NCBI GenBank assembly: GCA_030653545.1
Contig: JAURZE010000015.1
Span: 1-64,000, forward strand
From: Nitrospira sp.
GTDB lineage: Bacteria; Nitrospirota; Nitrospiria; Nitrospirales; Nitrospiraceae
DNA: 64,000 nt
Direction of reading: 5' to 3'
The notes under the pieces were generated by a model. The model was not told the origin of the DNA and made no database searches. It was given only the letters and a program-made list of their open reading frames with translations. The position numbers and the translations under genes were made by a program. Shown here piece by piece: positions 1-64,000 of this stretch (positions are counted from its first letter, which is position 1; the number at the start of each line of letters is the position of its first letter).

Positions 1-139
1 AGCCGAGATCGCCGAGTACATCGAGATGTTCTATAATCGCACCCGCCGACACAGTCATCTGAAGGGGGTCAGTCCGGAGGCGTTTGAAGCCGTGTCAAAC
101 CGGGCTTAACGATGTGTCCACAAAAGGCTGGGAAGTCCA
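1..139 (+). mobile_element. Right end of an IS3-family insertion sequence
   Basis: The window opens inside an insertion sequence. The last codons of an OrfB-type transposase run to base 109. They are followed by a stretch at about 114-139 that begins TGTCCACAAAAGG and ends in TCCA, which fits the right terminal inverted repeat of an IS3-family element (these end in CA). The left end lies outside the window, so completeness and activity cannot be judged. The sequence just after 139 is clearly lower in GC and belongs to a different reading unit, which is why the element is ended there. Confidence 0.65.
2..109 (+). CDS. IS3-family transposase OrfB, C-terminal end (partial)
   Basis: Only the last 35 codons are present. 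The protein ends with the pattern YNRTRRHSHLKGVSPEAFE, which is typical of the C-terminus of IS3-family OrfB transposases (integrase-core, DDE type). The catalytic residues would lie upstream of the window. The enzyme would cut and join the element ends during transposition. The neighbouring gene remnant at 141-425 suggests this copy interrupted a resident gene. The family call is strong from the terminal motif; subgroup and function of the copy are unknown. Confidence 0.75.
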   Translation, partial: AEIAEYIEMFYNRTRRHSHLKGVSPEAFEAVSNRA

Positions 140-140
140 A

Positions 141-425
141 GGTAAGCCTAATGATAGTGAGCTGGTAAAAGAGTATTATCAGGCAATAGTTAAGAAAACA
201 TGGGTTGACAAATTGCCTACTAGAGTCGTCCGTTGGAGTGTGTTTACTGGACTTGGTGTAGGAGTTGATCTTGTTGGGGCTGGTGGATTGGGTACTGTTG
301 CTGGCGTTGTATTAAGTGCTTTTGATGCTGCCATTGTAGAGCAGATGATTGCAGGGTGGAAACCACATCACTTTGTTGAGGGTCCGTTACGGTCATTTAT
401 TCCTTCGAAGGGTAAAGAAAGGTAA
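141..425 (+). pseudogene. 3' remnant of a gene interrupted by the IS element
   Basis: An open frame of about 95 codons continues from the IS end to a stop at 425. A start could be found only inside the IS, at 84. The product begins GKPNDSELVKEYYQ and has a glycine-rich hydrophobic stretch (GLGVGVDLVGAGGLG) that could be a membrane segment or a Gly-zipper helix. The tail is basic and ends SKGKER. Base composition is visibly more AT-rich than the flanking genes, so the lost gene was probably itself acquired. I recognise no family. It is called a remnant because the 5' part is missing at the IS junction; expression from an IS-borne start is possible but unsupported. Confidence 0.55.
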
Positions 426-433
426 GCGCAGTC

Positions 434-865
434 ATGACGAACTATCCCCGCAGTCCCAAAGCCTTGCTTGGTGGCATTGCTCACCTGGGGCGGTTTATCG
501 ACAAGATCAAGCTCCGCAATGCCGGGCAGATTCAGGACTACAACTACATCACGGTCGGGTTCGACAAATACCTGGTCGATTTTCTGGGGATCGATCCGAA
601 GGCGTTTGAACAAAAAGTCTTGGCCGGGGGGACTGATGAGCAATTGCTCGCCTGGGTGGTGGCGAATAGCAAGCCGCACTCGCACGAGGAGATTGCTCAG
701 TGGTCGCAGGGCCTTCTGTCATCTGCCCCGAAAGAGGATGCGACGCGCGTGCGGTTTCAGGGCCGCCTCGACGAGATCGCCAAGAAACGGGGCGTACCCG
801 TCAGTGCACTTCCGCCCGCGTCCACCTGGGTCGATGCGATCGAACTCGACGAAGGCCGCATGTAG
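434..865 (+). CDS. DUF5069 family protein
   Basis: This 143-residue soluble protein has features of the DUF5069 family: an N-terminal PRSPKALLGGIAHLGRFIDKI segment, a central LVDFLGIDPKAFEQ stretch, and a W..LLSS region near the C-terminus. No catalytic motif or membrane segment is visible, and the family has no established reaction. It starts 8 bases after the upstream remnant stops and is followed 9 bases later by a P-II-like gene, so the two intact genes are probably cotranscribed. GC content matches the chromosome. The family call is fairly sure; the function is unknown. Confidence 0.8.
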   Translation: MTNYPRSPKALLGGIAHLGRFIDKIKLRNAGQIQDYNYITVGFDKYLVDFLGIDPKAFEQKVLAGGTDEQLLAWVVANSKPHSHEEIAQWSQGLLSSAPKEDATRVRFQGRLDEIAKKRGVPVSALPPASTWVDAIELDEGRM

Positions 866-874
866 GAGGCTTCC

Positions 875-1180
875 ATGCAGATGGTGATGCTGGTCTTCCG
901 CTCGTCGCTGAAGGAGCAGGTCCATGCGTTGCTTCACCGCTGTGACGTGAAGGCGTTCACGGAAGTGAATGAGTCGGTGGGCTATGGTCAGACTGGTCCT
1001 GCCGAGGGGCTGGCCTTCTATCCCGGCACGAACTCGGTGATTCTGGTTTCTCTCGATGACGATCATCAGGCGCGTGTGGCGTCGGCGGTGAGAGGCTGGT
1101 GTGAGGAGTCGGCAAAACATCCTGGGTGGCAGAAGCCATCCATTCGCGTATTTGCATGGCCCTGCACTCAGATTGTCTAG
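875..1180 (+). CDS. P-II-like protein (PG0541-type)
   Basis: A 101-residue protein with the pattern of small P-II-like (GlnB-fold) proteins of the PG0541 type: an initial hydrophobic strand (MVMLVF), a central segment with GYGQTGPAEG, a strand reading NSVILVSLDDD and a final strand FAWPCTQIV. Relatives often sit beside RND or other transporter genes and are thought to bind small ligands as trimers; no transporter is seen here. A GGAGG ribosome site lies just upstream. A repeat element starts at the base after its stop codon. The fold assignment is moderately sure; ligand and partner are unknown. Confidence 0.6.
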   Translation: MQMVMLVFRSSLKEQVHALLHRCDVKAFTEVNESVGYGQTGPAEGLAFYPGTNSVILVSLDDDHQARVASAVRGWCEESAKHPGWQKPSIRVFAWPCTQIV

Positions 1181-1305
1181 CAGGCTGTTGATAAAGTCCG
1201 CCAGCGGCGTTCTCGCGGCGCTCAGAGGCTCAACGTACGGCAGAGAGTACGCTTTCGCCTCTTCGCTTGCTGCGGCCTTGCTGGGCGGCCTTTCTGAACA
1301 GCCTG
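1181..1305. repeat. Nested inverted-repeat element, copy 1 (125 bp)
   Basis: The element begins CAGGCTGTT at 1181 and ends AACAGCCTG at 1297-1305. Inside these ends, AAAGTCCGCC is mirrored by GGCGGCCTTT, giving terminal arms of about 22 bases with few mismatches. The middle carries GCTCAGAGGCTCAACGTAC, which is shared with a second copy at 7688-7881. It begins immediately after the TAG of the P-II-like gene, so it would be transcribed as a long hairpin. No protein is encoded. It could be a non-autonomous miniature element or a REP-like RNA structure. Confidence 0.8.
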
Positions 1306-1403
1306 CGGGCTATTCAGCTTCTGTTAGCGACCTCGGAAGTGGTGGCGTGTTGGTGGCGTTGTCTTGTTTGTCACCGCACTGGTAGCAGGCGGTTGCGTGC
1401 TGG

Positions 1404-1835
1404 CTAGGCCGCAGGAAGTGTCAGGAGCTTCTTCATTTCGCTGTGGGCCATGACGACATCAGGGGCGCGCTGCAGGGCTTCGTAGTAGCTTCGTTCAAAC
1501 CCATCACCTAGTTCGGAGGGGCGGATCATGCTCCGAACTTCCGTCAGGATCTGCGCGACATCCTCCGTAGTCAGATTGCACTCTTCGTCCAGCATTTCAT
1601 CAATGCGGACCACCACATTGGACAGCGGATGCAGCCAGGTGAACCAGGGATCGTTCATGACCAGTTGCAGCAACTGGCCGGTCGAATCCACACGGCCGTA
1701 GATCCGCTCGAACGTGAGCTGCTCTGCCACGATCAGGGCCTTGTGAAGCCCCAGCAGCCCATGCCGCACATCGGTCAGGGTTTGGCGGAGCGGATTGGTT
1801 TTTTGTATTGTGGACTGCTGCGATGAAGTAGCCAT
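1404..1835 (-). CDS. Hypothetical helical protein, 143 aa
   Basis: I do not recognise this protein. It is soluble, probably mostly helical and acidic in the middle (DEMLDEECNLTTEDVAQIL), with no signal peptide, membrane segment or metal motif. The single reverse-strand frame has an ATG start and codon use like its neighbours, and no better frame competes over the region. It stands alone, with 98 bases of non-coding DNA on its downstream side (after repeat copy 1) and 117 bases upstream. A role in protein binding is conceivable from the helical composition, but nothing in the sequence fixes it. Confidence 0.6.
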   Translation of the reverse strand: MATSSQQSTIQKTNPLRQTLTDVRHGLLGLHKALIVAEQLTFERIYGRVDSTGQLLQLVMNDPWFTWLHPLSNVVVRIDEMLDEECNLTTEDVAQILTEVRSMIRPSELGDGFERSYYEALQRAPDVVMAHSEMKKLLTLPAA

Positions 1836-1952
1836 AGGAGAATTCTACCAGGGTTTTTAAATTTTGCAGGCCGTCGATCCCCGTGATGTCTTTCTTGGCC
1901 TGGCTACATTATCGGCAGGTCGCTTTCTACACTGTAGAGTCCCATGATTATG

Positions 1953-2336
1953 TTACCGGCCGAATCGACCGCCTCCACTGGGAGGGGTGTGGCTGTTTGG
2001 AGAAGGGGCTGGGGATAAGGCGCGATTCGGACTCAACGGGAGGATCGGTGCCGGTGTCAGGTTGTTCGGCGGCAGGGGAGTGCCGAACGTGGAGCGGTTT
2101 CCGCTCTCAGTCTCGCCGTGCGGTTGTAAGCCTATCGGGCTTTCAGTCCCTGGTTTGGTGACGATAGTCTGATTGCCATGCGGATCGGAATAGATGCCGA
2201 TGTCGTCGCCGAGGTGGGAGAGGTGCCCGCTAGTGCCGTCATGATTCTGAACAATGCGACTCTCGGCCAAGCCGGTCACGGCAGACAATGCCAGGCACGC
2301 CATTGTGATCGTGAGCGATGTCAGTGTCCGCTTCAT
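1953..2336 (-). CDS. Exported proline-rich hypothetical protein
   Basis: The 127-residue product starts with a clear signal peptide (basic MKRT, hydrophobic core, cleavage likely after VTGLAES). The mature part is short, with a DGTSGHLSHLGDDIG segment followed by a low-complexity proline, serine and asparagine tail ending GGGRFGR. No catalytic motif is visible. It is likely periplasmic or surface-exposed. A 23-codon open frame with a strong ribosome site lies directly upstream on the same strand. The mature sequence gives no family, so only export is inferred. Confidence 0.55.
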   Translation of the reverse strand: MKRTLTSLTITMACLALSAVTGLAESRIVQNHDGTSGHLSHLGDDIGIYSDPHGNQTIVTKPGTESPIGLQPHGETESGNRSTFGTPLPPNNLTPAPILPLSPNRALSPAPSPNSHTPPSGGGRFGR

Positions 2337-2363
2337 CGGCTTTCGCGCATGCCTCAGTACGAT

Positions 2364-2435
2364 TCACTCTACTCCCCGGTCGAGTATTCTTCCAGAGATC
2401 TCGTCCTGTTTACATTTCATTCTCGAGCGCGTCAT
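2364..2435 (-). CDS. Possible 23-residue leader ORF
   Basis: On the reverse strand, GAGGAGGTATTCAT precedes an ATG at 2435, an excellent ribosome site with ideal spacing. The frame runs 23 codons (MTRSRMKCKQDEISGRILDR...) to a TGA at 2364. The next gene on the same strand starts 27 bases later, at 2336, and has no comparable ribosome site of its own. This could be a small protein, a translational leader for the exported protein, or the remains of a longer gene. The evidence is only the ribosome site and position. Confidence 0.35.
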   Translation of the reverse strand: MTRSRMKCKQDEISGRILDRGVE

Positions 2436-2468
2436 ATGAATACCTCCTCACGTTGCGACTGACGGCGA

Positions 2469-2915
2469 GTGTTTCTCATGGGTAATCTCATGCGCGTCTT
2501 CATTGTCATATCTGTCGCACTCGCTGCGAGTCTGACGCTTCTTGGTCACCGTTCCTGGGGGAAGGTGTTGGCTGGGAATGCCGGTGCGCGCGAATGGCTG
2601 GAGATCGCGAGGCCGCTCGATATCCCGTCCGAACGGCTGGAGCGCCCGCGCCCTGAACAGGATCGCTTGTCACCGCCCCAGGTCAGTCCAACGCTGAGTC
2701 AGGCTGAGGTCATCAAATTGGCCAAAGTGGAAGAGAAGAAAGAGTTGGGTAAGCGATTCCATGACTACGGGATCACGAGCGTGATCTTTGAATCATCGAC
2801 CGGCCTCTGGTCAGTAACTTTCAATCACAGCCCGCCTCGTCGAGCGCCTGACGGTTGTGTCGTCGTGTTCGTCCACGACAAGGACAAGACCGCAGAGTTT
2901 CAGCACTGCGTGTGA
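2469..2915 (+). CDS. Exported hypothetical protein
   Basis: Starting from GTG at 2469 (in-frame ATGs at 2478 and 2490 are alternatives), the product has an N-terminal hydrophobic stretch VFIVISVALAASLTLL that looks like a signal peptide or anchor. The roughly 110-residue mature part has a linker rich in proline and charged residues, then a compact C-terminal domain with SQAEVIKLAKVEE, FHDYGITSVIFESSTGLWSV and a final beta hairpin. It recalls small periplasmic domains of the PepSY/NTF2 size class, but I cannot name a family. The start choice is uncertain because no ribosome site is obvious. Confidence 0.55.
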   Translation: MFLMGNLMRVFIVISVALAASLTLLGHRSWGKVLAGNAGAREWLEIARPLDIPSERLERPRPEQDRLSPPQVSPTLSQAEVIKLAKVEEKKELGKRFHDYGITSVIFESSTGLWSVTFNHSPPRRAPDGCVVVFVHDKDKTAEFQHCV

Positions 2916-2951
2916 TGGATGCTTCGTCCCGGTCCTGGCTGAACCGGTGGG

Positions 2952-3635
2952 TTATTGCGTGATGCGGGTTCCGTAGAAGGTGAAGAGCTCGCCGGCCAGA
3001 TGGCCCATCTCTTCCGGATCGGTCTGCCGTTTGCGGCGGATGTAGTCGTTCAGGATGCGTCCGTCTGCCGTCTTATGGACGTGGGGGAGCGCTAGATTCA
3101 TGCGGTAGCGTTCGACGGCTTCCGCGACGCGGCTGATAAACACCACAGTGCCGTCTGGTTCGATCCGTTCGACCACGCCGACGTGGGTCAGCGGATCGTT
3201 CAACCTGCCGTCGCCATTGAAGTCCCAGGTGTTGTCGAAGAAGACGAGATCGCCGGGCTGCACGATCGGTCCCTGGTGGAGCCGTCCGTGCTGCCGCATG
3301 TGGTTGTAAATCAGTCGAACGCCGTTCGCTCGCCGATCCGTCGTGCTGCTGTTATACAGATCGATGCCGTGTTCGAGGTAGATGGCGCGGGTGACACCGG
3401 CGCAGTCATAGGCCACGCGTCTCCCGTTGCTCTCGATCAGTCTGGCGCCGAGGAGCTTGGTCGCGGTGTGGACGATTCCGGTTCTGGTGGCGGTGGCAGA
3501 GGGCGATTTCTGGACCGGCGTGACCTCGAAGCGGGAGGCGGGCACGCGCGCCACGGGTGTGCTGGCGCAGCCGACGAGTGTCAGGATGACCACCGTGGTG
3601 CCGATCAGTGTGAGGCGTCGCGGGTTAGCGGACAT
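2952..3635 (-). CDS. NlpC/P60-type lipoprotein
   Basis: This 227-residue protein has a lipoprotein signal peptide with lipobox LVGC (Cys about 23). Its domain carries the NlpC/P60 pattern: a nucleophile Cys in YDCAG (about residue 78), a GDLVFF turn, and the partner His in LTHVGVV (about 151). Family members cut peptide bonds in peptidoglycan stem peptides. An acidic insertion DFNGDGRLND sits between turn and His and could bind calcium. Its start overlaps the 3' end of the upstream AAA+ gene by 11 bases, so the two are likely cotranscribed. Periplasmic cell-wall hydrolase is the best call; the substrate is not visible. Confidence 0.8.
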   Translation of the reverse strand: MSANPRRLTLIGTTVVILTLVGCASTPVARVPASRFEVTPVQKSPSATATRTGIVHTATKLLGARLIESNGRRVAYDCAGVTRAIYLEHGIDLYNSSTTDRRANGVRLIYNHMRQHGRLHQGPIVQPGDLVFFDNTWDFNGDGRLNDPLTHVGVVERIEPDGTVVFISRVAEAVERYRMNLALPHVHKTADGRILNDYIRRKRQTDPEEMGHLAGELFTFYGTRITQ

Positions 3636-5187
3636 TCACGAAACGGCCCTGCGCCGTCTCCCTGAGTTGATCGATATCTTCCCGCCGCGTGACCGACAGC
3701 GGGACGGTGTGCGTCAATTCCTCAATCAGTAAATCGGTCGTGAGCGGCGTCTTTTGGTGCAGCGCGCGATAGAGTGCTGCGACGACGGCCTGTTCGATCT
3801 CCGAGCCGCTGAAGCCGTCGCTGGCGCTGACGATTTTTACCAGATCGAACCGTGTCTTGTCTTGCTTGCGGAGCCCCAGGTGAATCTTCCAGATGGATTC
3901 TCGTTCGCCGTCATCCGGCAGATCGACGAAGAAGATTTCATCGAACCGGCCTTTGCGGAGGAGTTCCGGCGGCAGCAGCGCGAGATTATTGGCGGTCGCG
4001 ATGACGAACACTTCCTGCTTCTTTTCCTGCAACCAGGTGAGAAACGCGCCGAAGAGCCGGCGGCTCAAGCCCGCGTCGGCGTCGCCGCTCCCGCCGCCTG
4101 CGGCCATCGCCTTTTCAATTTCATCGATCCAGAGCACGATGGGCGAGAGTGATTCGGCCATCTCGATCGCCTTGCGGAAATTCTTTTCCGATTCCCCGAC
4201 GAACTTATCGAACAACCGGCCTGCGTCGAGTTTGAGCAGCGGGAGCTGCCATTCCCGCGCGATGGCCTTGGCTGCGAGCGATTTCCCGCAGCCCGGCACT
4301 CCGACCAGCATGATCCCCCGTGGCGGGGTCAGGTTGAGCGCTTTGGCCTCGGCTGTGAATCCGACCTTCGCGCGTTCCAGCCAGGATTTCAAGTTCGTAA
4401 ATCCGCCCAACTCAAATCGGTTGTCTTCAAGCGGATAGTATTCCAGCAGCCCACCGTCTTTGATCGTCTGGACTTTGCGTTTCAAGATCTTCTGCACGTC
4501 GTCGGCGGACAGCGTGCCGTCTTCGACGACGCACCGCGTGATGACCTGTCTGGCTTGATGCAGGGTCAGTCCCTGCAGGGCGCGGAGAATGGCCTCGCGT
4601 TCCTGAGTCGAGAGGCTTGCATCGGCCGGCTTGGTGTCGGTGAGAGAGCCGAGGATGCTCTGTGCCATGGTTGTGGAGCGTGGACGACGAGGCGCGGCTC
4701 TGGTCCCGAGCGAGGAGAGGACGTTCTGGAGCATGGACTGTAACTCGGTGCGATCCGGCAATTGGAGATCCAGGCGGACGGCAATCTTTTCAAGATCGAG
4801 CGGCAGGGCGATGGGATGGCCGGTGAGGATGCAGGTAGATCTTGATCGGCCATAGACCGCCGATACTTCGCGCAGCTGTCGAGTGACGGCCGCGTCTTGT
4901 AAATGCGGGACAAGATCCTTCAGCCAGAAGACCGCTTCGACGGTCAGCCCATTCAGGTGCTGAAGCAGCGCCAGCGGAGTCGCGGTCATCTTGCTGAGCG
5001 TGGGGCCGTCGTCGGCCCGGGTAAGCCCTCTCGTGATGGACCATTCGAACAGCGGCATGCGCTCTTGCGCGGCCACGGATTGCAGCAAGGCCAGCACGCG
5101 CTCTTCTTCCACGGTCTCGATGATGACCAGCGGATGGCAGGAGCGGATCAAGGTGCGGAGGTCGTGGACGCTGGTTGCTAAGGCCAT
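3625..5187 (-). CDS. Ycf46-type AAA+ ATPase
   Basis: This 520-residue cytosolic protein has a degenerate N-terminal ATPase-like half and a canonical C-terminal AAA+ module: Walker A GVPGCGKS (about 296-303), Walker B VLWIDEIEKA (about 351-360), a sensor-1 region VIATANN (about 395-401), and RKGRFDE carrying the arginine finger (about 411-416). Two-part organisation and length match the Ycf46 family of plastids, cyanobacteria and other bacteria, whose substrates are poorly defined. It lies upstream of, and overlaps, an NlpC/P60 lipoprotein gene. A 12-bp palindrome at 5196-5207 lies just upstream of the start. Confidence 0.85.
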   Translation of the reverse strand: MALATSVHDLRTLIRSCHPLVIIETVEEERVLALLQSVAAQERMPLFEWSITRGLTRADDGPTLSKMTATPLALLQHLNGLTVEAVFWLKDLVPHLQDAAVTRQLREVSAVYGRSRSTCILTGHPIALPLDLEKIAVRLDLQLPDRTELQSMLQNVLSSLGTRAAPRRPRSTTMAQSILGSLTDTKPADASLSTQEREAILRALQGLTLHQARQVITRCVVEDGTLSADDVQKILKRKVQTIKDGGLLEYYPLEDNRFELGGFTNLKSWLERAKVGFTAEAKALNLTPPRGIMLVGVPGCGKSLAAKAIAREWQLPLLKLDAGRLFDKFVGESEKNFRKAIEMAESLSPIVLWIDEIEKAMAAGGGSGDADAGLSRRLFGAFLTWLQEKKQEVFVIATANNLALLPPELLRKGRFDEIFFVDLPDDGERESIWKIHLGLRKQDKTRFDLVKIVSASDGFSGSEIEQAVVAALYRALHQKTPLTTDLLIEELTHTVPLSVTRREDIDQLRETAQGRFVNVR

Positions 5188-5240
5188 ACGAATGCCATGC
5201 TAGCATGTGAGGTGCGCGTCACCAAGAGAACGGCTGTTTG

Positions 5241-6146
5241 CTACTTAGACTCAGGCGCCGGGACCGATACGGACTTCGCACAGCGAAAGCCGATCGTGGC
5301 CGAGCGCTGCGCCGGGGGCGAGCCGCTACGGGTGGCCGTTCGCAGCATGATGACTTTGCTCTTCCATGATCCGCCGCGCACGCTCCGGTAACGGCCGCTC
5401 GTCGGTCCCGGCGGATTTTTCTCCGTCATGTAGGCGTAGTAGTCGAAGCCGAACCAGTCCTGGACCCACTCGGCGACATTCCCGGCCATGTGATGCAATC
5501 CGTAGGGGCTGCGGCCTTCTTCCAGCGACTCGACCGGGGCGAGAATCGGAATCTCATGCACATGATATTGTCCGAACATCGCCCGTTTCTGGTCGGGGAT
5601 CGCATTGCCCCAAGGAAAGAGGGCGCCTTCCGTTCCGCGTGCCGCTTTTTCCCATTCGGCTTCAGTGGGGAGCCGCTTGCCGGCGGCGAGGCACAGATCC
5701 TGTGCTTCCTTCCACGTCACATAGAGGGCCGGCCAGCGCGACAGCGTGTCGTCGGTGACGGAGTGGATGGTGATGACGTGCCAGATCAACTTCTGGAGCT
5801 CGTCGGAGGGCGGCGTTTTCCGCTGCTGCAAGAACGCGAGGTATTCTCCCAGGCTCACTTCGTCGCGATCCATCTCGTAGGCATCGAGCCAAACATGATT
5901 CTGCGGGAGTTCTGTATCGTCGAATTGTGTCCCGATTCCGTACGGATCGTCGTCGATGCGCTTACTTCCGAGGAGGAAGATGCCTGCGGGTATGGTGACT
6001 GTGGGCGCCGGCTTCGCCAGCGCCGCGATGGCGGTGAGGTGGCGCGCCAATTCTTGCGATGGCTTGGGCGCGACAGTGGCGCCCGATACCGGCGTCGATA
6101 GGGCAAGTAGAAGGAAGAGCGAGGGGAGCCAGCGAAGGAATGGCAT
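5241..6146 (-). CDS. SUMF1/FGE-like exported protein
   Basis: A 301-residue exported protein: signal peptide at the N-terminus, then the formylglycine-generating-enzyme-like (SUMF1, FGE-sulfatase) fold. Hallmarks are IPAGIFLLGS, RLPTEAEWEKAARG, the FPWGN turn, HHMAGNVAEWVQDW, RGGSW and the terminal IGFRCAK. Enzymes of this fold oxidise Cys or Ser in sulfatases or act in other oxidations, and many bacterial relatives are non-enzymatic. No paired Cys active site like that of true FGE is obvious, so a binding or structural role is likely. The ATG overlaps the stop of the upstream coiled-coil lipoprotein gene by one base (TGATG), showing translational coupling. Confidence 0.85.
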   Translation of the reverse strand: MPFLRWLPSLFLLLALSTPVSGATVAPKPSQELARHLTAIAALAKPAPTVTIPAGIFLLGSKRIDDDPYGIGTQFDDTELPQNHVWLDAYEMDRDEVSLGEYLAFLQQRKTPPSDELQKLIWHVITIHSVTDDTLSRWPALYVTWKEAQDLCLAAGKRLPTEAEWEKAARGTEGALFPWGNAIPDQKRAMFGQYHVHEIPILAPVESLEEGRSPYGLHHMAGNVAEWVQDWFGFDYYAYMTEKNPPGPTSGRYRSVRGGSWKSKVIMLRTATRSGSPPAQRSATIGFRCAKSVSVPAPESK

Positions 6147-6895
6147 CAGGTCTTGCTCGGGGATTCCAGCGCCTTATGGATTTCACCGATCAGGCGCCGT
6201 TCGATTTCGGCCGTCTCTTCCTGGCTCACGCTCAAGATCCGGCCGCCTTGCGCCACTTTTTCAAATTCGGCGCGGACCCCGAGTCTGGTGGTATTGGCGG
6301 GAAGGGCCTGCAGGGTGATGAGATATTGATTGCGAAAGCCGGCCACTTCCAGCGAGGCCGGGTTCGAAATCTTTCGTTCCGTCACATACACGGCTTTTTG
6401 ATCATTCTTATAACTGACCTTCACGGGATAGCCGTTCTTGGCGAGGGTCTCTTCCACGATCTTCGCGACGGCGGCCAGCGGGCGAGCGACGGTCTCGATC
6501 TGCGCACCCTTTTCCTCGATGCGCAGTTGCTGAGCCGCCTGAGCCGCGGCGGTTTTCACCGCTTCGGCGCTCGCGCGTTTCGCCTGGGCGAGCTGCGCAT
6601 TCAATTGATCGGTCAGCTGGCTCATCTCGGCCTTGGCCGACTCCGTGGCCTTCTTCGCATCACGCAGTTCCTGATTCAACAGGTCGATCTGCTGCTGCAT
6701 GACCTTGTTCCCGTCTTGCAGTGAAGACAGCAAAGATTCCTGCTTCGTCACCTGTTTTTTTAAAGCATCGTTCTCGGATTTGAAGGGCGATTCGTCCGGC
6801 TTACACCCGGCCGTCAGCAGACAGCAGGCCAGCAGGCCGATCCCTGCCATGTTGGACAACGTTGGCGTCACCGTCCATTCCCTGTGAATATTCAT
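6146..6895 (-). CDS. Coiled-coil lipoprotein
   Basis: The start chosen is the ATG at 6895, because the MNIHREW segment leads into a lipoprotein signal with lipobox LTAGC; the open frame extends 33 codons further upstream without such a feature. After the Cys comes about 100 residues of strong heptad coiled coil (KKQVTKQESLLSSLQ, QIDLLNQELRDAKKATE), then a globular C-terminal domain with alternating strands. The protein is probably anchored in a membrane and works as an oligomer with the SUMF1-like protein encoded directly after it (TGATG overlap). No enzymatic motif is seen. Confidence 0.7.
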   Translation of the reverse strand: MNIHREWTVTPTLSNMAGIGLLACCLLTAGCKPDESPFKSENDALKKQVTKQESLLSSLQDGNKVMQQQIDLLNQELRDAKKATESAKAEMSQLTDQLNAQLAQAKRASAEAVKTAAAQAAQQLRIEEKGAQIETVARPLAAVAKIVEETLAKNGYPVKVSYKNDQKAVYVTERKISNPASLEVAGFRNQYLITLQALPANTTRLGVRAEFEKVAQGGRILSVSQEETAEIERRLIGEIHKALESPSKT

Positions 6896-6997
6896 CCGGC
6901 GATTATCTACGGTTCGCCTGAGCTTGTCCACGCGGATTTGCTGCCGGATGGAGTGATCGATTTGACCGGTCTCCGGCCTGGCGGCTATGCTCACGTC

Positions 6998-7657
6998 ATG
7001 CGGTCTAGGATGTTTCTACTCCTGATTCTGTTGAGCCTCATGGTGACGCTCCCGGCTGTCGGGTTGGCCGGGGAGGGGACGGTCGTCTCGATTCCAGCCG
7101 AGGACTACGCCCGTTACGACCAGATCATCGCCGGCAAGTTTCTCCACTCAGAAACCCAACTCGTGCTGCTCGAACGAAAGACCGCGACGCAGATCTCGCC
7201 GGACCAGGAAGGGCCGCTGACGAGCGTGTGGTTTCACAAGCAAGGGTATTTCGATGGGACGCTTCCCGTCGAACTGGTCCGCGATTTCGTCGCGGCGAAT
7301 CAGGAGCCGGCAAAACTGGAAGGCCGGTTTCAATTCGGAACCAGGTATCGGTTTGTGTTGGGCAACGCGGTCGAAGATCCGGAAGTGTCGCTGGCACAAC
7401 CGGTTCTGGCCGCCTGGCTCAGATCCGTGCAGGCGATGCCGGTACTGGACCGGCTGGTGTTTTCGCGCATCGGGTACAATCTCCCTCAAACTCAAGCCTT
7501 GGTCTATGTCGGCAATCCGCGTCCCGATGGTTCGGGGGCCGGTTTTCTGGTCTGGTTGCGCCGGCAAGGGACGGCCTGGTCGATCTGGGATACGGAGGTA
7601 GTGTGGACGGTTCGTGTCGAACCGGAGTCCGACGGCGGGCCGCTGCTTGCACCGTGA
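6998..7657 (+). CDS. Exported hypothetical protein, 219 aa
   Basis: The frame is open from 6884, but the ATG at 6998 is preferred because it starts a textbook signal peptide (MRSRMFLLLILLSLMV, cleavage near LAGEG). The mature protein of about 190 residues contains two similar beta-rich halves with repeated motifs (SETQLVLLERK, TRYRFVLGN, ALVYVGNP), suggesting an internal duplication or a beta sandwich. No catalytic residues stand out. The gene is divergent from the coiled-coil lipoprotein gene, about 100 bases apart. A repeat element follows 30 bases after its stop codon. Family unknown. Confidence 0.65.
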   Translation: MRSRMFLLLILLSLMVTLPAVGLAGEGTVVSIPAEDYARYDQIIAGKFLHSETQLVLLERKTATQISPDQEGPLTSVWFHKQGYFDGTLPVELVRDFVAANQEPAKLEGRFQFGTRYRFVLGNAVEDPEVSLAQPVLAAWLRSVQAMPVLDRLVFSRIGYNLPQTQALVYVGNPRPDGSGAGFLVWLRRQGTAWSIWDTEVVWTVRVEPESDGGPLLAP

Positions 7658-7687
7658 GCGGTTTCAGCGGTAGCATGCGCGCGCCTG

Positions 7688-7881
7688 CAGGATGCTGAAA
7701 AAGTCTGCCAGCAGCGTTCTCGCGGTGCTCAGAGGCTCAACGTAGACAAAAGCTGACTGGAGGCAAAGTACCTATCCGCTCGCATAAGATCGAAGCGAGC
7801 GGGTCAAGCGAAGCTTGGTATGTACCTCCCCGCCTCTTCGCGTGCTGCGGCCTTGCTGGACGGTCTTTTTGAGCACCCCTG
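7688..7881. repeat. Nested inverted-repeat element, copy 2 (194 bp)
   Basis: It begins CAGGATGCTGAAAAAGTCTGCC at 7688 and ends with the roughly complementary GGACGGTCTTTTTGAGCACCCCTG at 7881. It shares the core GCTCAGAGGCTCAACGTA and the GCCTCTTCGC-TGCTGCGGCCTTGCTGG-CGG segment with copy 1 at 1181-1305. The centre is longer here and holds a second hairpin, CCGCTCGC at 7776-7783 paired with GCGAGCGG at 7795-7802. The two copies are in the same orientation, each just downstream of a gene. No coding capacity is seen. Confidence 0.8.
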
Positions 7882-7944
7882 GTAGACTCCCCTGCTGTGC
7901 TTATGAATGAGAGGTTGCCGTAACCAGTTTCTTTACAGCCTGCT

Positions 7945-8586
7945 ATGCCGACGTTAATTCGCAAGACTTTTTCTGTTCCCCCGCTCGGGTGCAATTGCTC
8001 CATCATCGGCGATCCGGTGACGAAGCAGGCCATTGTCGTCGATCCAGGCGGCGCGCCTGAGCGGATTCTTCGCGAGGTCCAGCAGTTAGGCCTGACCGTC
8101 AGCCACATTCTGCATACGCACGCTCACTTCGATCACTTTCTTGCGTCCGGCGAAATGCAGCGGTTGACCGGTGCAACGCTCTGTCTGCACCAGGATGATC
8201 TCGATCTCTGGACGAATCTGGAGGCGCAGTGCCGGATGTTCGGTGTGCCCTATGTGGCTGTGCCGCTGCCGGAATATTGGATCAAAGATGAAGAACGGAT
8301 CATGGTCGGCGGTGTGACCCTGGTGGGCCTCCACACACCGGGTCACACGCCCGGCTCAATGAGCTTCCATCTTCCTGGTGAGAGTGTGGTGTTGGCCGGA
8401 GATACCCTGTTCCGGGGCAGTATCGGCCGGACCGATTTGTGGGGCGGGGATTTCGATGCGATTGAGCGGTCGATCCGTGAACGGCTCTATACACTCGCCG
8501 ATGAGACAACGGTGGTGACCGGACACGGACCGGAAACGGAGATCGGAGTCGAGAAGGAATCGAACCAGTTTTTTCGCGTGGAGTGA
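7945..8586 (+). CDS. Metallo-beta-lactamase-fold hydrolase (glyoxalase II-like)
   Basis: A 213-residue cytosolic protein with the complete metal-binding set of the metallo-beta-lactamase fold: HTHAHFDH (about 57-64), HTPGHTPGS (about 132-140), AGDTLF and TGHGPET near the C-terminus. The compact length fits the YcbL/glyoxalase II-like group, which hydrolyses thioesters such as S-lactoylglutathione, or related substrates. The gene is monocistronic: it begins 63 bases after repeat copy 2 and its 3' end faces a reverse-strand gene 8 bases away. The exact substrate cannot be read from the sequence. Confidence 0.88.
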   Translation: MPTLIRKTFSVPPLGCNCSIIGDPVTKQAIVVDPGGAPERILREVQQLGLTVSHILHTHAHFDHFLASGEMQRLTGATLCLHQDDLDLWTNLEAQCRMFGVPYVAVPLPEYWIKDEERIMVGGVTLVGLHTPGHTPGSMSFHLPGESVVLAGDTLFRGSIGRTDLWGGDFDAIERSIRERLYTLADETTVVTGHGPETEIGVEKESNQFFRVE

Positions 8587-8593
8587 CGGACGG

Positions 8594-8896
8594 CTATTCT
8601 TTTGCCATCCGCTCTTTCAGGCGGGCGAGGCGCTTCTCGGTCGATTGCTTGATGAAGGTCATGTTCTCGGAGAGATGCTGCTGCGCGTTGATCTTCCCTT
8701 CTTCGCGCCGCTTTAATTGATCGAGTCCGAACTGGGAGATCGCCGCGCCGTCCTCCTTATTGAGCTCTTTCCAGATGACAACGCAACGCGCCTGTTTCGC
8801 CGTTGGGTAGGCGTCGCAGGGAGGATCGATCGTCGCAGCCCTGGCGATGGCCGGCACTGACAAGAGTCCAGCGAGCACAATCGTCAAAAGTTTCAT
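8594..8896 (-). CDS. Exported hypothetical protein, 100 aa
   Basis: The open frame reaches 8950, but the ATG at 8896 begins a standard signal peptide (MKLLTIVLAGLLSVPAIARA). The mature part, about 80 residues, is highly charged: it has two cysteines (PPCDAYPTAKQARC) that could form a disulfide, then a long helix rich in Lys, Glu and Arg. The protein is probably periplasmic. The next gene, a methyltransferase, is divergent with 22 bases between the starts, so the shared promoter region must overlap coding DNA. No family recognised. Confidence 0.55.
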   Translation of the reverse strand: MKLLTIVLAGLLSVPAIARAATIDPPCDAYPTAKQARCVVIWKELNKEDGAAISQFGLDQLKRREEGKINAQQHLSENMTFIKQSTEKRLARLKERMAKE

Positions 8897-8918
8897 ATCC
8901 AGCCGGTCCTTCTTATCC

Positions 8919-9566
8919 ATGACCACGAAGCGTGAACGGCACCATACCACAAGTCAAATCGTTGCGCCGACCATCCGGATCTATGAGCAAGGGGCGACAA
9001 CGTTTCTGCAGCGCTGGATCAGTCGTCGTAAGCGACCTCCGGCTCTGTTACTCGACTCGCTCACCCGGCTGCCAAAGCATTCGAGCATTCTCGATCTCGG
9101 CTGTGGCGGCGCGCAAGACGCGCGGGTTCTTCATGCAAAAGGATTTCGTGTCGTCGGGATGGATCTGACGACGGCGTTTTTGCGGGCCGCGCAGAGCACG
9201 GCTCCATCTGTACCGCTGGTGCTTGCCGATATGCGTGACATGCCGTTTCGAGACGCATCATTTGATGCGGTTTGGGCGGCTGCCTGCTTGATGCATGTGC
9301 CCAAGTCTGAAGCCGCGCAGGTGCTCAAGAGGCTGAGTCGCATCGTTTGTCCCGGCGGGATGCTGGCGGCAACCGTCACGTATGGCACTCAGAGCCGCAT
9401 TTTGACCGATGGGTGGATGCCCGGCCGCTACTTTGCCAGATGGCAGAGGGCTGAATGGGCCAGGGTGGTGGAACAAAACGGCTGGACGATTGACTCGCTG
9501 CGTGTCGTGTCGAACCAAGAGCGCAAAGGCCGGTGGCTGAATCTCGTCGCGAGACGCGCTATGTGA
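8919..9566 (+). CDS. Class I SAM-dependent methyltransferase
   Basis: The ATG at 8919 is preferred over the upstream frame start because the conserved domain begins soon after it. The domain shows the Rossmann-type SAM-binding signature ILDLGCGGAQDARVL (motif I), VVGMDLT (acidic end of strand 2) and FDAVWAAACLMHVP (motif IV region with post-loop). Its length, about 215 residues, fits a Methyltransf_11/UbiE-like protein. The N-terminal region is basic. The substrate is not evident; neighbours give no hint. The gene converges on a reverse-strand lipoprotein gene. Confidence 0.82.
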   Translation: MTTKRERHHTTSQIVAPTIRIYEQGATTFLQRWISRRKRPPALLLDSLTRLPKHSSILDLGCGGAQDARVLHAKGFRVVGMDLTTAFLRAAQSTAPSVPLVLADMRDMPFRDASFDAVWAAACLMHVPKSEAAQVLKRLSRIVCPGGMLAATVTYGTQSRILTDGWMPGRYFARWQRAEWARVVEQNGWTIDSLRVVSNQERKGRWLNLVARRAM

Positions 9567-9591
9567 CGGGAGCGTCTGATCGCAGGGCACG

Positions 9592-10005
9592 TTACTTCGT
9601 CGGCGCTGGCTCCGACGTCTTGCGGTCGAGCGTGAAGTAGATCTTCTCGTCGAATGTGTAGTACCCGCCTTCATCGATGTCGTGCATGATGCAGAAAGGC
9701 GAGAAGATAATCGCGCAGCCGAGCACGTCGGCGACCACCCACCAGGACCAGGTTCGCTTGATCGTATAGGTAGCGGGGTCGTAGCCGTCTTTGGAAAAGG
9801 TCGCGCGATGGTCGGCCTTGCGGCTGAGATTGACGGTGCCCGGTGCGAGCATGTGCACGAGATCGTCGACGACGACGTTGGTCTCTGCCGGAGTGGTAAA
9901 GAGCGTGACGGATTGATGGTCTCCGTGCATCCAGGTGCCGCAGCCGGTCAGGGACCAGGCACATCCAATCACGAGCGCGCCAAGCCAAAGTCGAGTCCGT
10001 GTCAT
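9592..10005 (-). CDS. PEGA-like small lipoprotein
   Basis: The ATG at 10005 gives a lipoprotein signal with lipobox LTGC (the frame continues upstream to 10074 without support). The mature part has a PEGA-like beta domain: the pattern TPAETNVVVDD...APGTVNLSRKADHRATFSKDGYDP is the usual sequence of short strands with a G at the turn. A hydrophobic segment WWVVADVLGCAIIF follows, which may be a second membrane association. PEGA domains occur in surface lipoproteins with unknown roles. The gene lies 134 bases downstream of trpS on the same strand. Confidence 0.68.
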   Translation of the reverse strand: MTRTRLWLGALVIGCAWSLTGCGTWMHGDHQSVTLFTTPAETNVVVDDLVHMLAPGTVNLSRKADHRATFSKDGYDPATYTIKRTWSWWVVADVLGCAIIFSPFCIMHDIDEGGYYTFDEKIYFTLDRKTSEPAPTK

Positions 10006-10139
10006 GCCAACCTCTTGCTCGCTGGTGCGGGAAGGATCATCCAGCGCGGTCTGATGGTGAACAGCTGTCGGCATTTTTCCATGCCACCCGCCGTTCTTCT
10101 AGCGTTTTCAGTAATTCTACAGAGAGTGGGGCCGGTCCT

Positions 10140-11135
10140 TTAGATCTTCATCGCCTCGTTTACTTCGGCGAGGGTCGCTTTCGCGACTTTCGCGGCGCGC
10201 TGGCTGCCGTCCTGCACGATCTCGTCGATGCGCGAGGGATGGCTGATGAGGGATGCGCGGGCTTCCCACATGGGCGCCATGCGCTCGACCATCTTATCCG
10301 CCACCAGTTTCTTGCAATCGATGCAGCCGATAGCAGCGGTGCGACAGTCCGTGTTGATCTGCGCCTGCACGGCTTGCGGCGAGTAGATCTTGTGGAACTC
10401 ATAGACGGGGCAGACGTCGGGGTTGCCCGGGTCCGTGCGCCGCACGCGCGCCGGGTCGGTGACCATCGTCTTCAGTTTTTGCCGGACTACCGGCTCCGCA
10501 TCCGACAGGTTGATCGTGTTGCCGTAGCTCTTGCTCATCTTCCGCCCATCGGTGCCCAGGACCTTGGGAAATTTAGTGAGGTGTTCTTTGGGCTCGGGGA
10601 AGACGGACTTTTTGTAGATATCGTTGAAGCGCCGCGCGAGTTCCCTCGTCAGTTCCAGATGAGGCAGTTGGTCTTTGCCTACCGGAACGAAGTCCGGCTT
10701 GTATAGCAAGATGTCGGCAGCTTGCAGCACGGGGTAGCCGAGAAAGCCGTAGGTGCTGAGGTCCTTTTCTTTGATCTCGTCCTGCTTCTCTTTGTAGGTC
10801 GGATTCCGCTCCAGCCAGGACACGGGGACCATCATCGAAAGGAGAAGGTGCAGCACGGCATGCTCGGGAATGTGGGACTGGATGAAGACGGTCGAGCGTT
10901 TCGGATCGATGCCGGCGGCCAGCCAATCGATCAGGAGTTCGCGCACGAATTCGCGGATCCGGCTGGTGTCGGCGTAGTTCGTCGAGAGGGCGTGCCAGTC
11001 GGCGACGAAGAAGAAGCACTCATAGTCTTCCTGCAGCGCCTTCCAGTTTTCCAAGGCGCCGAGATAGTTGCCCAAATGCATCAAGCCGCTGGGTTGCATA
11101 CCGCTGAGAACGCGCTTACGTGGTGCAGTGGTCAT
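10140..11135 (-). CDS. trpS: Tryptophan-tRNA ligase
   Basis: This 331-residue class I aminoacyl-tRNA synthetase charges tRNA-Trp with tryptophan. The HIGH-like signature appears as GLMHLGN near residue 17, and KMSKS as RKMSKSYGNTI about two-thirds along. The Rossmann fold segment FFFVADWHALST and the motif ELTRELARRFND are typical of bacterial TrpS. Length matches the family. Its start overlaps the stop of the upstream site-2 protease gene by 4 bases (ATGA), suggesting coupled translation in one operon. Housekeeping and essential. Confidence 0.96.
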   Translation of the reverse strand: MTTAPRKRVLSGMQPSGLMHLGNYLGALENWKALQEDYECFFFVADWHALSTNYADTSRIREFVRELLIDWLAAGIDPKRSTVFIQSHIPEHAVLHLLLSMMVPVSWLERNPTYKEKQDEIKEKDLSTYGFLGYPVLQAADILLYKPDFVPVGKDQLPHLELTRELARRFNDIYKKSVFPEPKEHLTKFPKVLGTDGRKMSKSYGNTINLSDAEPVVRQKLKTMVTDPARVRRTDPGNPDVCPVYEFHKIYSPQAVQAQINTDCRTAAIGCIDCKKLVADKMVERMAPMWEARASLISHPSRIDEIVQDGSQRAAKVAKATLAEVNEAMKI

Positions 11136-11872
11136 TGCGAGGCTCCTGCGCCGAGGCCCAGTGCCGTCGACAAGATCGTGCCGGACAGGGCCGTGGCGAA
11201 TGTGCTGGTGATGGTGTGGATGACCCGGAGTTCTTTATCGAAGACGATCAAGCCCATGAGAATCATCATGCCGTAGGGCTCCAACCGCGCGAGCGCGAGC
11301 GCCGGGGCGGGGGGCAAGAGGCAAGTCAGGATGCGCCCGCCGTCGAGCGGCGGGATCGGAATCAAATTGAAGAGCGCCAGAAAGACGTTGATCATCACCG
11401 AGTAGAGGGCCATGACGCTGATGGGCAGCAGGATCATCGTGGCCAGGCTCGCGGGTTCGCCGTCGGCATTGCCGGGACGTTTGGCCAGCAGGGATGGATC
11501 GACGGCAAAGAGCGCCGCGACGACCAGCGCACCGAGGACCGCTAAGACGAGATTCATGCCGGGCCCTGCGGCGGCGACCAGCGCCATGTCGCGGCGCGGC
11601 TGGCGCATGTTGCGCGGATCGACCGGCACCGGCTTGGCCCAGCCGAGGAGGAAGCTTCCCGGCAACGCGAGGCAGAGCAACGGCAGAATGATGGTGCCGA
11701 GCGGGTCGATATGCGCCAGGGGATTCAGGGTCAGGCGGCCTTGCAGCTTCGCGGTCGGATCGCCGCATTTATCGGCGGCCCATCCGTGGGCATATTCATG
11801 CAGCACCATCGCGACGAGGAGCGGGAGACCCATGTATGAAATCTTATGGAGGATGGGAGCGAGTGTGTCCAT
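11132..11872 (-). CDS. Site-2 protease family (M50) membrane metalloprotease
   Basis: A 246-residue polytopic membrane protein with about six hydrophobic segments. The zinc-binding HEYAHG motif (HExxH, about residue 25) lies in the first conserved helix. The second conserved aspartate lies in NLIPIPPLDGGRI, the classic S2P motif. The group without PDZ domain is common in bacteria and cuts membrane-embedded substrates; targets are unknown. The gene overlaps trpS by 4 bases, an arrangement seen in several phyla. A 12-base gap separates it from the preceding TPR/binding-protein gene. Confidence 0.9.
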   Translation of the reverse strand: MDTLAPILHKISYMGLPLLVAMVLHEYAHGWAADKCGDPTAKLQGRLTLNPLAHIDPLGTIILPLLCLALPGSFLLGWAKPVPVDPRNMRQPRRDMALVAAAGPGMNLVLAVLGALVVAALFAVDPSLLAKRPGNADGEPASLATMILLPISVMALYSVMINVFLALFNLIPIPPLDGGRILTCLLPPAPALALARLEPYGMMILMGLIVFDKELRVIHTITSTFATALSGTILSTALGLGAGASQ

Positions 11873-11884
11873 AGGGTGATCCGG

Positions 11885-13843
11885 CTAGTCGAGTTGGACG
11901 AATTTCCCGTGTTTGACTTGGAGCAGCGCGAGGGGGCGTTGGAGGGTGCCTTCCGCTCCGAAGCCGGCCGGTCCCATCAGCGTGGGGAGATCGCGCTGCG
12001 TGGTCAGGAATTCTTGAACGGCGTCGCCCGACGTCGCTCCCCGGCGAATCGCTTCCAGGACCAGCTTGGCGGCATCGTACCCTTGCATGGTGAACAAGGT
12101 GGGGCTGCCCTGAAACCGTTTCTGAAAGCGTTGAACGAAATCCTGCACGGCGGCATTGGCGCTCTCCGCGAAGAATCCGTCCACAAACACGGCGCCGTCC
12201 ACTGTGCGGTCAGCCGTGCGCAGGAAGTCCGGCGAGTTCCATCCGTTGGTTCCCAAGAGCGGGACTTTGACGTCGTGAAAGGCGAGTTGTGCCGCGAGCA
12301 GGCCGATTTCACTGGCGCGGCTGGGAATGAAGATCGCGTCGAAGCCCGGCGTGTAGAGAATCCGTTTGTCGCTTTTGCCGACCGGCTTTCCCGCAGGTCG
12401 CGAGGGATCGTAGGGAACCGCGAGGCCGTATTTCTTGAGGTCTTCGGCCTTGAGTCTCTTGATCTGCGGCGAGAAGTCCGAATCGCCCTCTTTGAACGAT
12501 TCCATGGCGATGACTTCGCCCTCATGCTGCCGGACTTCTTGCGCAAAGAGGCGAGCCTGTTCACGGCCATACGTGGTATCGGGATACAGAATGCAAAACC
12601 GGCGATAGCCTTGTTCACCGGTGGCATAGGCTGCGATTCGCTTGGCTTGCAGGGCATGGGTCAGGGTGGTGCTGAAGACGAAGCTTCCCAGTCGTCGGAC
12701 ATTGGGAAACGTGGCTGCCGGGGTAATCAGCGGGATTTTTGCGCGTTCGGCCATCTCGGCCATCACGGGGAGATTTTTCGAGAGCATCGGCCCGATGACG
12801 GCCATTGGCCGGTCTTCGTTCAGCAGTGCGGCGTGGTCTTCGAGAAACGAGGGTTTGTCCGACTCGTTGTCTTTCACGATCAGTCCGACGGGCGGCATCC
12901 CCGACTGTTCGCGCGCGCGTTCGACCGCCAGCTGAATGCCCTCCAGTACTTCATTGGCGAACGGCGCGAGGCGTCCGGACAGCGGCAGGACCGTGGCGAT
13001 GAAGAATTGGTTCGCCTTCAATCTGGTCTTGAGGAGCGCCAGCGTGTCGGCGGCCTTGGAGCCGTAGGGGTGTTCGGGGAATTGCGCGAGAAATTGTTGA
13101 ATCTGGCGTTCGGCCAGATGGTCTTCTCCGCGCCCGGTATAGAGCTCGATTAGGCGGATGGCGGCCAGATCGCCGGGGAACGATTTCGGATAGAGGTCGT
13201 GCAGTCGCGTGAGCGCTTTCTTGTCCAGCTTCTCGTTGATGAACTCGCGAATCTGTGCCCGCGTCTCCGCTACGTGCTCTTCGGTACCGGCGGCGCTCTC
13301 TTGGAGCAGGGCTTCGATGGCGCGGACATACTCTTTTTTCTGCACCAGAAATTCGGCGGTGAGCCGGAGGGCTTCGTGCTTCGTGTCTTCGTCGGTCGTG
13401 CCGGTGCGCAATTGTGTGAGCAGGGGCAGCGCCAGATCGATGTTGCCCATCGCCGCGTGGGTGCGGGCCAGCATGATCTTCCCCCGCTCGCTCAAGTCGG
13501 ACGCCGGGAATTCGGTCTGCAGCTGGTTCAAGTATCGTATGGCCTCGGAGTATTCCTTCATGTTGTACAGAGCGGCTCCGAGCAGCAGGTAGGTGTCATC
13601 CAAATGCTCCGGGCGCGGGGAGGTTGCGAGAAACCGCCGAAGGACGGTGGCGGCGGACTCTGCCTCGCCCTTGTCGAGCAATCGCTTGGCTTGCGCAAGC
13701 ACCGGGGGATCAGGCAGCGGCGCTTTGAGTTCCGTCGCGGGGGCCGGTTGGGGCTGCACCGCGGCTCCTGCAAGGCTCAAGGCCAGGACGACGATCAAGC
13801 GGCGGCAGGCATGCAGTCGTGAGTATGTGCGCTGAGAACCCAT
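11885..13843 (-). CDS. TPR plus periplasmic ligand-binding protein (LpoA-like)
   Basis: A 652-residue exported protein with a signal peptide and two parts. The N-terminal 250 residues are helical repeats of TPR type (AKRLLDKGEAESAATVLRRFL, LLLGAALYNMKEYSEAIRYLNQL). The C-terminal part, from about 275, is a Peripla_BP_6 type I binding fold, starting FFIATVLPLSGRLAPF and containing VGLIVKDNES, VIGPMLS and DAIFIPSRASEIGLLAAQLA. This layout matches LpoA, which activates class A penicillin-binding proteins, but a small-ligand sensor is also possible. No lipobox is clear. It likely opens the operon with the M50 protease and trpS. Confidence 0.8.
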   Translation of the reverse strand: MGSQRTYSRLHACRRLIVVLALSLAGAAVQPQPAPATELKAPLPDPPVLAQAKRLLDKGEAESAATVLRRFLATSPRPEHLDDTYLLLGAALYNMKEYSEAIRYLNQLQTEFPASDLSERGKIMLARTHAAMGNIDLALPLLTQLRTGTTDEDTKHEALRLTAEFLVQKKEYVRAIEALLQESAAGTEEHVAETRAQIREFINEKLDKKALTRLHDLYPKSFPGDLAAIRLIELYTGRGEDHLAERQIQQFLAQFPEHPYGSKAADTLALLKTRLKANQFFIATVLPLSGRLAPFANEVLEGIQLAVERAREQSGMPPVGLIVKDNESDKPSFLEDHAALLNEDRPMAVIGPMLSKNLPVMAEMAERAKIPLITPAATFPNVRRLGSFVFSTTLTHALQAKRIAAYATGEQGYRRFCILYPDTTYGREQARLFAQEVRQHEGEVIAMESFKEGDSDFSPQIKRLKAEDLKKYGLAVPYDPSRPAGKPVGKSDKRILYTPGFDAIFIPSRASEIGLLAAQLAFHDVKVPLLGTNGWNSPDFLRTADRTVDGAVFVDGFFAESANAAVQDFVQRFQKRFQGSPTLFTMQGYDAAKLVLEAIRRGATSGDAVQEFLTTQRDLPTLMGPAGFGAEGTLQRPLALLQVKHGKFVQLD

Positions 13844-13945
13844 TTAGTAGAGGTAGCGATAGGGATGCGGTTGGTTATTAGATGACACGTTGTGACTAGT
13901 ATCGGAAAGGGTGCGGAAGTGTCAAGGAGAACCGCGGTTGGTTCG

Positions 13946-13974
13946 TTGAGTTCACCTGGCGAGTTGGCTATAGT
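13946..13974 (+). promoter_or_regulatory. Sigma-70-like promoter for xerD
   Basis: The -35 box is TTGAGT (13946-13951) and the -10 box is TATAGT (13969-13974), separated by 17 bases. Transcription would start near 13981. It lies in a non-coding divergent region and points at the recombinase gene, whose ATG at 14042 or TTG at 14015 would both be downstream. Motif and spacing are good, but there is no experimental support. Confidence 0.6.
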
Positions 13975-14041
13975 CTGCCGATAGGCAGGCTGCGGTGCTC
14001 GCAGAAGTGCTGATTTGCCTGCTCCTCGTGCGACTCTTCTT

Positions 14042-14971
14042 ATGGTTACATCGACCGATCAAATCCTCGCCCCGCTGGCTGAACGCTATCTCGGGCATCT
14101 TCGCGTTGAAGGCGGATTATCGGTCAACACGCTGGAAGCCTATCGGCGCGATTTGCACAAGTTGCAATCATTTCTTGTTCCGCACGGGATCGGAATGGGG
14201 GAGGCGGTCGCGCCGCACCAGCTCGCCGGATTTCTCGCGACCTTGAAAGATCAGCGCCTGTCCTCGGCGTCGATGGCGCGTACGCTGTCGACGTTACGGG
14301 GCTGGTTTCGTTTTCTCGTGCGCGAAGGATTGCTGCCTGCCAGCCCGATGCAGGATCTGTCGGTGGCCCGGCGGGCAGTCCGGTTGCCTAAAACGCTGAC
14401 CATGGTGGAGGTCACGGCGCTATTAGATTTGCCGCCGTTGCCCGCATTGGAGGATCAGCGCGACCGCACGATGCTGGAGTTGATGTATGCGTCGGGATTG
14501 CGCGTTTCTGAGTTAGTGTCGGTGGAGCTGGTGCGTCTTGATTTGGGCGTGGGTTGTCTGCGGATTCTCGGGAAGGGTTCAAAGGAGCGCCTGGTCCCGA
14601 TCGGCGAAGCTGCGAGAGAGGCGCTGGCGCACTATGTCGATCACGTTCGCTCTGCCATTTTGAATCGGCGGGCGTCGCGGGCGCTCTTTGTGTCTCGGCG
14701 CGGGGGACCGTTAACCAGGCAGGCCTTTTGGAAAATCGTGAGCCGACGCGCCAAGCGCGCGGGGATTGCCAAGCCCATTTCGCCCCACATGCTGCGACAT
14801 TCGTTCGCCACGCACTTGCTTGAAGGGGGCGCCGATTTGCGTGCGGTGCAGGCGATGCTCGGCCATGCGGATATTGCCACGACGCAGATCTACACCCATG
14901 TTGAGCGGGGCCGGCTGAAACAGGTTCATCGGAGATTTTTCCCTCGGCAGGCCGGGACTCTTAAGAAATAA
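14042..14971 (+). CDS. xerD: Tyrosine recombinase XerD
   Basis: The frame begins at TTG 14015, but the ATG at 14042 places the conserved N-terminal core (LAERYLGHLRVEGG) at the usual distance. The protein is about 309 residues, the normal XerC/D length. The catalytic set of a tyrosine recombinase is present: Arg in ASGLRVSEL, Lys in GKGSKER, HxxR in HMLRHSFATHLL, and LGHADIATTQIYTHV carrying His and the nucleophile Tyr. It acts with a partner at dif to resolve chromosome dimers. The partner gene is not in the window; the D rather than C assignment is by similarity feel only. Confidence 0.88.
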   Translation: MVTSTDQILAPLAERYLGHLRVEGGLSVNTLEAYRRDLHKLQSFLVPHGIGMGEAVAPHQLAGFLATLKDQRLSSASMARTLSTLRGWFRFLVREGLLPASPMQDLSVARRAVRLPKTLTMVEVTALLDLPPLPALEDQRDRTMLELMYASGLRVSELVSVELVRLDLGVGCLRILGKGSKERLVPIGEAAREALAHYVDHVRSAILNRRASRALFVSRRGGPLTRQAFWKIVSRRAKRAGIAKPISPHMLRHSFATHLLEGGADLRAVQAMLGHADIATTQIYTHVERGRLKQVHRRFFPRQAGTLKK

Positions 14972-15051
14972 GCATCCTGCCGCCGGCGAGTCGCGACGAA
15001 TGAAAAGACTGCAGGAACACAAGAAAACTGCAAGAAGAGTGCGAGAATCGG

Positions 15052-15080
15052 TTGACAAGGCCGGATGGACTTGGTAGCAT
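15052..15080 (+). promoter_or_regulatory. Promoter of the tRNA-Val gene
   Basis: A perfect -35 TTGACA (15052-15057) is followed 17 bases later by TAGCAT (15075-15080). The mature tRNA begins 24 bases further on. The position is ideal for a tRNA promoter. Confidence 0.75.
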
Positions 15081-15103
15081 CCGCCAACGTTGCTAAGAAA
15101 AAC

Positions 15104-15179
15104 GGGCGGATAGCTCAGTTGGTAGAGCGCCACCTTTACACGGTGGATGTCGCAGGTTCGATCCCTGTTCCGCCTACCA
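15104..15179 (+). tRNA. tRNA-Val (TAC)
   Basis: A 76-base cloverleaf with encoded CCA. The acceptor GGGCGGA pairs with TCCGCCT through one G-T pair; the D arm reads GCTCAGTTGGTAGAGC; the anticodon stem CCACC/GGTGG surrounds TTTACAC with anticodon TAC; the T arm is GCAGGTTCGATCCCTGT. Anticodon TAC reads valine GTA codons. It lies 133 bases after xerD and has its own promoter. Confidence 0.96.
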
Positions 15180-15268
15180 GAGGTAAGCTGGTGTGTGGGG
15201 GCAGATCGAAAAAGGAAGATAGCACCATTTCTGATTTCGGGACTTGAACGGCTGCTCTGTCAATCGTC

Positions 15269-15296
15269 TTGTCGTTCCGACCATCCGCCGTATAGA
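15269..15296 (+). promoter_or_regulatory. Possible promoter of the tRNA-Asp gene
   Basis: TTGTCG (15269-15274) and TATAGA (15291-15296) are separated by 16 bases, and the tRNA starts 11 bases after the -10 box. The -35 match is weak, but position and -10 are good. Read-through from the tRNA-Val promoter is the alternative. Confidence 0.45.
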
Positions 15297-15306
15297 AGAA
15301 TCGCGA

Positions 15307-15383
15307 GGGGCCGTCGTTCAGCTGGTTAGGACGCCAGATTGTCAATCTGGAGGTCGCGGGTTCAAATCCCGTCGGCCCCGCCA
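15307..15383 (+). tRNA. tRNA-Asp (GTC)
   Basis: A 77-base cloverleaf with encoded CCA. The acceptor GGGGCCG pairs with CGGCCCC; the D arm is GTTCAGCTGGTTAGGAC; the anticodon stem CCAGA/TCTGG encloses TTGTCAA with anticodon GTC; the T arm is GCGGGTTCAAATCCCGT. It is followed by ATTTTTC, a weak T run. The tol operon starts 74 bases later. Confidence 0.96.
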
Positions 15384-15457
15384 TTTTTCTTCAGGGTTGA
15401 GCACACTCCATCACACTACGGTGTGTCATGAATAGAGGAGGGAGACGCTAGCGTCCT

Positions 15458-16150
15458 ATGTTCCAGTCAGGTCCCATGGCTCTCATTGGATCACTGGGCG
15501 TGGTGTCGAAAGTCGTTCTCTTTCTTCTCCTCCTGCTGTCAGTCGTATCCTGGGCCGTGATTTTCCTCAAGTTGAAAGTCTTCAAATCCGCCGACGCAGA
15601 AGACCGGCGGTTCATGACTGTGCTGTTGAAAGCCAAGGATGTCGATGAAGTAGTGCGCCATGCCCAGCGTTCGACCGGCAGCCCGTGCGCCAAGATTTTT
15701 CATGGTGTGGTCGATCGGCTTGGAACAGGGCGCGAGGCTCAGGACGGTGGGGGCGCTCTTCCTGTAGACCGCCACGTCATGGAGCGCACCGCGCAACATA
15801 TCGCACAGGGACAGCTCTCTCACCTTGAATCGTATCTTCCCTTTCTTGCCACGACGGGAAATATCAGCCCGTTCGTTGGATTGCTCGGGACGGTGATGGG
15901 GATTATCGATTCGTTTAGAGAAATCGGTTCGCAGGGGACGGCCAGTATTGCCGCGGTCGCGCCCGGCGTGTCCGAAGCCCTGGTGGCCACGGCGGCCGGA
16001 CTGTTCACGGCGATTCCCGCGGTCATCGCCTACAACTACTTTCTGTCCCGTATCCGCGGGACCGCGTTCCGCATGGATACGGTGACGGTCGAGCTTCTGA
16101 CGTTGATGGCACCGAAAGCTAAGCCGGCTACCATAGGGACGAAGGGATGA
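15458..16150 (+). CDS. tolQ: Tol-Pal system proton channel TolQ
   Basis: A 230-residue inner-membrane protein of the MotA/TolQ/ExbB family. Three membrane helices are visible: a first at about 17-38 (VVLFLLLLLSVVSWAVIF), a second around PFVGLLGTVMGIIDSF, and a third around EALVATAAGLFTAIPAVIAYNYF. The GxxGTVMGII and ATAAGL patterns mark the channel helices. With TolR it turns proton motive force into motion of TolA, keeping the outer membrane tied during division. The gene overlaps tolR by 4 bases and opens the tol operon. An alternative ATG lies at 15476. Confidence 0.95.
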   Translation: MFQSGPMALIGSLGVVSKVVLFLLLLLSVVSWAVIFLKLKVFKSADAEDRRFMTVLLKAKDVDEVVRHAQRSTGSPCAKIFHGVVDRLGTGREAQDGGGALPVDRHVMERTAQHIAQGQLSHLESYLPFLATTGNISPFVGLLGTVMGIIDSFREIGSQGTASIAAVAPGVSEALVATAAGLFTAIPAVIAYNYFLSRIRGTAFRMDTVTVELLTLMAPKAKPATIGTKG

Positions 16151-16590
16151 TTCTCGAAACGCGCCAGCGCCGGTTCATGGCGGAAATCAACGTTATCCCC
16201 CTGGTCGATGTCGTGTTGGTGTTGCTGGTCATTTTCATGGTGACGGCGCCGATGCTCTACCGGGGCATGGATATCAAGTTGCCGGTGTCCGCGTCGAACA
16301 CGATCAAGCCTGAAATTCGGGCGGTGCTGACGATCGAAAAGGATCAACGCCTGTATCTCGATAAGGATCAAGTGAGTGCCGTCCAATTAGAACGCAAGTT
16401 GAAGCTTCTCAAGGAAGAACACGCCGATGTCTCGGTCTATCTGCGGGCCGATCGCGACGTGCCCTATGGCGTGGTGATTCAGGTGATGGACGGGGTGAAG
16501 AAGGCCGGAATTGAGAAATTGGGGATGGTGACGGATCCTGCCGGCCCTGAACGGGTGACAGACGTGGCGATCCCGCGTCGAAATAAATAG
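16147..16590 (+). CDS. tolR: Tol-Pal system protein TolR
   Basis: A 147-residue ExbD/TolR family protein. The single membrane helix (VIPLVDVVLVLLVIFMV, about 15-31) carries the conserved aspartate (D19 in LVDVVLVLL), which takes part in proton conduction with TolQ. The periplasmic part has the ExbD-type strand pattern (RAVLTIEKDQRLYLDKDQV, DVSVYLRADRDVPYGVVIQVMDGVKKAGI). Length is typical. Its ATG overlaps the end of tolQ (ATGA), and tolA follows 14 bases later. Assignment is secure from motif plus context. Confidence 0.95.
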   Translation: MILETRQRRFMAEINVIPLVDVVLVLLVIFMVTAPMLYRGMDIKLPVSASNTIKPEIRAVLTIEKDQRLYLDKDQVSAVQLERKLKLLKEEHADVSVYLRADRDVPYGVVIQVMDGVKKAGIEKLGMVTDPAGPERVTDVAIPRRNK

Positions 16591-16604
16591 GACATCGGTT
16601 GGCC

Positions 16605-17642
16605 ATGGTACAGGTTGCAGCGCACTCTCGGGCCTGGCTGGATGAGGGACTGCAGGGCCAGTTGACCAGCCGCTTGAAGCGGGCGGTGGTGTGGTCCGTA
16701 GCGCTTCACCTCGGCGTCTTTATTCTCATCACCTGGGTGCGGTTACCGCAGCATGGCGAGCGGCCGTTGGCATCTATCGAGATTTCACTGGCCAGCCTGC
16801 CGACTCCTCCGGTCAGGGCGGCTGAGCCCGTTAAAGCGGTTGAGCCGCTCAAAACACCGGTGAAGCAGGTGGAGACTCCGGTGCCGACGCCTCCGGTGAA
16901 AGCCGTTCCATTGGCGCCGCCCGTAGTTCAGCGAGAAGCGGCTGCTCCTTCCAAGCCCGCGCAAAATCCGATGCGCGATCTCTTGAAGGATATTGAGTTG
17001 CCTCCGGACGCTCCGAAGTTTGGCGACTACAGTCCGGCCGAGAAGTTGAAAAAAGTTCAGGAGCCGGCGGTTGCGAATGTTCCCAAGCTGAAGTTGCCGG
17101 ATGTTCCGGTGGTGTCCGAGGCGAAGGTCGCCACAAAGAAGCCTGCAGACACGAAGCCGCGGCCGTCTCTGACCGACGAACTCAATCGGGAGCTGGACGA
17201 AGAGCTCAATAAGATTAAAAAACTGGAGTTGCCGAAAGAATCCAAGGCGGCCCCCGCAGAGTCTCAGCCGACGCCGGCGCCTCAACTTGAAGCGAAGGCG
17301 CCGAGCGTGAAGGCGGTGGATACGACATTGAAGGTTCCCGGGATGGCTCCCGGGTCCAATGTCTACTTGGCGCAGGTTCGCCGGAAGATCAGCAGTATGT
17401 GGGCTGCGCCTCCGGTTGATGTGACGGCGCAGACCTACCGCGTGGTGGTGAAGTTTCGATTGCATCGGGATGGGAGTGTGAGCGGGGTGGTGATCGAGCA
17501 GTCGTCAGGAAACGAGTATTTCGATTTGGCAGGGAAGCGGGCGGTGGTGACGGCCCATCCGCTGCCGATGTTTCCCGCGGATCTCACGGAATCTTACTTC
17601 GATGCCCATTTCACGTTTACGGTGGGAGAACAAAACGGATAA
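16605..17642 (+). CDS. tolA: TolA/TonB-type periplasmic bridge protein
   Basis: The ATG at 16605 is used; the frame is also open from TTG 16599. The 345-residue product has one N-terminal membrane helix (VVWSVALHLGVFILITWV), a long proline, lysine and alanine-rich spacer with repeats such as PVKAVEPLKTPVKQVETPVP, a coiled segment, and a C-terminal TonB/TolA domain (VYLAQVRRKISSMWAAP, YRVVVKFRLHRDGSV). It would span the periplasm and link TolQR to TolB-Pal. Sequence similarity to TolA is weak, as usual; position between tolR and tolB supports the call. Confidence 0.85.
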   Translation: MVQVAAHSRAWLDEGLQGQLTSRLKRAVVWSVALHLGVFILITWVRLPQHGERPLASIEISLASLPTPPVRAAEPVKAVEPLKTPVKQVETPVPTPPVKAVPLAPPVVQREAAAPSKPAQNPMRDLLKDIELPPDAPKFGDYSPAEKLKKVQEPAVANVPKLKLPDVPVVSEAKVATKKPADTKPRPSLTDELNRELDEELNKIKKLELPKESKAAPAESQPTPAPQLEAKAPSVKAVDTTLKVPGMAPGSNVYLAQVRRKISSMWAAPPVDVTAQTYRVVVKFRLHRDGSVSGVVIEQSSGNEYFDLAGKRAVVTAHPLPMFPADLTESYFDAHFTFTVGEQNG

Positions 17643-17645
17643 CTC

Positions 17646-18968
17646 ATGACATTCCGAACGTGGTGCATGCTGGGTTGCTTGGTGTCGGTCGGGCTCATCG
17701 GGATCATCGAGTCCGGTGCGGCCGATGTGTTTCTTGAAGCGACCAGACCCGACTTTCAAAAAATTCCGTTGGGCGTGATTGGGATCCAGAACGTGGGCGG
17801 TCCGGAGTGGCTGGGGGGACGGCTCGAAGAGGTGCTGAAGGCCGACATCCGGCGATCGCTCGTGTTTTCCCTCGTGGATCTCCCGAGTCTCGGGATCAAG
17901 GTGCGGGATGTAGGCACCGGCCCACATCCGGCGTTCAAGCAGGCCAAAGAAAATGGTGTCTCGGTGCTGGTCTGGGGGAAGGCTGGCGCGAAGACCGGGG
18001 ACAAGGAAGCCGATGTCAGTATGGACGGATTCGTCTATGATGGCGAATCGGATGAGATTGTCGGCGGAAAGCGCTACGTCGGGTCTTCTTCGGTTGTCCG
18101 TCTGATGGCCCATCGCTTCGCGGATGAATTAGTGTTTCGATATACCGGCGAACCGGGTATTGCCCGCACGAAAATTGCTTATGTGTCCGAGCAGGGAACG
18201 GCGCGGGAGCTGTTTGTGATGGACTATGACGGGTATGAGCCACGCCAGCTGACCTCGGATGGCTTCTTGAATCTGATGCCGCGCTGGTCGCCCGATCGCC
18301 GCTTTCTGGTGTTTACGGCATATCGCAATCGCAACACGCAGGATATCGATATGATCGAATTAGCCACCGGAAAACGGTGGACGATTGTGTCGTTGGCTGG
18401 ATTGAACATCACGCCGGCGCTGTCCCCCGATGGCAACTTCCTGGCATTCGCGTCGAGTCACGAGGGGAATTCAGAGTTGTACAAGCTGGATACCAGAACG
18501 AAGGCCATGCAGCGCATGACAACGCACGCATCAGGAGATCTCTCACCGTCCTGGGCTCCCTCAGGACGGGAACTTGCTTTTGCCTCGGATCGGAGTGGGG
18601 GCCCACAGATATTTCTCATGAGCGCCGATGGCACCAATGTTCGTCGCCTGACGTTTGAGGGGGACTACAATGCCGCACCGGCTTGGTCGCCGCGGGGAAA
18701 CTGGATTGCGTATGTGTGCCGGACGCCCAAAAAAGAGTATAAGTTGTGCCTCATCACGCCGGACGGGCAGAAGCGTGTGCAACTCACGGCAGGGCCTGGA
18801 GTTGAGGATTCGCCATCCTGGTCTCCGGACGGCAGGCATCTCGTTTTTAGTTCGACCGTCGATGGGAAGAGCCAGATTTATATGATCAACGCAGACGGAA
18901 AAGATTTGGAGCGGGTCACATTTACTGGCACGCACAACAGTGCGCCGGCCTGGTCGCCGGCGTCGTAA
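17646..18968 (+). CDS. tolB: Tol-Pal system beta-propeller protein TolB
   Basis: A 440-residue periplasmic protein with a signal peptide, an N-terminal alpha/beta domain and a six-bladed beta propeller. The propeller shows repeated TolB/WD-like PD40 motifs: PRWSPDRRFLVFTAYRN, PALSPDGNFLAFAS, PSWAPSGRELAFASDR, PAWSPRGNWIAYV, PSWSPDGRHLVFSS, ending PAWSPAS. It binds Pal and outer membrane proteins, releasing Pal when TolA pulls. Three bases separate it from tolA, and pal follows 85 bases later. Confidence 0.95.
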   Translation: MTFRTWCMLGCLVSVGLIGIIESGAADVFLEATRPDFQKIPLGVIGIQNVGGPEWLGGRLEEVLKADIRRSLVFSLVDLPSLGIKVRDVGTGPHPAFKQAKENGVSVLVWGKAGAKTGDKEADVSMDGFVYDGESDEIVGGKRYVGSSSVVRLMAHRFADELVFRYTGEPGIARTKIAYVSEQGTARELFVMDYDGYEPRQLTSDGFLNLMPRWSPDRRFLVFTAYRNRNTQDIDMIELATGKRWTIVSLAGLNITPALSPDGNFLAFASSHEGNSELYKLDTRTKAMQRMTTHASGDLSPSWAPSGRELAFASDRSGGPQIFLMSADGTNVRRLTFEGDYNAAPAWSPRGNWIAYVCRTPKKEYKLCLITPDGQKRVQLTAGPGVEDSPSWSPDGRHLVFSSTVDGKSQIYMINADGKDLERVTFTGTHNSAPAWSPAS

Positions 18969-19053
18969 TTCACCTGGTCGATACACACGATCACACATTG
19001 AAGATGTCTCGCCGGATAGGCCGGGAGAGGTCTCTAGTAGAAGGAGCGAATCT

Positions 19054-19761
19054 ATGAGCGCAACGTTGTCACAATGGTCGATTCCCATGCTGGCCGGTCT
19101 GTTACTGGTCACGATGCCGGGCTGCTCGAAGAAGTCCGTGCAATCAGGCGGGGACACCCAGTCCTCACAGGCCGGCATGGCCAAAGGAACTCCCGGTGCC
19201 GGCGGAACAGGCGGATCAACTGGATCAACCGGTGGCGGAGTCAGCTCCAATTTTCCTGACACCTCGCTGGCCGGTCGCGACGGATCAGGCGGGTTGCGCG
19301 GACTCGATAAGAATCCCGGCGAGGAGCGCGTGAACGGCGGGACAATGATGGCGAAGCTGGATCCTTCCCAGAGCGGCCGGCAGATGGATGAAATCCGGTC
19401 CGAGCAAGCCGCCGCGGATGCGGCTGGATTGCGAGATGTGTTCTTTGGCTATGATAGCTTTGCGATTTCAGAGGAAGGGCGGCAGGCTCTGGCCCGCAAT
19501 GCGGAGTGGATCAAGGCGAACCCCGGGGCGCAGTTGAAAATCGAAGGACATTGCGACGAGCGCGGGACGTCCGCCTATAACCTGGTGCTGGGGGAAAAGC
19601 GCGCGAAGGCTGCCCGGAACTATTTGGTGGAGCTCGGCGTGAGCGCCAATCGTTTGGGCGTGGTGTCGTACGGGAAAGAGCGGCCGTTTTGCAAAGAGCA
19701 CAGCGAAGCCTGCTATGCCCAGAATCGTCGCGGCCATGTGGTCGTGAAGTCCGGGAAGTAA
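19054..19761 (+). CDS. pal: Peptidoglycan-associated lipoprotein Pal
   Basis: The ATG at 19054 is chosen for its AAGGAG ribosome site (19041-19046) and the lipoprotein signal that follows (lipobox region VTMPGC). The mature protein has a flexible Gly, Ser, Thr-rich region and then the OmpA-like C-terminal domain: VFFGYDSFAISEEGRQAL, IEGHCDERGTSAYNLVLGEKRA, RLGVVSYGKERPF. This domain binds diaminopimelate in peptidoglycan; the conserved GHCDERGT and NLVLGEKRA patterns are intact. An extra Cys pair (CKEHSEAC) near the end is typical of Pal. It anchors the outer membrane to the cell wall. Confidence 0.94.
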   Translation: MSATLSQWSIPMLAGLLLVTMPGCSKKSVQSGGDTQSSQAGMAKGTPGAGGTGGSTGSTGGGVSSNFPDTSLAGRDGSGGLRGLDKNPGEERVNGGTMMAKLDPSQSGRQMDEIRSEQAAADAAGLRDVFFGYDSFAISEEGRQALARNAEWIKANPGAQLKIEGHCDERGTSAYNLVLGEKRAKAARNYLVELGVSANRLGVVSYGKERPFCKEHSEACYAQNRRGHVVVKSGK

Positions 19762-19767
19762 GATCGT

Positions 19768-21324
19768 ATGCCTTGGGGTGCTGCACGGATGGCGAGAATA
19801 GATCAGGATCATGTTCAGCAAGTGAGGTGTGCGGTGGCTGTCGTTCTAGTCATGCTCTTCACGCTGTTGTCCGGATGTGTGGCGCAGCAGGCCGATCTTA
19901 AGCACACCGAGCGGGCCCTGCAGCAGAAAATTAGGCAGCAGGACGATCAGCTCTCTCAGACGCGCGCGCGGCAGAGCCAGGAGATTTCCAATCTGCGGGA
20001 GCAGGATCTGCCGCAACTTCGTGGGGAACTCGAAAAAGCTCGTCACCAAGCGGAGGAGCTTCAGTCCAGGCAGGAAGATCTCAAGCATCGCTCGGCGCAG
20101 TTGGAACTGCAAACGAAGAAGCTGGAACAGCTGGCGGCCAAGCTAGAGACGGATACCAACACTCGCTATGTCTGGCTGCAAAAGAGTCTTGAGACGCAAG
20201 ACGCCAAGGTGAATGCGCGCCTTGATGAGTTGTCCAAGACGGTGAGCAAAGCGACGGAGGATCTGAAGCGTGACGTGCTGATGGCCGTGAAGCAGAGCAA
20301 TGAGGTGTTGGATCGGAAAGTGGCCGAACGGCTGGACGGACAGCGCAGAGACCTGGAGGCTAGTCAGCAAAATCTGGATCAGAAAGTGTCCCAGAACCTG
20401 ACCCAGTTCAACCAATCGCTCACCGGATTCAAGACGGCGTTCACCAGCTTGAATGATCGTGTCACGCAGGATGAGCAAGAGGCGCGGGCGATCTCAGGGA
20501 AGGTCGATGCCGATAACAAGGCGGCGGTGTCCCACATTAACGAGTCCAATCGGACCATGAGCGGCCACCTCGATGGGGTCAACAAGAGCGTCGCGTCGGT
20601 GGTGAAGACGCTGGAATCCGTCAGCCAAAAATTCACGGCCCGGTTTGACGAGCAGGATCGACGCATCGATTCCTTAGGCCGGTCATTGGAGCAAGTAAGC
20701 CAAAAGAACGCAGGGCGGACGCAGAATTCCAGGCAGGCGCAGCGGTCGACCCTTTCTCCCTCAATGGAAGCCCCCGCGCCTGAGCGGCATGCGCAGGAGT
20801 TTGAGTCTGCTCTGTCCTCGCACCAGGCTCAGTCTCAGCAGGGCTCATCGGAGGAAGGGGAAAATTTAGCTGCTCCGGTGGCGGCGATCTCCGCTCCTGT
20901 GGAAGCCCCGGTTGTTGCGGCCGCGGCTCCAGTCGATGTTGCTGTAGACCGTGGACAATATGAACGGGTGTTGGCCCTCTTCCGCGAAGGCGATTTAGAG
21001 GGAGCGCGACGGGGGTTTTCGACGTTCATCGCCAACTATCCGAACTCGGACCTTGCTCCGAATGCCCGCTATTGGCTCGGAGAAGCCTACTACGGGTCCA
21101 AGGACTTCAAGCGTGCGATCGATGCCTATGACAAGGTCGAGTCCGATTATCCGAGAAGCGAGAAAGTGCCTGCCGCCATTCTGAAGAAGGGCTATGCCTA
21201 TCTTGCCTTGAAGGATAAGAAACGGGCCTCGTCCGCTTTTAAACAAGTGGTCACGCTGTATCCGAGAAGTCCGGAAGCTGGAAAAGCATCTGACAAGCTG
21301 GTTCAGTTGAAGGAGGGTCGATAG
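19768..21324 (+). CDS. YbgF/CpoB-like lipoprotein with very long coiled coil
   Basis: A 518-residue lipoprotein with lipobox LLSGC; ATG 19789 is an alternative start. About 300 residues of near-continuous coiled coil follow (QQKIRQQDDQLSQTRARQSQ through KFTARFDEQDRRIDSLGRSLEQV), then an Ala/Pro linker and a C-terminal TPR unit (YERVLALFREGDLEGARRGF, YWLGEAYYGSKDFKRAIDAYD). Ordinary CpoB (YbgF) has a short coiled coil and about 260 residues, so this is a much enlarged relative. It lies 6 bases after pal. It may couple Tol-Pal motion to peptidoglycan synthesis. A second YbgF-like gene follows directly. Confidence 0.78.
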   Translation: MPWGAARMARIDQDHVQQVRCAVAVVLVMLFTLLSGCVAQQADLKHTERALQQKIRQQDDQLSQTRARQSQEISNLREQDLPQLRGELEKARHQAEELQSRQEDLKHRSAQLELQTKKLEQLAAKLETDTNTRYVWLQKSLETQDAKVNARLDELSKTVSKATEDLKRDVLMAVKQSNEVLDRKVAERLDGQRRDLEASQQNLDQKVSQNLTQFNQSLTGFKTAFTSLNDRVTQDEQEARAISGKVDADNKAAVSHINESNRTMSGHLDGVNKSVASVVKTLESVSQKFTARFDEQDRRIDSLGRSLEQVSQKNAGRTQNSRQAQRSTLSPSMEAPAPERHAQEFESALSSHQAQSQQGSSEEGENLAAPVAAISAPVEAPVVAAAAPVDVAVDRGQYERVLALFREGDLEGARRGFSTFIANYPNSDLAPNARYWLGEAYYGSKDFKRAIDAYDKVESDYPRSEKVPAAILKKGYAYLALKDKKRASSAFKQVVTLYPRSPEAGKASDKLVQLKEGR

Positions 21325-21329
21325 ATTTC

Positions 21330-22103
21330 ATGCAAGCTTACATTGTCTCTTATGCGACGGCGATCGGAGTTGCGGGTTCGTTACTGATCTTGCCGGGGTG
21401 TGCCAAACATGCGGACTTTGTCGAGCTGCGGGATCAGCTCTCGACGGTGTCCCGCTCCCAGGAGCAGGATCATCAGCGGGTCGACGCGGTTTTGCGGCGC
21501 CTCGAATCGGTCGAACGTGTCAAGGATATTGAGTCGGGAAAGCCGCGGGTTGACGAGCTGGCGGCGCGCCTTCAAAAGCTGGAATCGAAGCTGGCCAAGC
21601 TTGAAGACGGAGCCGGACTCGCATCCACCCGGGCCGATGTTGCCGCGTCCGACGCGCCCAAAGCGACGAAGCCGAGCAAGCCCGCCGCGCAGGGCGAGAG
21701 TGCGTCTATTGTGTCTGGCATGCCTGGCATCACCCCGACATCCGCCTTCAATCTCGCGTACAACGATTTCCTGAACGGCAAGTACGATCTGGCGGTGTCG
21801 GGATTTCAGCGATTCACCAAAGATTTCCCCGGGACGTCATTGACGCCGAACGCGCATTACTGGTTGGGAGAGTCGCTCTATAATCAGAAAGACTACGCGC
21901 GCGCCACGACGACGTTCGAGTATCTCGTGGCAGAATATCCCGGGAACGAAAAAGTCTCTGCCGCACTGTACAAGCTGGGTTTGGCGACGGCGGAAGCCGG
22001 TGATTTGGTGAAGTCCAGGAAATATCTCAAGCGGGTGATTGAGGAGTTCCCTGCCTCGGATGAAGCCAAGCTCGCAAAGAATAAACTCGCCGACATTCGG
22101 TGA
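21330..22103 (+). CDS. ybgF: Tol-Pal accessory lipoprotein YbgF/CpoB
   Basis: A 257-residue lipoprotein of normal YbgF size: lipobox LILPGC, a short coiled coil (ELRDQLSTVSRSQEQDHQRV and LAARLQKLESKLAKLE), a linker, and three C-terminal TPR units (SAFNLAYNDFLNGKYDLAVSGF, HYWLGESLYNQKDYARATTTFEYLV, ALYKLGLATAEAGDLVKSRKYL). It binds TolA in E. coli and regulates PBP1B with Tol-Pal. It begins 6 bases after the long coiled-coil paralogue, so this operon has two members of the family. It ends the tol block. Confidence 0.88.
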   Translation: MQAYIVSYATAIGVAGSLLILPGCAKHADFVELRDQLSTVSRSQEQDHQRVDAVLRRLESVERVKDIESGKPRVDELAARLQKLESKLAKLEDGAGLASTRADVAASDAPKATKPSKPAAQGESASIVSGMPGITPTSAFNLAYNDFLNGKYDLAVSGFQRFTKDFPGTSLTPNAHYWLGESLYNQKDYARATTTFEYLVAEYPGNEKVSAALYKLGLATAEAGDLVKSRKYLKRVIEEFPASDEAKLAKNKLADIR

Positions 22104-22157
22104 CGGTCGCAGGCGCGCGATCTCCCGCCTCACGCAGTCAGCCTTCATCGCGGTACT

Positions 22158-23975
22158 GTGGAGCGTAGTGCTGTGCTGACGACCAGTTCGAGCGGAAAAA
22201 TTCGCATCTTGCCGGGAGACGTCGTGAGCCGGATCGCCGCCGGCGAAGTCGTCGAACGTCCTGCCGCCGTTGTCAAAGAGCTCATCGAAAACAGTCTGGA
22301 TGCGCAGAGCCAGACCATTTCCGTCGAGATCAAGGACGGGGGTCTCGCGAGTATTCGCGTCACGGACGACGGCGAGGGCATGAGCCGGGCCGATGCGCCG
22401 CAAGCCTTCGAGCGTCATGCCACCAGCAAGCTGCGGTCCGATCAGGATCTGTGGTCCATCCGCACGATGGGATTCCGCGGGGAAGCGCTGCCCAGTATTG
22501 CCTCGGTCTCGAATGTGCGGCTCGTCACGGCCATGCAGTCGGATCCGGTGGGTACCGAGTTACAGATGCGGGGCGGAGCGGCCCCGCAGGTCCTAGATGC
22601 GCCTCCGATTGTCGGGACGCGCATCGAAGTCACCGATCTCTTCCACAATCAGCCGGCCCGGAAAAAGTTTCTCAAATCTGTCCCGACGGAATCATCGCAC
22701 ATCACACGCGTCGTACAGCAGGCGGCGCTCGCCTGGCCGGCCGTGCATTTCAAATTGATCGGTAATGGGCAGGAGACGTTGAACTATCCCGCGGTGGCGA
22801 CGGACCGGGATCGTATCGGACAAGTGTATCCACGGTTCATGCTCGACCATCCCGTTCCGGTCGAGGCCGGACAACCGGGAGCGAAGCTCAGCGGCATCAT
22901 CATCGACCCGAATTATGCGAAGGCGTCGCGCATCCCGCAAGAACTCTTCGTCAATCGCCGGCCGGTTCGGAGTGCCGCTGTGTCCCATGCGATAGTCGAA
23001 GGCTATGGTTCGTTCCTTCCCAAGGGACAGCAACCCCAGTTCGTCTTATTTCTTGAGATCGATCCGGATCGTGTGGATGTGAATGTGCATCCCTCGAAGC
23101 GAGAAGTTCGCTTTGCGGAGCAGGAAGCGATCCATCAGCTGGTCCGGCGCGCGGTGCGGCAGGCGCTCAGTCGAAACGAGCCGGTCGCCGGGGAGTCCTT
23201 CGTCCCGCGGGAGCCGGACGCCCCGGGTGTGAGTAAGGAGCTGGCGCGGGCGTGGTTTCCCGCTCAGGCCACGGCGCCTTCGGCGGGAACAGGCCAGGCA
23301 AGCCCTCAGGCGGCTATCGGCAGTATTCCAGCCTCAGCCGATCAGCTCACGTTTGTAAACGAAGCGGCTGAGCCGTATGTACGTGTGCCGTCGTCGGAGG
23401 TGGTGGCGTTCGGACAGCTTCACCACACGTATCTGGTGGTGCAGGTGGGCGGTGCGTTGACCATACTCGATCAGCATACGACTCATGAACGTGTCTTGTT
23501 TGAGCGATTGTATCGAGCCTGGGTCGTGCGCGGGATGGCCTCGCAGCCCCTGTTAATTCCGGAGGCTGTAGAGCTTTCGGCGCCTCATGCGGCGCTGCTG
23601 CAGCGCTATCAAGGCGAGCTGGAGAAGCTGGGCCTCGAACTCGAGCCGTTCGGCAAGTCGGCAGTCCTTGTGCGGAGCGTGCCGCTCGGGGTTGGCGCGA
23701 TCAATGCTCCGGCTTTCTTGCAAGATTTGCTGGAAGATCTCAGTCTGTGGGGGCAAGCATCCAGTCTTGAAGCGCGCGTGCGTCCCGTGCTGGCCTCGTT
23801 GGCCTGCCACAGTGCGGTGCGGGCCGGCCGGGCGATGGGGCTTCCGGAGATCCAGCGGCTGACCGAGGATTGGCTCGCCGAGGGAAAGATTCAAACGTGC
23901 CCGCATGGACGGCGGACGGTCTTTCAACTGACTGCGGAAGAGCTTGAAAAGCTGTTTGGTCGGGTCGGGTGGTAG
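22158..23975 (+). CDS. mutL: DNA mismatch repair protein MutL
   Basis: A 605-residue MutL from GTG 22158 (GTG 22173 is an alternative). The GHKL ATPase N-domain shows IAAGEVVERPAAVVKELIENSLDA, DDGEGM and TMGFRGEALPSIASV. The C-terminal domain has an endonuclease-type motif, DQHTTHERVLFE, in place of DQHA(x2)E(x4)E, with ACHSAVRAGR and TCPHGRRT, the metal-site motifs of endonuclease-proficient MutL; the fourth residue is Thr rather than Ala. It nicks the daughter strand after mismatch recognition by MutS. miaA follows 24 bases later, a common order in Gram-negative bacteria. Confidence 0.95.
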   Translation: MERSAVLTTSSSGKIRILPGDVVSRIAAGEVVERPAAVVKELIENSLDAQSQTISVEIKDGGLASIRVTDDGEGMSRADAPQAFERHATSKLRSDQDLWSIRTMGFRGEALPSIASVSNVRLVTAMQSDPVGTELQMRGGAAPQVLDAPPIVGTRIEVTDLFHNQPARKKFLKSVPTESSHITRVVQQAALAWPAVHFKLIGNGQETLNYPAVATDRDRIGQVYPRFMLDHPVPVEAGQPGAKLSGIIIDPNYAKASRIPQELFVNRRPVRSAAVSHAIVEGYGSFLPKGQQPQFVLFLEIDPDRVDVNVHPSKREVRFAEQEAIHQLVRRAVRQALSRNEPVAGESFVPREPDAPGVSKELARAWFPAQATAPSAGTGQASPQAAIGSIPASADQLTFVNEAAEPYVRVPSSEVVAFGQLHHTYLVVQVGGALTILDQHTTHERVLFERLYRAWVVRGMASQPLLIPEAVELSAPHAALLQRYQGELEKLGLELEPFGKSAVLVRSVPLGVGAINAPAFLQDLLEDLSLWGQASSLEARVRPVLASLACHSAVRAGRAMGLPEIQRLTEDWLAEGKIQTCPHGRRTVFQLTAEELEKLFGRVGW

Positions 23976-23999
23976 TCGGACAGAATTGAGATTCTCGCC

Positions 24000-25007
24000 A
24001 TGCCTACTCAATCCGATATGATGGCCGACCGGATTCGCCGGTATCGCCCGCTCGTCGTCTTGCTGGGGCCTACGGCCACAGGGAAGAGCGCTGTCGGAGT
24101 CCAGGTAGCCCGGCGCTACGACACCGAGATCCTGACGGCCGATTCCCGCCAGGTCTATCGCGGGATGGATATCGGTACGGATAAGCCGTCCTTGGAAGAG
24201 CGGCAGGGTATTGTGCATCGGTTAATCGATCTGGTGGATCCCGATGAGCCCTATAACGCCGGGCGCTATCAGCGGGATGCTTTAGGAGAAATCGATCGGG
24301 TGATCAAGGAGGGTCGTCTTCCGTTGGTCGTCGGCGGAACCGGGCTCTATATCCGCACGTTGATTCGGGGAATCTGCGACGCGCCGGAGGCCGATGCGGA
24401 CATTCGGCGGGAGCTCATGGCGTTGGTGGCCGCGCAGGGGCGCGAAGGTCTCTATGCCGAGCTTGTACGAGTGGATCCTGTCACCGCGGCACGGCTGCAT
24501 CCCAACGATGAGTCGAAAGTGATTCGGGCGCTGGAGGTCTATCGCTTGGCCGGCTGTTCTCTCGCTTCTTTGCACGCACACCATCAATCGCAGGCAGCGG
24601 CGTTCCCCACATTGCTGATCGGGCTGCAGCGCTCCAAAGAGCAGCTCCATCGGCGGATCGAAGCCCGTATCGATTGGCAGTTGGCGCATGGCATGGTAGA
24701 AGAGACTCGGACGCTATTGGCTCGCGGGTATAGCCGTGCGCTGGGATCGATGAAGGGATTGGGATATCGGCATCTCGCCGCGCAACTTGCGGGCGAATAT
24801 GATGCGACAGAAATGGTGCGACGGTTCAAGCAGGATACCAGGCAATTTGCGAAACGCCAGATGACCTGGTTTCGAAAGGAGCCGGGAATTACGTGGTTGA
24901 TGATCGACGCAGAGGAGTCGACGGGTCACACCGCCGATCGGGTCGTTGAGCTGATTGAGCAATTCATGGCATCGCTAGGCACACGGCGTGCTGAACCTGT
25001 CTCGTGA
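24000..25007 (+). CDS. miaA: tRNA dimethylallyltransferase MiaA
   Basis: A 335-residue P-loop enzyme that adds a dimethylallyl group to A37 of tRNAs reading codons that begin with U. Hallmarks: Walker A GPTATGKS (about 24-31), ADSRQVYRGMDIGT, the HRLIDLVDPDEPYNAGRY stretch, VVGGTGLYIRTLIRG, and LGSMKGLGYRHL with DTRQFAKRQMTWFRKE near the C-terminus. Length is normal. The ORF lies directly after mutL, 24 bases apart, and just before mtnP, suggesting one transcript. Confidence 0.96.
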   Translation: MPTQSDMMADRIRRYRPLVVLLGPTATGKSAVGVQVARRYDTEILTADSRQVYRGMDIGTDKPSLEERQGIVHRLIDLVDPDEPYNAGRYQRDALGEIDRVIKEGRLPLVVGGTGLYIRTLIRGICDAPEADADIRRELMALVAAQGREGLYAELVRVDPVTAARLHPNDESKVIRALEVYRLAGCSLASLHAHHQSQAAAFPTLLIGLQRSKEQLHRRIEARIDWQLAHGMVEETRTLLARGYSRALGSMKGLGYRHLAAQLAGEYDATEMVRRFKQDTRQFAKRQMTWFRKEPGITWLMIDAEESTGHTADRVVELIEQFMASLGTRRAEPVS

Positions 25008-25032
25008 GTCATGCAACCGGGAGTATGAGTGT

Positions 25033-25932
25033 ATGGCACGGAAGAGCAATGGGTCACAGGCTTCAGTAGGGGTGATCGGCGGGAGCGGGTTGTATGACAT
25101 TGAAGGGCTGAAAGGTGTGCGCGATGTGCGGATCCGGACCCCGTTCGGCTCGCCGTCGGATGCGATCCGCGTGGGACAGTTGGATGGCGTGTCCATCGCG
25201 TTCCTTTCCCGGCACGGTCGAGGCCATCGATTGAATCCCGGAGAAATTAACTATCGCGCAAACATCTATGCGATGAAATCGTTGGGTGTGCAGCGAATCA
25301 TTTCTGTCAGCGCGGTTGGGAGCATGAAGGAGCTGATTGAGCCCGGCGACGTGGTGATCCCTGATCAGTTCATTGATCTCACGAAGCGGCGCGCCTCCAC
25401 GTTTTTTGAAGGAGGCATCGTGGCGCATGTCGCCTTCGGAGAACCGATTTGTGCGTCGCTGGCCCAGGCGCTGGCGGTTGCGGGTGAAGGGGTTGGCGCG
25501 CACCTTCATCGCGGCGGCACGTATCTGTGCATGGAGGGGCCGCAGTTTTCGACCAAAGCAGAGTCACGGCTGTATCGGCAATGGGGCGTAGATGTGATCG
25601 GGATGACCAATATGCCGGAGGCGAAGTTGGCGCGCGAAGCCGAGCTCTGTTACGCGACGATGGCGCTGGCCACGGACTATGATTGTTGGCATGAGACGCA
25701 GGAGGCTGTGACGGTGGAGGCGATTCTGGCCACGCTCCACCACAACGTGGCTTTGGCCAAGCAGATGCTCAAGGCCGTCGTGCCGTCTGTGGCCGAGGCT
25801 CCAGCCTGTCCCTGCCATCGGGCGCTGGATAATGCGATCGTGACTGCTCCAGCGGGCATCTCGGCCGCAGTCCGGAAGAAGTTCGGGATTCTTACGCGGC
25901 GTGTCTTCGGGCCAAAGAAAGGAGCGCGGTAA
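25033..25932 (+). CDS. mtnP: S-methyl-5'-thioadenosine phosphorylase MtnP
   Basis: The ATG at 25033 (MARKSNG) is chosen; the frame is open from 24988 with no sign of an earlier start. The product of about 299 residues belongs to the PNP/MTAP family: GVIGGSGLYDIE with the phosphate loop, HGRGHRLNPGEINYRANIYAMKSLGV, YLCMEGPQFSTKAESRLYRQWGVDVIGMTNMPEAKLAREAELCY with the NMPEAKLARE purine-binding segment. It cleaves methylthioadenosine (or adenosine) with phosphate to adenine and 5-methylthioribose 1-phosphate. A CPCH motif lies near the C-terminus. A PfkB kinase gene follows 3 bases later. Confidence 0.92.
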   Translation: MARKSNGSQASVGVIGGSGLYDIEGLKGVRDVRIRTPFGSPSDAIRVGQLDGVSIAFLSRHGRGHRLNPGEINYRANIYAMKSLGVQRIISVSAVGSMKELIEPGDVVIPDQFIDLTKRRASTFFEGGIVAHVAFGEPICASLAQALAVAGEGVGAHLHRGGTYLCMEGPQFSTKAESRLYRQWGVDVIGMTNMPEAKLAREAELCYATMALATDYDCWHETQEAVTVEAILATLHHNVALAKQMLKAVVPSVAEAPACPCHRALDNAIVTAPAGISAAVRKKFGILTRRVFGPKKGAR

Positions 25933-25935
25933 ACC

Positions 25936-26850
25936 ATGGGGAAGTTACTAGTGGTGGGTTCGGTTGCGCTCGATACGGTGAAGACACCGTTTGGAGAGGG
26001 GACCGATATTCTTGGAGGGTCCGCGACGTATTTCTCGACGTCGGCCAGCTTTTTTACGTCGGTCGCGCTGATCGCTGTCGTGGGAGATGATTTCCCCGCC
26101 CAGCACATTGCGTTTCTCAAGAGTCGTGGAATTGATCTGACGGGGTTGGAGCAGCGACCTGGGGCGACGTTTCGGTGGAAGGGGGAATACTCGCATCAAC
26201 TGAATGAGGCGAAGACGCTCGACACGAAGCTCAATGTGTTCGAAACCTTCCGTCCCAAGATTCCCGAGGCGTATCGTTCGCCCGATGTGCTGTTTCTAGG
26301 CAACATCGATCCCGAGCTGCAACTCGACGTCTTGCAGAAGGTCGAGCGCCCCGGCTTGGTCGCGTGCGACACGATGAATTTCTGGATCAACGGGAAGCGC
26401 GATGCCTTGTGGAAGGTCTTAGAGAAAATCGATATCCTGATCATCAATGACGGTGAGGCTCGCGCGCTGGGGCAAGATTCCAATCTGGTCAAGGTGGCCA
26501 AGCAAGTGTTGGCACGGGGCCCCAAGCATCTCATCATTAAGCGGGGGGAGTATGGCGTCCTGATGTTCAACGGGACGCAGGTGTTCGGCGCTCCCGCGTT
26601 TCCCCTGGAGGATGTGCGGGATCCCACTGGCGCCGGCGACACTTTTGCGGGCGGTTTCTTAGGCTATCTCGCCGCCACAGGAAATCGTTCTCCTGAGGCG
26701 ATGAAGCAAGCCATCATCTTCGGGAGCGTGATGGCGTCTTTTACCGTAGAATCCTTTAGTCTTGACCGTTTACGTATCCTGGATTACAAAGAGATTCAGG
26801 CGCGCTTCCAGGAATTCAAGCGATTGACTCATTTTGAGGATGTGTCGTAA
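25936..26850 (+). CDS. PfkB-family sugar or nucleoside kinase
   Basis: A 304-residue kinase of the PfkB (ribokinase) family. The signature DPTGAGDTFAGGFLGYL (about residues 233-249, catalytic Asp in GAGD) and the N-terminal LGGSATYFSTSA substrate loop are both clear. It phosphorylates a sugar or nucleoside; adenosine kinase and ribokinase are possible. The gene lies 3 bases after mtnP, and the next TPR lipoprotein begins within its stop codon (TAATG). The partnership with mtnP suggests a role in purine or methylthioribose salvage, an inference from context only. Confidence 0.87.
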   Translation: MGKLLVVGSVALDTVKTPFGEGTDILGGSATYFSTSASFFTSVALIAVVGDDFPAQHIAFLKSRGIDLTGLEQRPGATFRWKGEYSHQLNEAKTLDTKLNVFETFRPKIPEAYRSPDVLFLGNIDPELQLDVLQKVERPGLVACDTMNFWINGKRDALWKVLEKIDILIINDGEARALGQDSNLVKVAKQVLARGPKHLIIKRGEYGVLMFNGTQVFGAPAFPLEDVRDPTGAGDTFAGGFLGYLAATGNRSPEAMKQAIIFGSVMASFTVESFSLDRLRILDYKEIQARFQEFKRLTHFEDVS

Positions 26851-27542
26851 TGCCTGAGGGTGAACCGATTTGTGGACGAGAGCTGGGACGAGAGCCTCAG
26901 TACGGGCGCAGCCTGCTCGTAGGGGTCTGTCTGCTCATCAGCGCCTGTGCGGCTACGGACGAGGCGATTCAGAAATCTCAGGGCCATTATCAGGAAGGCA
27001 TCGCGTCGCTCAGCGGGGATCGGCAAAAAGCGTTCGTGTCGTTTCAGAAAGCCGTCCAGTTGAATCCGAAGAATAAAGAGGCGCGCTATGGCCTGGGCCA
27101 TGTCTATGCGATTCAGGGGAAATTAGCCCTGGCTGAAGAAGAGTTTCGAACCGCCATCCAGATTGACGACGCCTATTCAGAAGCGCATACCTATCTGGGG
27201 CAAGTGCTGGCCAGCCAGGAGAAGTGGGATGAGGCGATCCGGTCTTACCGGGCCGCACTCGCCAATCCTCTCTATGCCACTCCGGATTTGGCGCGGTTCC
27301 ATTTAGGCCGGGCATTGGCCCAACGGGGAGATTTCCAGGAGGCGATGGAGTCGTTGGAGGACGCGGTGGCCGCGAATCCGGCCAGTGTGCCTCCGGCATT
27401 GACCCATCTCGAACTGGGGCGCGTGTATTCCAAGTTGGGATATGCCGTCAAGGCGCGAGAGATTCTCAGTAAGGTGAAAGCGATGGATAAGGGCGGCGAG
27501 TATGCCGCGGCAGCAACAGAACTTTTGGCTCGGTTAAAGTAG
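26850..27542 (+). CDS. TPR lipoprotein, PilF/PilW-like
   Basis: A 230-residue outer-membrane lipoprotein candidate: lipobox LISAC after a signal helix, then four to five TPR units (YQEGIASLSGDRQKAFVSFQ, ARYGLGHVYAIQGKLALAEEEF, AHTYLGQVLASQEKWDEAIRSY, ARFHLGRALAQRGDFQEAMESLED). It resembles PilF/PilW, which helps the secretin assemble in type IV pili, but no pilus genes are in the window. Its ATG overlaps the PfkB stop (TAATG), and rodZ follows 10 bases later. TPR architecture is certain; specific role is open. Confidence 0.78.
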   Translation: MPEGEPICGRELGREPQYGRSLLVGVCLLISACAATDEAIQKSQGHYQEGIASLSGDRQKAFVSFQKAVQLNPKNKEARYGLGHVYAIQGKLALAEEEFRTAIQIDDAYSEAHTYLGQVLASQEKWDEAIRSYRAALANPLYATPDLARFHLGRALAQRGDFQEAMESLEDAVAANPASVPPALTHLELGRVYSKLGYAVKAREILSKVKAMDKGGEYAAAATELLARLK

Positions 27543-27552
27543 TCGAGGGCGT

Positions 27553-28479
27553 ATGGAATCGGTTGGTGAATTCTTTCGGCAGGTTCGTGAGACTAAGGGG
27601 CTGACCATCGATGAAGTCGCGGCGAAGACGCGCATTCGGTCAGATTTTGTCAAAGCCTTGGAGGATGGGAACTTTGCCAAGTTGCCCGATCAGGTCTTTG
27701 CAAGAGGGTTTGTTCGATCCTATGCGCGATCCCTGGGGCTCGACGAAGAAGATGCCATTCACCGGTTCGTCCAGTCAGCCGGGGCTTTTTATGAAAAGCA
27801 GGATGAGCGGGAGCGGTTGAAGGTTCGGCAGGTTGAAGAAGAGCGGAAGCGCCAAGCCAACCGGAAAGCGGTGGCGGTGGCGATCGGGATTGCGGTGTTG
27901 ACGCTCATTTTCTTGCTGAGCCGTGAGCAATCGTCGGTTTTGCGACGCAGCACCTCCGAGCTGACGTCGAATAAGCGGAGCGCTCAGGCGACAAAGGAAG
28001 CTGTTGAGCCAAGCACCCACCAGGATCCAGAGCCTATTCCCATTCCAGCCAAGTCCAGTGAAGTCGTACCTCCAGCCCCCACGAAGCCTGCGGTGGAGGG
28101 GCGTGCAGCTGAACCGGCAGGAAGCCATGCTCCGGTGGTTGCATCGAAGCCTGAGCCGGATCTCGTTTCAACGGCCTCGCCTGGCACGGATGGCCCGCTT
28201 GGTGGCATTTCAATCGAAGGTACTGGGCAGTCTTCCGACGGACAATTGGTCCTGGATCTTGAGGCCAATGAATTGAGTTGGGTTGTGGTTCAGATCGACA
28301 GCGGGAGTCCGCAGGAGGCATTGCTGCGCCCGGGAGAGAAAGCTCATTGGAAAGGGCAGGATCAATTCGTCCTAACGTTGGGCAATGCCGGAGGCGTAAA
28401 AGCTGAACTCAATGGGAAGCCGCTTAAGCCATTTGGTCCAAGTGGGAAAGTGGCTCGCGATGTGGTGATCAAGCGGTAA
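27553..28479 (+). CDS. rodZ: RodZ-like cytoskeleton-binding protein
   Basis: A 308-residue membrane protein with RodZ architecture. The cytoplasmic N-terminus is an HTH_25 domain (VGEFFRQVRETKGLTIDEVAAKT, ALEDGNFAKLPDQVFARGFVRSYA), followed by a charged helix, one membrane segment at about residues 106-122 (AVAVAIGIAVLTLIFLL), a Pro/Ser-rich periplasmic linker and a C-terminal DUF4115 beta domain (LVLDLEANELSWVVVQID, FVLTLGNAGGVKAELNGKPL). RodZ links MreB to the wall-elongation machinery. The order mutL to rodZ is compact and co-directional. Confidence 0.88.
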   Translation: MESVGEFFRQVRETKGLTIDEVAAKTRIRSDFVKALEDGNFAKLPDQVFARGFVRSYARSLGLDEEDAIHRFVQSAGAFYEKQDERERLKVRQVEEERKRQANRKAVAVAIGIAVLTLIFLLSREQSSVLRRSTSELTSNKRSAQATKEAVEPSTHQDPEPIPIPAKSSEVVPPAPTKPAVEGRAAEPAGSHAPVVASKPEPDLVSTASPGTDGPLGGISIEGTGQSSDGQLVLDLEANELSWVVVQIDSGSPQEALLRPGEKAHWKGQDQFVLTLGNAGGVKAELNGKPLKPFGPSGKVARDVVIKR

Positions 28480-28829
28480 GGCTGTAGTGTCGCTCATTCT
28501 GTTTCTCCTCAAGCGGAGTCCCGTCCATCAGGTCTCGTACCCACTTCCAAGTGTTCGCCCGCCATTGGCAGAGGCGATGACCAGAGCAGATTGGTCAGCC
28601 TCGATCTTTATTAGTTCTGGCATGGGGCAACAATGAGAGTTTGTGGCGCAAAGGTGTCACGACGAAGTCCAGTTGAGGATCTTGTCCGGATTGATCGCTG
28701 TAAGTGGCTCAAATAAGGCCTTTCATGTTGTGACTCTTGTGGCACGCCCCTTGATACATAGGCTGAACGTAACGAGGCGGAGGGAAGCGAGTTCAGGTGC
28801 TGTGAGTGGTCAAGAAGGAGTTGGATTTC
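28480..28829. other. Non-coding interval, 350 bp
   Basis: No convincing gene is seen between rodZ and the cytochrome promoter. Short frames exist on both strands but lack ribosome sites and good composition. There is no tRNA, repeat-family copy or strong hairpin followed by T residues. The 3' part leads directly into the TTGACA of the cytochrome promoter at 28830. Confidence 0.5.
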
Positions 28830-28859
28830 TTGACAAGAAATGAGCGCGGTTGCTATAGT
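28830..28859 (+). promoter_or_regulatory. Strong sigma-70-like promoter for the cytochrome c gene
   Basis: TTGACA (28830-28835) is a consensus -35 box. TATAGT (28854-28859) is a near-consensus -10 box. The spacer is 18 bases. A start near 28866 would give a leader of about 107 bases with heptamer repeats and the GGAGG ribosome site of the cytochrome gene. Confidence 0.75.
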
Positions 28860-28901
28860 CCGCCCGTTTAAGTGCATTCTTTTGGTACAGGTATTCTAAA
28901 G

Positions 28902-28929
28902 CCAGCGGCCAGCGGCCTGTGGCCTGTGG
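28902..28929 (+). repeat. Tandem heptamer repeats in the cytochrome leader
   Basis: Four adjacent heptamers occur: CCAGCGG twice (28902-28908, 28909-28915) then CCTGTGG twice (28916-28922, 28923-28929). They lie in the transcribed leader between promoter and ribosome site, about 30 bases upstream of GGAGG. They could bind a regulator or RNA partner, or be slippage products. Confidence 0.6.
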
Positions 28930-28972
28930 CCGAGTTCACGTGTGGTGGGTTCAACACAAAGGAGGACGTGCG

Positions 28973-29419
28973 ATGGGTTACTTCTCGAAGTTCTTGGGAA
29001 TCACTGCAGCCCTGATGCTCATGTCTGTGACGGTGGCGGGAGCCGCGGAAAGAGATCCGTTGAAGCCCCGTGTTCCAGCCGATCAGATGAGCGATGCAAA
29101 GGCTATGAAGAATCCGGTTGCTTCGTCTCCGGAAAGCATTGCCAAGGGTAAGGCGTTGTTCGAGGGCAAAGGCACCTGCTTCAATTGCCATGGAAAAGAA
29201 GGCAAGGGCGATGGACCGGCCGGCGCGATTCTGGATCCGAGCCCCCGGGACTTCACCAACTGCAAGTTCCACAAGAAGCGGAAAGACGGCGAGTTGTTCT
29301 GGGTCATCAAGAATGGCAGCGCGGGCACCGGTATGGTGTCTTTGATCCCTGCCGCCATCAACGAAGAGGAAGCCTGGAACATCATCAACTACGAGCGGAG
29401 CTTCTGCAAGGGCGAGTAA
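28973..29419 (+). CDS. Exported monohaem cytochrome c
   Basis: The ATG at 28973 follows an excellent AAAGGAGGACGTGCG ribosome site. The 148-residue protein has a signal peptide (MGYFSKFLGITAALMLM, cleavage near AGAAE), then a class I cytochrome c domain with one CFNCH haem motif (about 69-73). A distal Met is likely in GTGMVSL (about M121). A second cysteine pair (NCKFH, FCKGE) could form a disulfide. The periplasmic role is electron transfer. It has its own promoter and terminator, so it is an independent, probably well-expressed unit. The electron partner is not seen here. Confidence 0.9.
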   Translation: MGYFSKFLGITAALMLMSVTVAGAAERDPLKPRVPADQMSDAKAMKNPVASSPESIAKGKALFEGKGTCFNCHGKEGKGDGPAGAILDPSPRDFTNCKFHKKRKDGELFWVIKNGSAGTGMVSLIPAAINEEEAWNIINYERSFCKGE

Positions 29420-29446
29420 TTCCTTCAGAGGTTGCTGTGATTGAGA

Positions 29447-29488
29447 GAGAGGGGCGGGGGAGCGATCTCCCGCCCCTCTCGTTTTTTG
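29447..29488 (+). terminator. Rho-independent terminator after the cytochrome gene
   Basis: A GC-rich stem GAGAGGGGCGGG (29447-29458) pairs with CCCGCCCCTCTC (29469-29480), followed by GTTTTTTG. This is a classic intrinsic terminator 27 bases after the stop codon. Confidence 0.9.
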
Positions 29489-29701
29489 TTGAGACCGGCC
29501 TGAGCTGACTGCGTTAGCGAGGCCGGCGTCTTCCACTCCAGCGGCACCGCTGTCCTAAAAATCCACGTCTAGTTACTCGTCACTGGTTCCATGAACTGTC
29601 GGGGGAAGGCCTTCGTTACGGATGGAAGCTGGTCGGCGGCTGTGCACCACGCTGGACCGGCTGGAAATGTCTTCTAGGTCAGATAGCAGATGATAGAGAG
29701 C

Positions 29702-31582
29702 TTACTCGCCTCGAATCGCTGCGAGTTTACTCAGCACCAGACCAGAGGACGGATCTGTCTGTTTGAGCGGGGGGGTGATGAGAGGGCGTTGATCACTGCT
29801 GAATTGAGTCTTCGCCGCCCAGCTAACTTTCTGGCTCACGTACGCGGCTACTTCTGCTAGGGTGACGGACCCATCGCGATTTGAGTCGCTCTCTCCTCGC
29901 AGCGCGCGGAGCAGGTAGTACGTCATCAGTCCATGGCGGTGTTTGTCGTCTTCGAGGCCCTTGCTGAGGCTATCGCTGCTGATGATGCGGATCATTGATG
30001 AACCTGCTGAGTCCCAGCGGGGAGGGAGGTTTTTTATTTTGGGGTCGCTATGGAGTCTCGACACCATCCCGTCAAATAGCAGAATGGTCTGTTTCGCCTT
30101 GAGTCGTGCCAGCGCCGCTTCAAGATCCTTCAGCGGATAGAGGCGCGAAGTCGCGGTCGGGCTCCCCTCGTAGGGAACCAGGAGCACGTCTCCTGTATGG
30201 TTCACCAGAGCCTGGCCGGCGAAGTACACAATGACCACAGCGTCCTTGGACATATGCGGCGGGAGCCAGTCCAGGAGAGCTTCGTCGATATCCGGGCGTA
30301 AGGCTTTCCAGTCTTGTAGGAGGCGCACATTGGATGAAGGAACTCCCCCCAGGGCCTGAAAGTAGTTGGACACCATCTCTGCATCGAGTGACGCGAACTT
30401 GCGGGGGAGGAGTTGCTGGTCTCGGTAGGATCCGATTCCGATCGAGATCAGGTAGGTGTTGGGTTGGCGGAATTCCGTGGTGGAGACGGGGATTTGATCC
30501 ACGTCATCGGTTTTAATCCCGGTCGCTTGCATCACGACTGCCAACGTTTGTGATGGGGCCGCCTGGTGCGTGGCCGGTTCTTCGACCGTGACATGGAGTT
30601 CGGCTTTCTGCGGCTGCACGGAAGGCGGCAGAGTGGCCACAAACTCAATAGACTTGGTCTCTCCCGCTTGCAACGTCGGGACGGGAAGCACGGCTGACGG
30701 GAAATGCGTAATCAGCGCCTGACTGCCGGAGAGGGAGACGATGGCCTGCTGAATCGCCGTCGTGCCGACGTTCACAATATCAACGCGGACCCGGACGCGT
30801 TCACCGCCTTCCAAGACAAGGTTTCCATTTTCATCAAGGACCATCGCTTTAAAGCGGAGGGAAGAAGCCGCGGTCGCCGTTGCAGCCGGAGGCTGAGGCT
30901 TGCTTGTCGGGAGTCCCGCTGCAGGCTGGGGCAGCGTCGCCGGGGCGGAGGCCACTGCCGGCGCAGCCCCCTGGGTCGCTCCTCCGAAGGCTTGCCGAAC
31001 ATCCATCGAGACCTTCGCGGCAAAGTCGACAGAGGTGTCTTGGATAAATGGGTCGATGATGTAGTCGCAGTTGCGTTGGGTGGCCTCTAGGCGCAGTCGT
31101 TCTTGGCGTACGACCTTCACCTCGGATTCGCGCAAGACTTTCCCTGTGAGATCGTAGACCCGTGCGATGGCATTCAATTGAATATTCGCCGGGACGCGGT
31201 CGTAGACGTTGTCTTGCTGAAGTTTGAATGACCAATTCACCAGATCCACGCGCACCAGGGCTTCCGGAACTGCATCTTTGCTTCCGCCTCCTTCGTAGGA
31301 GACGGATTTGAATGTCCGATAGGCCCCTTCCACGAGAGCTTCTTCGAGTCGAGTTCCGAGCGGGACCTGCATGAGATGTCCGCATCCGTCGGTATACTCC
31401 GCCCGCAGATTTTTGATCGAAGCAGGGATTTCCAGCTTGACCGAGACGGGCAACGGATCACCCATTGGAGGAAACTCCAAGCGGCTCGCACATCCGACCC
31501 CAGTGATCAGGAAGAGCACCGTCAAGATGGTTCGAAGTGGCTTTCTGGGGGGGCTGGCGGGCATGGACAAGGAACCGTTCAT
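29702..31582 (-). CDS. Lipoprotein with catalytically degenerate caspase-like domain
   Basis: A 626-residue lipoprotein (lipobox GVGC, Cys about 31). Residues 40-200 form an unknown N-terminal domain; 245-350 look like an immunoglobulin-like fold (ERVRVRVDIVNVGTTAIQQA); 375-600 form a caspase-like (peptidase C14) fold, with the strand VVIVYFAGQAL and the LLFDGM strand. In caspases these carry YxSGHG and DxCxSG. Here Gln (about 457) replaces the His and Met (about 506) replaces the Cys, so it should be inactive as a protease. A perfect EF-hand loop DSNRDGSVTLAE (566-577) follows. It may be a calcium-responsive scaffold. Confidence 0.75.
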   Translation of the reverse strand: MNGSLSMPASPPRKPLRTILTVLFLITGVGCASRLEFPPMGDPLPVSVKLEIPASIKNLRAEYTDGCGHLMQVPLGTRLEEALVEGAYRTFKSVSYEGGGSKDAVPEALVRVDLVNWSFKLQQDNVYDRVPANIQLNAIARVYDLTGKVLRESEVKVVRQERLRLEATQRNCDYIIDPFIQDTSVDFAAKVSMDVRQAFGGATQGAAPAVASAPATLPQPAAGLPTSKPQPPAATATAASSLRFKAMVLDENGNLVLEGGERVRVRVDIVNVGTTAIQQAIVSLSGSQALITHFPSAVLPVPTLQAGETKSIEFVATLPPSVQPQKAELHVTVEEPATHQAAPSQTLAVVMQATGIKTDDVDQIPVSTTEFRQPNTYLISIGIGSYRDQQLLPRKFASLDAEMVSNYFQALGGVPSSNVRLLQDWKALRPDIDEALLDWLPPHMSKDAVVIVYFAGQALVNHTGDVLLVPYEGSPTATSRLYPLKDLEAALARLKAKQTILLFDGMVSRLHSDPKIKNLPPRWDSAGSSMIRIISSDSLSKGLEDDKHRHGLMTYYLLRALRGESDSNRDGSVTLAEVAAYVSQKVSWAAKTQFSSDQRPLITPPLKQTDPSSGLVLSKLAAIRGE

Positions 31583-31708
31583 GGAGTTCTCGCTCCGAGG
31601 GCTGGGGTTAATTTGGACGGGTCACCGTACCGGATTCAAAAGGTGAAAGCAACACGGAGCCGCCCATCTCTTGCGGCCTTGCGGCCACTCGATCTATGCT
31701 CGGTGCCC

Positions 31709-33433
31709 ATGCTGACTCTGGGGCTTTCCAATATGCGCGATGCGGCAGCCGCCCTCGTCCAAGACGGGCGGATTGTGGCGGCTGCGGAAGAGGAACGGTT
31801 CGTTCGCATCAAGCATGTGTCCGCCTTGCCCGTTCATGCGATTCGATACTGCCTGAAAGAAGCCGGACTTCGTCTCTGCGATCTCGACGCGGTGGCGGTG
31901 CCGTGGAAGTATTGGGAAGTCGGCGCGCGCGCAAGGTTAGCGTTCAGCGCGATGTTCCGCTCGCCCGAACTGTTTCGAGAGAAGGGCCGGCGGTCGATTG
32001 AGCGTCTGCGTCAGGAGTGGTGGGAACTGGCCTGGATGCGACGGAAGCTGAGTGAGCAGATCGACGGGACGCCATGCCCGCCTGTCACGTTCCTCGATCA
32101 TCACATGTGCCATGCTGCCAGCGCGTTTCTGGTCTCCCCATTTGAACAAGCGGCAGTCATGGTTGTCGACGGAGCCTCTGAGTCGCATTCGACCATGGTG
32201 GCGATGGCCGGCCGGCAACAGATTCAAGCGATCAGGCGCACGCCGCTTCCTCATTCCCTCGGCCAATTCTATGCTGCCATGACCGCATTTCTGGGGTTCA
32301 AGCCGGACCGCGATGAGTACATCGTGATGGGGCTGGCGGCGTATGGAGAGCCGCGTTATGCCGAGACCATTCGCCGACATATCCTTCGGCTGGTTCCCGA
32401 CGGAACCTTTACACTGAATACCACGTTGCTGGATTTCCATCTGGCGCGTGTCGGGATCTTTGTTCCCGGGTTGATCTCCTTGCTGGGGGCGGCGCGGCTA
32501 CCGGACGAGGAGGTGATGCAGCGACATCGCGATCTGGCCGCGAGCGTGCAGCTGGTGTTAGAGGAAGTCTTGCTGGCCTTGGCCCGCGCGCTTCGCATGA
32601 ACACGAAGGCTGATCAACTCTGCCTCGCGGGCGGAGTGGCCTACAATTGTGTCGCCAATAGTCGACTGTGTCGGGAGGCGGGCTTTCGCGAAATCTATAT
32701 TCCTCCCGCCGCCGGTGACTCCGGTGCCGCGATGGGTGCCGCGTTGTGGCACACGTTTCGGCGCGGGGCAATGACTCAGCGTCCGGTCATGACGACGGCC
32801 TATTGGGGGCCGCAGTTCAGTGAAATGGATTGTCAGACGACATTGCGGCGAGCGGGGTTACAGGCTCAGCGGTTAGGCGATGCGGCGTTGTGCGACCTCG
32901 TGGCCCAGGAGCTCTCAAACGGCAAATTAGTCTTCTGGTTCCAGGGGCGGATGGAGTGGGGGCCGCGGGCGTTGGGCAATCGCAGCCTGCTGGCCGATCC
33001 GCGCCGGGAGGACATTCGCGCGCTCATCAATGCCAAGGTCAAACAGCGTGAATTATTCCGTCCCTTTGCGCCCTCCGTGCTGGCAGAAGAAGCGGACGCG
33101 TATTTCGATGTGCCGGCCCCTTCTCCATTTATGATGTTGACGGTCTCTGTGAAGCCTAGTGCGAAAGGCATTATCCCGGCGGTGGTGCATGTGGACGGGT
33201 CGGCGCGAGTTCAAACGGTCGATCGGCAAGCCAATCCCCTCTTTCATCAATTGCTGCAGGCCTTCGCCCGGCGGACCGGGGTCCCGGTTCTCCTCAACAC
33301 CTCCTTTAATGTGCAGGAGCCGATCGTCTGTTCGCCGGAAGAAGCGGTTCGCTGCTTCCAGCGCACCGAGGTCGATTGGCTGGTATTGGGGAACCTGCTT
33401 GTGGCAAATCAGGCCGGTTCCCGCCTGCTATGA
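31709..33433 (+). CDS. Carbamoyltransferase (NodU/CmcH family)
   Basis: The ATG at 31709 (MLTLGLSNMRDAAAALV) starts the family's usual N-terminus; the frame is open from 31376 but without conserved sequence. The 574-residue enzyme has the NodU/HypF-like N-domain with the DHHMCHAASAF metal motif and the VVDGASESHSTMV segment, then the C-terminal domain with CLAGGVAYNCVANSRL, PPAAGDSGAAMGAA, and RMEWGPRALGNRSLLADP. These enzymes move a carbamoyl group from carbamoyl phosphate to a sugar or antibiotic hydroxyl. The gene overlaps the next membrane protein gene by 4 bases (ATGA), so surface-glycan modification is plausible. Confidence 0.9.
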   Translation: MLTLGLSNMRDAAAALVQDGRIVAAAEEERFVRIKHVSALPVHAIRYCLKEAGLRLCDLDAVAVPWKYWEVGARARLAFSAMFRSPELFREKGRRSIERLRQEWWELAWMRRKLSEQIDGTPCPPVTFLDHHMCHAASAFLVSPFEQAAVMVVDGASESHSTMVAMAGRQQIQAIRRTPLPHSLGQFYAAMTAFLGFKPDRDEYIVMGLAAYGEPRYAETIRRHILRLVPDGTFTLNTTLLDFHLARVGIFVPGLISLLGAARLPDEEVMQRHRDLAASVQLVLEEVLLALARALRMNTKADQLCLAGGVAYNCVANSRLCREAGFREIYIPPAAGDSGAAMGAALWHTFRRGAMTQRPVMTTAYWGPQFSEMDCQTTLRRAGLQAQRLGDAALCDLVAQELSNGKLVFWFQGRMEWGPRALGNRSLLADPRREDIRALINAKVKQRELFRPFAPSVLAEEADAYFDVPAPSPFMMLTVSVKPSAKGIIPAVVHVDGSARVQTVDRQANPLFHQLLQAFARRTGVPVLLNTSFNVQEPIVCSPEEAVRCFQRTEVDWLVLGNLLVANQAGSRLL

Positions 33434-35007
33434 AACGCTCGCGTCGGAATGGTATGCCGGCGAGCTCAGGTCAGGGACCCGCCATTCGCACTTCGGCATT
33501 GAATGCCCTTCTGCTTCTGATCATTGCGAACTTTGCGCTCCAGCCGTTGACCGAGCCGGACTTTGGCTGGCATTTGCGGACCGGATTGGATTGGCTCATG
33601 ACCGGAGGGCATCTGCCGTCGCTCGATCCCTACTCGCACACGATGCCGGATTGGCCCTGGGTGGAGCATGCGTGGCTGACTGATCTCGTGCTCGGGTGGC
33701 TCTACAGCTCCGGAGGTCCCGCCGGGGGCCTGCTTGTCATCGCGTTCTTCGGTCTCGTCACAGCTGCGGCCTGGATCATTGCGGCGCGGACCGGGCAGGC
33801 GATCTGGCCGCTTCGCCTGGCGGCCTGCGCCTTGTCCTTATGGGTGGCACTGCCGTTTCTGGGGGCGCGTACGCAAGTGGTGACCTTGCTTGGTGTGGCG
33901 GTGGTCCTGATGGTGCTTGATCGGTTGCGACAAGGTGCAAGCTGGATGGTCTGGATCCTCCCGCCGCTGTTTCTTTTCTGGGCCAATCTGCACGGCGGAT
34001 TTACGGCGGGGCTCTTTCTCGTGGCGGTCGTGGTCGGGTTGAATTGGTGTGTGGCCATGATTGTTCGTGTGCGGTTTGATGTGGTTGGAAGGTTGGATGA
34101 GTGGCATCTGCCTTCGGCTGATCTGTGGCGGCTGACGCTGGCTACCGGGCTTGCCGGTCTGGTGACGCTTCTGAATCCCTATGGCTGGCGGCTCCACCAA
34201 GAAATTATGGATTCGCTGGCGAATCACTTTATGGTGGCGACGCTCCAGGAATGGCAGCCGCCTTCCCTGGAGACCTTGGCTGGCCGACTGTTTGGTGTTT
34301 ATCTGGGGGGACTGACGGTTGCGGTGGTGCTTTGGTATCGGCGACTTGAGCCCGTGCGCATTGGAGTGTTATTGGCATTTCTCTTCGTAGCCTGCCGGCA
34401 TCTGCGGAACATCCCGCTTTTCTTGATCGTGAGTCTCCCTCTCGCCGTTGAGTTGCTACAAATTGGGTGTGACCGGATAATTTCGGTCCTGAAGCTACAG
34501 CAGCGTGGATCGGCACAGTGGGCGATGGGCATCACGGGGGCACTGGCCTGCTTGCTGATCGTTCTCGGTCCCGATCATGTGAGAGCGGTGTGGCGGTTCG
34601 GAGCGAACCCTGACGTCGCATTTCGCCAAACGTCCTATCCTATTGAAGCGGTCCAGTGGATTCGCGCCCATCGCGATCGCTTGGGGACCAGACCGGTCCA
34701 CGACTATCAGTATGGCGGCTTTCTGCTGTGGCAGCTGCCGGGACTCAAGACATTTATTGATGGGCGGATGCCGGCCTGGCAAATCGGAGATCGGTGGATC
34801 TTCAAGGATTATGTCGATCTTCTTTCGGCACCGGTTCCTCGGACGGATCTCCTCGACAAATACGCGGTGGATTGGGCGTTGCTGAAACGAGGGACGGCGC
34901 TTGCGGCTCTGTTGGCCGCGACGCCGGGGTGGAGCCACGAATACGAGGATATGAAGGTGGTGATTTATACGAGGGGGAAGTTTCCGGCTGAGGGCGCTAC
35001 TCCGTGA
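33430..35007 (+). CDS. Polytopic membrane protein, likely glycan-related
   Basis: The ATG at 33430 overlaps the carbamoyltransferase stop by 4 bases (ATGA). The 525-residue protein has about 9-10 hydrophobic segments (for example ALNALLLLIIANFALQ, LLVIAFFGLVTAAAWIIAA, GLFLVAVVVGLNWCVAMIV). The first loop reads TEPDFGWHLRTGLDWL, recalling the acidic loop of GT-C type polyprenyl-dependent glycosyltransferases, and a soluble tail after about residue 390 has DYQYGGFLLWQLPG. Homologues are usually annotated only as membrane proteins. Context with a carbamoyltransferase and a convergent GT2 suggests glycan assembly. Confidence 0.72.
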   Translation: MKRSRRNGMPASSGQGPAIRTSALNALLLLIIANFALQPLTEPDFGWHLRTGLDWLMTGGHLPSLDPYSHTMPDWPWVEHAWLTDLVLGWLYSSGGPAGGLLVIAFFGLVTAAAWIIAARTGQAIWPLRLAACALSLWVALPFLGARTQVVTLLGVAVVLMVLDRLRQGASWMVWILPPLFLFWANLHGGFTAGLFLVAVVVGLNWCVAMIVRVRFDVVGRLDEWHLPSADLWRLTLATGLAGLVTLLNPYGWRLHQEIMDSLANHFMVATLQEWQPPSLETLAGRLFGVYLGGLTVAVVLWYRRLEPVRIGVLLAFLFVACRHLRNIPLFLIVSLPLAVELLQIGCDRIISVLKLQQRGSAQWAMGITGALACLLIVLGPDHVRAVWRFGANPDVAFRQTSYPIEAVQWIRAHRDRLGTRPVHDYQYGGFLLWQLPGLKTFIDGRMPAWQIGDRWIFKDYVDLLSAPVPRTDLLDKYAVDWALLKRGTALAALLAATPGWSHEYEDMKVVIYTRGKFPAEGATP

Positions 35008-35884
35008 TCGGGGAAGAATTACTGAGGGAGGCGACAGCGTCTGGTGCCGCAAGCGGAGAGTAGTATCCTCTGGCCGCGTTCCGGTGAATGATGGTGAATT
35101 CACGGAGCATGGCGATGCTATCCCGAACGAGCCGCACCTTCGATCCCGGTTGATCGGCCCAATTCACGGGAACTTCGGCGATCCGATAGCCGCGCTGCTG
35201 AGCGATGAACAAGAGTTCAAGGTCAAAGCCGTAGCCATTGATGGTCGACACGGAGAAAAGATCGCGAGCGACTGATCGTTCGAATAGTTTGAATCCGCAT
35301 TGCGTATCGCCGATTCCACGAATTCCTCCCAAGCGGACCATCGCGTTGAAGCAGCCGCCCAGGATGCTCCGGTGCCAGCGGGCGTTCACTTCGAATCCTC
35401 GCTGCCGGGAGGCCAGGCTCCGTGAACCGATGGCCACGTCGGCGCCGTTCCTGATGGCTTGTTCGAGCCGGTCGAGTTCCGTAATGGCGGTGGCCCCGTC
35501 GGCGTCAGTGAATAGCTGCAGCCGGCCTCGTGCGGCCAGCATGCCCTGCCTGACGGCCCCGCCTTTTCCCATGCAGGTCGGGAGCGGAATCACCCGTAAC
35601 GCCGGGTCGGTTTTGGCAAAGCTACGGACGACTTTGATCGTGTCGTCCTGGCTGCCGTCATCAACGACGATGATTTCATAGGAGCGGTCTTGTCGGGAAA
35701 GCGAGTCGTGAATCGAGCGTAGATGGGGGAGTATACGCGTGGCTTCGTTGTGGGCTGGGATGACGATGGAGAGATCCAGTACTCTGTAGAATTCTTCCTG
35801 CGTCACCGGATCTTCCCCTTCGCGTCCTGCGTGGAAGTACCCTTGAAGTGATGCCACGGTAAAGGACTCTGTGCGCGATTTCAA
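34997..35884 (-). CDS. Dolichyl-phosphate glucosyltransferase-like GT2
   Basis: A 295-residue family 2 glycosyltransferase. The core shows LDLSIVIPAHNEATRIL at the nucleotide-sugar site, EIIVVDDGSQDDT, MGKGGAVRQGML and LFTDADGAT carrying the DxD metal motif, and GDTQCGFKLFERSVARDLF with NGYGFDLELLFIAQQRG toward the C-terminus. The pattern matches ALG5/DPM1-like enzymes that move glucose or mannose to a polyprenyl phosphate. The gene converges on the membrane protein gene with an 11-base overlap. It may supply lipid-linked sugar for that protein. Confidence 0.88.
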   Translation of the reverse strand: MKSRTESFTVASLQGYFHAGREGEDPVTQEEFYRVLDLSIVIPAHNEATRILPHLRSIHDSLSRQDRSYEIIVVDDGSQDDTIKVVRSFAKTDPALRVIPLPTCMGKGGAVRQGMLAARGRLQLFTDADGATAITELDRLEQAIRNGADVAIGSRSLASRQRGFEVNARWHRSILGGCFNAMVRLGGIRGIGDTQCGFKLFERSVARDLFSVSTINGYGFDLELLFIAQQRGYRIAEVPVNWADQPGSKVRLVRDSIAMLREFTIIHRNAARGYYSPLAAPDAVASLSNSSPITE

Positions 35885-35993
35885 GTGGGGCCGATCGACC
35901 CTAAGAGGACTTGACAGATCTGCAGAGGGGGAGCGAACGTATACTTAAGTGAGGGTCGATATATTACCATCCACTTGAGCCTGGAGGTGCCTC

Positions 35994-36776
35994 ATGCACA
36001 ATCTGGTTCGCGGTGCCGCTCTTCTGACAGTGTGTGTGCTCGTTGCCGCCTGTGCAAACGCGGTTCCTCCGAGTCGCATGGGCCACTATCTCAAGTTTGA
36101 CCAACCCTCAGCCCCTGAATCGCTCCTCAAAACGGAGCCGCGTCCGTTAAAAGCCGGTTTGGTGCTCGTGCCGGATGAGCCGGATCAAACTGCCGCAGCC
36201 GTGTTACCCGAAGAGGCGCTCGTGCGATTAGGGGATACGCTCAAGCAGGATATTGCGCGGGTCTTACCTGTGACCGTGACCGAGGTATTTTCGGCGGGAG
36301 GGGTGCGTCCTCAGGATCAAGGCGGAGATCTCACCCGACTGGTCGATCTGGCGAAGAGTAAGGGTTTGGATTATTTGGCGGTGGTGGTGGTCTCGAGCGC
36401 AGAGCAGGAATATCCCGTCACGCTCTTCCTGGGATGGACCTCGCATGCGCAGCCGGGCTACCGACGGGATAATTGGTCGCTCTTGGAGTTTGCGTTGATC
36501 GAGGTCAAGTCCGGCAAGGCGGTCATGCAGGCCGAGGGGCGAGGATGGGCGACGTTGGATCGCCCCACAGCCCCGGGGATCAATCAATGGTACCCGGTCG
36601 TCTATCTCAGGCCGCAGGAGCCTGAGCGGCGGATCTGGCCGCCAACTTATGAAGGAGCTCCCAATACCTTGCGCGTGGTATCGTTTGAGCAAGCCGAGAA
36701 ACGGCTTGCATTGAAGCTTCAGAACTCCTGGCTGGGTCAGCTGGAAGCCGATGCGGCGGCTCGCCGAAGCAGTTGA
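35994..36776 (+). CDS. Lipoprotein of unknown family, 260 aa
   Basis: The product has a lipoprotein signal with lipobox VAAC and a ribosome site GGAGG 6-8 bases before the ATG. The mature part mixes strands and helices: GLVLVPDEPDQTAA, LKQDIARVLPVTVTEVFS, LAVVVVSSAEQEYPVTLFLGW. It has the look of small outer-membrane lipoproteins near curli or LPS functions, but I cannot name a family. It lies divergently from the GT2 gene. A perfect-stem terminator-like hairpin follows at 36821-36863. Confidence 0.65.
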   Translation: MHNLVRGAALLTVCVLVAACANAVPPSRMGHYLKFDQPSAPESLLKTEPRPLKAGLVLVPDEPDQTAAAVLPEEALVRLGDTLKQDIARVLPVTVTEVFSAGGVRPQDQGGDLTRLVDLAKSKGLDYLAVVVVSSAEQEYPVTLFLGWTSHAQPGYRRDNWSLLEFALIEVKSGKAVMQAEGRGWATLDRPTAPGINQWYPVVYLRPQEPERRIWPPTYEGAPNTLRVVSFEQAEKRLALKLQNSWLGQLEADAAARRSS

Positions 36777-36820
36777 GTCTTATGGCTGGCTCGTCACGTC
36801 TGGCGTTCATGTCTTTCGGC

Positions 36821-36867
36821 AAGTCCTCTTCAGGTCGCTGTATAGGCAGCCTGAAGAGGACTTTTCC
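36821..36867 (+). terminator. Terminator hairpin after the lipoprotein gene
   Basis: AAGTCCTCTTCAGG (36821-36834) is exactly mirrored by CCTGAAGAGGACTT (36850-36863), followed by TTCCTCTTTG. The stem has 14 pairs with a 15-base loop. It lies between the lipoprotein gene and the HtrA gene. The T run is short but the stem is strong, and the reverse strand also ends in T residues. Confidence 0.7.
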
Positions 36868-36983
36868 TCTTTGAAGCCCAAGGAATGATTAGTGTAAGAT
36901 GTACCGTTCGGTCGGTCGCTACCCAGCTGGTTACCGATCAGAGTGAGGTGTCTTGTGAGTTCAACCGTCGGGAGGAACTGAGC

Positions 36984-38504
36984 ATGGTCTATCGGAGTCA
37001 GCAGGCGACCAAGTTTGTGATTGGTTGTGGGCTTGTACTTGCGGCCACGGTCGCAGGCGGGTTGATCGGAGCCCCCGCTGCATTGGCGGCAGGCGTTCCT
37101 CCGGCATTTACCCAAGGTTTTTCTGAGATCGTCAAGAAAGTGACCCCTGCGGTTGTGAATATCGCCGTGACAGGCGGTGGCGGGGAAGGTGGTCGTCGCC
37201 GGGGCGGGCTTCCCCCCGGACCGTTCGGCGGACCTCCTGGTGGTGGTGAAGAGCCGGGTGGAGGAGATCTTCCGACGCCGCCTCCGATGCCGCCGGGCCC
37301 TCCAGGGGGGCATGGACGACCTGAGCAGAGTGCCGGGTCGGGGGTCATTCTGGATCCTAATGGCTATATCGTCACGAACAACCACGTGGTCGAAGGTGCG
37401 ACACAGATTACGGTGACGCTGAGTGATCGGCGGGAGTTCACGGCCAAGACCGTGGGAACCGATCCGAAGACCGATTTGGCGGTGATCAAGATCGAGGCGA
37501 AGGACCTGCCTTCACTGAAATGGGCCGACTACGACAAGCTAGCCGTGGGAGATTTGGTGTTGGCCGTCGGCAGTCCGTTCGGGCTGAGTTCTACCGTGAC
37601 ATTGGGCATCATCAGTGCGTTGGGCCGCGGGAACGTGGGCATCGCCGACTACGAAGATTTTATTCAGACCGACGCGGCGATCAATCCGGGTAACTCCGGC
37701 GGGGCGCTGGTCAACATGAACGGCGAATTGATGGGTATCAATACCGCCATTTTCTCCCGCACCGGTGGTTCAGAGGGAATCGGGTTTGCCATTCCCAGCA
37801 GCATTGCGGTGGATATTGTCGACAGCCTTCAAAAAACCGGCAAAGTCGTCCGCGGCTGGATGGGCGTGGCGATTCAGGAAATTACGCCGGCCTTGGCCAA
37901 GTCGTTTAAGTTGCCGGAGCAACGCAAGGGCGTGCTCATCAGCGACGTGAATGAAAATGGACCGTCGGCTGCCGCCGGAATGAAGCGCGGCGACGTGGTC
38001 ATCGCGTTCAACGGTAAGGAAGTTCAAAGCGTGAGCCAGCTGCGTAATCTGGTGGCGCGGACCATGGTAGGCAAAGATGCCCAAGTGAAAGTCCTGCGCG
38101 ACGGGAAAGAGCAAACCATCTCCGTGAAGGTCGCTGAACGGCCGTCCGACGAGTTGCTGGCCAAGAAGGATGCGGCTCCACCCAAGGAACAGGGTGAGAC
38201 GATCAAGTTGCCGGACAATGTGCTGGCGTCGCTCAAGATTCAAGCGTTGGACAATGCGATCATGAGCCAGCTGAACATCCCGGCCAAGACGACGGGCGTG
38301 GTCGTCACAAGCGTGGAGCCGGGCGGTCAGGCCGAAGCGGCGGGATTGCAGCGTGGAGACATCATTCAGGAGGTCAATCACGAGACCGTCAAGACCGTGG
38401 ACGACTTTCTGAAGGCTGCGAACAAGATCAAGAAAGACGAATTGGCCGTGCTGCTGGTGAATCGGCAGGGCAATAGCCTGTTCGTGGCAGTCAATCCAAA
38501 GTAG
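36984..38504 (+). CDS. degP: HtrA/DegP-type periplasmic serine protease
   Basis: The ATG at 36984 follows GGGAGGAAC and starts a signal peptide; the frame is open from 36885. The 506-residue protease has the catalytic His at about 134 (TNNHVVE), Asp at about 164 (DPKTDLAVI) and Ser at about 238 (NPGNSGGAL), followed by two PDZ domains (about 285-380 and 400-500, GVLISDVNENGPSAAAGMKRGD and GVVVTSVEPGGQAEAAGLQRGD). A loop of about 50 residues (64-114) of Gly, Pro and Arg, in the place of the LA loop, is unusually long. It degrades or chaperones misfolded envelope proteins. Confidence 0.93.
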   Translation: MVYRSQQATKFVIGCGLVLAATVAGGLIGAPAALAAGVPPAFTQGFSEIVKKVTPAVVNIAVTGGGGEGGRRRGGLPPGPFGGPPGGGEEPGGGDLPTPPPMPPGPPGGHGRPEQSAGSGVILDPNGYIVTNNHVVEGATQITVTLSDRREFTAKTVGTDPKTDLAVIKIEAKDLPSLKWADYDKLAVGDLVLAVGSPFGLSSTVTLGIISALGRGNVGIADYEDFIQTDAAINPGNSGGALVNMNGELMGINTAIFSRTGGSEGIGFAIPSSIAVDIVDSLQKTGKVVRGWMGVAIQEITPALAKSFKLPEQRKGVLISDVNENGPSAAAGMKRGDVVIAFNGKEVQSVSQLRNLVARTMVGKDAQVKVLRDGKEQTISVKVAERPSDELLAKKDAAPPKEQGETIKLPDNVLASLKIQALDNAIMSQLNIPAKTTGVVVTSVEPGGQAEAAGLQRGDIIQEVNHETVKTVDDFLKAANKIKKDELAVLLVNRQGNSLFVAVNPK

Positions 38505-38510
38505 ATGAGT

Positions 38511-38548
38511 ATGCGGCGCCGGTGATCAGGTGTGATCCGGCGCCGCAT
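38511..38548 (+). promoter_or_regulatory. Strong hairpin between degP and tatC
   Basis: ATGCGGCGCCG (38511-38521) pairs with CGGCGCCGCAT (38538-38548), and GATCA pairs with TGATC inside it, giving a long GC-rich stem with a four-base loop. It lies 6 bases after the degP stop. No T run follows, so it is better read as a transcript-end or stability structure, or as an attenuator, than as a clear rho-independent terminator. Confidence 0.65.
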
Positions 38549-38570
38549 CGTTCTGTACGATGAGGGCGCG

Positions 38571-39509
38571 GTGCTGAACGATTTCAACCGGTGGTTGCAA
38601 GACTCGGTCTTCAAGCCTCTGGAAGACAAAAAAATGCCGGTCATGGAGCACCTGGTGGAGCTCCAGGTCCGGCTCACACGCGCCGTCATCGTGACGGCGA
38701 TCGTGTTTGTCGTCACGTTTTTCTACGCCGATGCCCTTGTGAAGTGGCTCCGCATCCCCCTCCAGAATATGTTTGTGCCCAGCACGTTGTCCTGGGAGCC
38801 GACGGACCTGCCAACGGTCCCGTTTGTCTTTCTGGCTCCCGGTGAAGCCCTCTGGCAGAACGTCAAAGTGGCGGGTTTGTTCGCCGTGGTGCTGGCGACG
38901 CCGTATATTCTCTTGGAGTTTTGGCAGTTTGTCGTACCGGGGCTGCACGTGCAGGAGCGTCGTTTTGTCGGCCCCTTCGTCATGTTGAGCACGCTGGCGT
39001 TTCTGGCCGGAGTGACCTTCTCATTTTTCTTTGTGCTGCCCTTCGCCTTGAATTTTCTCATTTCATACGGCGTGAATGCCGGCTTTATTCCCCAGTTGTC
39101 GATCGCCCAGTATGTCGGTTTCGCCCTGTGGTTTTTGCTCGTCTTCGGGCTGATCTTCGAAGTGCCGCTGGCGATTACGCTGATGGCCAAGCTAGGCTGG
39201 GTCGATGCGCCGTTTCTGCGGCGCTATCGAAAATGGGCGCTGCTGGGGGCCTTTATCATTGCCGCCATTCTCACGCCGACGCCCGATCCCTTCAACCAGT
39301 GCCTCATGGCGTTGCCCATGTATGTCTTTTATGAAGTCGGCATCATCAGCGCCGGCTTCTTCAATAAGAAGAAACCGGCGCCGGAAGAAGCCGACGCCGC
39401 GGATGTGCCGCCGCTGACGCCGGCGACCGTGCCGGCCGGTGCCGCGCGCATGTCGAAGTCCGGCGACAGCGAGTATGTTGGAGTGCCGAGCGGGAATCCC
39501 CGTCGATAA
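38571..39509 (+). CDS. tatC: Twin-arginine translocase subunit TatC
   Basis: The frame is open from GTG 38532, but that codon lies in the loop of the hairpin at 38511-38548. The GTG at 38571 follows TGAGGG at good spacing and is preferred, giving 312 residues. The protein is polytopic with about six helices and the TatC hallmarks: KKMPVMEHLVELQVRLTRA near the N-terminus, PGLHVQERRF, and the ILTPTPDPFNQ loop. It binds twin-arginine signal peptides and forms the receptor of the Tat pore. The C-terminal tail is Pro/Ala-rich. mrp follows 39 bases later. Confidence 0.92.
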   Translation: MLNDFNRWLQDSVFKPLEDKKMPVMEHLVELQVRLTRAVIVTAIVFVVTFFYADALVKWLRIPLQNMFVPSTLSWEPTDLPTVPFVFLAPGEALWQNVKVAGLFAVVLATPYILLEFWQFVVPGLHVQERRFVGPFVMLSTLAFLAGVTFSFFFVLPFALNFLISYGVNAGFIPQLSIAQYVGFALWFLLVFGLIFEVPLAITLMAKLGWVDAPFLRRYRKWALLGAFIIAAILTPTPDPFNQCLMALPMYVFYEVGIISAGFFNKKKPAPEEADAADVPPLTPATVPAGAARMSKSGDSEYVGVPSGNPRR

Positions 39510-39548
39510 CCGAAGCCTGAGGCTTCATGTCATATAGAAGGACACACT

Positions 39549-40505
39549 ATGGCCCGTGAACTGAATGTCATTCAACCGTCCGCATCCGGGGGAAGCGATG
39601 CCTGCACCTACATGTGGGCCTGCGCGATTTGTGACGAGAACGAATCTTGTCAGAAGGATAAAGAAGGCCATAGCCGATGGCTCGTCGCCAAGCGGATGGA
39701 GCGCATCGAGTACAAAGTGCTGATCATGAGCAACAAGGGCGGTGTGGGGAAGAGTACCTGCACGACCAACCTCGCGGTCAGCCTGGCACTCAAGGGCTGG
39801 CACGTGGGCATCTGCGACATGGACATTCATGGGCCGAACATTCCGAAGATGGTCGGGGCAGAAGGACAGAAGCTCAAGATCAGCACCTCAGGCGGCATCA
39901 TTCCTTTTCAGGCCTATAACCTGAAAATCGCTTCCATGTCGTTCCTGCTCCAGAATCCTGATGACCCCATCATCTGGCGCGACGCGTACAAGTATGAATT
40001 CATCAATCAGCTGTTGGGCGGCGTGGAGTGGCAGGATCTGAACTTTCTGTTCATCGATTTGCCGCCGGGGACCGGCAACGAATCGGTCACGACGATCGAC
40101 CTGCTCGGCAATGTGAGCGGCGCGGTCATTATCACGACACCGCAGGAAGTCGCCCTGTTGGATTCGCGCAAGTCGGTGACGTTCTGCAAAGACAGTGAAG
40201 TGCCGATCATCGGTATCGTGGAAAACATGAGCGGTCTGGAGTGTCCGCATTGTCATCAGAATATCGAAGTGTTCAGGAAGGGCGGGGGGGAAGCTTCCGC
40301 CAACGACATGGGTGTGCCGTTCCTTGGGCGGATTCCGCTCGATCCCGATGTCGTGATGCAGTCGGATGCGGGCGAGCCGTTTGCGATGTTCAATTCCGAT
40401 ACGGCGACGGCTGAGTGCTATCACAATATCGCCAATCAGATCGAAGCGTTTTGCAAGAAGAGCGGGTCGCTGGTAAAAGTGGCGCCGCGGCACGCGCCAC
40501 ATTGA
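39549..40505 (+). CDS. mrp: Mrp/Nbp35-type iron-sulphur cluster carrier
   Basis: A 318-residue P-loop protein of the Mrp/NBP35 family, which carries [4Fe-4S] clusters to apoproteins. The deviant Walker A is MSNKGGVGKST and the paired cysteines CPHC sit in the C-terminal third. The N-terminus has four cysteines (C19, C25, C28, C34, spaced C-x5-C-x2-C-x5-C), which is the extra cluster-binding region of Nbp35, absent from most bacterial Mrp proteins. The gene is between tatC and moeA, so it may serve exported Fe-S/molybdenum enzymes. Confidence 0.9.
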   Translation: MARELNVIQPSASGGSDACTYMWACAICDENESCQKDKEGHSRWLVAKRMERIEYKVLIMSNKGGVGKSTCTTNLAVSLALKGWHVGICDMDIHGPNIPKMVGAEGQKLKISTSGGIIPFQAYNLKIASMSFLLQNPDDPIIWRDAYKYEFINQLLGGVEWQDLNFLFIDLPPGTGNESVTTIDLLGNVSGAVIITTPQEVALLDSRKSVTFCKDSEVPIIGIVENMSGLECPHCHQNIEVFRKGGGEASANDMGVPFLGRIPLDPDVVMQSDAGEPFAMFNSDTATAECYHNIANQIEAFCKKSGSLVKVAPRHAPH

Positions 40506-40506
40506 G

Positions 40507-41817
40507 ATGGGAGCGATTGTGAAGGCGAACGACGCAACAGAAGGACTCACGCGCCTTGAAGAGGCGCAGCGGATCGTCTTGGAGGCCACTCCGACGCTGG
40601 GCCTGGAGAAAGTGTCGATCCTCGACGCGCTGGGACGTGTATTGGGCGAGGATATCGTCGCCGAGCGGGACAATCCGCCGTGGAACAACAGCGCCATGGA
40701 CGGGTTCGCCGTGCGCTGGGAGGATATCAAACAGGAGCATGCGATCGAAAAGACCGTCACGCTGAAGGTGATTGAAGATGTCCCGGCCGGGAAAATGCCG
40801 ACGAAGTCCGTCGGTCCCGGGCAGGCGATTCGTATTATGACCGGGGCGCCGATTCCGCAAGGAGCGGATACGGTACTGAAAGTGGAAGATACGGAACACA
40901 CGCTGGATTCCGTTCGCGTCTTCAAACCTGAACCGCGCGGGTCCAATATCCGGCCGCAAGGCGAAGATGTGAAGAAGGGCGAATGCATCATTGCCAAGGG
41001 GACACAGATTCGTCCCGGTGACGCGGGCATGTTGGCGATTCTCGCGAAGTCCTTTGTCTTTGTCTATCAGCGCCCGCGGGTGGCCATTCTGTCGACGGGC
41101 GATGAGTTGGCCGATCTGGATGAGCGATTCAGCGAAGAGAAAATCATCAATTCGAACAGCTACGGGATTGCCGCGGCGGTGCAGGAGGCCGGCGGCATTC
41201 CTTTCCTGCTCGGGATTGCCCGCGATACTCCGGCGGCGTTGAAGGAGAAGATCTCCCATGGGCTGACGGCGGATGTGTTGGTCCTGTCCGGGGGCGTGTC
41301 GATGGGAGACTACGATTTTACCAAAGCCGTATTCCGCGAATTGGGCGCCGAGATGAATTTTTGGAAGCTTGCGATCCGTCCTGGGCAACCCCTGGCCTTC
41401 GGCAAGATTCAGGGCAAGTTGGCCTTCGGCCTGCCGGGGAATCCGGTCTCGTCGATGGTGACTTTCGAGCAACTGGTGCGGCCGGCCATCTTGAAGATGA
41501 ACGGGCACCGGACCTACGGGCGGCCGCTGGTGCATGCAGTCATCCAGGAGAAGTTTTCGAAACGAACGGACCGCCGGCATTTCCTTCGCGGCGTGCTGAC
41601 GCGGGAAGACGGTGTCTTCAAAGTTCGGACGACCGGTGCGCAAGGGTCGGGAATCTTGACGTCGATGGTGAAGGCGAATTGCTTGATCGATATTCCGGTC
41701 GAAGTGGAACGGGTGAATCCTGGCGATCTGGTGACCGTGCAATTATTGAGCGGGGAAGCCTGGAAGACGCAGTCGGAAGAGACTCACAGCATCGGGCATA
41801 AGACGTCCTGTTGTTGA
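40507..41817 (+). CDS. moeA: Molybdopterin molybdenumtransferase MoeA
   Basis: A 436-residue MoeA-type enzyme that inserts molybdate into adenylylated molybdopterin. Domains are an N-terminal region with DNPPWNNSAMDGFAVR, a central MoCF-binding (MogA-like) domain with ILSTGDELADLDERF, the IINSNSYGI segment and VLVLSGGVSMGDYDF, and a C-terminal beta domain. The motifs AMDGFAVR and GGVSMGDYD are intact. It starts 1 base after mrp stops. mobB follows 21 bases later. The protein fits an operon for molybdenum cofactor assembly. Confidence 0.95.
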   Translation: MGAIVKANDATEGLTRLEEAQRIVLEATPTLGLEKVSILDALGRVLGEDIVAERDNPPWNNSAMDGFAVRWEDIKQEHAIEKTVTLKVIEDVPAGKMPTKSVGPGQAIRIMTGAPIPQGADTVLKVEDTEHTLDSVRVFKPEPRGSNIRPQGEDVKKGECIIAKGTQIRPGDAGMLAILAKSFVFVYQRPRVAILSTGDELADLDERFSEEKIINSNSYGIAAAVQEAGGIPFLLGIARDTPAALKEKISHGLTADVLVLSGGVSMGDYDFTKAVFRELGAEMNFWKLAIRPGQPLAFGKIQGKLAFGLPGNPVSSMVTFEQLVRPAILKMNGHRTYGRPLVHAVIQEKFSKRTDRRHFLRGVLTREDGVFKVRTTGAQGSGILTSMVKANCLIDIPVEVERVNPGDLVTVQLLSGEAWKTQSEETHSIGHKTSCC

Positions 41818-41838
41818 TCGTGGAAAGGGACTGAGTTC

Positions 41839-42351
41839 ATGCCGGTGCCCATCGTGTCATTTGTCGGCCGGTCGAACAGCGGCAAGACCACGCTGATTGA
41901 GCGCGTGATTCCCGAGTTGGTGCGGGCGGGCTATCGCGTGGCGACGGTGAAGCATGCCGGCCACGGGTTCGATCTCGATACCGAAGGGAAAGATAGCTGG
42001 CGCCATAAACGTGCGGGGGCCAGCAGTGTCATCGTGATGTCCCGCGGCAGTCTGGCGATGTTTGCCGATGTGCCGGAGGAAATGAAGGTTGAGGAAATTC
42101 GGGACCGGTTTCTCGATGGCTCCTACGATCTCATTATTGCGGAAGGCTGGAAGAGTGAGGGGTATCTGAAGATCGTCGTCATCCGTGAACAGGTCGGCGA
42201 AGTGCCGGTCTCTCCCGACGGGCTGTTGGCGGTGGTATCCGATAAGCCGATCGATCTTCCTGTGCCGGTGCTCGATTTGAACGATGTCACGGGTGTCGCG
42301 GCCCTCATCATCAAGCACTTTCCGCGCGTCACGCATGAATTGGAACCGTAA
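41839..42351 (+). CDS. mobB: Molybdopterin-guanine dinucleotide biosynthesis adaptor MobB
   Basis: A 170-residue P-loop GTPase-like protein with the MobB hallmarks: VSFVGRSNSGKTTLIERVIPEL, VATVKHAGHGFDLDTEGKDSWRHKRAGA and a Walker B-like segment YDLIIAEGWKSEGYLKIVVI. It assists MobA in attaching GMP to molybdopterin, giving the bis-MGD cofactor used by DMSO-reductase-family enzymes such as nitrite oxidoreductase and formate dehydrogenase. It follows moeA and overlaps the multihaem cytochrome gene by 17 bases. Confidence 0.92.
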   Translation: MPVPIVSFVGRSNSGKTTLIERVIPELVRAGYRVATVKHAGHGFDLDTEGKDSWRHKRAGASSVIVMSRGSLAMFADVPEEMKVEEIRDRFLDGSYDLIIAEGWKSEGYLKIVVIREQVGEVPVSPDGLLAVVSDKPIDLPVPVLDLNDVTGVAALIIKHFPRVTHELEP

Positions 42352-43045
42352 AGCGACGCTGGTTCTGGCCCTGATCGTCGGAGCATTCGTCTTCGGCGGG
42401 ATCGCAATTCCCCTGACCAATCATCCGAAGTTCTGTGCCAGTTGTCATACCATCACGCCCTCGTATGACAGCTGGGTGACGTCGTCCCATAAAGAGGTGA
42501 CCTGTGTGGCCTGCCATGTCCGTCCCGGCCTTGAAGGATGGATTCATGACAAAGCATGGAATGGGACGAAGGATTCGATGATTCATCTGTTCGGCACGCC
42601 GACCGATTCCCACAATCTTCAGGCGAAGGTGGAGTCGGATGTCTGTGTGGGTTGTCACCGGAACATTCTGAGGGTGTCTGAAATCGCCACGCGGGATCTG
42701 CCTCCGCCTGTCAAGGACGTGGGGCTGGTGATGAGTCACCGGGCGCATATGGAGGCCTTTGGTGTGAGGGGGCAGGGCGAGGGGTGCACCACATGCCATT
42801 CAGCCGTGGTGCATGAAAAGCCGATCAAGGGCTATCCGATCGTGATTCCTCGTGGCCATGTGTCGGCTGACAGCCAGCCCTGGTATCCCGATCATCCCGA
42901 AGGATCGTATCTCCGCACCAGGACGTTGTCCGACTGTTTTCGCTGCCATGACGGCAAGCAGGAGTATCAGGGGAAGCCGGTCAGCCGAAAGTGCGAGACG
43001 TGCCATATCCCTGAAAAAATCAGTGCGGCCTTATTGTTCAATTGA
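42335..43045 (+). CDS. Membrane-anchored hexahaem cytochrome c (NapC/NirT-like)
   Basis: The ATG at 42335 starts a hydrophobic anchor (ATLVLALIVGAFVFGGIAIPL, about 7-27); it overlaps mobB by 17 bases. The 236-residue protein has six CxxCH haem motifs: CASCH (34-38), CVACH (57-61), CVGCH (104-108), CTTCH (151-155), CFRCH (201-205), CETCH (220-224). The N-terminal half resembles NapC/NirT quinol dehydrogenases, but that family usually has four haems. It would pass electrons between membrane quinol and periplasmic partners. It lies next to an ABC exporter gene set. Confidence 0.87.
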   Translation: MNWNRKATLVLALIVGAFVFGGIAIPLTNHPKFCASCHTITPSYDSWVTSSHKEVTCVACHVRPGLEGWIHDKAWNGTKDSMIHLFGTPTDSHNLQAKVESDVCVGCHRNILRVSEIATRDLPPPVKDVGLVMSHRAHMEAFGVRGQGEGCTTCHSAVVHEKPIKGYPIVIPRGHVSADSQPWYPDHPEGSYLRTRTLSDCFRCHDGKQEYQGKPVSRKCETCHIPEKISAALLFN

Positions 43046-43062
43046 GATCTGAGACTTTTGCG

Positions 43063-43791
43063 ATGGCGTCACCCGTTCTTGAAGTCCGTAATCTGACCAA
43101 AACGTTCGGCGACTTTACGGCCGTCAACGGCATTTCGTTCGCCCTGCACCCTGGTGAGATCCTCGGAGTCTTAGGGCCGAACGGCGCGGGCAAGACGACG
43201 ACGATGCACATGCTGCTGGGTCTCATTACACCCACTTCCGGGACGATCTCGATGTTCGGGATGGATCTGGAGACTCATCGGGAGGCGATTCTGCAGCGGG
43301 TGAATTTTTCATCCACGTATATGTCGATGCCGCAATCGCTGACGGTCGAAGAAAATCTGTGGGTCGTGGCCCGGCTCTATGGCCTGCCCGATGTCCAGCG
43401 AAAGATCGATGACATTGTGAAGAAGTTGGAGATGGGGGAGTTTCGGCACAAGGTCACGCGCAAGCTTTCGTCGGGGCAGATGACCAGGCTCACGTTGGCG
43501 AAGGCCTTTTTGACTGAGCCGAAGATCCTCTTCCTGGACGAACCGACAGCCAGCCTGGATCCTGATATCGCGCATAAGATCCGGGCCTTGCTGAAGGATG
43601 AACAGCGCGCTTCCGGTTTGAGTGTTCTCTATACCTCGCATAACATGCGGGAGATGGAAGAAATGTCGGATCGCATTATCTTCCTCCAAAAAGGAAATCT
43701 TGTGGCAGAGGGTACGGCTGCTCAAATTGTCTCCCGTTTCGGACAGACAGATCTCGAAGATGTGTTTTTGAAGTTAGCCCGAGAATCGTAG
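43063..43791 (+). CDS. ABC-2 exporter ATP-binding subunit
   Basis: The ATG at 43063 (MASPVLEVRNLT) is chosen; the frame is open slightly upstream. The 242-residue ATPase has Walker A GPNGAGKT, the Q-loop, signature LSSGQ, Walker B ILFLDEPTASLDPD, and the H-loop SHNMREMEEM. It belongs to the ABC-2/drug or polysaccharide-export class, and pairs with the permease at 44236-45027. The gap to the hexahaem cytochrome is 17 bases, and a small metal-binding-tail membrane protein lies between ATPase and permease. Substrate unknown. Confidence 0.9.
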   Translation: MASPVLEVRNLTKTFGDFTAVNGISFALHPGEILGVLGPNGAGKTTTMHMLLGLITPTSGTISMFGMDLETHREAILQRVNFSSTYMSMPQSLTVEENLWVVARLYGLPDVQRKIDDIVKKLEMGEFRHKVTRKLSSGQMTRLTLAKAFLTEPKILFLDEPTASLDPDIAHKIRALLKDEQRASGLSVLYTSHNMREMEEMSDRIIFLQKGNLVAEGTAAQIVSRFGQTDLEDVFLKLARES

Positions 43792-43830
43792 CGGCCCCGC
43801 AAGGCGGGGAAGGAATGGAGCGCTCCTATC

Positions 43831-44229
43831 ATGGTAGAGACAGCCATCTCGTTTGTACTAGGGCTGGTGCTGGGCGGATTTGGAATCAGTGCCTGTTGGG
43901 GACTCTTTTGGTCGATCCTGGCCATCGTGGGTGTGCTGCGCGGCACCAGTAAGTGGCAAGTGGTGCGGGCCAGCCTGACGGCGGGATTGGTCCCTCTCCT
44001 GATGGTGACAGCGGTGGCGTGGATGATGGATAGCGCGCGCGTGGGTACCTGGCCCTTTCTGCTGGGAGTGGCGGGAATTCCGGTGACGCTGCTCGGATTG
44101 GGTCTGAGAAAATTACCGGACGGCACGCGTGTCGGCGAGCGGCTCGTGGGTGGAGCCCAGACGATGATGGATACCATGCTGGGACGGCATCATGAGTGCG
44201 GAGGATGCGGTGAGGAACATCACCACTAA
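43831..44229 (+). CDS. Membrane protein with His/Cys-rich tail
   Basis: A 132-residue protein with about three membrane segments (AISFVLGLVLGGFGISACWGLF, LVPLLMVTAVAWMM and FLLGVAGIPVTLLGLGL) and a soluble C-terminal tail ending HHECGGCGEEHHH, a likely metal-binding sequence. No family is recognised. The gene lies between the ATP-binding and permease genes of an ABC exporter and just after a hexahaem cytochrome. It could bind a metal cofactor for the exporter or sense it. The gene order suggests operon membership (39 bases after the ATPase, 6 before the permease). Confidence 0.65.
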   Translation: MVETAISFVLGLVLGGFGISACWGLFWSILAIVGVLRGTSKWQVVRASLTAGLVPLLMVTAVAWMMDSARVGTWPFLLGVAGIPVTLLGLGLRKLPDGTRVGERLVGGAQTMMDTMLGRHHECGGCGEEHHH

Positions 44230-44235
44230 GGCCCA

Positions 44236-45027
44236 ATGAAGCTCCACCGAATTACTGCCATCGTGTTCCGTCACCTCTACCTCTATCGCCGGAGCTTGCC
44301 CCGGATAATGGAGATTTTCTACTGGCCGTTTCTCGATCTCGTCATCTGGGGATTTATTACCCTCTATCTCGCGCGGTATCAGACGCAGGTTCCCGGTTTC
44401 GTGACCTTTTTCCTCGGAGCGCTGATCCTCTGGGACGTGCTGTTCCGGTCGCAACAGGGGATCACGATTTCGTTCCTCGAAGAACTCTGGTCCCGCAACC
44501 TGATGAATCTGTTCGCGAGTCCGCTGAAGCCGAGTGAGTTTCTTGCTGCGACAATGATCATGAGCATCTTCAAGGTCGCCTGTGTGTCGTTGGTGATGGG
44601 GTTCTGCGCCTGGCTGTTTTACGATTACAGTATTTTGATTATCGGACTCTGGCTGCTCCCTTTCGTGCTGAATTTGGTGGTCACCGGATGGGTCATCGGC
44701 GTCTTTACCACCTCACTGATCATGCGGTTCGGGCAGGAGGCCGAGGTGTTGGCCTGGAGCATGGTGTTCCTCTTTCAGCCGATCTCCTGTGTGTTCTATC
44801 CGATGGATGTTCTACCGGCCTGGCTGAAGCCGGTCGCCTGGGCTAATCCGGCCGCGCATGTCTTTGAAGGAATGCGCGGCGTCCTCAGCCAGACCGGTCA
44901 GCCGGTTGAGCATCTTTGCTGGGCGATCGGGCTGAACCTCCTGTTTTTGACGGCCATGATCGCCTGGTTTCACCGGACGTTTGCCTATTGCCGGAACCAG
45001 GGTCTGCTGGTTCGGGTCGGGGAGTGA
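44236..45027 (+). CDS. ABC-2 exporter permease subunit
   Basis: A 263-residue membrane protein with about six hydrophobic segments and the ABC-2 permease pattern (early FYWPFLDLVIWGFITLYL, then LFASPLKPSEFLAATMIM, ending in AWSMVFLFQPISCVFYPMDVLPAWLKP). It forms the pore with the ATPase encoded at 43063. It starts 6 bases after the His/Cys-tail protein. The next gene, an RRM protein, has its own promoter, so this operon probably ends here. Substrate unknown; export of a haem, lipid or polysaccharide component is possible but not shown. Confidence 0.87.
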   Translation: MKLHRITAIVFRHLYLYRRSLPRIMEIFYWPFLDLVIWGFITLYLARYQTQVPGFVTFFLGALILWDVLFRSQQGITISFLEELWSRNLMNLFASPLKPSEFLAATMIMSIFKVACVSLVMGFCAWLFYDYSILIIGLWLLPFVLNLVVTGWVIGVFTTSLIMRFGQEAEVLAWSMVFLFQPISCVFYPMDVLPAWLKPVAWANPAAHVFEGMRGVLSQTGQPVEHLCWAIGLNLLFLTAMIAWFHRTFAYCRNQGLLVRVGE

Positions 45028-45034
45028 CATTGAA

Positions 45035-45063
45035 TTCACCGGACCCCTATGGTAGGCTACAAT
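45035..45063 (+). promoter_or_regulatory. Possible promoter for the RRM protein gene
   Basis: TTCACC (45035-45040) and TACAAT (45058-45063) are separated by 17 bases. Transcription would begin near 45070, giving a leader of about 178 bases. The -35 match is weak, so the call is tentative. The long GC-mixed leader has no open frame and could fold. Confidence 0.4.
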
Positions 45064-45247
45064 TACCTCATCGCCAGGGCCTCGCGATGAATCGTTAAAA
45101 TAAAGCAGGCCCGCAACGATGTTGCCTTGCCCGGGAATTTCGTCGGAAGTCAGACCTGAGTCGCCGCATTGATCGCGTCTTCGGCCCGCTCCTTCCTCCG
45201 TCACTCGAGTCCAAGACAATATCATCATTTTCAAAGGAGGAACCCAC

Positions 45248-45604
45248 ATGGGTTCGAAGATCTACGTCGGTGGGTTGCCTTATGCGGCGACCGAACAACA
45301 ACTCAGTGAACTGTTTGCCGCGCATGGGGCTGTCGAGTCCGCGCGCGTGATCACGGACAAGTTCACCGGCCAGTCACGGGGCTTCGGCTTCGTGGAGATG
45401 GCCTCTGATTCAGAAGCTCAAGCGGCTATTACGGCTTTGAACGGCGCCGATTTCGGCGGCCGGACCTTGACCGTCAATGAAGCGCGCCCACAGGAGCCCC
45501 GCACGGGCGGCGGCGGTGGTGGCGGACGCGGTGGATTTGGCGGGGGCGGGGGTGGCCGTGGTGGTAACGGCGGTGGTGGCGGCGGTAAGCGCGACCGCTG
45601 GTAA
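45248..45604 (+). CDS. RRM RNA-binding protein with glycine-rich tail
   Basis: A 118-residue protein with one RRM: RNP2 KIYVGGLPY at the start, RNP1 KFTGQSRGFGFVEM at about 38-51, then AAITALNGADFGGRTLTVNEA. A tail of about 40 residues of Gly, Arg and Ser repeats follows. This layout is typical of cold-induced bacterial Rbp proteins in cyanobacteria and Nitrospira-like bacteria; they bind RNA and may act as chaperones. The ribosome site AAAGGAGG is strong. The tail is encoded by GGC/GGT repeats that should not be read as a separate repeat element. Confidence 0.9.
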   Translation: MGSKIYVGGLPYAATEQQLSELFAAHGAVESARVITDKFTGQSRGFGFVEMASDSEAQAAITALNGADFGGRTLTVNEARPQEPRTGGGGGGGRGGFGGGGGGRGGNGGGGGGKRDRW

Positions 45605-45627
45605 TACATTCTGTGCCATGAGTCGTG

Positions 45628-45659
45628 AAGGGGCTGTCACCGCAAGGTGGCAGCCCCTT
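45628..45659 (+). terminator. Terminator-like hairpin after the RRM gene
   Basis: AAGGGGCTGTCACC (45628-45641) pairs with GGTGGCAGCCCCTT (45646-45659) around the loop GCAA, one mismatch. The stem is strong, but only a few T residues follow (CGGCGTTTCTG), so termination is plausible rather than certain. It sits 23 bases after the stop codon. Confidence 0.6.
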
Positions 45660-45755
45660 CGGCGTTTCTGCGACCGGCGGCCTTGTCATTCTAAAGACGA
45701 GGGTGATAAGACAGCTTGGTCGGGGCGCCGGTCCGTTGTTCCAAGGAGGAAGATT

Positions 45756-46430
45756 GTGGGGAGTCAGGGAGAGGTACGTTCGTCGACGGTGGCGCTCTCG
45801 GAGCTGCAGTCGTTTTCATTCCGCCAGAGTCCGGTGCTGGTCGTGGAAAACTTTTGGTCGGCCGATGAGCGGCAGTATTTCCGCGACGCGATGAATCAGG
45901 CGGCCTGGAAGAGTTTGTCGGATCTTCCCAAGGTGCGGGAAGATTTCCCGGATTCAGGCAATTGGGCGAAAGCGGAGATCGGCCCGGCGCAGGGGAATCG
46001 ATTCTTGTCCCGATTGCAGCTGCCTTGTATTCAGGAACACATGGAATCGTTTCCGAACATCATCGGCCGCCACATGGGGTTCAGTTACTACTCGTATTCG
46101 GCCGGGGATTGCTTGCTGACGCACGACGATACCGATCAGGGGCAGCCGGTCGGAGGCCGACGGGCCCCGTCACGGCGAATTGCGCTGGTGAGTTATTTCC
46201 ACGAGGAGTGGCAGTCGGATTGGGGAGGGGAACTGATCGTCTATGCCACTCGTTCGACCCACACGGCAGAGAAGCCGGCATTGTCCGTCACGCATTGTAT
46301 CGAGCCTCGTCCGGGGTCCCTGGTCATGTTCACCGTGCCGCGGTTTCACCGTGTGTGTCGGGTCGATCAAACGGCCGGTCAACACCGACGCCTCTCCATC
46401 GCAGGCTGGTTCATGACGGAGCATGCCTAG
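45756..46430 (+). CDS. 2-oxoglutarate/Fe(II)-dependent oxygenase
   Basis: The GTG at 45756 is chosen because AAGGAGGA lies just upstream; the frame is open much further. The product of about 224 residues has the 2OG-Fe(II) oxygenase pattern: HxD in CLLTHDDTD (about 120), distal His in FTVPRFHRV, and RRLSIAGWF with the basic residue that binds 2-oxoglutarate. The N-terminal half resembles prolyl-4-hydroxylase-type (PF13640) enzymes. It would hydroxylate a protein or small molecule. It is the next gene after the RRM protein; a functional link is only a guess. Confidence 0.75.
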   Translation: MGSQGEVRSSTVALSELQSFSFRQSPVLVVENFWSADERQYFRDAMNQAAWKSLSDLPKVREDFPDSGNWAKAEIGPAQGNRFLSRLQLPCIQEHMESFPNIIGRHMGFSYYSYSAGDCLLTHDDTDQGQPVGGRRAPSRRIALVSYFHEEWQSDWGGELIVYATRSTHTAEKPALSVTHCIEPRPGSLVMFTVPRFHRVCRVDQTAGQHRRLSIAGWFMTEHA

Positions 46431-46495
46431 CCATCCCGCCTGGTTCAAGGACGCACAACGTTCATAGTGTATGTGGATGAGGTCTGAGGGAGGGG

Positions 46496-47002
46496 TTACC
46501 CGAACCAGTCGACATCGTTCGCCGCTTTCCCCAGATGCAGATTGAGCGCCGGAGGGGGACTCTGGAGGACATCGCGGATCAGCTGAATCAAAGCAGCTTT
46601 TTCAAACGGCTTTTGCAGGAATGGCAGTGCGCCTCGCTTGATGCCGTGGCTGGTGAGTTCCTTGTCAGGATTCCCCGACATAAGGATGATTCGGAGCCCT
46701 TGGCGCATGGTGGCGGCGCGCATGGCCAGTTCATGCCCATGGACATGGGGAAACGCATTCGAACCGGAAGCGAGCTGGAATCCCGGAGGAGGCAGTACCA
46801 GGTCGGTCAGTAAGACATCAATCGGCCCCTCGTGCTTTGAACAGATTTTCAGCGCCTCCGAACTGCCATCCGCTTCCAGGATTGTGTAGCCTTCAGCCTG
46901 GAGGAGTGCGCGGCATAACTTGATGATGGACGGCTCGTCATCCACGACGAGAATTGTTGCGGGTGAGTGAGACGCTGGGCTATTGGCGGCAGTCTGATCC
47001 AT
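46496..47002 (-). CDS. Receiver-domain response regulator
   Basis: A 168-residue protein consisting of one receiver domain after a short N-terminal tail. It has ILVVDDEPSIIKL at the acidic pocket, the phosphorylated Asp in VLLTDLVLPPP, and LPFLQKPFEKAALIQLI with the conserved Lys. There is no output domain, so it likely works by protein interaction. The insertion PPPGFQLASGSNAFPHVHG after the phosphorylation site is longer than usual. No kinase gene is near. It stands alone between two reverse-strand units. Confidence 0.88.
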   Translation of the reverse strand: MDQTAANSPASHSPATILVVDDEPSIIKLCRALLQAEGYTILEADGSSEALKICSKHEGPIDVLLTDLVLPPPGFQLASGSNAFPHVHGHELAMRAATMRQGLRIILMSGNPDKELTSHGIKRGALPFLQKPFEKAALIQLIRDVLQSPPPALNLHLGKAANDVDWFG

Positions 47003-47147
47003 ATGGGGCTACTACTTAATCGGTTAGACTCAGCCTATTCTTGAGTCGTCATCAGCGCCAGAAAATATGTATTTTGTGCTAGTCGCGGAGGGGGGGCAGG
47101 ACGGCAGGTCGATCATCGAGACCGGGACTCGGTTTTGACGGCCTGGA

Positions 47148-48629
47148 TTATGACGGAGAAATCGGTGGGGCCGGCTGCTTCCATCCTCCCCCCAACGCTT
47201 TGAACAGGCTGACCATATCCGTCAATCGTGCCCGTTCAGTCAGGACTACTTGGGTTTCGGCCGAGAGCACAACCCGTTGGGCATCAAGCACATCCAGGTA
47301 ATTCACCAGGCCTTTGCGATACCTGACTGTGGCCAGGGTCACAGCCGTCCTGGCAGCCGCGAGCTGTTCCTGCTGGCGAGCCAACTGCTCGCCTCTGCTA
47401 TTCAGGGACACCAGCAGATCGGCCACTTCCCGAAAGGCCTGGAGGATGGTCTGCTGATAGCTTTCCAACATTTGCTGGTAGCGCGATTCCGCCTGATCGA
47501 GCCGTGCCACATTCGTTCCGCCGAGGAAAATCGGCAGGGTGATCGATGGACCGATACTGTAGTTCCAGCTGTTTCCTGAAAACCAGTTGGCGAATTCGGC
47601 GCTTTGGAGGCCGCCCTGTCCGGTGATGGACAGGGTCGGGAAGAAGTAGGCGCGGGCCTGGCCGATCCGGGCATTCGCGGCCATCAGCGTGGATTCTGAT
47701 TGGAGAATATCCGGTCGCCGTTCGAGTAACTGAGAGGGCAAACCGACGGGAATTTCCGGTTGCGTCACGGCGGCGCTCAGAGCCTTGCGAGGAAGGTCAA
47801 TCGAGCCGGGCGATGAACCCGTGAGGACCTCAAGGCGATGCAGTTCCACCGTCCGGCTTCGCGTCAAGTCGGGGAGCAATCCGGCAGCTTCGGCCAATAA
47901 AACGTCGGTTCTCGCCACATCCAGGTCGGAGGCGAGGCCGACCGATGCCCGCTTCTTGATAATGTCCAAGGATTCCTGTCGTACTGCAACGGTTCTGGCA
48001 GCAATCTCAATCTGTTCGTCGAGCTCACGAATGCGGAAGTAAGACTGTCCAAGATCGCTGATCAAAGACAGGGCGACCGCCCTGGCATCCTGTTCATTCG
48101 CGCCGACCTCGGCGACGGCAGCCTCTTCCCCGCGGCGGATGCGGCCCCAGAAATCCAGTTCCCAGCGCAGATCCATGGATCCGTTCCAGAGGTTGAATGT
48201 ACTGCCGGGGGTGGCGAAGACTTGCGGCCCCGGCTGTCCGCCTCGGGCAAGCCCCAGGCCCGCGAAGGTGTTTTTCGAGACGGCCAGACTGCTGTAACTG
48301 CCCTGTAGGTTGACCTGGGGATAGAGTCCCGCCGAGGCAGACATGACGGCCGCGCGGCTTTCGAGCACGCGGGCCACCGCGCGTTTCACATCGTGATTCT
48401 GCTGCAGGGCGCGCTCGATGAGACCGGTGAGTTCGTCGTTTCCGAATGCGCACCACCATTCGGCATCGGGCTGCTGATCGGCGGGAAATTGCGCCGGATC
48501 TGCCTCTGCGATGTTCGACCAGTTGCTCGGAACGTCGACGGCCGGGCGTTCATAGTTCTTTCCCTGTACGCAGGCAGTCAGACTCAGAGCCGCGAGTACG
48601 ATTGTAAGGGTCGACGTGCGCCGCGTCAT
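47148..48629 (-). CDS. NodT-type outer-membrane efflux lipoprotein
   Basis: A 493-residue protein with a lipoprotein signal (LTACVQG) and the two long repeats of the outer membrane efflux family (TolC fold), of the NodT subclass. Repeat starts include NLQGSYSSLAVSKN and TLSITGQGGLQSAEF; the pairs LEVLTGSSPG and RRPDILQSESTLMAANARIGQARAYFFP are typical. It is the outer-membrane channel of a tripartite exporter. It overlaps the HlyD-type adaptor by 4 bases and is the last gene of the export operon. Confidence 0.9.
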   Translation of the reverse strand: MTRRTSTLTIVLAALSLTACVQGKNYERPAVDVPSNWSNIAEADPAQFPADQQPDAEWWCAFGNDELTGLIERALQQNHDVKRAVARVLESRAAVMSASAGLYPQVNLQGSYSSLAVSKNTFAGLGLARGGQPGPQVFATPGSTFNLWNGSMDLRWELDFWGRIRRGEEAAVAEVGANEQDARAVALSLISDLGQSYFRIRELDEQIEIAARTVAVRQESLDIIKKRASVGLASDLDVARTDVLLAEAAGLLPDLTRSRTVELHRLEVLTGSSPGSIDLPRKALSAAVTQPEIPVGLPSQLLERRPDILQSESTLMAANARIGQARAYFFPTLSITGQGGLQSAEFANWFSGNSWNYSIGPSITLPIFLGGTNVARLDQAESRYQQMLESYQQTILQAFREVADLLVSLNSRGEQLARQQEQLAAARTAVTLATVRYRKGLVNYLDVLDAQRVVLSAETQVVLTERARLTDMVSLFKALGGGWKQPAPPISPS

Positions 48630-49618
48630 GGCGCCGGCTCCTGCTGGCGAGCTGCGGCAGGGTGGGATGCTGATGCTGCCGGGCCGGCAGGTTGGCGTTG
48701 GATGAACACATCAACTTGTTGGCCGGCATAGACGGGAAACGGCGGACGATCAAATCGGTAGATGATCTGAAGGACTCTGGTGTCGACTCGTTCGGTATTC
48801 TCTCCCGTCAGCGATTTCTTCGGGACGACATAGGGCTCGATGCGGACGAAGGTGAGCGGAATCTTTGTGCCGGCCATCGATTTGAGAGAGGCTACTCCCG
48901 ATGCCTGTGGAACGACCAGCGGGGCGTTCACCTCGTCGACGTCGGCTCTAATTTGCAACCGCTGGGTGTCGCCGAGGAGCATGAGCGGCTCGCTCGATCC
49001 CGGAGTCGCGTATTCTCCCGCTCGAACATTGACCTGCAAAATGGCTCCATCGCGGGGAGCTCGAACAGTCAGCCGGTCGAGGAGCATCGTGACTTCCTCG
49101 CGCTGGGCGATGGCTTGCTTCAGATTGGCTTCGAGGCGCTGCTGCGTGCGCTTCGCAACCTCGAGGGCATACCACGTGCGCTTGAGATCGTCTTCACTCA
49201 CGGCACGTTCATCGTGCACGGATTTGAGTCGGCGCAACTGGGTGTCGAGATCGCCGATGCGGTATTTCTGCTCGTCGATCTGGGCTTGCAGCGGCGGAAT
49301 TGCCGCGTCGCGGATCAGCAATTGGGCGCGCAATTCCCGGTCGTCGAGTTGGAAAAGCGGGGCCTGCTCTTTCACCTGATCGCCGACGGCTACGAACATC
49401 TTGGTAATCAGGCCGGCGACCGGTGGGGCGATGCGGACGTTTTCGTTCACGGACTCGATGATTCCGGATGCCGCCACGGTCTGTTCATAGGGTGAACGGG
49501 GCGGCTCAGAAATCGGTGTGGGCATCGGTTCGGTTTTATTGGCGCCCATCAGGACCCAGGCTGCGAAGGCAATCCCGGCCAGGGCGGCCCATACACTGAC
49601 GCGTTTGAGGATAATCAT
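48626..49618 (-). CDS. HlyD/DevB-type membrane fusion protein
   Basis: A 330-residue periplasmic adaptor with one N-terminal membrane helix (VWAALAGIAFAAWVLM), a barrel-sandwich part (VAASGIIESVNENVRIAPPVAGLITKMFVAVGDQVK), a helical hairpin (IPPLQAQIDEQKYRIGDLDTQLRRL) and the second half of the lipoyl motif (VRAPRDGAILQVNVRAGE). It bridges the inner-membrane ABC pump to the NodT channel. Its stop overlaps the NodT start and its start overlaps the ATPase stop, showing coupled translation. Confidence 0.9.
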   Translation of the reverse strand: MIILKRVSVWAALAGIAFAAWVLMGANKTEPMPTPISEPPRSPYEQTVAASGIIESVNENVRIAPPVAGLITKMFVAVGDQVKEQAPLFQLDDRELRAQLLIRDAAIPPLQAQIDEQKYRIGDLDTQLRRLKSVHDERAVSEDDLKRTWYALEVAKRTQQRLEANLKQAIAQREEVTMLLDRLTVRAPRDGAILQVNVRAGEYATPGSSEPLMLLGDTQRLQIRADVDEVNAPLVVPQASGVASLKSMAGTKIPLTFVRIEPYVVPKKSLTGENTERVDTRVLQIIYRFDRPPFPVYAGQQVDVFIQRQPAGPAASASHPAAARQQEPAP

Positions 49619-50349
49619 GCCGTGCCCTCTCTCGTAATCGTTTCGATGCCGACAATCCGTCCATCCGTGAGGTTGGCCATACGGTCGCCGAAGTGAAAGA
49701 TGCGGCTGTCGTGAGTGACGATGACGACACAGCGGTCCGGTGCGCGTCCCACTTCGCGTAACAGCTCCATGATCTTCTGTCCGTTTTGGCCATCCAGTGC
49801 CGCAGTCGGCTCATCGCAGATGAGCAGGCGCGGTTCATTGACCAGCGCCCTGGCGATGGCGACTCGTTGTTGCTGCCCACCGGATAAGTTCTTGGGCAGG
49901 AATTCAGCCCGGTCACCGAGGCCGACTCGCTCGAGCATGGCCCGCGCCCGCCGTAAGGCTTCGGAGCGACCGATCTTCTGGATCAGGAGCGGCACGGCGA
50001 CGTTCTCGGCTGCCGTCAATGCAGGCAGCAGATTGAATTGCTGATAGATGAAGCCCATCGTCTGGCCGCGGAATGTCGTGCGCTTCCCTGCCGGCAGATC
50101 GCTCAGCGGCACCCCCAGCACATCGATGTCGCCTTCATCAATGTCGAGAATGCCGGCAATGGCTGACAACAGGGTGGTTTTCCCGCCCCCGGATTCGCCG
50201 ACGAGCAACAGCATCTCGCCCAGATAAATGTCGAGATCGATTCCTCTGAGGACGGTCACTTTCGTGTCGCCGGTGCCGAAGGATTTCACGATCCCGCGAA
50301 GCCTGACGGCTGCCGGTTGTGTCTGTCGTTCCACTGGATGGTCCATCAT
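49615..50349 (-). CDS. MacB/DevA-type ABC transporter ATP-binding protein
   Basis: The start at 50349 (MMDHPVERQ) is used; the frame is open further without homology. GTG 50355 is an alternative. The 244-residue ATPase has Walker A GESGGGKT, signature LSGGQQQR, Walker B LLICDEPTAALD, and a TVLRGIDLDIYLGEMLLLVG segment. It belongs to the MacB/LolD/DevA class that works by mechanotransmission. It pairs with the permease gene ending at 50352 and with the adaptor at 48626. Substrate unknown. Confidence 0.9.
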   Translation of the reverse strand: MMDHPVERQTQPAAVRLRGIVKSFGTGDTKVTVLRGIDLDIYLGEMLLLVGESGGGKTTLLSAIAGILDIDEGDIDVLGVPLSDLPAGKRTTFRGQTMGFIYQQFNLLPALTAAENVAVPLLIQKIGRSEALRRARAMLERVGLGDRAEFLPKNLSGGQQQRVAIARALVNEPRLLICDEPTAALDGQNGQKIMELLREVGRAPDRCVVIVTHDSRIFHFGDRMANLTDGRIVGIETITREGTA

Positions 50350-50351
50350 GC

Positions 50352-51482
50352 TCACCGGAAGACAATCGCCGGCTCGAGCCGGGCGAGTTTGATGATGCTG
50401 ATCAACGCTGAAAATGTGCAGATGGCCAAGAGTGCCACCAGTACGAGGAGCAGCAGTTGCCAGGTCTCGATGAAGGGTAAGCCGCCGCTCCGTGCCGTGA
50501 AGAACCCGAACACCGTGGCGAGGCCGATGCCGACTCCATAGCCGGTAAGGCCTACCGTGAAGGCTTGCAAGAGGATCATCCGTGCCAGCGTAAAGGTCGA
50601 TGCGCCCATCGCTTTGAGGGCGCCGAATTGCCGGAGGTTTTCGACGGTGAACAAGTAAAACGTTTGCCCGGCGATCGCCATGCCGACGATGAATCCCAGC
50701 AGGATCGTCGTGCCGAAGTTGATCCCAATGCCGGTATTCTTGAGGACCCAACCGATAGTTTTCCAGCCGAAGTCTTCGGCGGTGAAGGCGCCCAGCCCGG
50801 TCTGTTCATGGATGCGTGCGGTGACTTCTGCGGGAGAGACACCGTCTTTCGCTTTGGCGAGGACATAGGACAGGGTCCGGCGCTCACGAGGCACGTAGCG
50901 GATGGCCCGTTCGTAGGTGGTGTAGACGACCGGGATGTTGGTGAAGCTCTTTTGGGTCTTGGCGATGGCGACGACGCGGGCCAGCTTGTCGTTCAGTTCG
51001 AAGACCGTGCCGATCTTGATGACGTTCGGGCCGCCCATCCGTTCCACCGCCCATTGGTCCAGCACGACGGCATCGGGCTGCAGCACATCTTCGAACCGTC
51101 CTTCTAAGACTTCGGCCGGCCGCCCGATCAGTGTTGAGGATTCCAGCCCCGTGAGAGTGATCTGATGATAGTCTCCGTTCGATAGGCGGGCGCGTAATAA
51201 TCCTTTGTAGAGCGGCACGGCCCATTCGACGCCGGGCACACTGCGCACACGGTCCACCGCGGTGTCGGCGATCGGCTTCACTTCATCGACCTGGGCAATG
51301 CCGGGATCCGTGACCCAGATCGGCACGTTGAGATTGCTGACGCTGGATTGGGACCAGATCATGAGCCCCCAGAAGATGGAACCCTGCTGAACGATGAGCA
51401 TCACGGCGAAGGTCAAGCCGCAGAGCAGCATGAGATACTTGGCGCGATCGCCGAACAGCATTCTGAGCGCCACGTAGTTCAC
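50352..51482 (-). CDS. DevC/FtsX-type ABC transporter permease
   Basis: A 376-residue permease with four membrane segments and an MacB-PCD/FtsX layout: first helix at about residues 18-38 (LLCGLTFAVMLIVQQGSIFWG), large periplasmic domain (SSVSNLNVPIWVTDPG...), then three C-terminal helices starting near FGTTILLGFIVGMAIAGQTFYLF. The LARMILLQAFTVGLTGYGVG segment is typical of DevC. It overlaps the preceding small gene by 4 bases. The whole set resembles DevBCA exporters, known for glycolipid export in cyanobacteria. Confidence 0.85.
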   Translation of the reverse strand: MNYVALRMLFGDRAKYLMLLCGLTFAVMLIVQQGSIFWGLMIWSQSSVSNLNVPIWVTDPGIAQVDEVKPIADTAVDRVRSVPGVEWAVPLYKGLLRARLSNGDYHQITLTGLESSTLIGRPAEVLEGRFEDVLQPDAVVLDQWAVERMGGPNVIKIGTVFELNDKLARVVAIAKTQKSFTNIPVVYTTYERAIRYVPRERRTLSYVLAKAKDGVSPAEVTARIHEQTGLGAFTAEDFGWKTIGWVLKNTGIGINFGTTILLGFIVGMAIAGQTFYLFTVENLRQFGALKAMGASTFTLARMILLQAFTVGLTGYGVGIGLATVFGFFTARSGGLPFIETWQLLLLVLVALLAICTFSALISIIKLARLEPAIVFR

Positions 51483-51898
51483 GCCGGTTCCTCCATATGG
51501 GGTTCCGGATGATCGGGAGGATACGCCATCACCCGGGGCGGTTGAGGCAAAGTCACGTTATCGTGGCGATGAAAAAAAATGGTGCAAAGACGAGCGATGG
51601 GACAGCCATGGTCCAGCGCCATCGTCCAGAATCGGCGAACATGTTGGCCGTCGGCCATCTGATCTTCGTCCATGAGTCGGAACGGTCCGGGGAATGCCTT
51701 GCTAAATGTAATGCCGCGCCCGGCCAGCCGTTCGGCCAATCCTTCCGTGAGATATTCCAAGACTTCTCCACACCAAGACAGTTGCTTGCCGTCTGTGGTC
51801 TGTTCACCGGAGGGAAGGATGGCGGCCTGTCGCTCAGCGAAGTACGCTTCGATGGTTCGGCTGAGATGTTCCGGAGTCACAGGAAGATGCTGTTTCAT
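51479..51898 (-). CDS. Hypothetical protein at head of export operon
   Basis: The frame is open to 52018; the ATG at 51898 (MKQHLPVTPEHLSRTIEAYF) starts the part that looks like a compact domain, and no ribosome site settles the start. The 139-residue product has helical and mixed segments (EVLEYLTEGLAERLAGRGITFSKAF, CPIARLCTIFFHRHDNV) and ends in a Pro-rich tail. No family is recognised. Its stop overlaps the permease start (ATGA), so it belongs to the export operon and may be a regulator or accessory subunit. Confidence 0.5.
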   Translation of the reverse strand: MKQHLPVTPEHLSRTIEAYFAERQAAILPSGEQTTDGKQLSWCGEVLEYLTEGLAERLAGRGITFSKAFPGPFRLMDEDQMADGQHVRRFWTMALDHGCPIARLCTIFFHRHDNVTLPQPPRVMAYPPDHPEPHMEEPA

Positions 51899-52075
51899 GC
51901 CGCCGATGTAAAGCAGGGACAATGCCAGCTCGGCGAACGTGTGCATGATGGTTGCGCAAGTCCCTGATGAAATGGGAAGAGCCGGGAGAATGACGGGAAT
52001 GAGCCGGTACTGACGCAAGCTGAAATGTGCCGGCAGATGGGCAACGCGGGGTGTAACTGCCGATATGCGGGCAGA

Positions 52076-54133
52076 TTATTTCTTGCGGCGCGGGGGGCGG
52101 GTAATCCCGAGTTTCTTCATTCGATGCTGCAGTGTCGACCGCTTCATCCCGAGGCGTGCGGCCGCGCCCTGTTTTCCGGCCAGGACCCAGTTTGTCTGGC
52201 TGAGTGCCTGGATGATATGGGTGCGTTCGGCGTCTGCCAATGTGCGCGGGGATTCTTTTCCGTCGGCATGGCTTGGCAGAGGGTCCAATTCATCGATGAC
52301 CAGAACTGGTCCCGGGCTGACGATCACGGCCCGTTCGATCATGTGTTCAAGCTCGCGCACATTCCCGGGCCAGTCGTATGCAACCAGGGTTTTCAACGTG
52401 GTGGTCCCGATGCGTCGTATGGTTTTGCGGTGCCGCTCGCTGAACTTCTTTACGAAGTGACGGGCAAGCATCGGAATGTCGTCGCGACGGTCCCGGAGCG
52501 GGGGGATCCGGATCGGAAAGACGTTGAGCCGATAGAAGAGATCGGATCGAAAGAGGCCCTGCTTGGCTGCCTGTTCAATATTGACGTTGGTCGCGGCGAG
52601 GACGCGGACATTCAGCTTGATGGGGTGTGTGCCGCCGACGCGTTCCAACTCCTGCGTTTCGAGTACACGCAGGAATTTCGCCTGGAGATCGATCGGGAGT
52701 TCGCCGATTTCGTCCAGGAAGATCGTGCCTCCGTTCGCGAGTTCGAAGCGGCCGATCTTGCGTGCCGCGGCGTTGGTAAATGCGCCCTTTTCATGGCCGA
52801 ACAGTTCCGATTCGATCAGGGTCGGCGGCAGCGCGGCGCAGTTGATCGTGATCAACGGCTTGTCCTTTCGCGGCGACAAGCGATGGATGGCCTGAGCGAC
52901 CAGTTCTTTCCCCGTGCCTGTTTCCCCCGTGATGAGCACGGTGGATTCGGTCGGCGCCACGTGCTCGATCGCCTTCAACGTTTTCTGCAGCGCGGGGCTT
53001 TCTCCGACCAGTTTGTTGAAATCGACCGATGCGGCCATCTCGTCGCGGAGGTAGACATTCTCCTGTTCGAGTTGCTCCTTCAAGGAACGGATTTCTTCGT
53101 AGGCCGTGATATTCGCGATGGCCTGTGAGAGGTGAAATCCGATCTGTTCGGTGAACGCCAGATCCCGATCGGAAAAGGCATTGCGGCGTCGGTTGCCGAT
53201 GGCGAGAAATCCATACGGTGTTCCGCGCACGATCAGGGGGCAGAGCATACAGGAGAGGATGCCGACGGACTCGATATAGGCGCGCTCGGGGAAACGCTCG
53301 TGATTGTGCCCTGTCATGAGGAGCGGTTTTCCGGTGGCCATCATCTCGGCGGGAGCCATCTGTTCAACGGGAAACCGGCGGAGTTGGGCGAGATCGATCT
53401 CGACGCCGTCGCGATAGATAATCTCGAACCAGGGCCCCTGTGGCAATTGAACGAATCGGACCAGCCCGGTCATGTCTTGCCGGATGACACGATGCAGAAC
53501 CTCGTTCACCACCGGCATGAGTTCTTCGATGGTCATCGTGCCGACCACAACACGGCTGTTAATCGTCATCAGCGCGTCACGTTCTTCGGAGGCCAGAACG
53601 TTCTGGAGGACCGGCCCCAACCGGGCGCCGAGCTGTTCAAGAAGGATGCGGTCTTCTTCGGTAAATGCGCTGACCCTATTGACGGCGATGGTCGCGATGA
53701 TCGCGATCGTACGAGCGGACTGATCTTCTCGCGGGGATGCGAGAGTGACGGGAGCCGCCAGCACTGAGGCGGTTTGGAACGGGGCGGTCTTCAACACGAC
53801 GGTTTCCGCCCAGGAGGAGTCGGCTAAATTGTTCTCGAGAAGCGCATGTCCCTGTCGGACGACGGCTTCCTTGATGGTTCCCTCTGCCGGCAGTTGACCG
53901 ATGAGATAGCCGGGGGAACCGGGGGTTCTGAGTAGATTGGAGACGGGGGCGAAGGTCTTCGTGGTTTCGCTATACAGGTAGAAGCCTACGAGATCGCCTT
54001 TCAAGGTTTTGAGCAGTTCTTGTGATAGCTTCAGGTCGAACTCGTGAAGCCCGCGACAGGCGAGCAGAGCGCTGATAATTCGCAGAGAGTTCTCCTGTGG
54101 CTCTACAGTGCCCATATATGGGCACTGTAGCAT
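52076..54133 (-). CDS. GAF-GAF-AAA+ sigma-54-type transcriptional regulator
   Basis: A 685-residue FhlA-like regulator. Residues about 30-180 and 190-345 are two GAF domains; about 375-600 is the AAA+ domain with Walker A GETGTGKE (403-410), an L1 loop reading GAFTNA (450-455) instead of the canonical GAFTGA, Walker B IFLDEIGELP and the sensor ATNV segment; the C-terminus is a Fis-type HTH (ARLGMKRSTLQHRMKKLGI). It would sense a small ligand and activate sigma-54 promoters. A perfect 28-bp palindrome lies across the start region (54103-54130). Confidence 0.9.
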   Translation of the reverse strand: MLQCPYMGTVEPQENSLRIISALLACRGLHEFDLKLSQELLKTLKGDLVGFYLYSETTKTFAPVSNLLRTPGSPGYLIGQLPAEGTIKEAVVRQGHALLENNLADSSWAETVVLKTAPFQTASVLAAPVTLASPREDQSARTIAIIATIAVNRVSAFTEEDRILLEQLGARLGPVLQNVLASEERDALMTINSRVVVGTMTIEELMPVVNEVLHRVIRQDMTGLVRFVQLPQGPWFEIIYRDGVEIDLAQLRRFPVEQMAPAEMMATGKPLLMTGHNHERFPERAYIESVGILSCMLCPLIVRGTPYGFLAIGNRRRNAFSDRDLAFTEQIGFHLSQAIANITAYEEIRSLKEQLEQENVYLRDEMAASVDFNKLVGESPALQKTLKAIEHVAPTESTVLITGETGTGKELVAQAIHRLSPRKDKPLITINCAALPPTLIESELFGHEKGAFTNAAARKIGRFELANGGTIFLDEIGELPIDLQAKFLRVLETQELERVGGTHPIKLNVRVLAATNVNIEQAAKQGLFRSDLFYRLNVFPIRIPPLRDRRDDIPMLARHFVKKFSERHRKTIRRIGTTTLKTLVAYDWPGNVRELEHMIERAVIVSPGPVLVIDELDPLPSHADGKESPRTLADAERTHIIQALSQTNWVLAGKQGAAARLGMKRSTLQHRMKKLGITRPPRRKK
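54103..54130. promoter_or_regulatory. Perfect 28-bp palindrome at the regulator start codon
   Basis: The half-site CTACAGTGCCCATA (54103-54116) is followed directly by its exact complement TATGGGCACTGTAG (54117-54130). On the reverse strand it lies directly after the ATG at 54131-54133 and contains a second ATG (54113-54115), the start of codon 7. It could be an operator for autoregulation or, in RNA, a hairpin that hides the start region. No ribosome site is obvious upstream of the ATG. Confidence 0.85.
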
Positions 54134-54174
54134 GGCATGGGAATATTAGGGAAGGTAAGGCGAGATCTGACGGA

Positions 54175-55620
54175 TTAATCCTGAGCTGAGCGGGTCTTAA
54201 GGGCATCCAGCCGTTTTTTATCCAGACTGACATGGAGAGACTTATCTTGGGTCACTGTGACGGCGCCGGGCGCCTGACCCTTGGCTTTCTTCACCCACTT
54301 GCGCCGCGTATAGATCACCTCGCCTTTTCCGCTTTTCTTGAGGTCGCTATAAAGTAACGCCAATGTTGCGGCGTCCCGGATGGTTTCCGGTGGCGGGTCG
54401 CTGCCCTTTTCGAGGCGCACGACCACATGGGATCCCGGTGTGCCGCGAGCATGGAGCCAGAGGTCGTCACTTTTGGCGAGGCCGAAGGTCAATTCGTCGT
54501 TCTCCCGTGCATTCCGTCCCACAAAGATCGGGAGCCCATCCGATGAGGTGAAGCGGCGAAAGGGGCCGCGCCGTTCTTCCGGCCGTTCGTTCGCTGTCAA
54601 TCGATCCCGTTGCCGAGTGGGCGCAGTGGTTGACGGTTTGACCGGTGCCGGTTGCCAGGTTCCTTGCTCGATGGCGGAGAGCTCCCGGCGGAGCGCATCG
54701 ATCTCGGCTTCTCCCCGTGCAATCCGAGGAAGCAGTTCTCGCTCCGCTGTCGCGTGCTTCCGTTGTTTGCGGAAATAGTCGTCCATATTGCCTTGAGCAG
54801 ACTTCGTCGGATCGAGCGGGATCGTGAGTTGGGGCAGGGCCTCATCGAAGTAGTCGACGACAACGATCGACTCCAGCCCTTTCTTGATCGTGCCCAGGTT
54901 GGCCTTCAACAATTCTCCATAGCGGGCATAATGGCGATATTTCTCCGCTTTAACGAGGTCGCTTCGCCAGGCCTCCACGCGCCGCCCCTGTTTCTTGATC
55001 GCTTTTCTGATCTGGTTTGCGCGGGCGTCTCGGACGGCGGCCGAGTTGTCCGTCGATTCTTTCTCGTCATAGTAGGATTCAATTGCGGCGGATAAGCCGC
55101 ACGGCCCGTGCGCATCGGCTGCGAAACGGGTGTCTCGTTCCCGTGGTCCGGCACCGGCTGAAAGAGCCGGTGTTTGGTATGGTGTGCCATACATGTCGGT
55201 CGAACGATTCAGATCTCTCAACAGCCGTCGTTCAAAATCAAGCACCAGAAGATTGGCTCGGTTGCCGGTCAGTTCTGCAATCAATCGTTGGGGACCTGCT
55301 TTGGTCGTGAGCGACAGGGCCACGATACGGTCCCGCCCTTCTTGACGAAGGTCGTCAACCCGTGCGCCGTGGAGATGAGCCCGAAGGTATTGGCAAAAGG
55401 GCGGCGGAGCTGGCGGATTCTGCAACGCATGAGTGATCAGGTGAATGCGCGTCGATGCGGGATGGGCCGAGAGCAGCAGGCGATGCGTGTGTCCGGGCGT
55501 TCGGATTTCCAGCACGACCGTCCGTGATGTCGGTTGATAGGCTTTTTGGATCCAGCCTCCGATCAGCGCCGGAGCCAGTTCAGCTACGACCTGGGTAATT
55601 TCTGTCGCCGTCAGTGCCAT
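54175..55620 (-). CDS. rqcH: NFACT/RqcH-family ribosome quality-control protein
   Basis: A 481-residue protein of the NFACT family (RqcH, once called fibronectin-binding protein A). The NFACT-N part includes LTATEITQVVAELAPALIGG and HTHRLLLSAHPASTRIHL; a central coiled coil runs from about 220 to 330 (KYRHYARYGELLKANLGTIKKG); NFACT-R lies at about 355-450 (SSDGLPIFVGRNARENDELTFGLAKSDDLWLHARGTPGSHVVVRL). Bacterial RqcH adds alanine tails to stalled chains on the large subunit. The gene is 41 bases upstream of the GAF regulator, in the same orientation. Confidence 0.88.
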   Translation of the reverse strand: MALTATEITQVVAELAPALIGGWIQKAYQPTSRTVVLEIRTPGHTHRLLLSAHPASTRIHLITHALQNPPAPPPFCQYLRAHLHGARVDDLRQEGRDRIVALSLTTKAGPQRLIAELTGNRANLLVLDFERRLLRDLNRSTDMYGTPYQTPALSAGAGPRERDTRFAADAHGPCGLSAAIESYYDEKESTDNSAAVRDARANQIRKAIKKQGRRVEAWRSDLVKAEKYRHYARYGELLKANLGTIKKGLESIVVVDYFDEALPQLTIPLDPTKSAQGNMDDYFRKQRKHATAERELLPRIARGEAEIDALRRELSAIEQGTWQPAPVKPSTTAPTRQRDRLTANERPEERRGPFRRFTSSDGLPIFVGRNARENDELTFGLAKSDDLWLHARGTPGSHVVVRLEKGSDPPPETIRDAATLALLYSDLKKSGKGEVIYTRRKWVKKAKGQAPGAVTVTQDKSLHVSLDKKRLDALKTRSAQD

Positions 55621-55906
55621 TGTTTGTCTGTGTCACTCCGCCGTAGGGTTGAGGGGCGGCACCGGTCTTTCTCCATTTATGTCGCATGGGGCCAATTCGG
55701 TCAAATCTCCTCCACCGCAGCCCTGTTTCGACTGCGCACACTCTACGATTCAACGCAAAAACCCGCAAGGGCATGAAGATGCGCTGGCTGGCATCCAGCT
55801 TGCTTTGTTCACGGGTAAGCAGGATTTCAGCAAGCTGCTAGGCTCTGTATAGCGGCCGTGCGGTATCTGTGAAGCAGCCTGCGCCATTTGTGATTTGGAG
55901 GATGCT

Positions 55907-56134
55907 ATGAAGTGCACAAGATGCGAAGGTCTCATGGTGGTCGACAATCTGGTCGATTTGCAGGAAAGCTGCGTGCCCATGTGGATGCGCGGTATGCGCT
56001 GTGTGTCCTGCGGTAATATCGTGGATCCGTTGATTCTCCGTCATCGTATGATTCAGAAATCCGGAGCGATGAAGCTCCTGAAGCCTGGCGTGCTGGTGCC
56101 GGAGTTTGCAGAGCATCTGAAAGCCACCGCCTGA
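55907..56134 (+). CDS. Small CxxC zinc-ribbon-like protein
   Basis: The ATG at 55907 follows GGAGGATGCT and gives a 75-residue protein. It opens MKCTRCEGLM and has MRCVSCGNIV later, a pair of CxxC motifs that should bind zinc (CxxC...CxxC). A basic tail RHRMIQKSGAMKLLK follows. Small proteins of this type are widespread and unknown, possibly DNA- or protein-binding. It is followed 176 bases later by the HExxH protein gene in the same direction. Start uncertainty is only 4 codons. Confidence 0.65.
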   Translation: MKCTRCEGLMVVDNLVDLQESCVPMWMRGMRCVSCGNIVDPLILRHRMIQKSGAMKLLKPGVLVPEFAEHLKATA

Positions 56135-56310
56135 TCGGTTGGTGCAGGGCCTTCGCCACAATCTGAGTGCGTTGACCGCGCCCGAACCCACGCATGGGAT
56201 ATTCTCCCTGCCGTTTCCGAATCTTTCCAGCTCAGGTTCCTTCTTGCAGGCCCGTCCTTCCTACGTTACAGTCTCCTTCATTTCAAAACGGCTGTTACGG
56301 GAGGCGGAAG

Positions 56311-57876
56311 GTGCTGCTATTCGATTCCCCATCGCTCATCGCACTGAATCTTGAACTTCGATTGTCCATGCGGAAGCTGCTCCAGGATCTCGGCCGGGAG
56401 TTGCAGGACGATTACGCTGAATTGGCATCACAGCTCGTGTTTCCAGCAGACTATGTGCAATTTCTCAGTCGCAGGTTGAAAGCTGAGGACTTGTCCAATT
56501 GGAAAGTCGTCGGGTGGATCGAGTCGCTGAACGATTGTGTGTACTTTCTGGATATTTGGCAGCAGTGGCGGACGGAGTCGGACCGCCGGGAGTTTGCCGA
56601 ACAGCTGTTTGCTGAGTGTCAGGAAAAGTTTTTCGAAAATAGTTATCTCGACGAGCTGTTTCCCAAAGGTAAACCGCAGGTGACTGGTCTGGATGGCCGG
56701 CTCGCGCGGCTGTGCAAGCGACTGGCGCAGGATATTGCGCAAGAAGCCCTGTGGCTCGATCCCGCCGCTGCGACCGCCTGGTGCCGCATGGGCAAGAAGG
56801 TGCCGTGGAACGTGCCGGGCAACCTGGCGCAGAACTTTGAAAAAGCGGAGGAGGCCGGTGCCGTACCCCTTGGAGTCGCAGGGGATCAATGCGAAGCGCC
56901 GCCTTCTCTGAAGCGTGTCCTGACGCGCGCAAAAAGCCGTGCGGTCTTTCGCATCGATGAGACTGGGATTGCCTTGAAAGTCGGGCGACTACTTGCCCCG
57001 GTCTGGTCTGCTGTCGGCGGGCAGGCTCAATGGCATTGGGCGGTGCGTCCGACCGCTGAAGTTCTGTGTACCTCATATGGCGCAGTGACCGTCGGATCCA
57101 CCCTCATGTATGGCAAAGACCGTCAGCCGAAGAAGGTGGTTCCGACAGACCCGAAGCAGGCCGCACGGATCCGGCGGGCCTGGGAAACGATTCATACGGC
57201 ATGGCCTGAAGGGCATGAGGTCCTGGCGCTGTTGACCTCGCGGATTATTCCGCTCAACGCGAAGGGCGTCGTCAGTTTCAGTTACCGCCATCGTCCCGGC
57301 CTCTCCTTCATCAATTGTTTCGACCGTGACAATCTCGACCTTATCGACGATCTGATTCACGAGAACAGCCACCACCACTTGAATCTGCTCCTGCGCAAAC
57401 ACGTCATGTATCACGGCGACCGCAATCAGCAGATCTTTTATTCGCCCTGGCGCCGGAGCCTGCGCCCATTGCGCGGGATTCTGCACGCGACCTTTACCTT
57501 CACCATGGGGGCGCTGCTGTTCGAGCGGCTCTCGTCGTGGGCCGAGACGAAGCAGGGAATGAAGCAGTGGAAAGCGGCCGGATTAACGCAGCGCGATCTC
57601 ATGCGGGCGCGCTTTCGCTGCCTTGAAGAGATCGAATCAGTCCGCTACTCGATTCAGGATCTGGAATATGCCGGCGGGCATCTGAAGTGGTTGACCGGAT
57701 CCGGCGCACGTTTAGTGAGGCAGCTGGAAGAGCAGATCGGGAATGCCGAAGCGCACATCCTCTGCCACCGCGAAGCGGTCATGCGCTCCACGTTCGGCCC
57801 CGCCATCCGGCGCCACATCAAGGAGCTTCAGCAGGCCCGCCAAGCCTTCGGGCCGGTGCGGTTGGGGGCGGTGTAA
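56311..57876 (+). CDS. HExxH protein resembling 2OG-dependent peptide hydroxylases
   Basis: The GTG at 56311 is chosen: GGGAGG lies at ideal spacing and the MLLFDSPSL segment follows. The frame is open from 56194. The product of 521 residues has a central LIHENSHHHLNLLL motif (HExxH at about 350-354), typical of proteins annotated as HExxH-type peptide-modification enzymes (aKG-HExxH beta-hydroxylases). The N-terminal half is helical (LLQDLGRELQDDYAELASQ). Some such enzymes hydroxylate RiPP precursors, but no precursor is seen near. A relic of its 3' end lies at 59057-59124. Confidence 0.65.
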   Translation: MLLFDSPSLIALNLELRLSMRKLLQDLGRELQDDYAELASQLVFPADYVQFLSRRLKAEDLSNWKVVGWIESLNDCVYFLDIWQQWRTESDRREFAEQLFAECQEKFFENSYLDELFPKGKPQVTGLDGRLARLCKRLAQDIAQEALWLDPAAATAWCRMGKKVPWNVPGNLAQNFEKAEEAGAVPLGVAGDQCEAPPSLKRVLTRAKSRAVFRIDETGIALKVGRLLAPVWSAVGGQAQWHWAVRPTAEVLCTSYGAVTVGSTLMYGKDRQPKKVVPTDPKQAARIRRAWETIHTAWPEGHEVLALLTSRIIPLNAKGVVSFSYRHRPGLSFINCFDRDNLDLIDDLIHENSHHHLNLLLRKHVMYHGDRNQQIFYSPWRRSLRPLRGILHATFTFTMGALLFERLSSWAETKQGMKQWKAAGLTQRDLMRARFRCLEEIESVRYSIQDLEYAGGHLKWLTGSGARLVRQLEEQIGNAEAHILCHREAVMRSTFGPAIRRHIKELQQARQAFGPVRLGAV

Positions 57877-57934
57877 GCAGGCCGATCCCCCTGGTTCGTT
57901 GTTCTTGTGCGAAGGCTGGGGTATCATCCCAACC

Positions 57935-58105
57935 ATGAAGCGGCACGTTCTTAAAGTCAGGAAGGCTACTGTTAGTAAAGCCAAGAAGGGCAGCCTTCCA
58001 GAATCTGCTGCAATGCGGCGCAAGGTAAAACAAACCTTTGCGGCGCAGGTCGATGCGTTCATCGACCGCTATCGCCCCGCTCTCGAAGCCCTCGCCAAGC
58101 GGTGA
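57935..58105 (+). CDS. Putative antitoxin of a Doc-type module
   Basis: The ATG at 57935 gives a 56-residue basic protein (MKRHVLKVRKATVSKAKKGS...). It overlaps the GTG start of the following doc gene by 4 bases (GTGA), the usual coupling for an antitoxin ahead of its toxin. The composition and length fit a small antitoxin or DNA-binding partner, but it is not the standard Phd fold. The toxin reading frame carries a stop codon, so the antitoxin may now be an orphan. Function is inferred from position. Confidence 0.5.
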   Translation: MKRHVLKVRKATVSKAKKGSLPESAAMRRKVKQTFAAQVDAFIDRYRPALEALAKR

Positions 58106-58494
58106 TCTATCTCAGTGTCGAGCAGGTTCTCTTTCTTTACGATCGCTTGATCGAGGAGACGGGTGGGCAGCACGGTGTCCGCGATCTCGGTGGACTACAG
58201 TAGGCTCTCGCGCTTCCGCAGGCGGTCATCGCTGATACTGAGTTCTATCCAGACGTGTTCAGTAAGGCCGCGGTTTTACTGGATGGGCTGACGAGAAATC
58301 ATCCCTTTCTCGATGGGAATAAACGGATCAGTATTGCGACCGCCGCCCTGTTTCTGGAAGTGAACGGCTATCGCGTGACTACGACGAATACTGATTTGGA
58401 AGGGTTTACAATACATGTGACGACGATGGAGCCAGGCCTTGATCAGATTACCAAGTGGTTCAGAGACAAAACCGTTCGAATCGCCCGGCGTTGA
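58102..58494 (+). pseudogene. doc (Fic-fold) toxin gene interrupted by a stop codon
   Basis: From GTG 58102 the frame encodes the Doc family N-terminus (IYLSVEQVLFLYDRLIEETGG, VRDLGGLQ), then an in-frame TAG at 58201-58203, and continues with ALALPQAV and DVFSKAAVLLDGLTRN, including the Fic-type HPFLDGNKR motif (58294-58320) and a stop at 58494. The stop lies where family members have Ser (E/Q-S-A), so a single C-to-A change (TCG to TAG) explains it. The toxin should be truncated after about 33 residues unless read through. A downstream ATG at 58255 could still make a fragment with the active motif. Confidence 0.8.
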
Positions 58495-58518
58495 TCAAAA
58501 GCCCATAGAGGTGATGCC

Positions 58519-58638
58519 ATGGACACGAATTCAAATAAGGTACAAGCCAAGGTTGGAGTAGGCCGGGCGGGGATCAAGGCGATTGCCAAGGACCTTCGCA
58601 AACAGTACGGATCAATGCTGAAACGGCTGGCAGGCTAA
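58519..58638 (+). CDS. Possible 39-residue basic small protein
   Basis: A frame of 40 codons starts at ATG 58519 with AGAGGTGATGCC upstream. It encodes MDTNSNKVQAKVGVGRAGIK and then AIAKDLRKQYGSMLKRLAG, a basic peptide with a helix-forming second half. It lies 24 bases after the broken doc gene in the same direction. I recognise no family. It could be a real small protein or chance; the composition is better than random because basic and hydrophobic residues alternate in the second half. Confidence 0.4.
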   Translation: MDTNSNKVQAKVGVGRAGIKAIAKDLRKQYGSMLKRLAG

Positions 58639-58650
58639 AGAAGCTATAGG

Positions 58651-58848
58651 TCACGAAAGGCGGCGGTAGGGTTCGGTATTCTTCTCCATCACCCGCATGG
58701 CAGTGGCACGGAATGCGTCATCAGGCTGACCAATGAAGTCCATGATGCCGAGGCGCACGATCTGCTCGACCGTCAGCCCCTCGCGTTTACCCAATACCTC
58801 CAATCGCCGCATTTCTTCATCTGAAAGAGAAATCGTGACCGTTGCCAT
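58651..58848 (-). CDS. Ribbon-helix-helix antitoxin-like protein, orphan
   Basis: The 65-residue product has the pattern of a ribbon-helix-helix antitoxin: an N-terminal strand TVTISLSDEEMRRLEVLGK followed by two helices, with the C-terminal segment MRVMEKNTEPYRRL, which is the toxin-binding end seen in some type II antitoxins. It has a good ribosome site (AAGGAACC) on the reverse strand. No toxin frame follows it downstream, so it is an orphan. It faces the broken doc gene and the 39-residue frame. Confidence 0.7.
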   Translation of the reverse strand: MATVTISLSDEEMRRLEVLGKREGLTVEQIVRLGIMDFIGQPDDAFRATAMRVMEKNTEPYRRLS

Positions 58849-59144
58849 GATTGGTTCCTTCGCTTTGGATGCTGCAACTCATAATGAAGTTAGCATAGGG
58901 GAAAGGATTTCTGAGGGCAAACTCTTGAAGTGAACCTGCCCTCATATAAAGAAGCTTCACCAAGTTCATCGAATGTACGGGTTGGTCTGGTGGTCAAGAG
59001 AGGACGGTTCAAAGCACCATTCTCGTTCCTGCTGAGAAACGATTTATTACTCCATTTTCGGCCCCGTCCTCCGCTGCCTATCAAGGAGCTTCATCAGGCC
59101 CGCCAAGTCTTTGGACCTGTGCGGACGACATTGCTAACTCAGCG
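58849..59144. other. Non-coding interval holding a gene relic
   Basis: Between the orphan antitoxin and the PIN-like gene there are 296 bases with no convincing gene. The right part (59057-59124) is a decayed copy of the end of the HExxH gene. The left part includes the upstream region of the antitoxin gene. No tRNA or strong terminator is seen. Confidence 0.5.
59057..59124 (+). repeat. Decayed copy of the 3' end of the HExxH gene
   Basis: Bases 59057-59124 match 57793-57861, the region encoding the last residues of the HExxH protein (FGPAIRRHIKELQQARQAFGPVR). Shared blocks include TTCGGCCCCG, ATCAAGGAGCTTCA and CAGGCCCGCCAAG; about one base in six differs and one base is missing. The translated relic reads IKELHQARQVFGPVR. 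It marks a past duplication or insertion of the gene with loss of the rest. The similarity ends before the stop codon. Confidence 0.75.
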
Positions 59145-60287
59145 TTATAGATCTTGGTAATTTGCGAGTATTTCGGGAAGCTGGTTGTAGGAGGTGGCTT
59201 TAGCAAAGAAGCCCACAGCCTCGTGAATATAGGGATCGCGTCGAGCCGCCTGTGTTAGAAACTCGTGAGTACGTTTGTCTACGATGATTGCATCTACATA
59301 GGGGGCGAGACAAGCGAGATAATCATCCCCGAGGTCGCTTCCGCTGGCTCGAGGCGCCGACCTTCGGGCATCTCGAATTGCCCTTTGAAGTATTTCTGAA
59401 GGTATTTTTGCATCTCGAATATTTCCCCAAACTAGTTCGAGATCTATCTCCATTTGATTAGTAGCAACTCTTGCGAGTTTTCGAAGTCGTGCTAACCGCT
59501 TAAACTCACCTAAGGTTGTGCTATCGGTAATATCGCTCTTAGGGACATCATGCTGTTCCACGAAAGCATCAAAAGCATTGCTGCTTCGTTGTATTGCTTC
59601 GCCCAAGTTTTTAGCCACCATGCTGACAAAGTCTTCAGCTGTTCTGTGAGGATCAATGAGCCTAGCGTCTCCGCGCTGAGATAAGTCCTCTGTGGTCTTG
59701 GAGATTTCTTCAATCAGTGGCTGCTTAAAGGCCCCGGGGTCGTTGATTTGGATGTTCCGAAGCTTCCCGATCTCAGTGGCATCGTTTATTCTACCCTCAG
59801 AATGTAGAATTGAAGAAACTTCCTGCTCGCGAGTCGCCATTGCTTCGAGTGTTGAGTGCATGGACTCCCAATCATCAAGCATGGCGATATCTGTGGGCGG
59901 TCCGTATTGAAGGAGTCGTGCCCTAACTGCTTCTCGCATTTTATGAAAGTCTATGGTCGGGAACGCAGCTATGGCAGCAACCTCTGCCTCAAAAACATCG
60001 ACGACTGCTCCTAGCATTTTCGGATTGTAGGATCTGCCGATCCAGGCTATTTGCGAGAATGATCTGAGAAAATCTATTCGTCTCCGACCTATTTCTATAT
60101 CAGCATGGCGTACAAGTTCTATGAAGTGGTGTAAGCATATGATCGGTGTCCAGGTAGCATCGAACAGGCGCTTTTGAACTTCGTGTGCTGAGCTGCAAAG
60201 TTTAGGATTTTTGGCCAAAGCGTCTTTGGCCCAAGAGGCGAGTATTGAGGAGTCAATTGCAACGAATCGAGGGAGTATTAATCTCAC
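59145..60287 (-). CDS. PIN-like domain protein of lower GC content
   Basis: A 380-residue protein with noticeably more AT-rich codons than its neighbours. The ends carry acidic residues in the pattern of PIN-like nucleases: FVAIDSSILASWAKD (Asp about 12), HHFIELVR (Glu about 57) and, near the C-terminus, GSDLGDDYLACLAPYVDAIIVDKRTHEFL split as SDLGDD (about 318-322), VDAIIVD (332-337). The middle is a long helical insertion. It may be an RNA- or DNA-cleaving toxin or defence nuclease; no antitoxin is directly next to it. The base composition and nearby relics suggest acquisition by transfer. Confidence 0.6.
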   Translation of the reverse strand: MRLILPRFVAIDSSILASWAKDALAKNPKLCSSAHEVQKRLFDATWTPIICLHHFIELVRHADIEIGRRRIDFLRSFSQIAWIGRSYNPKMLGAVVDVFEAEVAAIAAFPTIDFHKMREAVRARLLQYGPPTDIAMLDDWESMHSTLEAMATREQEVSSILHSEGRINDATEIGKLRNIQINDPGAFKQPLIEEISKTTEDLSQRGDARLIDPHRTAEDFVSMVAKNLGEAIQRSSNAFDAFVEQHDVPKSDITDSTTLGEFKRLARLRKLARVATNQMEIDLELVWGNIRDAKIPSEILQRAIRDARRSAPRASGSDLGDDYLACLAPYVDAIIVDKRTHEFLTQAARRDPYIHEAVGFFAKATSYNQLPEILANYQDL

Positions 60288-60318
60288 AATCGTTATTCGT
60301 GAAGGTGGAAATCTTCTT

Positions 60319-60360
60319 CAGGGTGTTCGAAAAGGTCGTTCGGTAAAGGCGAAGCGAGGC
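60319..60360 (-). repeat. Possible solo end of the nested inverted-repeat element
   Basis: The stretch beginning CAGGGTGTTCGAAAAGGTCG and continuing to GAAGCGAGGC matches, with several changes, the reverse complement of the right ends of the repeats at 1181 and 7688. Only one end is present. It sits just outside the PIN-like gene start and may mark the edge of an inserted block. Similarity is about 70% by eye, so this is tentative. Confidence 0.35.
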
Positions 60361-60402
60361 AGAATCAAAGTAGTACTCACTCCCTGGTATTCATTGCAAT
60401 CC

Positions 60403-61527
60403 TCACGGCTCGACCACCACATCTACAAACGCCGGCAGGCTATCTGCCCCCTTCTTATCCGTCACGCGTAGCTTGAATCGATAGGTGCGGGGCTCGGAGA
60501 CGTGGGGAGCTTGGAAGGAGGCTTCGGGGCCATTCACATCGAGGAGCGGCACTTTACTGCCGCGGACTTGGCTCCACGAATAGTAGAGCGCTTCGCCTTC
60601 CGCATCGCTGCTGTTCAACCCGCTCAGCTTCACCTTCGTTCCAGCCTTCACCGTTTTGTTCTTGCCTGCATCAGCGACCGGTGGTTCGTTGGGCTCATCG
60701 TTCACGGTCACATGGATGTCGAGCGATGCCTGTTTGCCGCGATTGGTCACGGTCAGGATCGTCTTGCCGTTGCCGACGATTTGCAGCATTCCACCGCTCA
60801 GGACCTTGATGACGGCGGGGTTAGCGCTCTGGTAGCTGGTGCCGCTGGCCGGCGAGGCGAGCGGCCGCACGACTCCGTCGGCGAACTCGCCGACGACTGG
60901 AAGTTCGAAGACCTTGCCCAGCGAATCGACATGGCCGAAGGCCGATGACTGCCCTGTGCGTCCCAGTTGCAACGGTTTGTCCGTCTCGAAGTCGATCGTC
61001 TGCAGGGCCGCTTCCGGCTCAACCTTCACCATGACTTCGTCGAACACGGTGCGAGTTCCCAAACGTCCACGTGAAATTTCTGCGACGGCCAGCAGGCGCA
61101 TCAGTCCGATCGCTTCCTGTGGAACTTTCAGGGAGCCGCCGAACGGCGGCGTTTGGTCCGAACTGGAGGAGAGGGCGGCGACGGCGACCACCGGGGCGCC
61201 GGAGATGCTGTCTTTCCGGGAGAAGCGATCATCGCTCAGCCTATCTTGCTGGGGCATGATCGACACCTCGGAGTCGTCCTGCTGCACGAGGGTCTCGGCC
61301 TGTTCCCCGTACCAGTAGTAACGGACCTTCACGATGCCGCTGTCTGCGCCCAGATCGACTGTGACGGTGACGGCTTGACCGGATTTCAGCGTGGCGCCGT
61401 CGGCCGGGGCCGCGATTTTAAACGCAAAGGTTGGGTCTGCTGACAGCAGGCTGCCGACAGCCAAGGTCAAGAGGTACAGGCTTCGAATCCACGGTTGACG
61501 CGTCACACTTGGCGCTTCATGAACCAT
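60403..61527 (-). CDS. Exported PKD/K319-like protein
   Basis: The ATG at 61527 (MVHEAPSVTRQPW) gives a signal peptide (IRSLYLLTLAVGSLL); the frame is open further without support. The 374-residue protein has an N-terminal beta domain (FKIAAPADGATLKSGQAVTV), a middle BIG2-like segment (GTSYQSANPAVIKVLSGGMLQIVG) and a C-terminal K319/PKD-like domain (PPVADAGKNKTVKAGTKVKL, YYSWSQVRGSKVPLL, YRFKLRVTDKKGADS). Such domains bind sugars or proteins at the surface. It starts 2 bases after the stop of an APC permease gene, so both are in one operon. Confidence 0.78.
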   Translation of the reverse strand: MVHEAPSVTRQPWIRSLYLLTLAVGSLLSADPTFAFKIAAPADGATLKSGQAVTVTVDLGADSGIVKVRYYWYGEQAETLVQQDDSEVSIMPQQDRLSDDRFSRKDSISGAPVVAVAALSSSSDQTPPFGGSLKVPQEAIGLMRLLAVAEISRGRLGTRTVFDEVMVKVEPEAALQTIDFETDKPLQLGRTGQSSAFGHVDSLGKVFELPVVGEFADGVVRPLASPASGTSYQSANPAVIKVLSGGMLQIVGNGKTILTVTNRGKQASLDIHVTVNDEPNEPPVADAGKNKTVKAGTKVKLSGLNSSDAEGEALYYSWSQVRGSKVPLLDVNGPEASFQAPHVSEPRTYRFKLRVTDKKGADSLPAFVDVVVEP

Positions 61528-61529
61528 TG

Positions 61530-63353
61530 CTACCTCGTCAGGTGGTAGGGCACATCGGTCAACACGACACGATCTTTGAAGAGCAGGGCTCCTTTCAAGA
61601 GCAGCGCCCGTTGATTGTGGAGGATATTCTGCCACCATCGGGCCGGCAAGATCTCCGGGATGACGACAGTGATCCAGCAATCAGGATCCTTCTGTTGGAG
61701 GTCCTCAATGTAGTCGAGGATCGACCCGAGAATGGAGCGGTAAGGCGATGGGAGGACGACAAGCGGCACGCCGCAGCCCCACTGGGCCCACTTCATTTCG
61801 ACGAGCGCGGTTTCTTCTTTGTCGACATCAACCAGGATGGCGCGAATCTCGCCGCCCCGGCTTCGGGCATAGTCCACGGCGCGGACCACCGAGCGATTGA
61901 CCCCTCCGATCGGCATAATCACAAGGTTGCGGCGGGGCCGCGGCGGGCGGGTGTCCCGGGTGAGCGATACCTGTTCGGCGACCGCTTTGTAGTGCGCTCG
62001 AATCCCGCGGAACATCATGATGAGGATTGCGACAAGCAGAAAGACGATCCATGCGCCCTGCACAAACTTGGTGGTGGCAATGATGACGGTTGCCACGCCG
62101 GTGGTGATCGCGCCGATGCCATTCACCACGAGCTTTTTGCGCCAGTGCAGGCCCCGTTTGACCAGCCAGCGCTTGACCATGCCGGCTTGGGATAGGGTGA
62201 ATGAGACAAAGACGCCGATAGCATAGAGGGGGATTAAGGCGTGAGTGTCGCCACGGAAGATCACGAGTAGCAGACAGGCGAAAAACCCGAGAATGAAAAT
62301 ACCGTTGGAGAAGACCAGTCGATCGCCAAAGCTGGCCATCTGATGCGGCATATACCCGTCCCTGGCCAGGATGGACGACAGGTGAGGAAATCCCGCGAAG
62401 GCGCTATTGGCGGCCAGGATGAGGAGGAGCATGGTGCTGATTTGGACCGCGTAGTAGATGGCGCCGGAACCGAATGTGAGGCGTGCTAGTTGCGAGACGA
62501 CTGTTTCATCTGCTTTGGCGAGAATGCCGTAGTGGTAGGCCATCCAGCTGATGCCCATAAACAGAACAGCGAGGATGGCCGACATCCAGATCATGGTCGT
62601 CGCGGCATTCTTGGATTCCGGCTCGCGGAAGGCTTTCACGCCGTTCGAGATCACTTCCATTCCGGTGACCGCCGAACAGCCGGCGGCAAAGGCGCGCAGG
62701 ATCAGAAACAGCGTTACCCCGTCAAAGCTGTCTTGGCCGGCCGTGGTGGGAGGCGCGACGGGCACAGCTCCTGGTCCGACCAGAGATTGGATCGTCCCAA
62801 TGACGACCATGATGCCGAGTGCGCCGATGGCAAAATAGGTCGGGACTGCGAAGAATTTTCCGGATTCGCGCACGCCGCGGAGATTCATGACGATGATGAA
62901 GAGGATCGCCGTCAATCCCAGTGCCTCCCGGTGAGGGAAGAGTATGGGGACGGCTGACGTGAGGGCGGCAATGCCGGCGGCCACGCTGACGGCGACCGTC
63001 AGGATGTAGTCGATCATCAGCGCGCCGGCGGCGATCAAGGCCGGGAGTTCGCCCAGATTGGATCGAGCGACGATATAGGCGCCGCCTCCCCCGGGGTATT
63101 CGTAGATGATCTGGCGGTAGGAGATCGTCAGAATCAGGGTCAGCATCAGAATGGCGACGCTCACGGGAATCGACCAGGAGACGGCGGCGGAGCCGGCCAG
63201 AATCAGGACGAGGAGAATTTCCTCCGTGGCGTAGGCCACCGATGAAATCGCATTGGAGGAGAAAATGGCCAGAGCCAGCGTTTTGGAAAGCCGTTCGTGC
63301 GCCGCTTGTGTCGTCTTCAGAGGGTCGCCGACGAGCCAACGTTTCAGAAGCAT
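61530..63353 (-). CDS. APC-family permease, KimA-like
   Basis: A 607-residue transporter with about 12 membrane helices and a soluble C-terminal domain of about 170 residues. The first helix region reads SSNAISSVAYATEEILLVLIL and the loop YPGGGGAYIVARSNLG matches the KimA/APC group, which includes potassium uptake and amino-acid or polyamine transport. The C-terminal domain (PRRNLVIMPIGGVNRSVVRAVDYARSRG) resembles a universal-stress-like fold, consistent with nucleotide or ion sensing. It precedes the PKD-like protein by 2 bases. Substrate is not fixed by sequence alone. Confidence 0.83.
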   Translation of the reverse strand: MLLKRWLVGDPLKTTQAAHERLSKTLALAIFSSNAISSVAYATEEILLVLILAGSAAVSWSIPVSVAILMLTLILTISYRQIIYEYPGGGGAYIVARSNLGELPALIAAGALMIDYILTVAVSVAAGIAALTSAVPILFPHREALGLTAILFIIVMNLRGVRESGKFFAVPTYFAIGALGIMVVIGTIQSLVGPGAVPVAPPTTAGQDSFDGVTLFLILRAFAAGCSAVTGMEVISNGVKAFREPESKNAATTMIWMSAILAVLFMGISWMAYHYGILAKADETVVSQLARLTFGSGAIYYAVQISTMLLLILAANSAFAGFPHLSSILARDGYMPHQMASFGDRLVFSNGIFILGFFACLLLVIFRGDTHALIPLYAIGVFVSFTLSQAGMVKRWLVKRGLHWRKKLVVNGIGAITTGVATVIIATTKFVQGAWIVFLLVAILIMMFRGIRAHYKAVAEQVSLTRDTRPPRPRRNLVIMPIGGVNRSVVRAVDYARSRGGEIRAILVDVDKEETALVEMKWAQWGCGVPLVVLPSPYRSILGSILDYIEDLQQKDPDCWITVVIPEILPARWWQNILHNQRALLLKGALLFKDRVVLTDVPYHLTR

Positions 63354-63425
63354 CTTATATTATCGCACAACCGGCAGGAGGAAGGAAAAGACGCGGGAGC
63401 GGGCTGGCTGGTAGAAGGCCGAGAG

Positions 63426-63656
63426 CTATGACTGGCCGTACGTCGCTCCGAGAGCGTAGCCATCTCGACAGTCCTCGCAATGGGACTGAGCAAAGACGAC
63501 CTGCTTGGCATGGAGGTTGTGTCGGGTGACGTAGGCTTGGAGCTGGGTCCAGACGCTTGTATGGCCGGCGTCGTTACTATGGTCATAGACTCGTCGGCAG
63601 AGTTCGCACATGGGAACGATTCGTGTGGTGGATTCGGGCATGATGGGTTTGCTCAT
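63426..63656 (-). CDS. Small CxxC zinc-binding-type protein
   Basis: A 76-residue protein with MCELCRRVYD and SHCEDCRDGYAL, two CxxC pairs that likely bind zinc, around a central VWTQLQAYVTRHNL segment. ATG 63656 is used (MSKPIMPEST...); ATG at codon 16 is an alternative. Such proteins are often found beside two-component systems and may couple to a kinase or regulator. It lies 18 bases downstream of the partial response regulator gene, in the same orientation, so they may be cotranscribed. Confidence 0.6.
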   Translation of the reverse strand: MSKPIMPESTTRIVPMCELCRRVYDHSNDAGHTSVWTQLQAYVTRHNLHAKQVVFAQSHCEDCRDGYALGATYGQS

Positions 63657-63674
63657 TCTCCGTGATCGTGGCCC

Positions 63675-64000
63675 CTACTGACGCGAAAGGGTGGGGAGGA
63701 TTGCAGGGTGCTGAATCCGTTCGCCGCGCAGGATTCTGGTCAGCAGGCTGGTCAGGTCACTGGTCCGTTGTTTGACAAGAAAGCCCGAGGCCCCTGCCTC
63801 AAAAGCGGCCTCGGCATAGGCAGTGTCGTCATGGGTTGAAAAGAAGACGATCTTGGTTGCCGGGAGTTCCCGGGAGAGCTGCCGGCTTGCGGCTAAGGCG
63901 TCCCCGAACGAGGGCGTGAAATCGAGGAGGGCCAGAGCCGGCTTGTAATGGTGTGCGGCCAGCACCAGTGATTCGCCGTCCATCACGCTGGCGACCACGT
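63675..64000 (-). CDS. Receiver-domain response regulator (partial, 5' end outside window)
   Basis: The 3' part of a reverse-strand gene: the phosphorylated Asp is in ALALLDFTPSFG, followed by KIVFFSTHDDTAYAEAAFEAGASGFLVKQRTSDL, with the conserved Ser/Thr and Lys. The frame ends at 63675 with no output domain in view, only LLTRILRGERI...LPTLSRQ. The 5' end runs off the window at 64000, so length and kinase cannot be judged. NarL/LuxR-type REC is the likely class, but the HTH would have to be absent or in an unusual place. Confidence 0.75.
   Translation of the reverse strand, partial: VVASVMDGESLVLAAHHYKPALALLDFTPSFGDALAASRQLSRELPATKIVFFSTHDDTAYAEAAFEAGASGFLVKQRTSDLTSLLTRILRGERIQHPAILPTLSRQ

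Follow-up and report, generated by a model that had tools for sequence, protein, structure and literature searches.

A putative pseudo-orthocaspase lipoprotein of Nitrospirales with a lost catalytic pair and a retained EF-hand loop

Bacterial caspase homologues are mostly discussed as cell-death proteases. What could a caspase-fold protein do for its host once the residues that cut are gone? The question is raised by a 64,000-nucleotide stretch of a Nitrospira contig (hereafter the window), in which a gene at 29702..31582 on the minus strand, with orthologues in Nitrospira, is translated into a protein of 626 residues. The answer that we favour, with a probability of about 0.62, is that it is a non-catalytic, calcium-stabilised pseudo-orthocaspase of the envelope, a binding or scaffold part that needs no active caspase partner and goes back to one old loss of the catalytic Cys. 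We compared it with 79 orthologous loci, labelled Nitrospira or Nitrospiraceae/Nitrospirota except for one labelled Nitrosospira. Six of these are partial or broken and were left out, and the other 73 together with the window protein make up the 74 full-length Nitrospira sequences counted below; alignment A2 takes in 47 of the 79 loci. The search for relatives found a match in 56 of 59 genomes, including all those of the same genus, in some cases through fragments or paralogues only.

The preliminary description of this gene had assumed a caspase-like fold, which the structure model and the PF00656 (Peptidase_C14) matches of orthologues bear out. The AlphaFold model has a mean pLDDT of 78.2, and residues ~370-620 (29723..30475; this and all other features of the protein lie on the minus strand) are predicted as a caspase-fold domain, the blocks of which are mostly above 80, with one at 63. 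The model could be superimposed on the MALT1 paracaspase (3uo8) with a Z-score of 21.5 and an rmsd of 3.4 for 217 residues, and it matched metacaspase-4 (Z 20.8) and GSU0716 (Z 19.9). At the sequence level, PF00656 was matched at E <= 0.01 by 43 of the 48 aligned members of the orthologue set, several of which exceed the curated cut-off of 21.4 bits (37.7 bits, for example). The window protein itself had no PF00656 match at E <= 1 in the Pfam search and only a sub-cut-off NCBIfam caspase match (38.3 vs 140 bits), and a sequence-only search of the PDB returned nothing for it or for alignment A2. With intact relatives included, profile A4 did match PDB entries: metacaspases, MALT1 and two EF-hand proteins. 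We consider the caspase fold settled as far as prediction allows. In front of it, residues ~240-355 (30518..30865) probably form a CARDB-like beta-sandwich, judging from the strands in the model and a PF07705 match of 18.6 bits, below the cut-off of 22.7; the same profile was matched by 17 of the 48 aligned members at E <= 0.01. Among the general Pfam matches of the window protein and the aligned orthologues, no further domain such as a p10 appeared C-terminal of the caspase domain.

The Gly-Gln and Met that had been reported in place of the catalytic residues were confirmed in the translation (GQ at 456-457 and DGM at 504-506). Both catalytic residues are lost, as Gln457 (30212..30214) aligns on the catalytic His and Met506 (30065..30067) on the Cys of intact caspases. 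The loss at position 506 proved general: ten different residues occupy it in the 74 full-length sequences, and Cys is never among them (0/74), while position 457 holds Gln in 41, Leu in 23, His in 7 and Val in 3. The combinations are accordingly diverse, with QM in 22 sequences, LI in 13, QK in 8, HK in 5 and thirteen rarer kinds. The variability of position 506 is at the 97th percentile within the domain, and its neighbours 504 and 505 are nearly constant. Across the subfamilies of the order, none of 34 pseudo forms has Cys at the equivalent position, the pairs being R-S, N-S, Q-P, H-P and others. A different His/Cys pair was sought and none was found, because the only conserved Cys residues (31, 67 and 172) all lie outside the caspase domain. 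We also considered His548 and His550: both are conserved, but His550 sits in an HGLFTY-like motif that intact enzymes share. What remains is a p20 caspase-fold domain with His and Cys lost, hence a pseudo-orthocaspase, and with Gln457 and Met506 instead of His and Cys it does not qualify as an active C14 peptidase. Judged from its residues, the window protein should be incapable of His-Cys-type cleavage.

Two acidic residues of the presumed substrate pocket were retained. Asp400 (30383..30385) is present in 32 of 32 intact domains and 31 of 34 pseudo forms, and Asp504 (30071..30073), two residues before the former Cys, in 32 of 32 and 32 of 34. Alignment with metacaspases suggests that Asp400 corresponds to the first pocket Asp described in PMC6426788, and the role of Asp504 is likewise presumed by analogy with that text. 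Since three of the 34 pseudo forms lack Asp400, binding in the pocket may not be general.

The other feature in the domain is an EF-hand loop, DSNRDGSVTLAE, at residues 566-577 (29852..29887), which is intact in the translation, the alignments and the model, as the preliminary description had it. The model places it between two helices (552-564 and 575-594), and its 12 residues have Asp at position 1, Asp/Asn at 3 and 5, Gly at 6 and Glu at 12. Asp566, Asn568 and Glu577 are identical in all 74 sequences, and position 570 is Asp or Asn in every one. The idea that the EF-hand had been added to the caspase domain had to be abandoned, because the loop is present at this very position in intact His-Cys relatives too. 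The canonical loop occurs in 34 of 34 pseudo forms vs 13 of 32 intact domains, several intact lines having lost it, in a count that leaves out the rows L183 1444-3021, L233 529-1932 and L183 3-1559. Fourteen further distinct domains comprise 13 intact ones and one pseudo form (L247, with K-S, from the same family), and the nine from outside the order are all intact. As read by eye, ten of these 13 intact domains have the loop, one of them with a three-residue alignment insert in front of it, which narrows the gap in retention. Moreover, the pseudo forms constitute one clade and are not independent, so that their stronger retention of the loop is one contrast rather than a proof. We found no second EF-hand loop anywhere in the protein, and a single loop is more in keeping with a structural calcium site than with a calcium sensor of paired loops. 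Calcium in this loop would thus presumably serve as a structural ion.

When did the catalytic pair disappear? In a tree from which the alignment columns of the pair and of the loop had been removed, one branch with support of 100/99 separated all pseudo forms from the other rows, and it was recovered in 100% of 200 bootstrap trees. This tree contains 30 pseudo and 27 intact rows, as 12 of 69 rows were dropped (L183 1444-3021, L233 529-1932, L183 3-1559, five long-branch rows and four near-copies), and a long-branch warning still applies to L032, L070 and L204. An earlier tree, likewise without those columns, gave the same split with an SH-aLRT of 99 for 34 vs 33 rows, after removal of the duplicate L183 1444-3021 and the weakly similar HP-type ORF L233 529-1932. 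The intact row nearest to the pseudo clade, L200, has the loop. One old loss is the simplest reading of the single branch: among the ancestors of the order, an EF-loop caspase probably lost its catalytic Cys a single time and so gave rise to the pseudo clade. When an intact EF-loop query (L067) was searched across the phylum, 98 of 198 genomes had matches, and these include pseudo forms.

The gene is under purifying selection. Its whole-gene dN/dS against five relatives is 0.07-0.15, and that of the caspase domain is 0.04-0.08 in the four pairs out of five that yielded a value; saturation at synonymous sites left some estimates missing, and large dS makes others rough. It is broken or shortened in several Nitrospira, which might suggest a decaying pseudogene, yet those dN/dS values and the full-length frame at 73 of 79 loci make this explanation highly improbable. 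The orthologues L028, L029, L030, L124, L142, L144 and L145 have stops, frame changes or fragments, from assembly error or decay. In G022, a genome in a single contig, all matches are more distant and presumably stem from the paralogues, so the gene is dispensable there. In several Nitrospira the gene is followed downstream by a partial second copy (L078:7823-8590, L083:7815-9155, L088:8669-8893 and L101:8764-8976), a remnant of tandem duplication.

The proposal of a lipoprotein at the envelope is supported by Cys31 and by the fold of the N-terminal domain. Cys31 (31490..31492), the presumed lipidation Cys, is invariant in the 74 sequences and follows a hydrophobic stretch, as assessed by eye and with a regular expression. 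The lipobox reads ...TGVGC in the window protein, and a Gly at its -3 position is unusual. Lipidation at Cys31 would place the protein in the outer membrane. The domain that follows, residues 32-202 (30977..31489), reached a pLDDT of 91.4 when folded alone, and its structural matches were the DUF330 protein XCC0632 (2iqi, Z 11.7), CsgG (10.5), the lipoprotein CC_3750 (10.4), LptE (about 9) and PelC (8.9). Pfam had no match for this domain. Such a predicted LptE/CsgG/DUF330-like match denotes a fold that outer-membrane lipoproteins have in common rather than a function. Within the domain, Cys67 and Cys172 are also invariant (74/74), which suggests a disulphide. Alignment gave no clear result on whether intact relatives share the N-terminal domain. 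A 374-residue frame in a genome of family f3 (L050:2806-3927, G055) matches residues 34-314 of the window protein only, covering the lipoprotein region and part of the CARDB-like region but not the caspase domain; it adjoins two copies of the small lipoprotein described below.

A dead caspase could also act on a live one. c-FLIP is a decoy and inhibitor for caspase-8, and the window protein might similarly inhibit an active caspase in its own cell by pairing through the caspase fold. Five further PF00656 proteins are encoded in the genome of the window, and the caspase-8:c-FLIP entry 3h11 is among the structural matches (Z 20.2), beside many plain caspases. However, there is no caspase among the window neighbours within ~5 kb, and in seven f3 genomes with the pseudo form that are 95-100% complete (G036, G039, G050, G052, G054, G056 and G057) we detected no PF00656 match and exactly one match to profile A4, namely the pseudo form itself. 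Three f2 genomes show the same pattern, but their completeness is 71-87%. Because the seven f3 genomes have no other detectable caspase, a c-FLIP-like role is unlikely as the common function, and as an explanation for the window protein we rate it doubtful. The genome of the window also encodes a second pseudo-caspase (L031:2233-4323; G000:C24:230370-232232) with Arg-Ser for His-Cys, a pair found in 16 of 16 aligned Nitrospira paralogues, and an intact His-Cys caspase with the same EF loop in a 1094-residue frame (L032:567-3848; G000:C36). Two other genomes of the family (G118 and G191) have a dozen matches each to the intact EF-loop query, several in tandem, and two of these genes that we examined by eye have ankyrin-like N-termini.

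We then considered whether the neighbouring genes point to a function. The window protein is divergent from an O-carbamoyltransferase (31376..33433, plus strand; PF02543 and PF16861), which we take to be of the NodU/CmcH type and the true start of which is probably downstream of 31582. Beyond it follow a membrane protein without a Pfam match, a GT2 glycosyltransferase, a small putative lipoprotein without a Pfam match (35994..36776, plus strand) and an HtrA-type serine protease with PDZ domains (36885..38504, plus strand). Neighbours elsewhere were identified by blast of the window proteins against ORFs, so that an absence near contig ends means little. The glycan-modification pair that the preliminary description saw divergent from the gene was recovered in part: in other genera of the family, 16 of the 18 orthologous loci have the carbamoyltransferase next to the gene in divergent orientation, but it is present at only 15 of 79 Nitrospira loci and was not found by this blast beside the f3 forms, which are more distant and which the small lipoprotein adjoins instead. 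These other-genus loci, together with the likeness of the N-terminal domain to PelC and LptE among others, could speak for a role in the export or modification of surface glycans, together with the genes of the carbamoyltransferase and the glycosyltransferase. Against such a role stand the scarcity of the carbamoyltransferase within Nitrospira and the fact that the fold is common to many outer-membrane lipoproteins, and we regard it as improbable.

The HtrA gene is a divergent neighbour in many Nitrospira, lying upstream in 63 of the 63 full-length loci having HtrA, with a gap of less than 600 bases between the frames in 39, and on this basis the protein might be a calcium-dependent adaptor that passes envelope proteins to HtrA. 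Other genes intervene in the window and in other genera, though, HtrA was not found within the short flanks of f2 and f3 forms, and the closeness is explicable by loss of the intervening genes; an adaptor role thus appears unlikely. A homologue of the small lipoprotein directly adjoins the pseudo-caspase in 10 of 12 f3 loci, the other two reaching the contig edge. These f3 homologues, some in tandem, are the deepest neighbour link found. No neighbour is conserved order-wide. An ancestral cluster probably held the pseudo-caspase with the lipoprotein, the carbamoyltransferase and HtrA in some arrangement, from which genes were lost, and the neighbouring genes are no proof of joint function.

As the dead form is old, order-wide and under selection, it is probably a binding part rather than an enzyme. 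According to our preferred reading of an envelope pseudo-orthocaspase, Cys31 would hold the lipoprotein in the outer membrane and is followed by an LptE/CsgG/DUF330-like domain, then by a CARDB-like spacer and, at the C-terminus, by a caspase-fold domain incapable of His-Cys cutting. A calcium ion bound by the EF-hand loop probably makes the helix-loop-helix close to the domain's end more rigid, and the former substrate cleft, with its acidic pocket residues kept, is a probable binding site for a protein or peptide that carries a basic residue. Most likely the protein would serve some envelope process as a binding or scaffold component, and an active caspase partner would not be needed, a step supported by the seven genomes without one. 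A more specific version, which is speculative and has only a small chance of being correct, is that a calcium-loop caspase of Nitrospirales became a non-cutting peptide receptor of the outer membrane, in which envelope calcium shapes the dead cleft, basic peptides are captured, and docking or signalling proceeds through the lipoprotein domain even without an active caspase. In a major nitrite-oxidising group, then, a probably single loss of the pair was followed by continued selection on what remained of the domain, most of all on the calcium loop, even in genomes without a detectable active relative. The clade offers a natural experiment on the roles of the caspase fold other than cutting, in which a structural calcium site is set apart from the activation of proteolysis by calcium.

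How does this clade compare with known systems? The MALT1 paracaspase and metacaspases, active enzymes with solved structures, have the same fold (Z about 20-21). The intact EF-loop caspases of Nitrospirota represented by the L067 query share ~36% identity over the domain and the same loop at the same place, but differ in having kept His-Cys and in their varied N-termini, some of them ankyrin-like by eye. Pseudo-orthocaspases accounted for 858 of 9,994 bacterial orthocaspases (Klemencic et al. 2019, PMC6426788). They resemble the present proteins in a p20 fold without His-Cys, retained acidic pocket residues and whole inactive clades. In contrast, they mainly carry Tyr-Ser, Tyr-Asn, Tyr-Ala or Phe-Ser and come from Cyanobacteria and Alphaproteobacteria, whereas the Nitrospirales clade combines Gln/Leu/Arg/Asn with Met/Ile/Lys/Thr/Ser/Pro, has a lipoprotein domain in front and kept the EF-hand loop. 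The terms nitrospira and lipoprotein are absent from that text, where EF-hand appears once, for archaeal orthocaspases. Only 57% of the Nitrospirae homologues keep the His-Cys pair (Asplund-Samuelsson et al. 2012, PMC3501461); the available portions of this survey count such pair-less forms and name no such family, lipoprotein or calcium loop, and none of the terms EF-hand, efhand, calcium and CARDB appears in its text. Likewise, no paper on a Nitrospirales pseudo-caspase family was found among titles and abstract beginnings of the open-licence literature. Pseudo-orthocaspases were already known, and the order-wide lipoprotein clade of Nitrospirales is a new form of them.

Follow-up and report, generated by a model that had tools for sequence, protein, structure and literature searches.

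The locus lies in a window of 64,000 nucleotides, the whole stretch of DNA that was analysed (contig JAURZE010000015.1, positions 1 to 64,000, forward strand), from a Nitrospira sp. genome of 3.94 Mb (GCA_030653545.1). An intact gene for an HExxH protein of 521 aa occupies positions 56311-57876 on the plus strand, exactly where a preliminary description had placed it. Its start is the GTG at 56311, and homologues begin at the equivalent position, mostly with ATG; the mechanical open reading frame runs from 56194 and comprises 560 aa. The immediate surroundings also proved to be as first described, with a small CxxC protein encoded upstream and a toxin-antitoxin patch downstream. The genes and features considered here are as follows:

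45618-46430, plus strand: 2OG-Fe(II) oxygenase (PF13661, E 1.9e-20)
54175-55620, minus strand: NFACT/RqcH-like protein, divergent, the most consistent flanking gene (PF05833, E 2.5e-62; PF05670, E 1.2e-14)
55907-56134, plus strand: small zinc-ribbon-like protein with two CxxC motifs, 75 aa, a frequent but dispensable neighbour according to the neighbourhood comparison
56300-56304, plus strand: GGAGG, six bases ahead of the GTG, a likely ribosome-binding site by consensus match only
56311-57876, plus strand: predicted aKG-HExxH-type oxygenase (TIGR04267 family), GTG start, 521 aa, assigned by TIGR04267 score, homologue starts and fold match to 8s5f
56782-57153, plus strand: beta-rich insert domain, residues 158-281 (AlphaFold2 pLDDT of 90 when modelled alone; faster evolving)
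57358-57372, plus strand: HExxH motif, residues 350-354 (HENSH), with H350, E351 and H354 invariant, aligned with LIHEHRHQKL of ChlH
57442-57468, plus strand: SPWRRSLRP loop, residues 378-386 (SPW and RP also in ChlH and the sister-family protein L064; APW and RP in SjiH)
57936-58850 (approximate): toxin-antitoxin patch

Family assignment and conserved site

The HExxH protein matches the NCBIfam family TIGR04267 (aKG-HExxH-type peptide beta-hydroxylase), scoring 72.3 bits where the cut-off is 40 (E 4.7e-20), and a Pfam scan returned nothing over cut-off. A PDB sequence search retrieved ChlH (8s5f) at E 5.7e-10, or 9.2e-12 with a family profile, and more weakly SjiH (22nu/22ob). VVSFS, LIHExxH and SPWR..LRP..G.LHA.F.F are common to ChlH and the Nitrospira protein in the alignment, and the motif stretch itself reads IHENSHHHL. 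AlphaFold2 modelled the protein with a pLDDT of 87.4 and a pTM of 0.85, poor at residues 371-385, which include most of the SPWRRSLRP loop. Foldseek searches with this model returned only 22ob and 8s5f at E <= 0.001, both of them TIGR04267-type HExxH structures, and VIA-align superposed it on 8s5f with Z 21.6 (282 residues aligned, 3.5 A) and on SjiH 22ob with Z 18.8 (370 aligned, 4.9 A), the next-best row standing at Z 9.2. The protein therefore combines a TIGR04267/IPR026337 score, the HExxH motif with its PW...RP..G segment and, in the predicted model, the zincin-like fold of 8s5f, and its membership of the aKG-HExxH family is well supported. The TIGR04267 score and the likeness to ChlH bear out its first classification as a protein of the HExxH peptide-hydroxylase type.

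In an alignment of 20 homologues reaching down to ~51% identity, residues H350, E351, H354, H355, H356, S378, P379, W380, R381, R385, P386, G389 and H392 are invariant. Given the TIGR04267 E-value and the invariance of H350, E351 and H354, the HExxH motif does not appear here by chance, judging from sequence. Eight positions are common to the Nitrospira protein, ChlH, SjiH and L064 (H350, E351, H354, P379, W380, R385, P386 and G389), whilst Q takes the place of R381 in L064 and of H392 in SjiH. The beta-rich insert is only 31-45% identical to that of most homologues and is possibly the substrate-recognition part; a PDB search with it gave no match at E <= 0.001, which does not imply a novel fold.

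HExxH is also the classical zincin motif, and the protein might accordingly be a zincin-like metalloprotease or act chiefly in polypeptide cleavage, its motif either binding zinc and hydrolysing or cleaving oxidatively. Precedent for cleavage comes from within the family: PflC and PosC also cleave the peptide backbone oxidatively, and PflC cuts truncated substrates hydrolytically and its intact substrate oxidatively (PMC12636437). However, the rest of the conserved site (SPW...RP..G) is of the aKG-HExxH type, as are all structures matched by Foldseek, and we consider a primarily proteolytic role quite improbable. On the TIGR04267 match, the likeness to ChlH in both sequence and predicted fold and the retained SPWR..LRP..G.LHA.F.F segment, the protein is best read as an aKG-HExxH oxygenase and not as a metalloprotease.

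Distribution and inheritance

A search of 198 genomes of the phylum found the HExxH protein in 44 of the 46 belonging to its own family, and a relative, as a weak match, in one genome of the sister family. TIGR04267 was detected in 155/175 Nitrospiraceae genomes and, among those of high quality (completeness >= 90%, contamination <= 5%), in 111 of 114, spanning 21 of 22 genera and nearly always in one copy, as in this genome; the gene is therefore core in the family. G179, G195 and G216 count as its losses, and the cultured species N. moscoviensis is among its carriers (L076). Protein identity falls from ~89-91% in the closest genomes to 60% across the genus and 52-55% in more distant genera, and since it drops with taxonomic distance, the pattern fits mostly vertical transmission. 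No relative was found on viral contigs, and tblastn gave no match on plasmids. In one scan of genome contigs, all 80 relatives listed look like Nitrospira-type genomes, so that this listing covers such genomes only.

The gene is under strong purifying selection: dN/dS between relatives is 0.068-0.164, the closest pair (0.068) being the most reliable because dS is saturated in more distant pairs.

Some individual records merit comment. At one locus (L083, 9001-11253) the 521-aa protein aligns over 2253 bases against an expected ~1560, and this copy may carry an insertion. Two loci titled uncultured Nitrosospira (L138 and L146) carry the Nitrospira gene and are probably mislabelled Nitrospira bins.

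Genomic neighbourhood and candidate partners

We compared the window with 35 loci of ~20 kb from other genomes, clustering all open reading frames of at least 30 aa. As a rule the genes are arranged in the order NFACT (divergent), CxxC, HExxH, a variable region, a PKD-type protein and an APC-type transporter, the last two encoded on the strand opposite to the HExxH gene. NFACT occurs in 31 of the 36 neighbourhoods, but three loci (from G060, G141 and G163) do not have it beside the HExxH gene, and it was rejected as an obligate partner. The same holds for the genes of cluster 26 (lipoprotein-like) and cluster 20 (a DUF2059 protein), each of which adjoins the HExxH gene in subclades only. The 2OG-Fe(II) oxygenase at 45.6-46.4 kb was likewise set aside as a partner: it lies in the same region in the main genera and is elsewhere or absent in others. 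Fifteen of the neighbourhoods compared have its cluster within a few kb of the HExxH gene, and distant genera carry it elsewhere.

The toxin-antitoxin patch varies in content, with Doc, VapC-like and ribbon-helix-helix genes in differing combinations even between close relatives, and it was not retained as part of the system. Downstream, both in the window and in two relatives, the cassettes are flanked by copies of the final 40-80 bases of the HExxH gene; on this sequence pattern, toxin-antitoxin cassettes seem to have inserted repeatedly at the 3' end of the core gene. Within the window, the last ~75 bases of the gene (57786-57861) recur at 59050-59124, past the patch, with 83% identity, and a weaker copy of the 3' end lies at 58946-58990; similar repeats surround different cassettes at L034 and L037. 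The Doc-type toxin gene of the window (58102-58494) is broken by an in-frame TAG, and its equivalent in L035 is uninterrupted.

The preliminary description had proposed an ordinary protein, such as the CxxC protein, as the target of the enzyme. A CxxC gene lies close to the HExxH gene (within ~2.5 kb upstream, co-directional) in 26 of the 44 enzyme-bearing family genomes, an arrangement that would suit a substrate or an obligate partner. However, in the other 18 the enzyme persists with no CxxC gene next to it: 15 of them, L046 included, have their best CxxC match away from the HExxH gene, and in three (G077, G159 and G163) matches are weak or absent altogether. The reverse loss is seen in G195, where NFACT, CxxC and lipoprotein-like genes stand in intact order and the HExxH gene is gone (on a 182-kb contig, with no Ns in the stretch read). 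The CxxC neighbour is truncated at L041, and only a decayed fragment of it remains near the HExxH gene at L046. CxxC relatives are moreover numerous in genomes that lack the enzyme, and this genome alone has seven members of the family. The two genes are thus not retained and lost together, and because they part in both directions, an enzyme-substrate pair is disfavoured; we rate a substrate or obligate-partner role for the CxxC protein as very improbable indeed. The neighbourhood analysis therefore went against the pairing, and these independent losses speak against the CxxC protein as the target, whilst the broader proposal of a target outside RiPP pathways stays plausible.

That no precursor lies nearby was upheld across the comparison: no precursor-like peptide is conserved beside the HExxH gene among the open reading frames of at least 30 aa in the 35 loci and the window, where the sole conserved small frames are the dispensable CxxC gene and the toxin-antitoxin genes. 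Nor is any recognisable RiPP enzyme conserved next to it in the 35 neighbourhoods; the neighbours identified are NFACT, a sigma-54 regulator and the PKD-type and APC-type proteins, with no radical SAM or MNIO protein recognised among them. The locus accordingly shows neither a precursor nearby nor maturases, a protease or an exporter in an operon with the gene.

A conventional RiPP-tailoring enzyme could still have its precursor at another locus, perhaps with maturases such as a divergent MNIO-like protein. The characterised relatives found in the literature do act on RiPP precursors, in many cases alongside an MNIO (PMC12636437, PMC13060819, PMC12707348), and such a protein is encoded elsewhere in this genome:

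G000:C33:174226-174981 (L156:5648-7147), minus strand: divergent MNIO-like protein, 499 aa (PF05114, 52 bits)

PF05114 matches occur in 56 of 60 family genomes. However, two genomes (G199 and G202) have the HExxH gene and no MNIO match, and G195 shows the reverse, so the two are not strictly co-inherited; RiPP clusters are, besides, usually patchy and linked, whereas the HExxH gene is core and stands alone. We therefore regard an unlinked RiPP pathway as somewhat unlikely. The MNIO-like protein is in its own right a second widely conserved RiPP-type enzyme in the Nitrospiraceae.

Proposed role and comparison with characterised enzymes

With Fe(II) and alpha-ketoglutarate, published aKG-HExxH enzymes hydroxylate peptides at Asp, His, Phe, Gln, Asn and Pro residues (PMC12636437, PMC13060819). 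Because the Nitrospira protein has the same fold and site, the same chemistry is predicted for it, and we infer its metal, cofactor, reaction and polypeptide target from these enzymes. On sequence and model, it would be an HExxH-fold oxygenase, functional and dependent on Fe(II) and alpha-ketoglutarate. H350 and H354, the putative Fe(II) ligands, would hold the iron; the SPWRRSLRP segment, a presumed aKG-binding or lid element, would help to bind alpha-ketoglutarate and close over the site, R385 above all, which is the best candidate for contacting the cosubstrate. Using O2 and alpha-ketoglutarate, the enzyme would then hydroxylate a side chain of a polypeptide, the beta carbon being the likeliest position. 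The gene would have been fixed before the Nitrospiraceae radiated and inherited mostly vertically since, with its product acting in trans on a protein or peptide whose gene lies elsewhere.

A lineage-fixed aKG-HExxH oxygenase that acts in trans in this way is the reading we favour, with moderate confidence. As the gene is present in nearly every species with no precursor beside it, the enzyme probably modifies an ordinary cell component; being core, single-copy, unclustered and under strong purifying selection, it is easier to reconcile with a housekeeping modification in trans than with a natural-product pathway. We suggest only tentatively that an aKG-HExxH oxygenase was domesticated in the Nitrospiraceae to hydroxylate a housekeeping protein, for example one of translation or of nitrite/ammonia oxidation. 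Were this true, the target protein would be tied to oxygen, iron and 2-oxoglutarate status, and the enzyme would represent a protein hydroxylase of prokaryotes that uses the HExxH fold in place of the usual double-stranded beta-helix.

The closest structural counterpart is the HExxH domain of ChlH (8s5f), an aKG-HExxH beta-hydroxylase of a cyclophane RiPP pathway, which has the same fold and site sequence. ChlH carries a fused radical SAM enzyme (PMC12636437; 8s5f title), whereas the Nitrospira protein has neither radical SAM enzyme nor precursor alongside, is 521 aa long with the beta-rich insert at 158-281, and is encoded by a core gene. SjiH (22ob/22nu), which its deposit calls a radical SAM core domain-containing protein, resembles the Nitrospira protein in fold (Z 18.8, 370 residues), in HExxH and in PWR..LRP..G, but is only 15% identical to it, with Q at the position of H392 and A at that of S378. 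PflC/PosC, BpmH/BipH and PesO, compared by description, belong to the same described family (IPR026337/TIGR04267) and apply Fe(II) and alpha-ketoglutarate chemistry to peptides; they sit in BGCs with precursors, MNIOs and transporters, and the Nitrospira gene does not.

A further comparison is offered by L064, a 313-aa TIGR04267 protein from G171, the one sister-family genome with such a protein; it shares HECMH and SPW....RP..G.LH and is about 200 residues shorter than the Nitrospira protein. Its context is RiPP-like, as it is preceded by a 403-aa radical SAM/SPASM-type protein and a 205-aa 2OG-Fe(II) oxygenase-like protein, both recognised by motifs. Set beside the Nitrospiraceae loci, this cassette places both contexts, the unclustered gene and the radical-SAM cassette, within one order. 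Taken together, the context and probable role of the Nitrospira protein differ from those of the characterised members found in the literature, all of which belong to peptide natural-product pathways, and an unclustered member fixed across a family of nitrite-oxidising and comammox bacteria suggests a housekeeping role for HExxH-fold hydroxylases as well.
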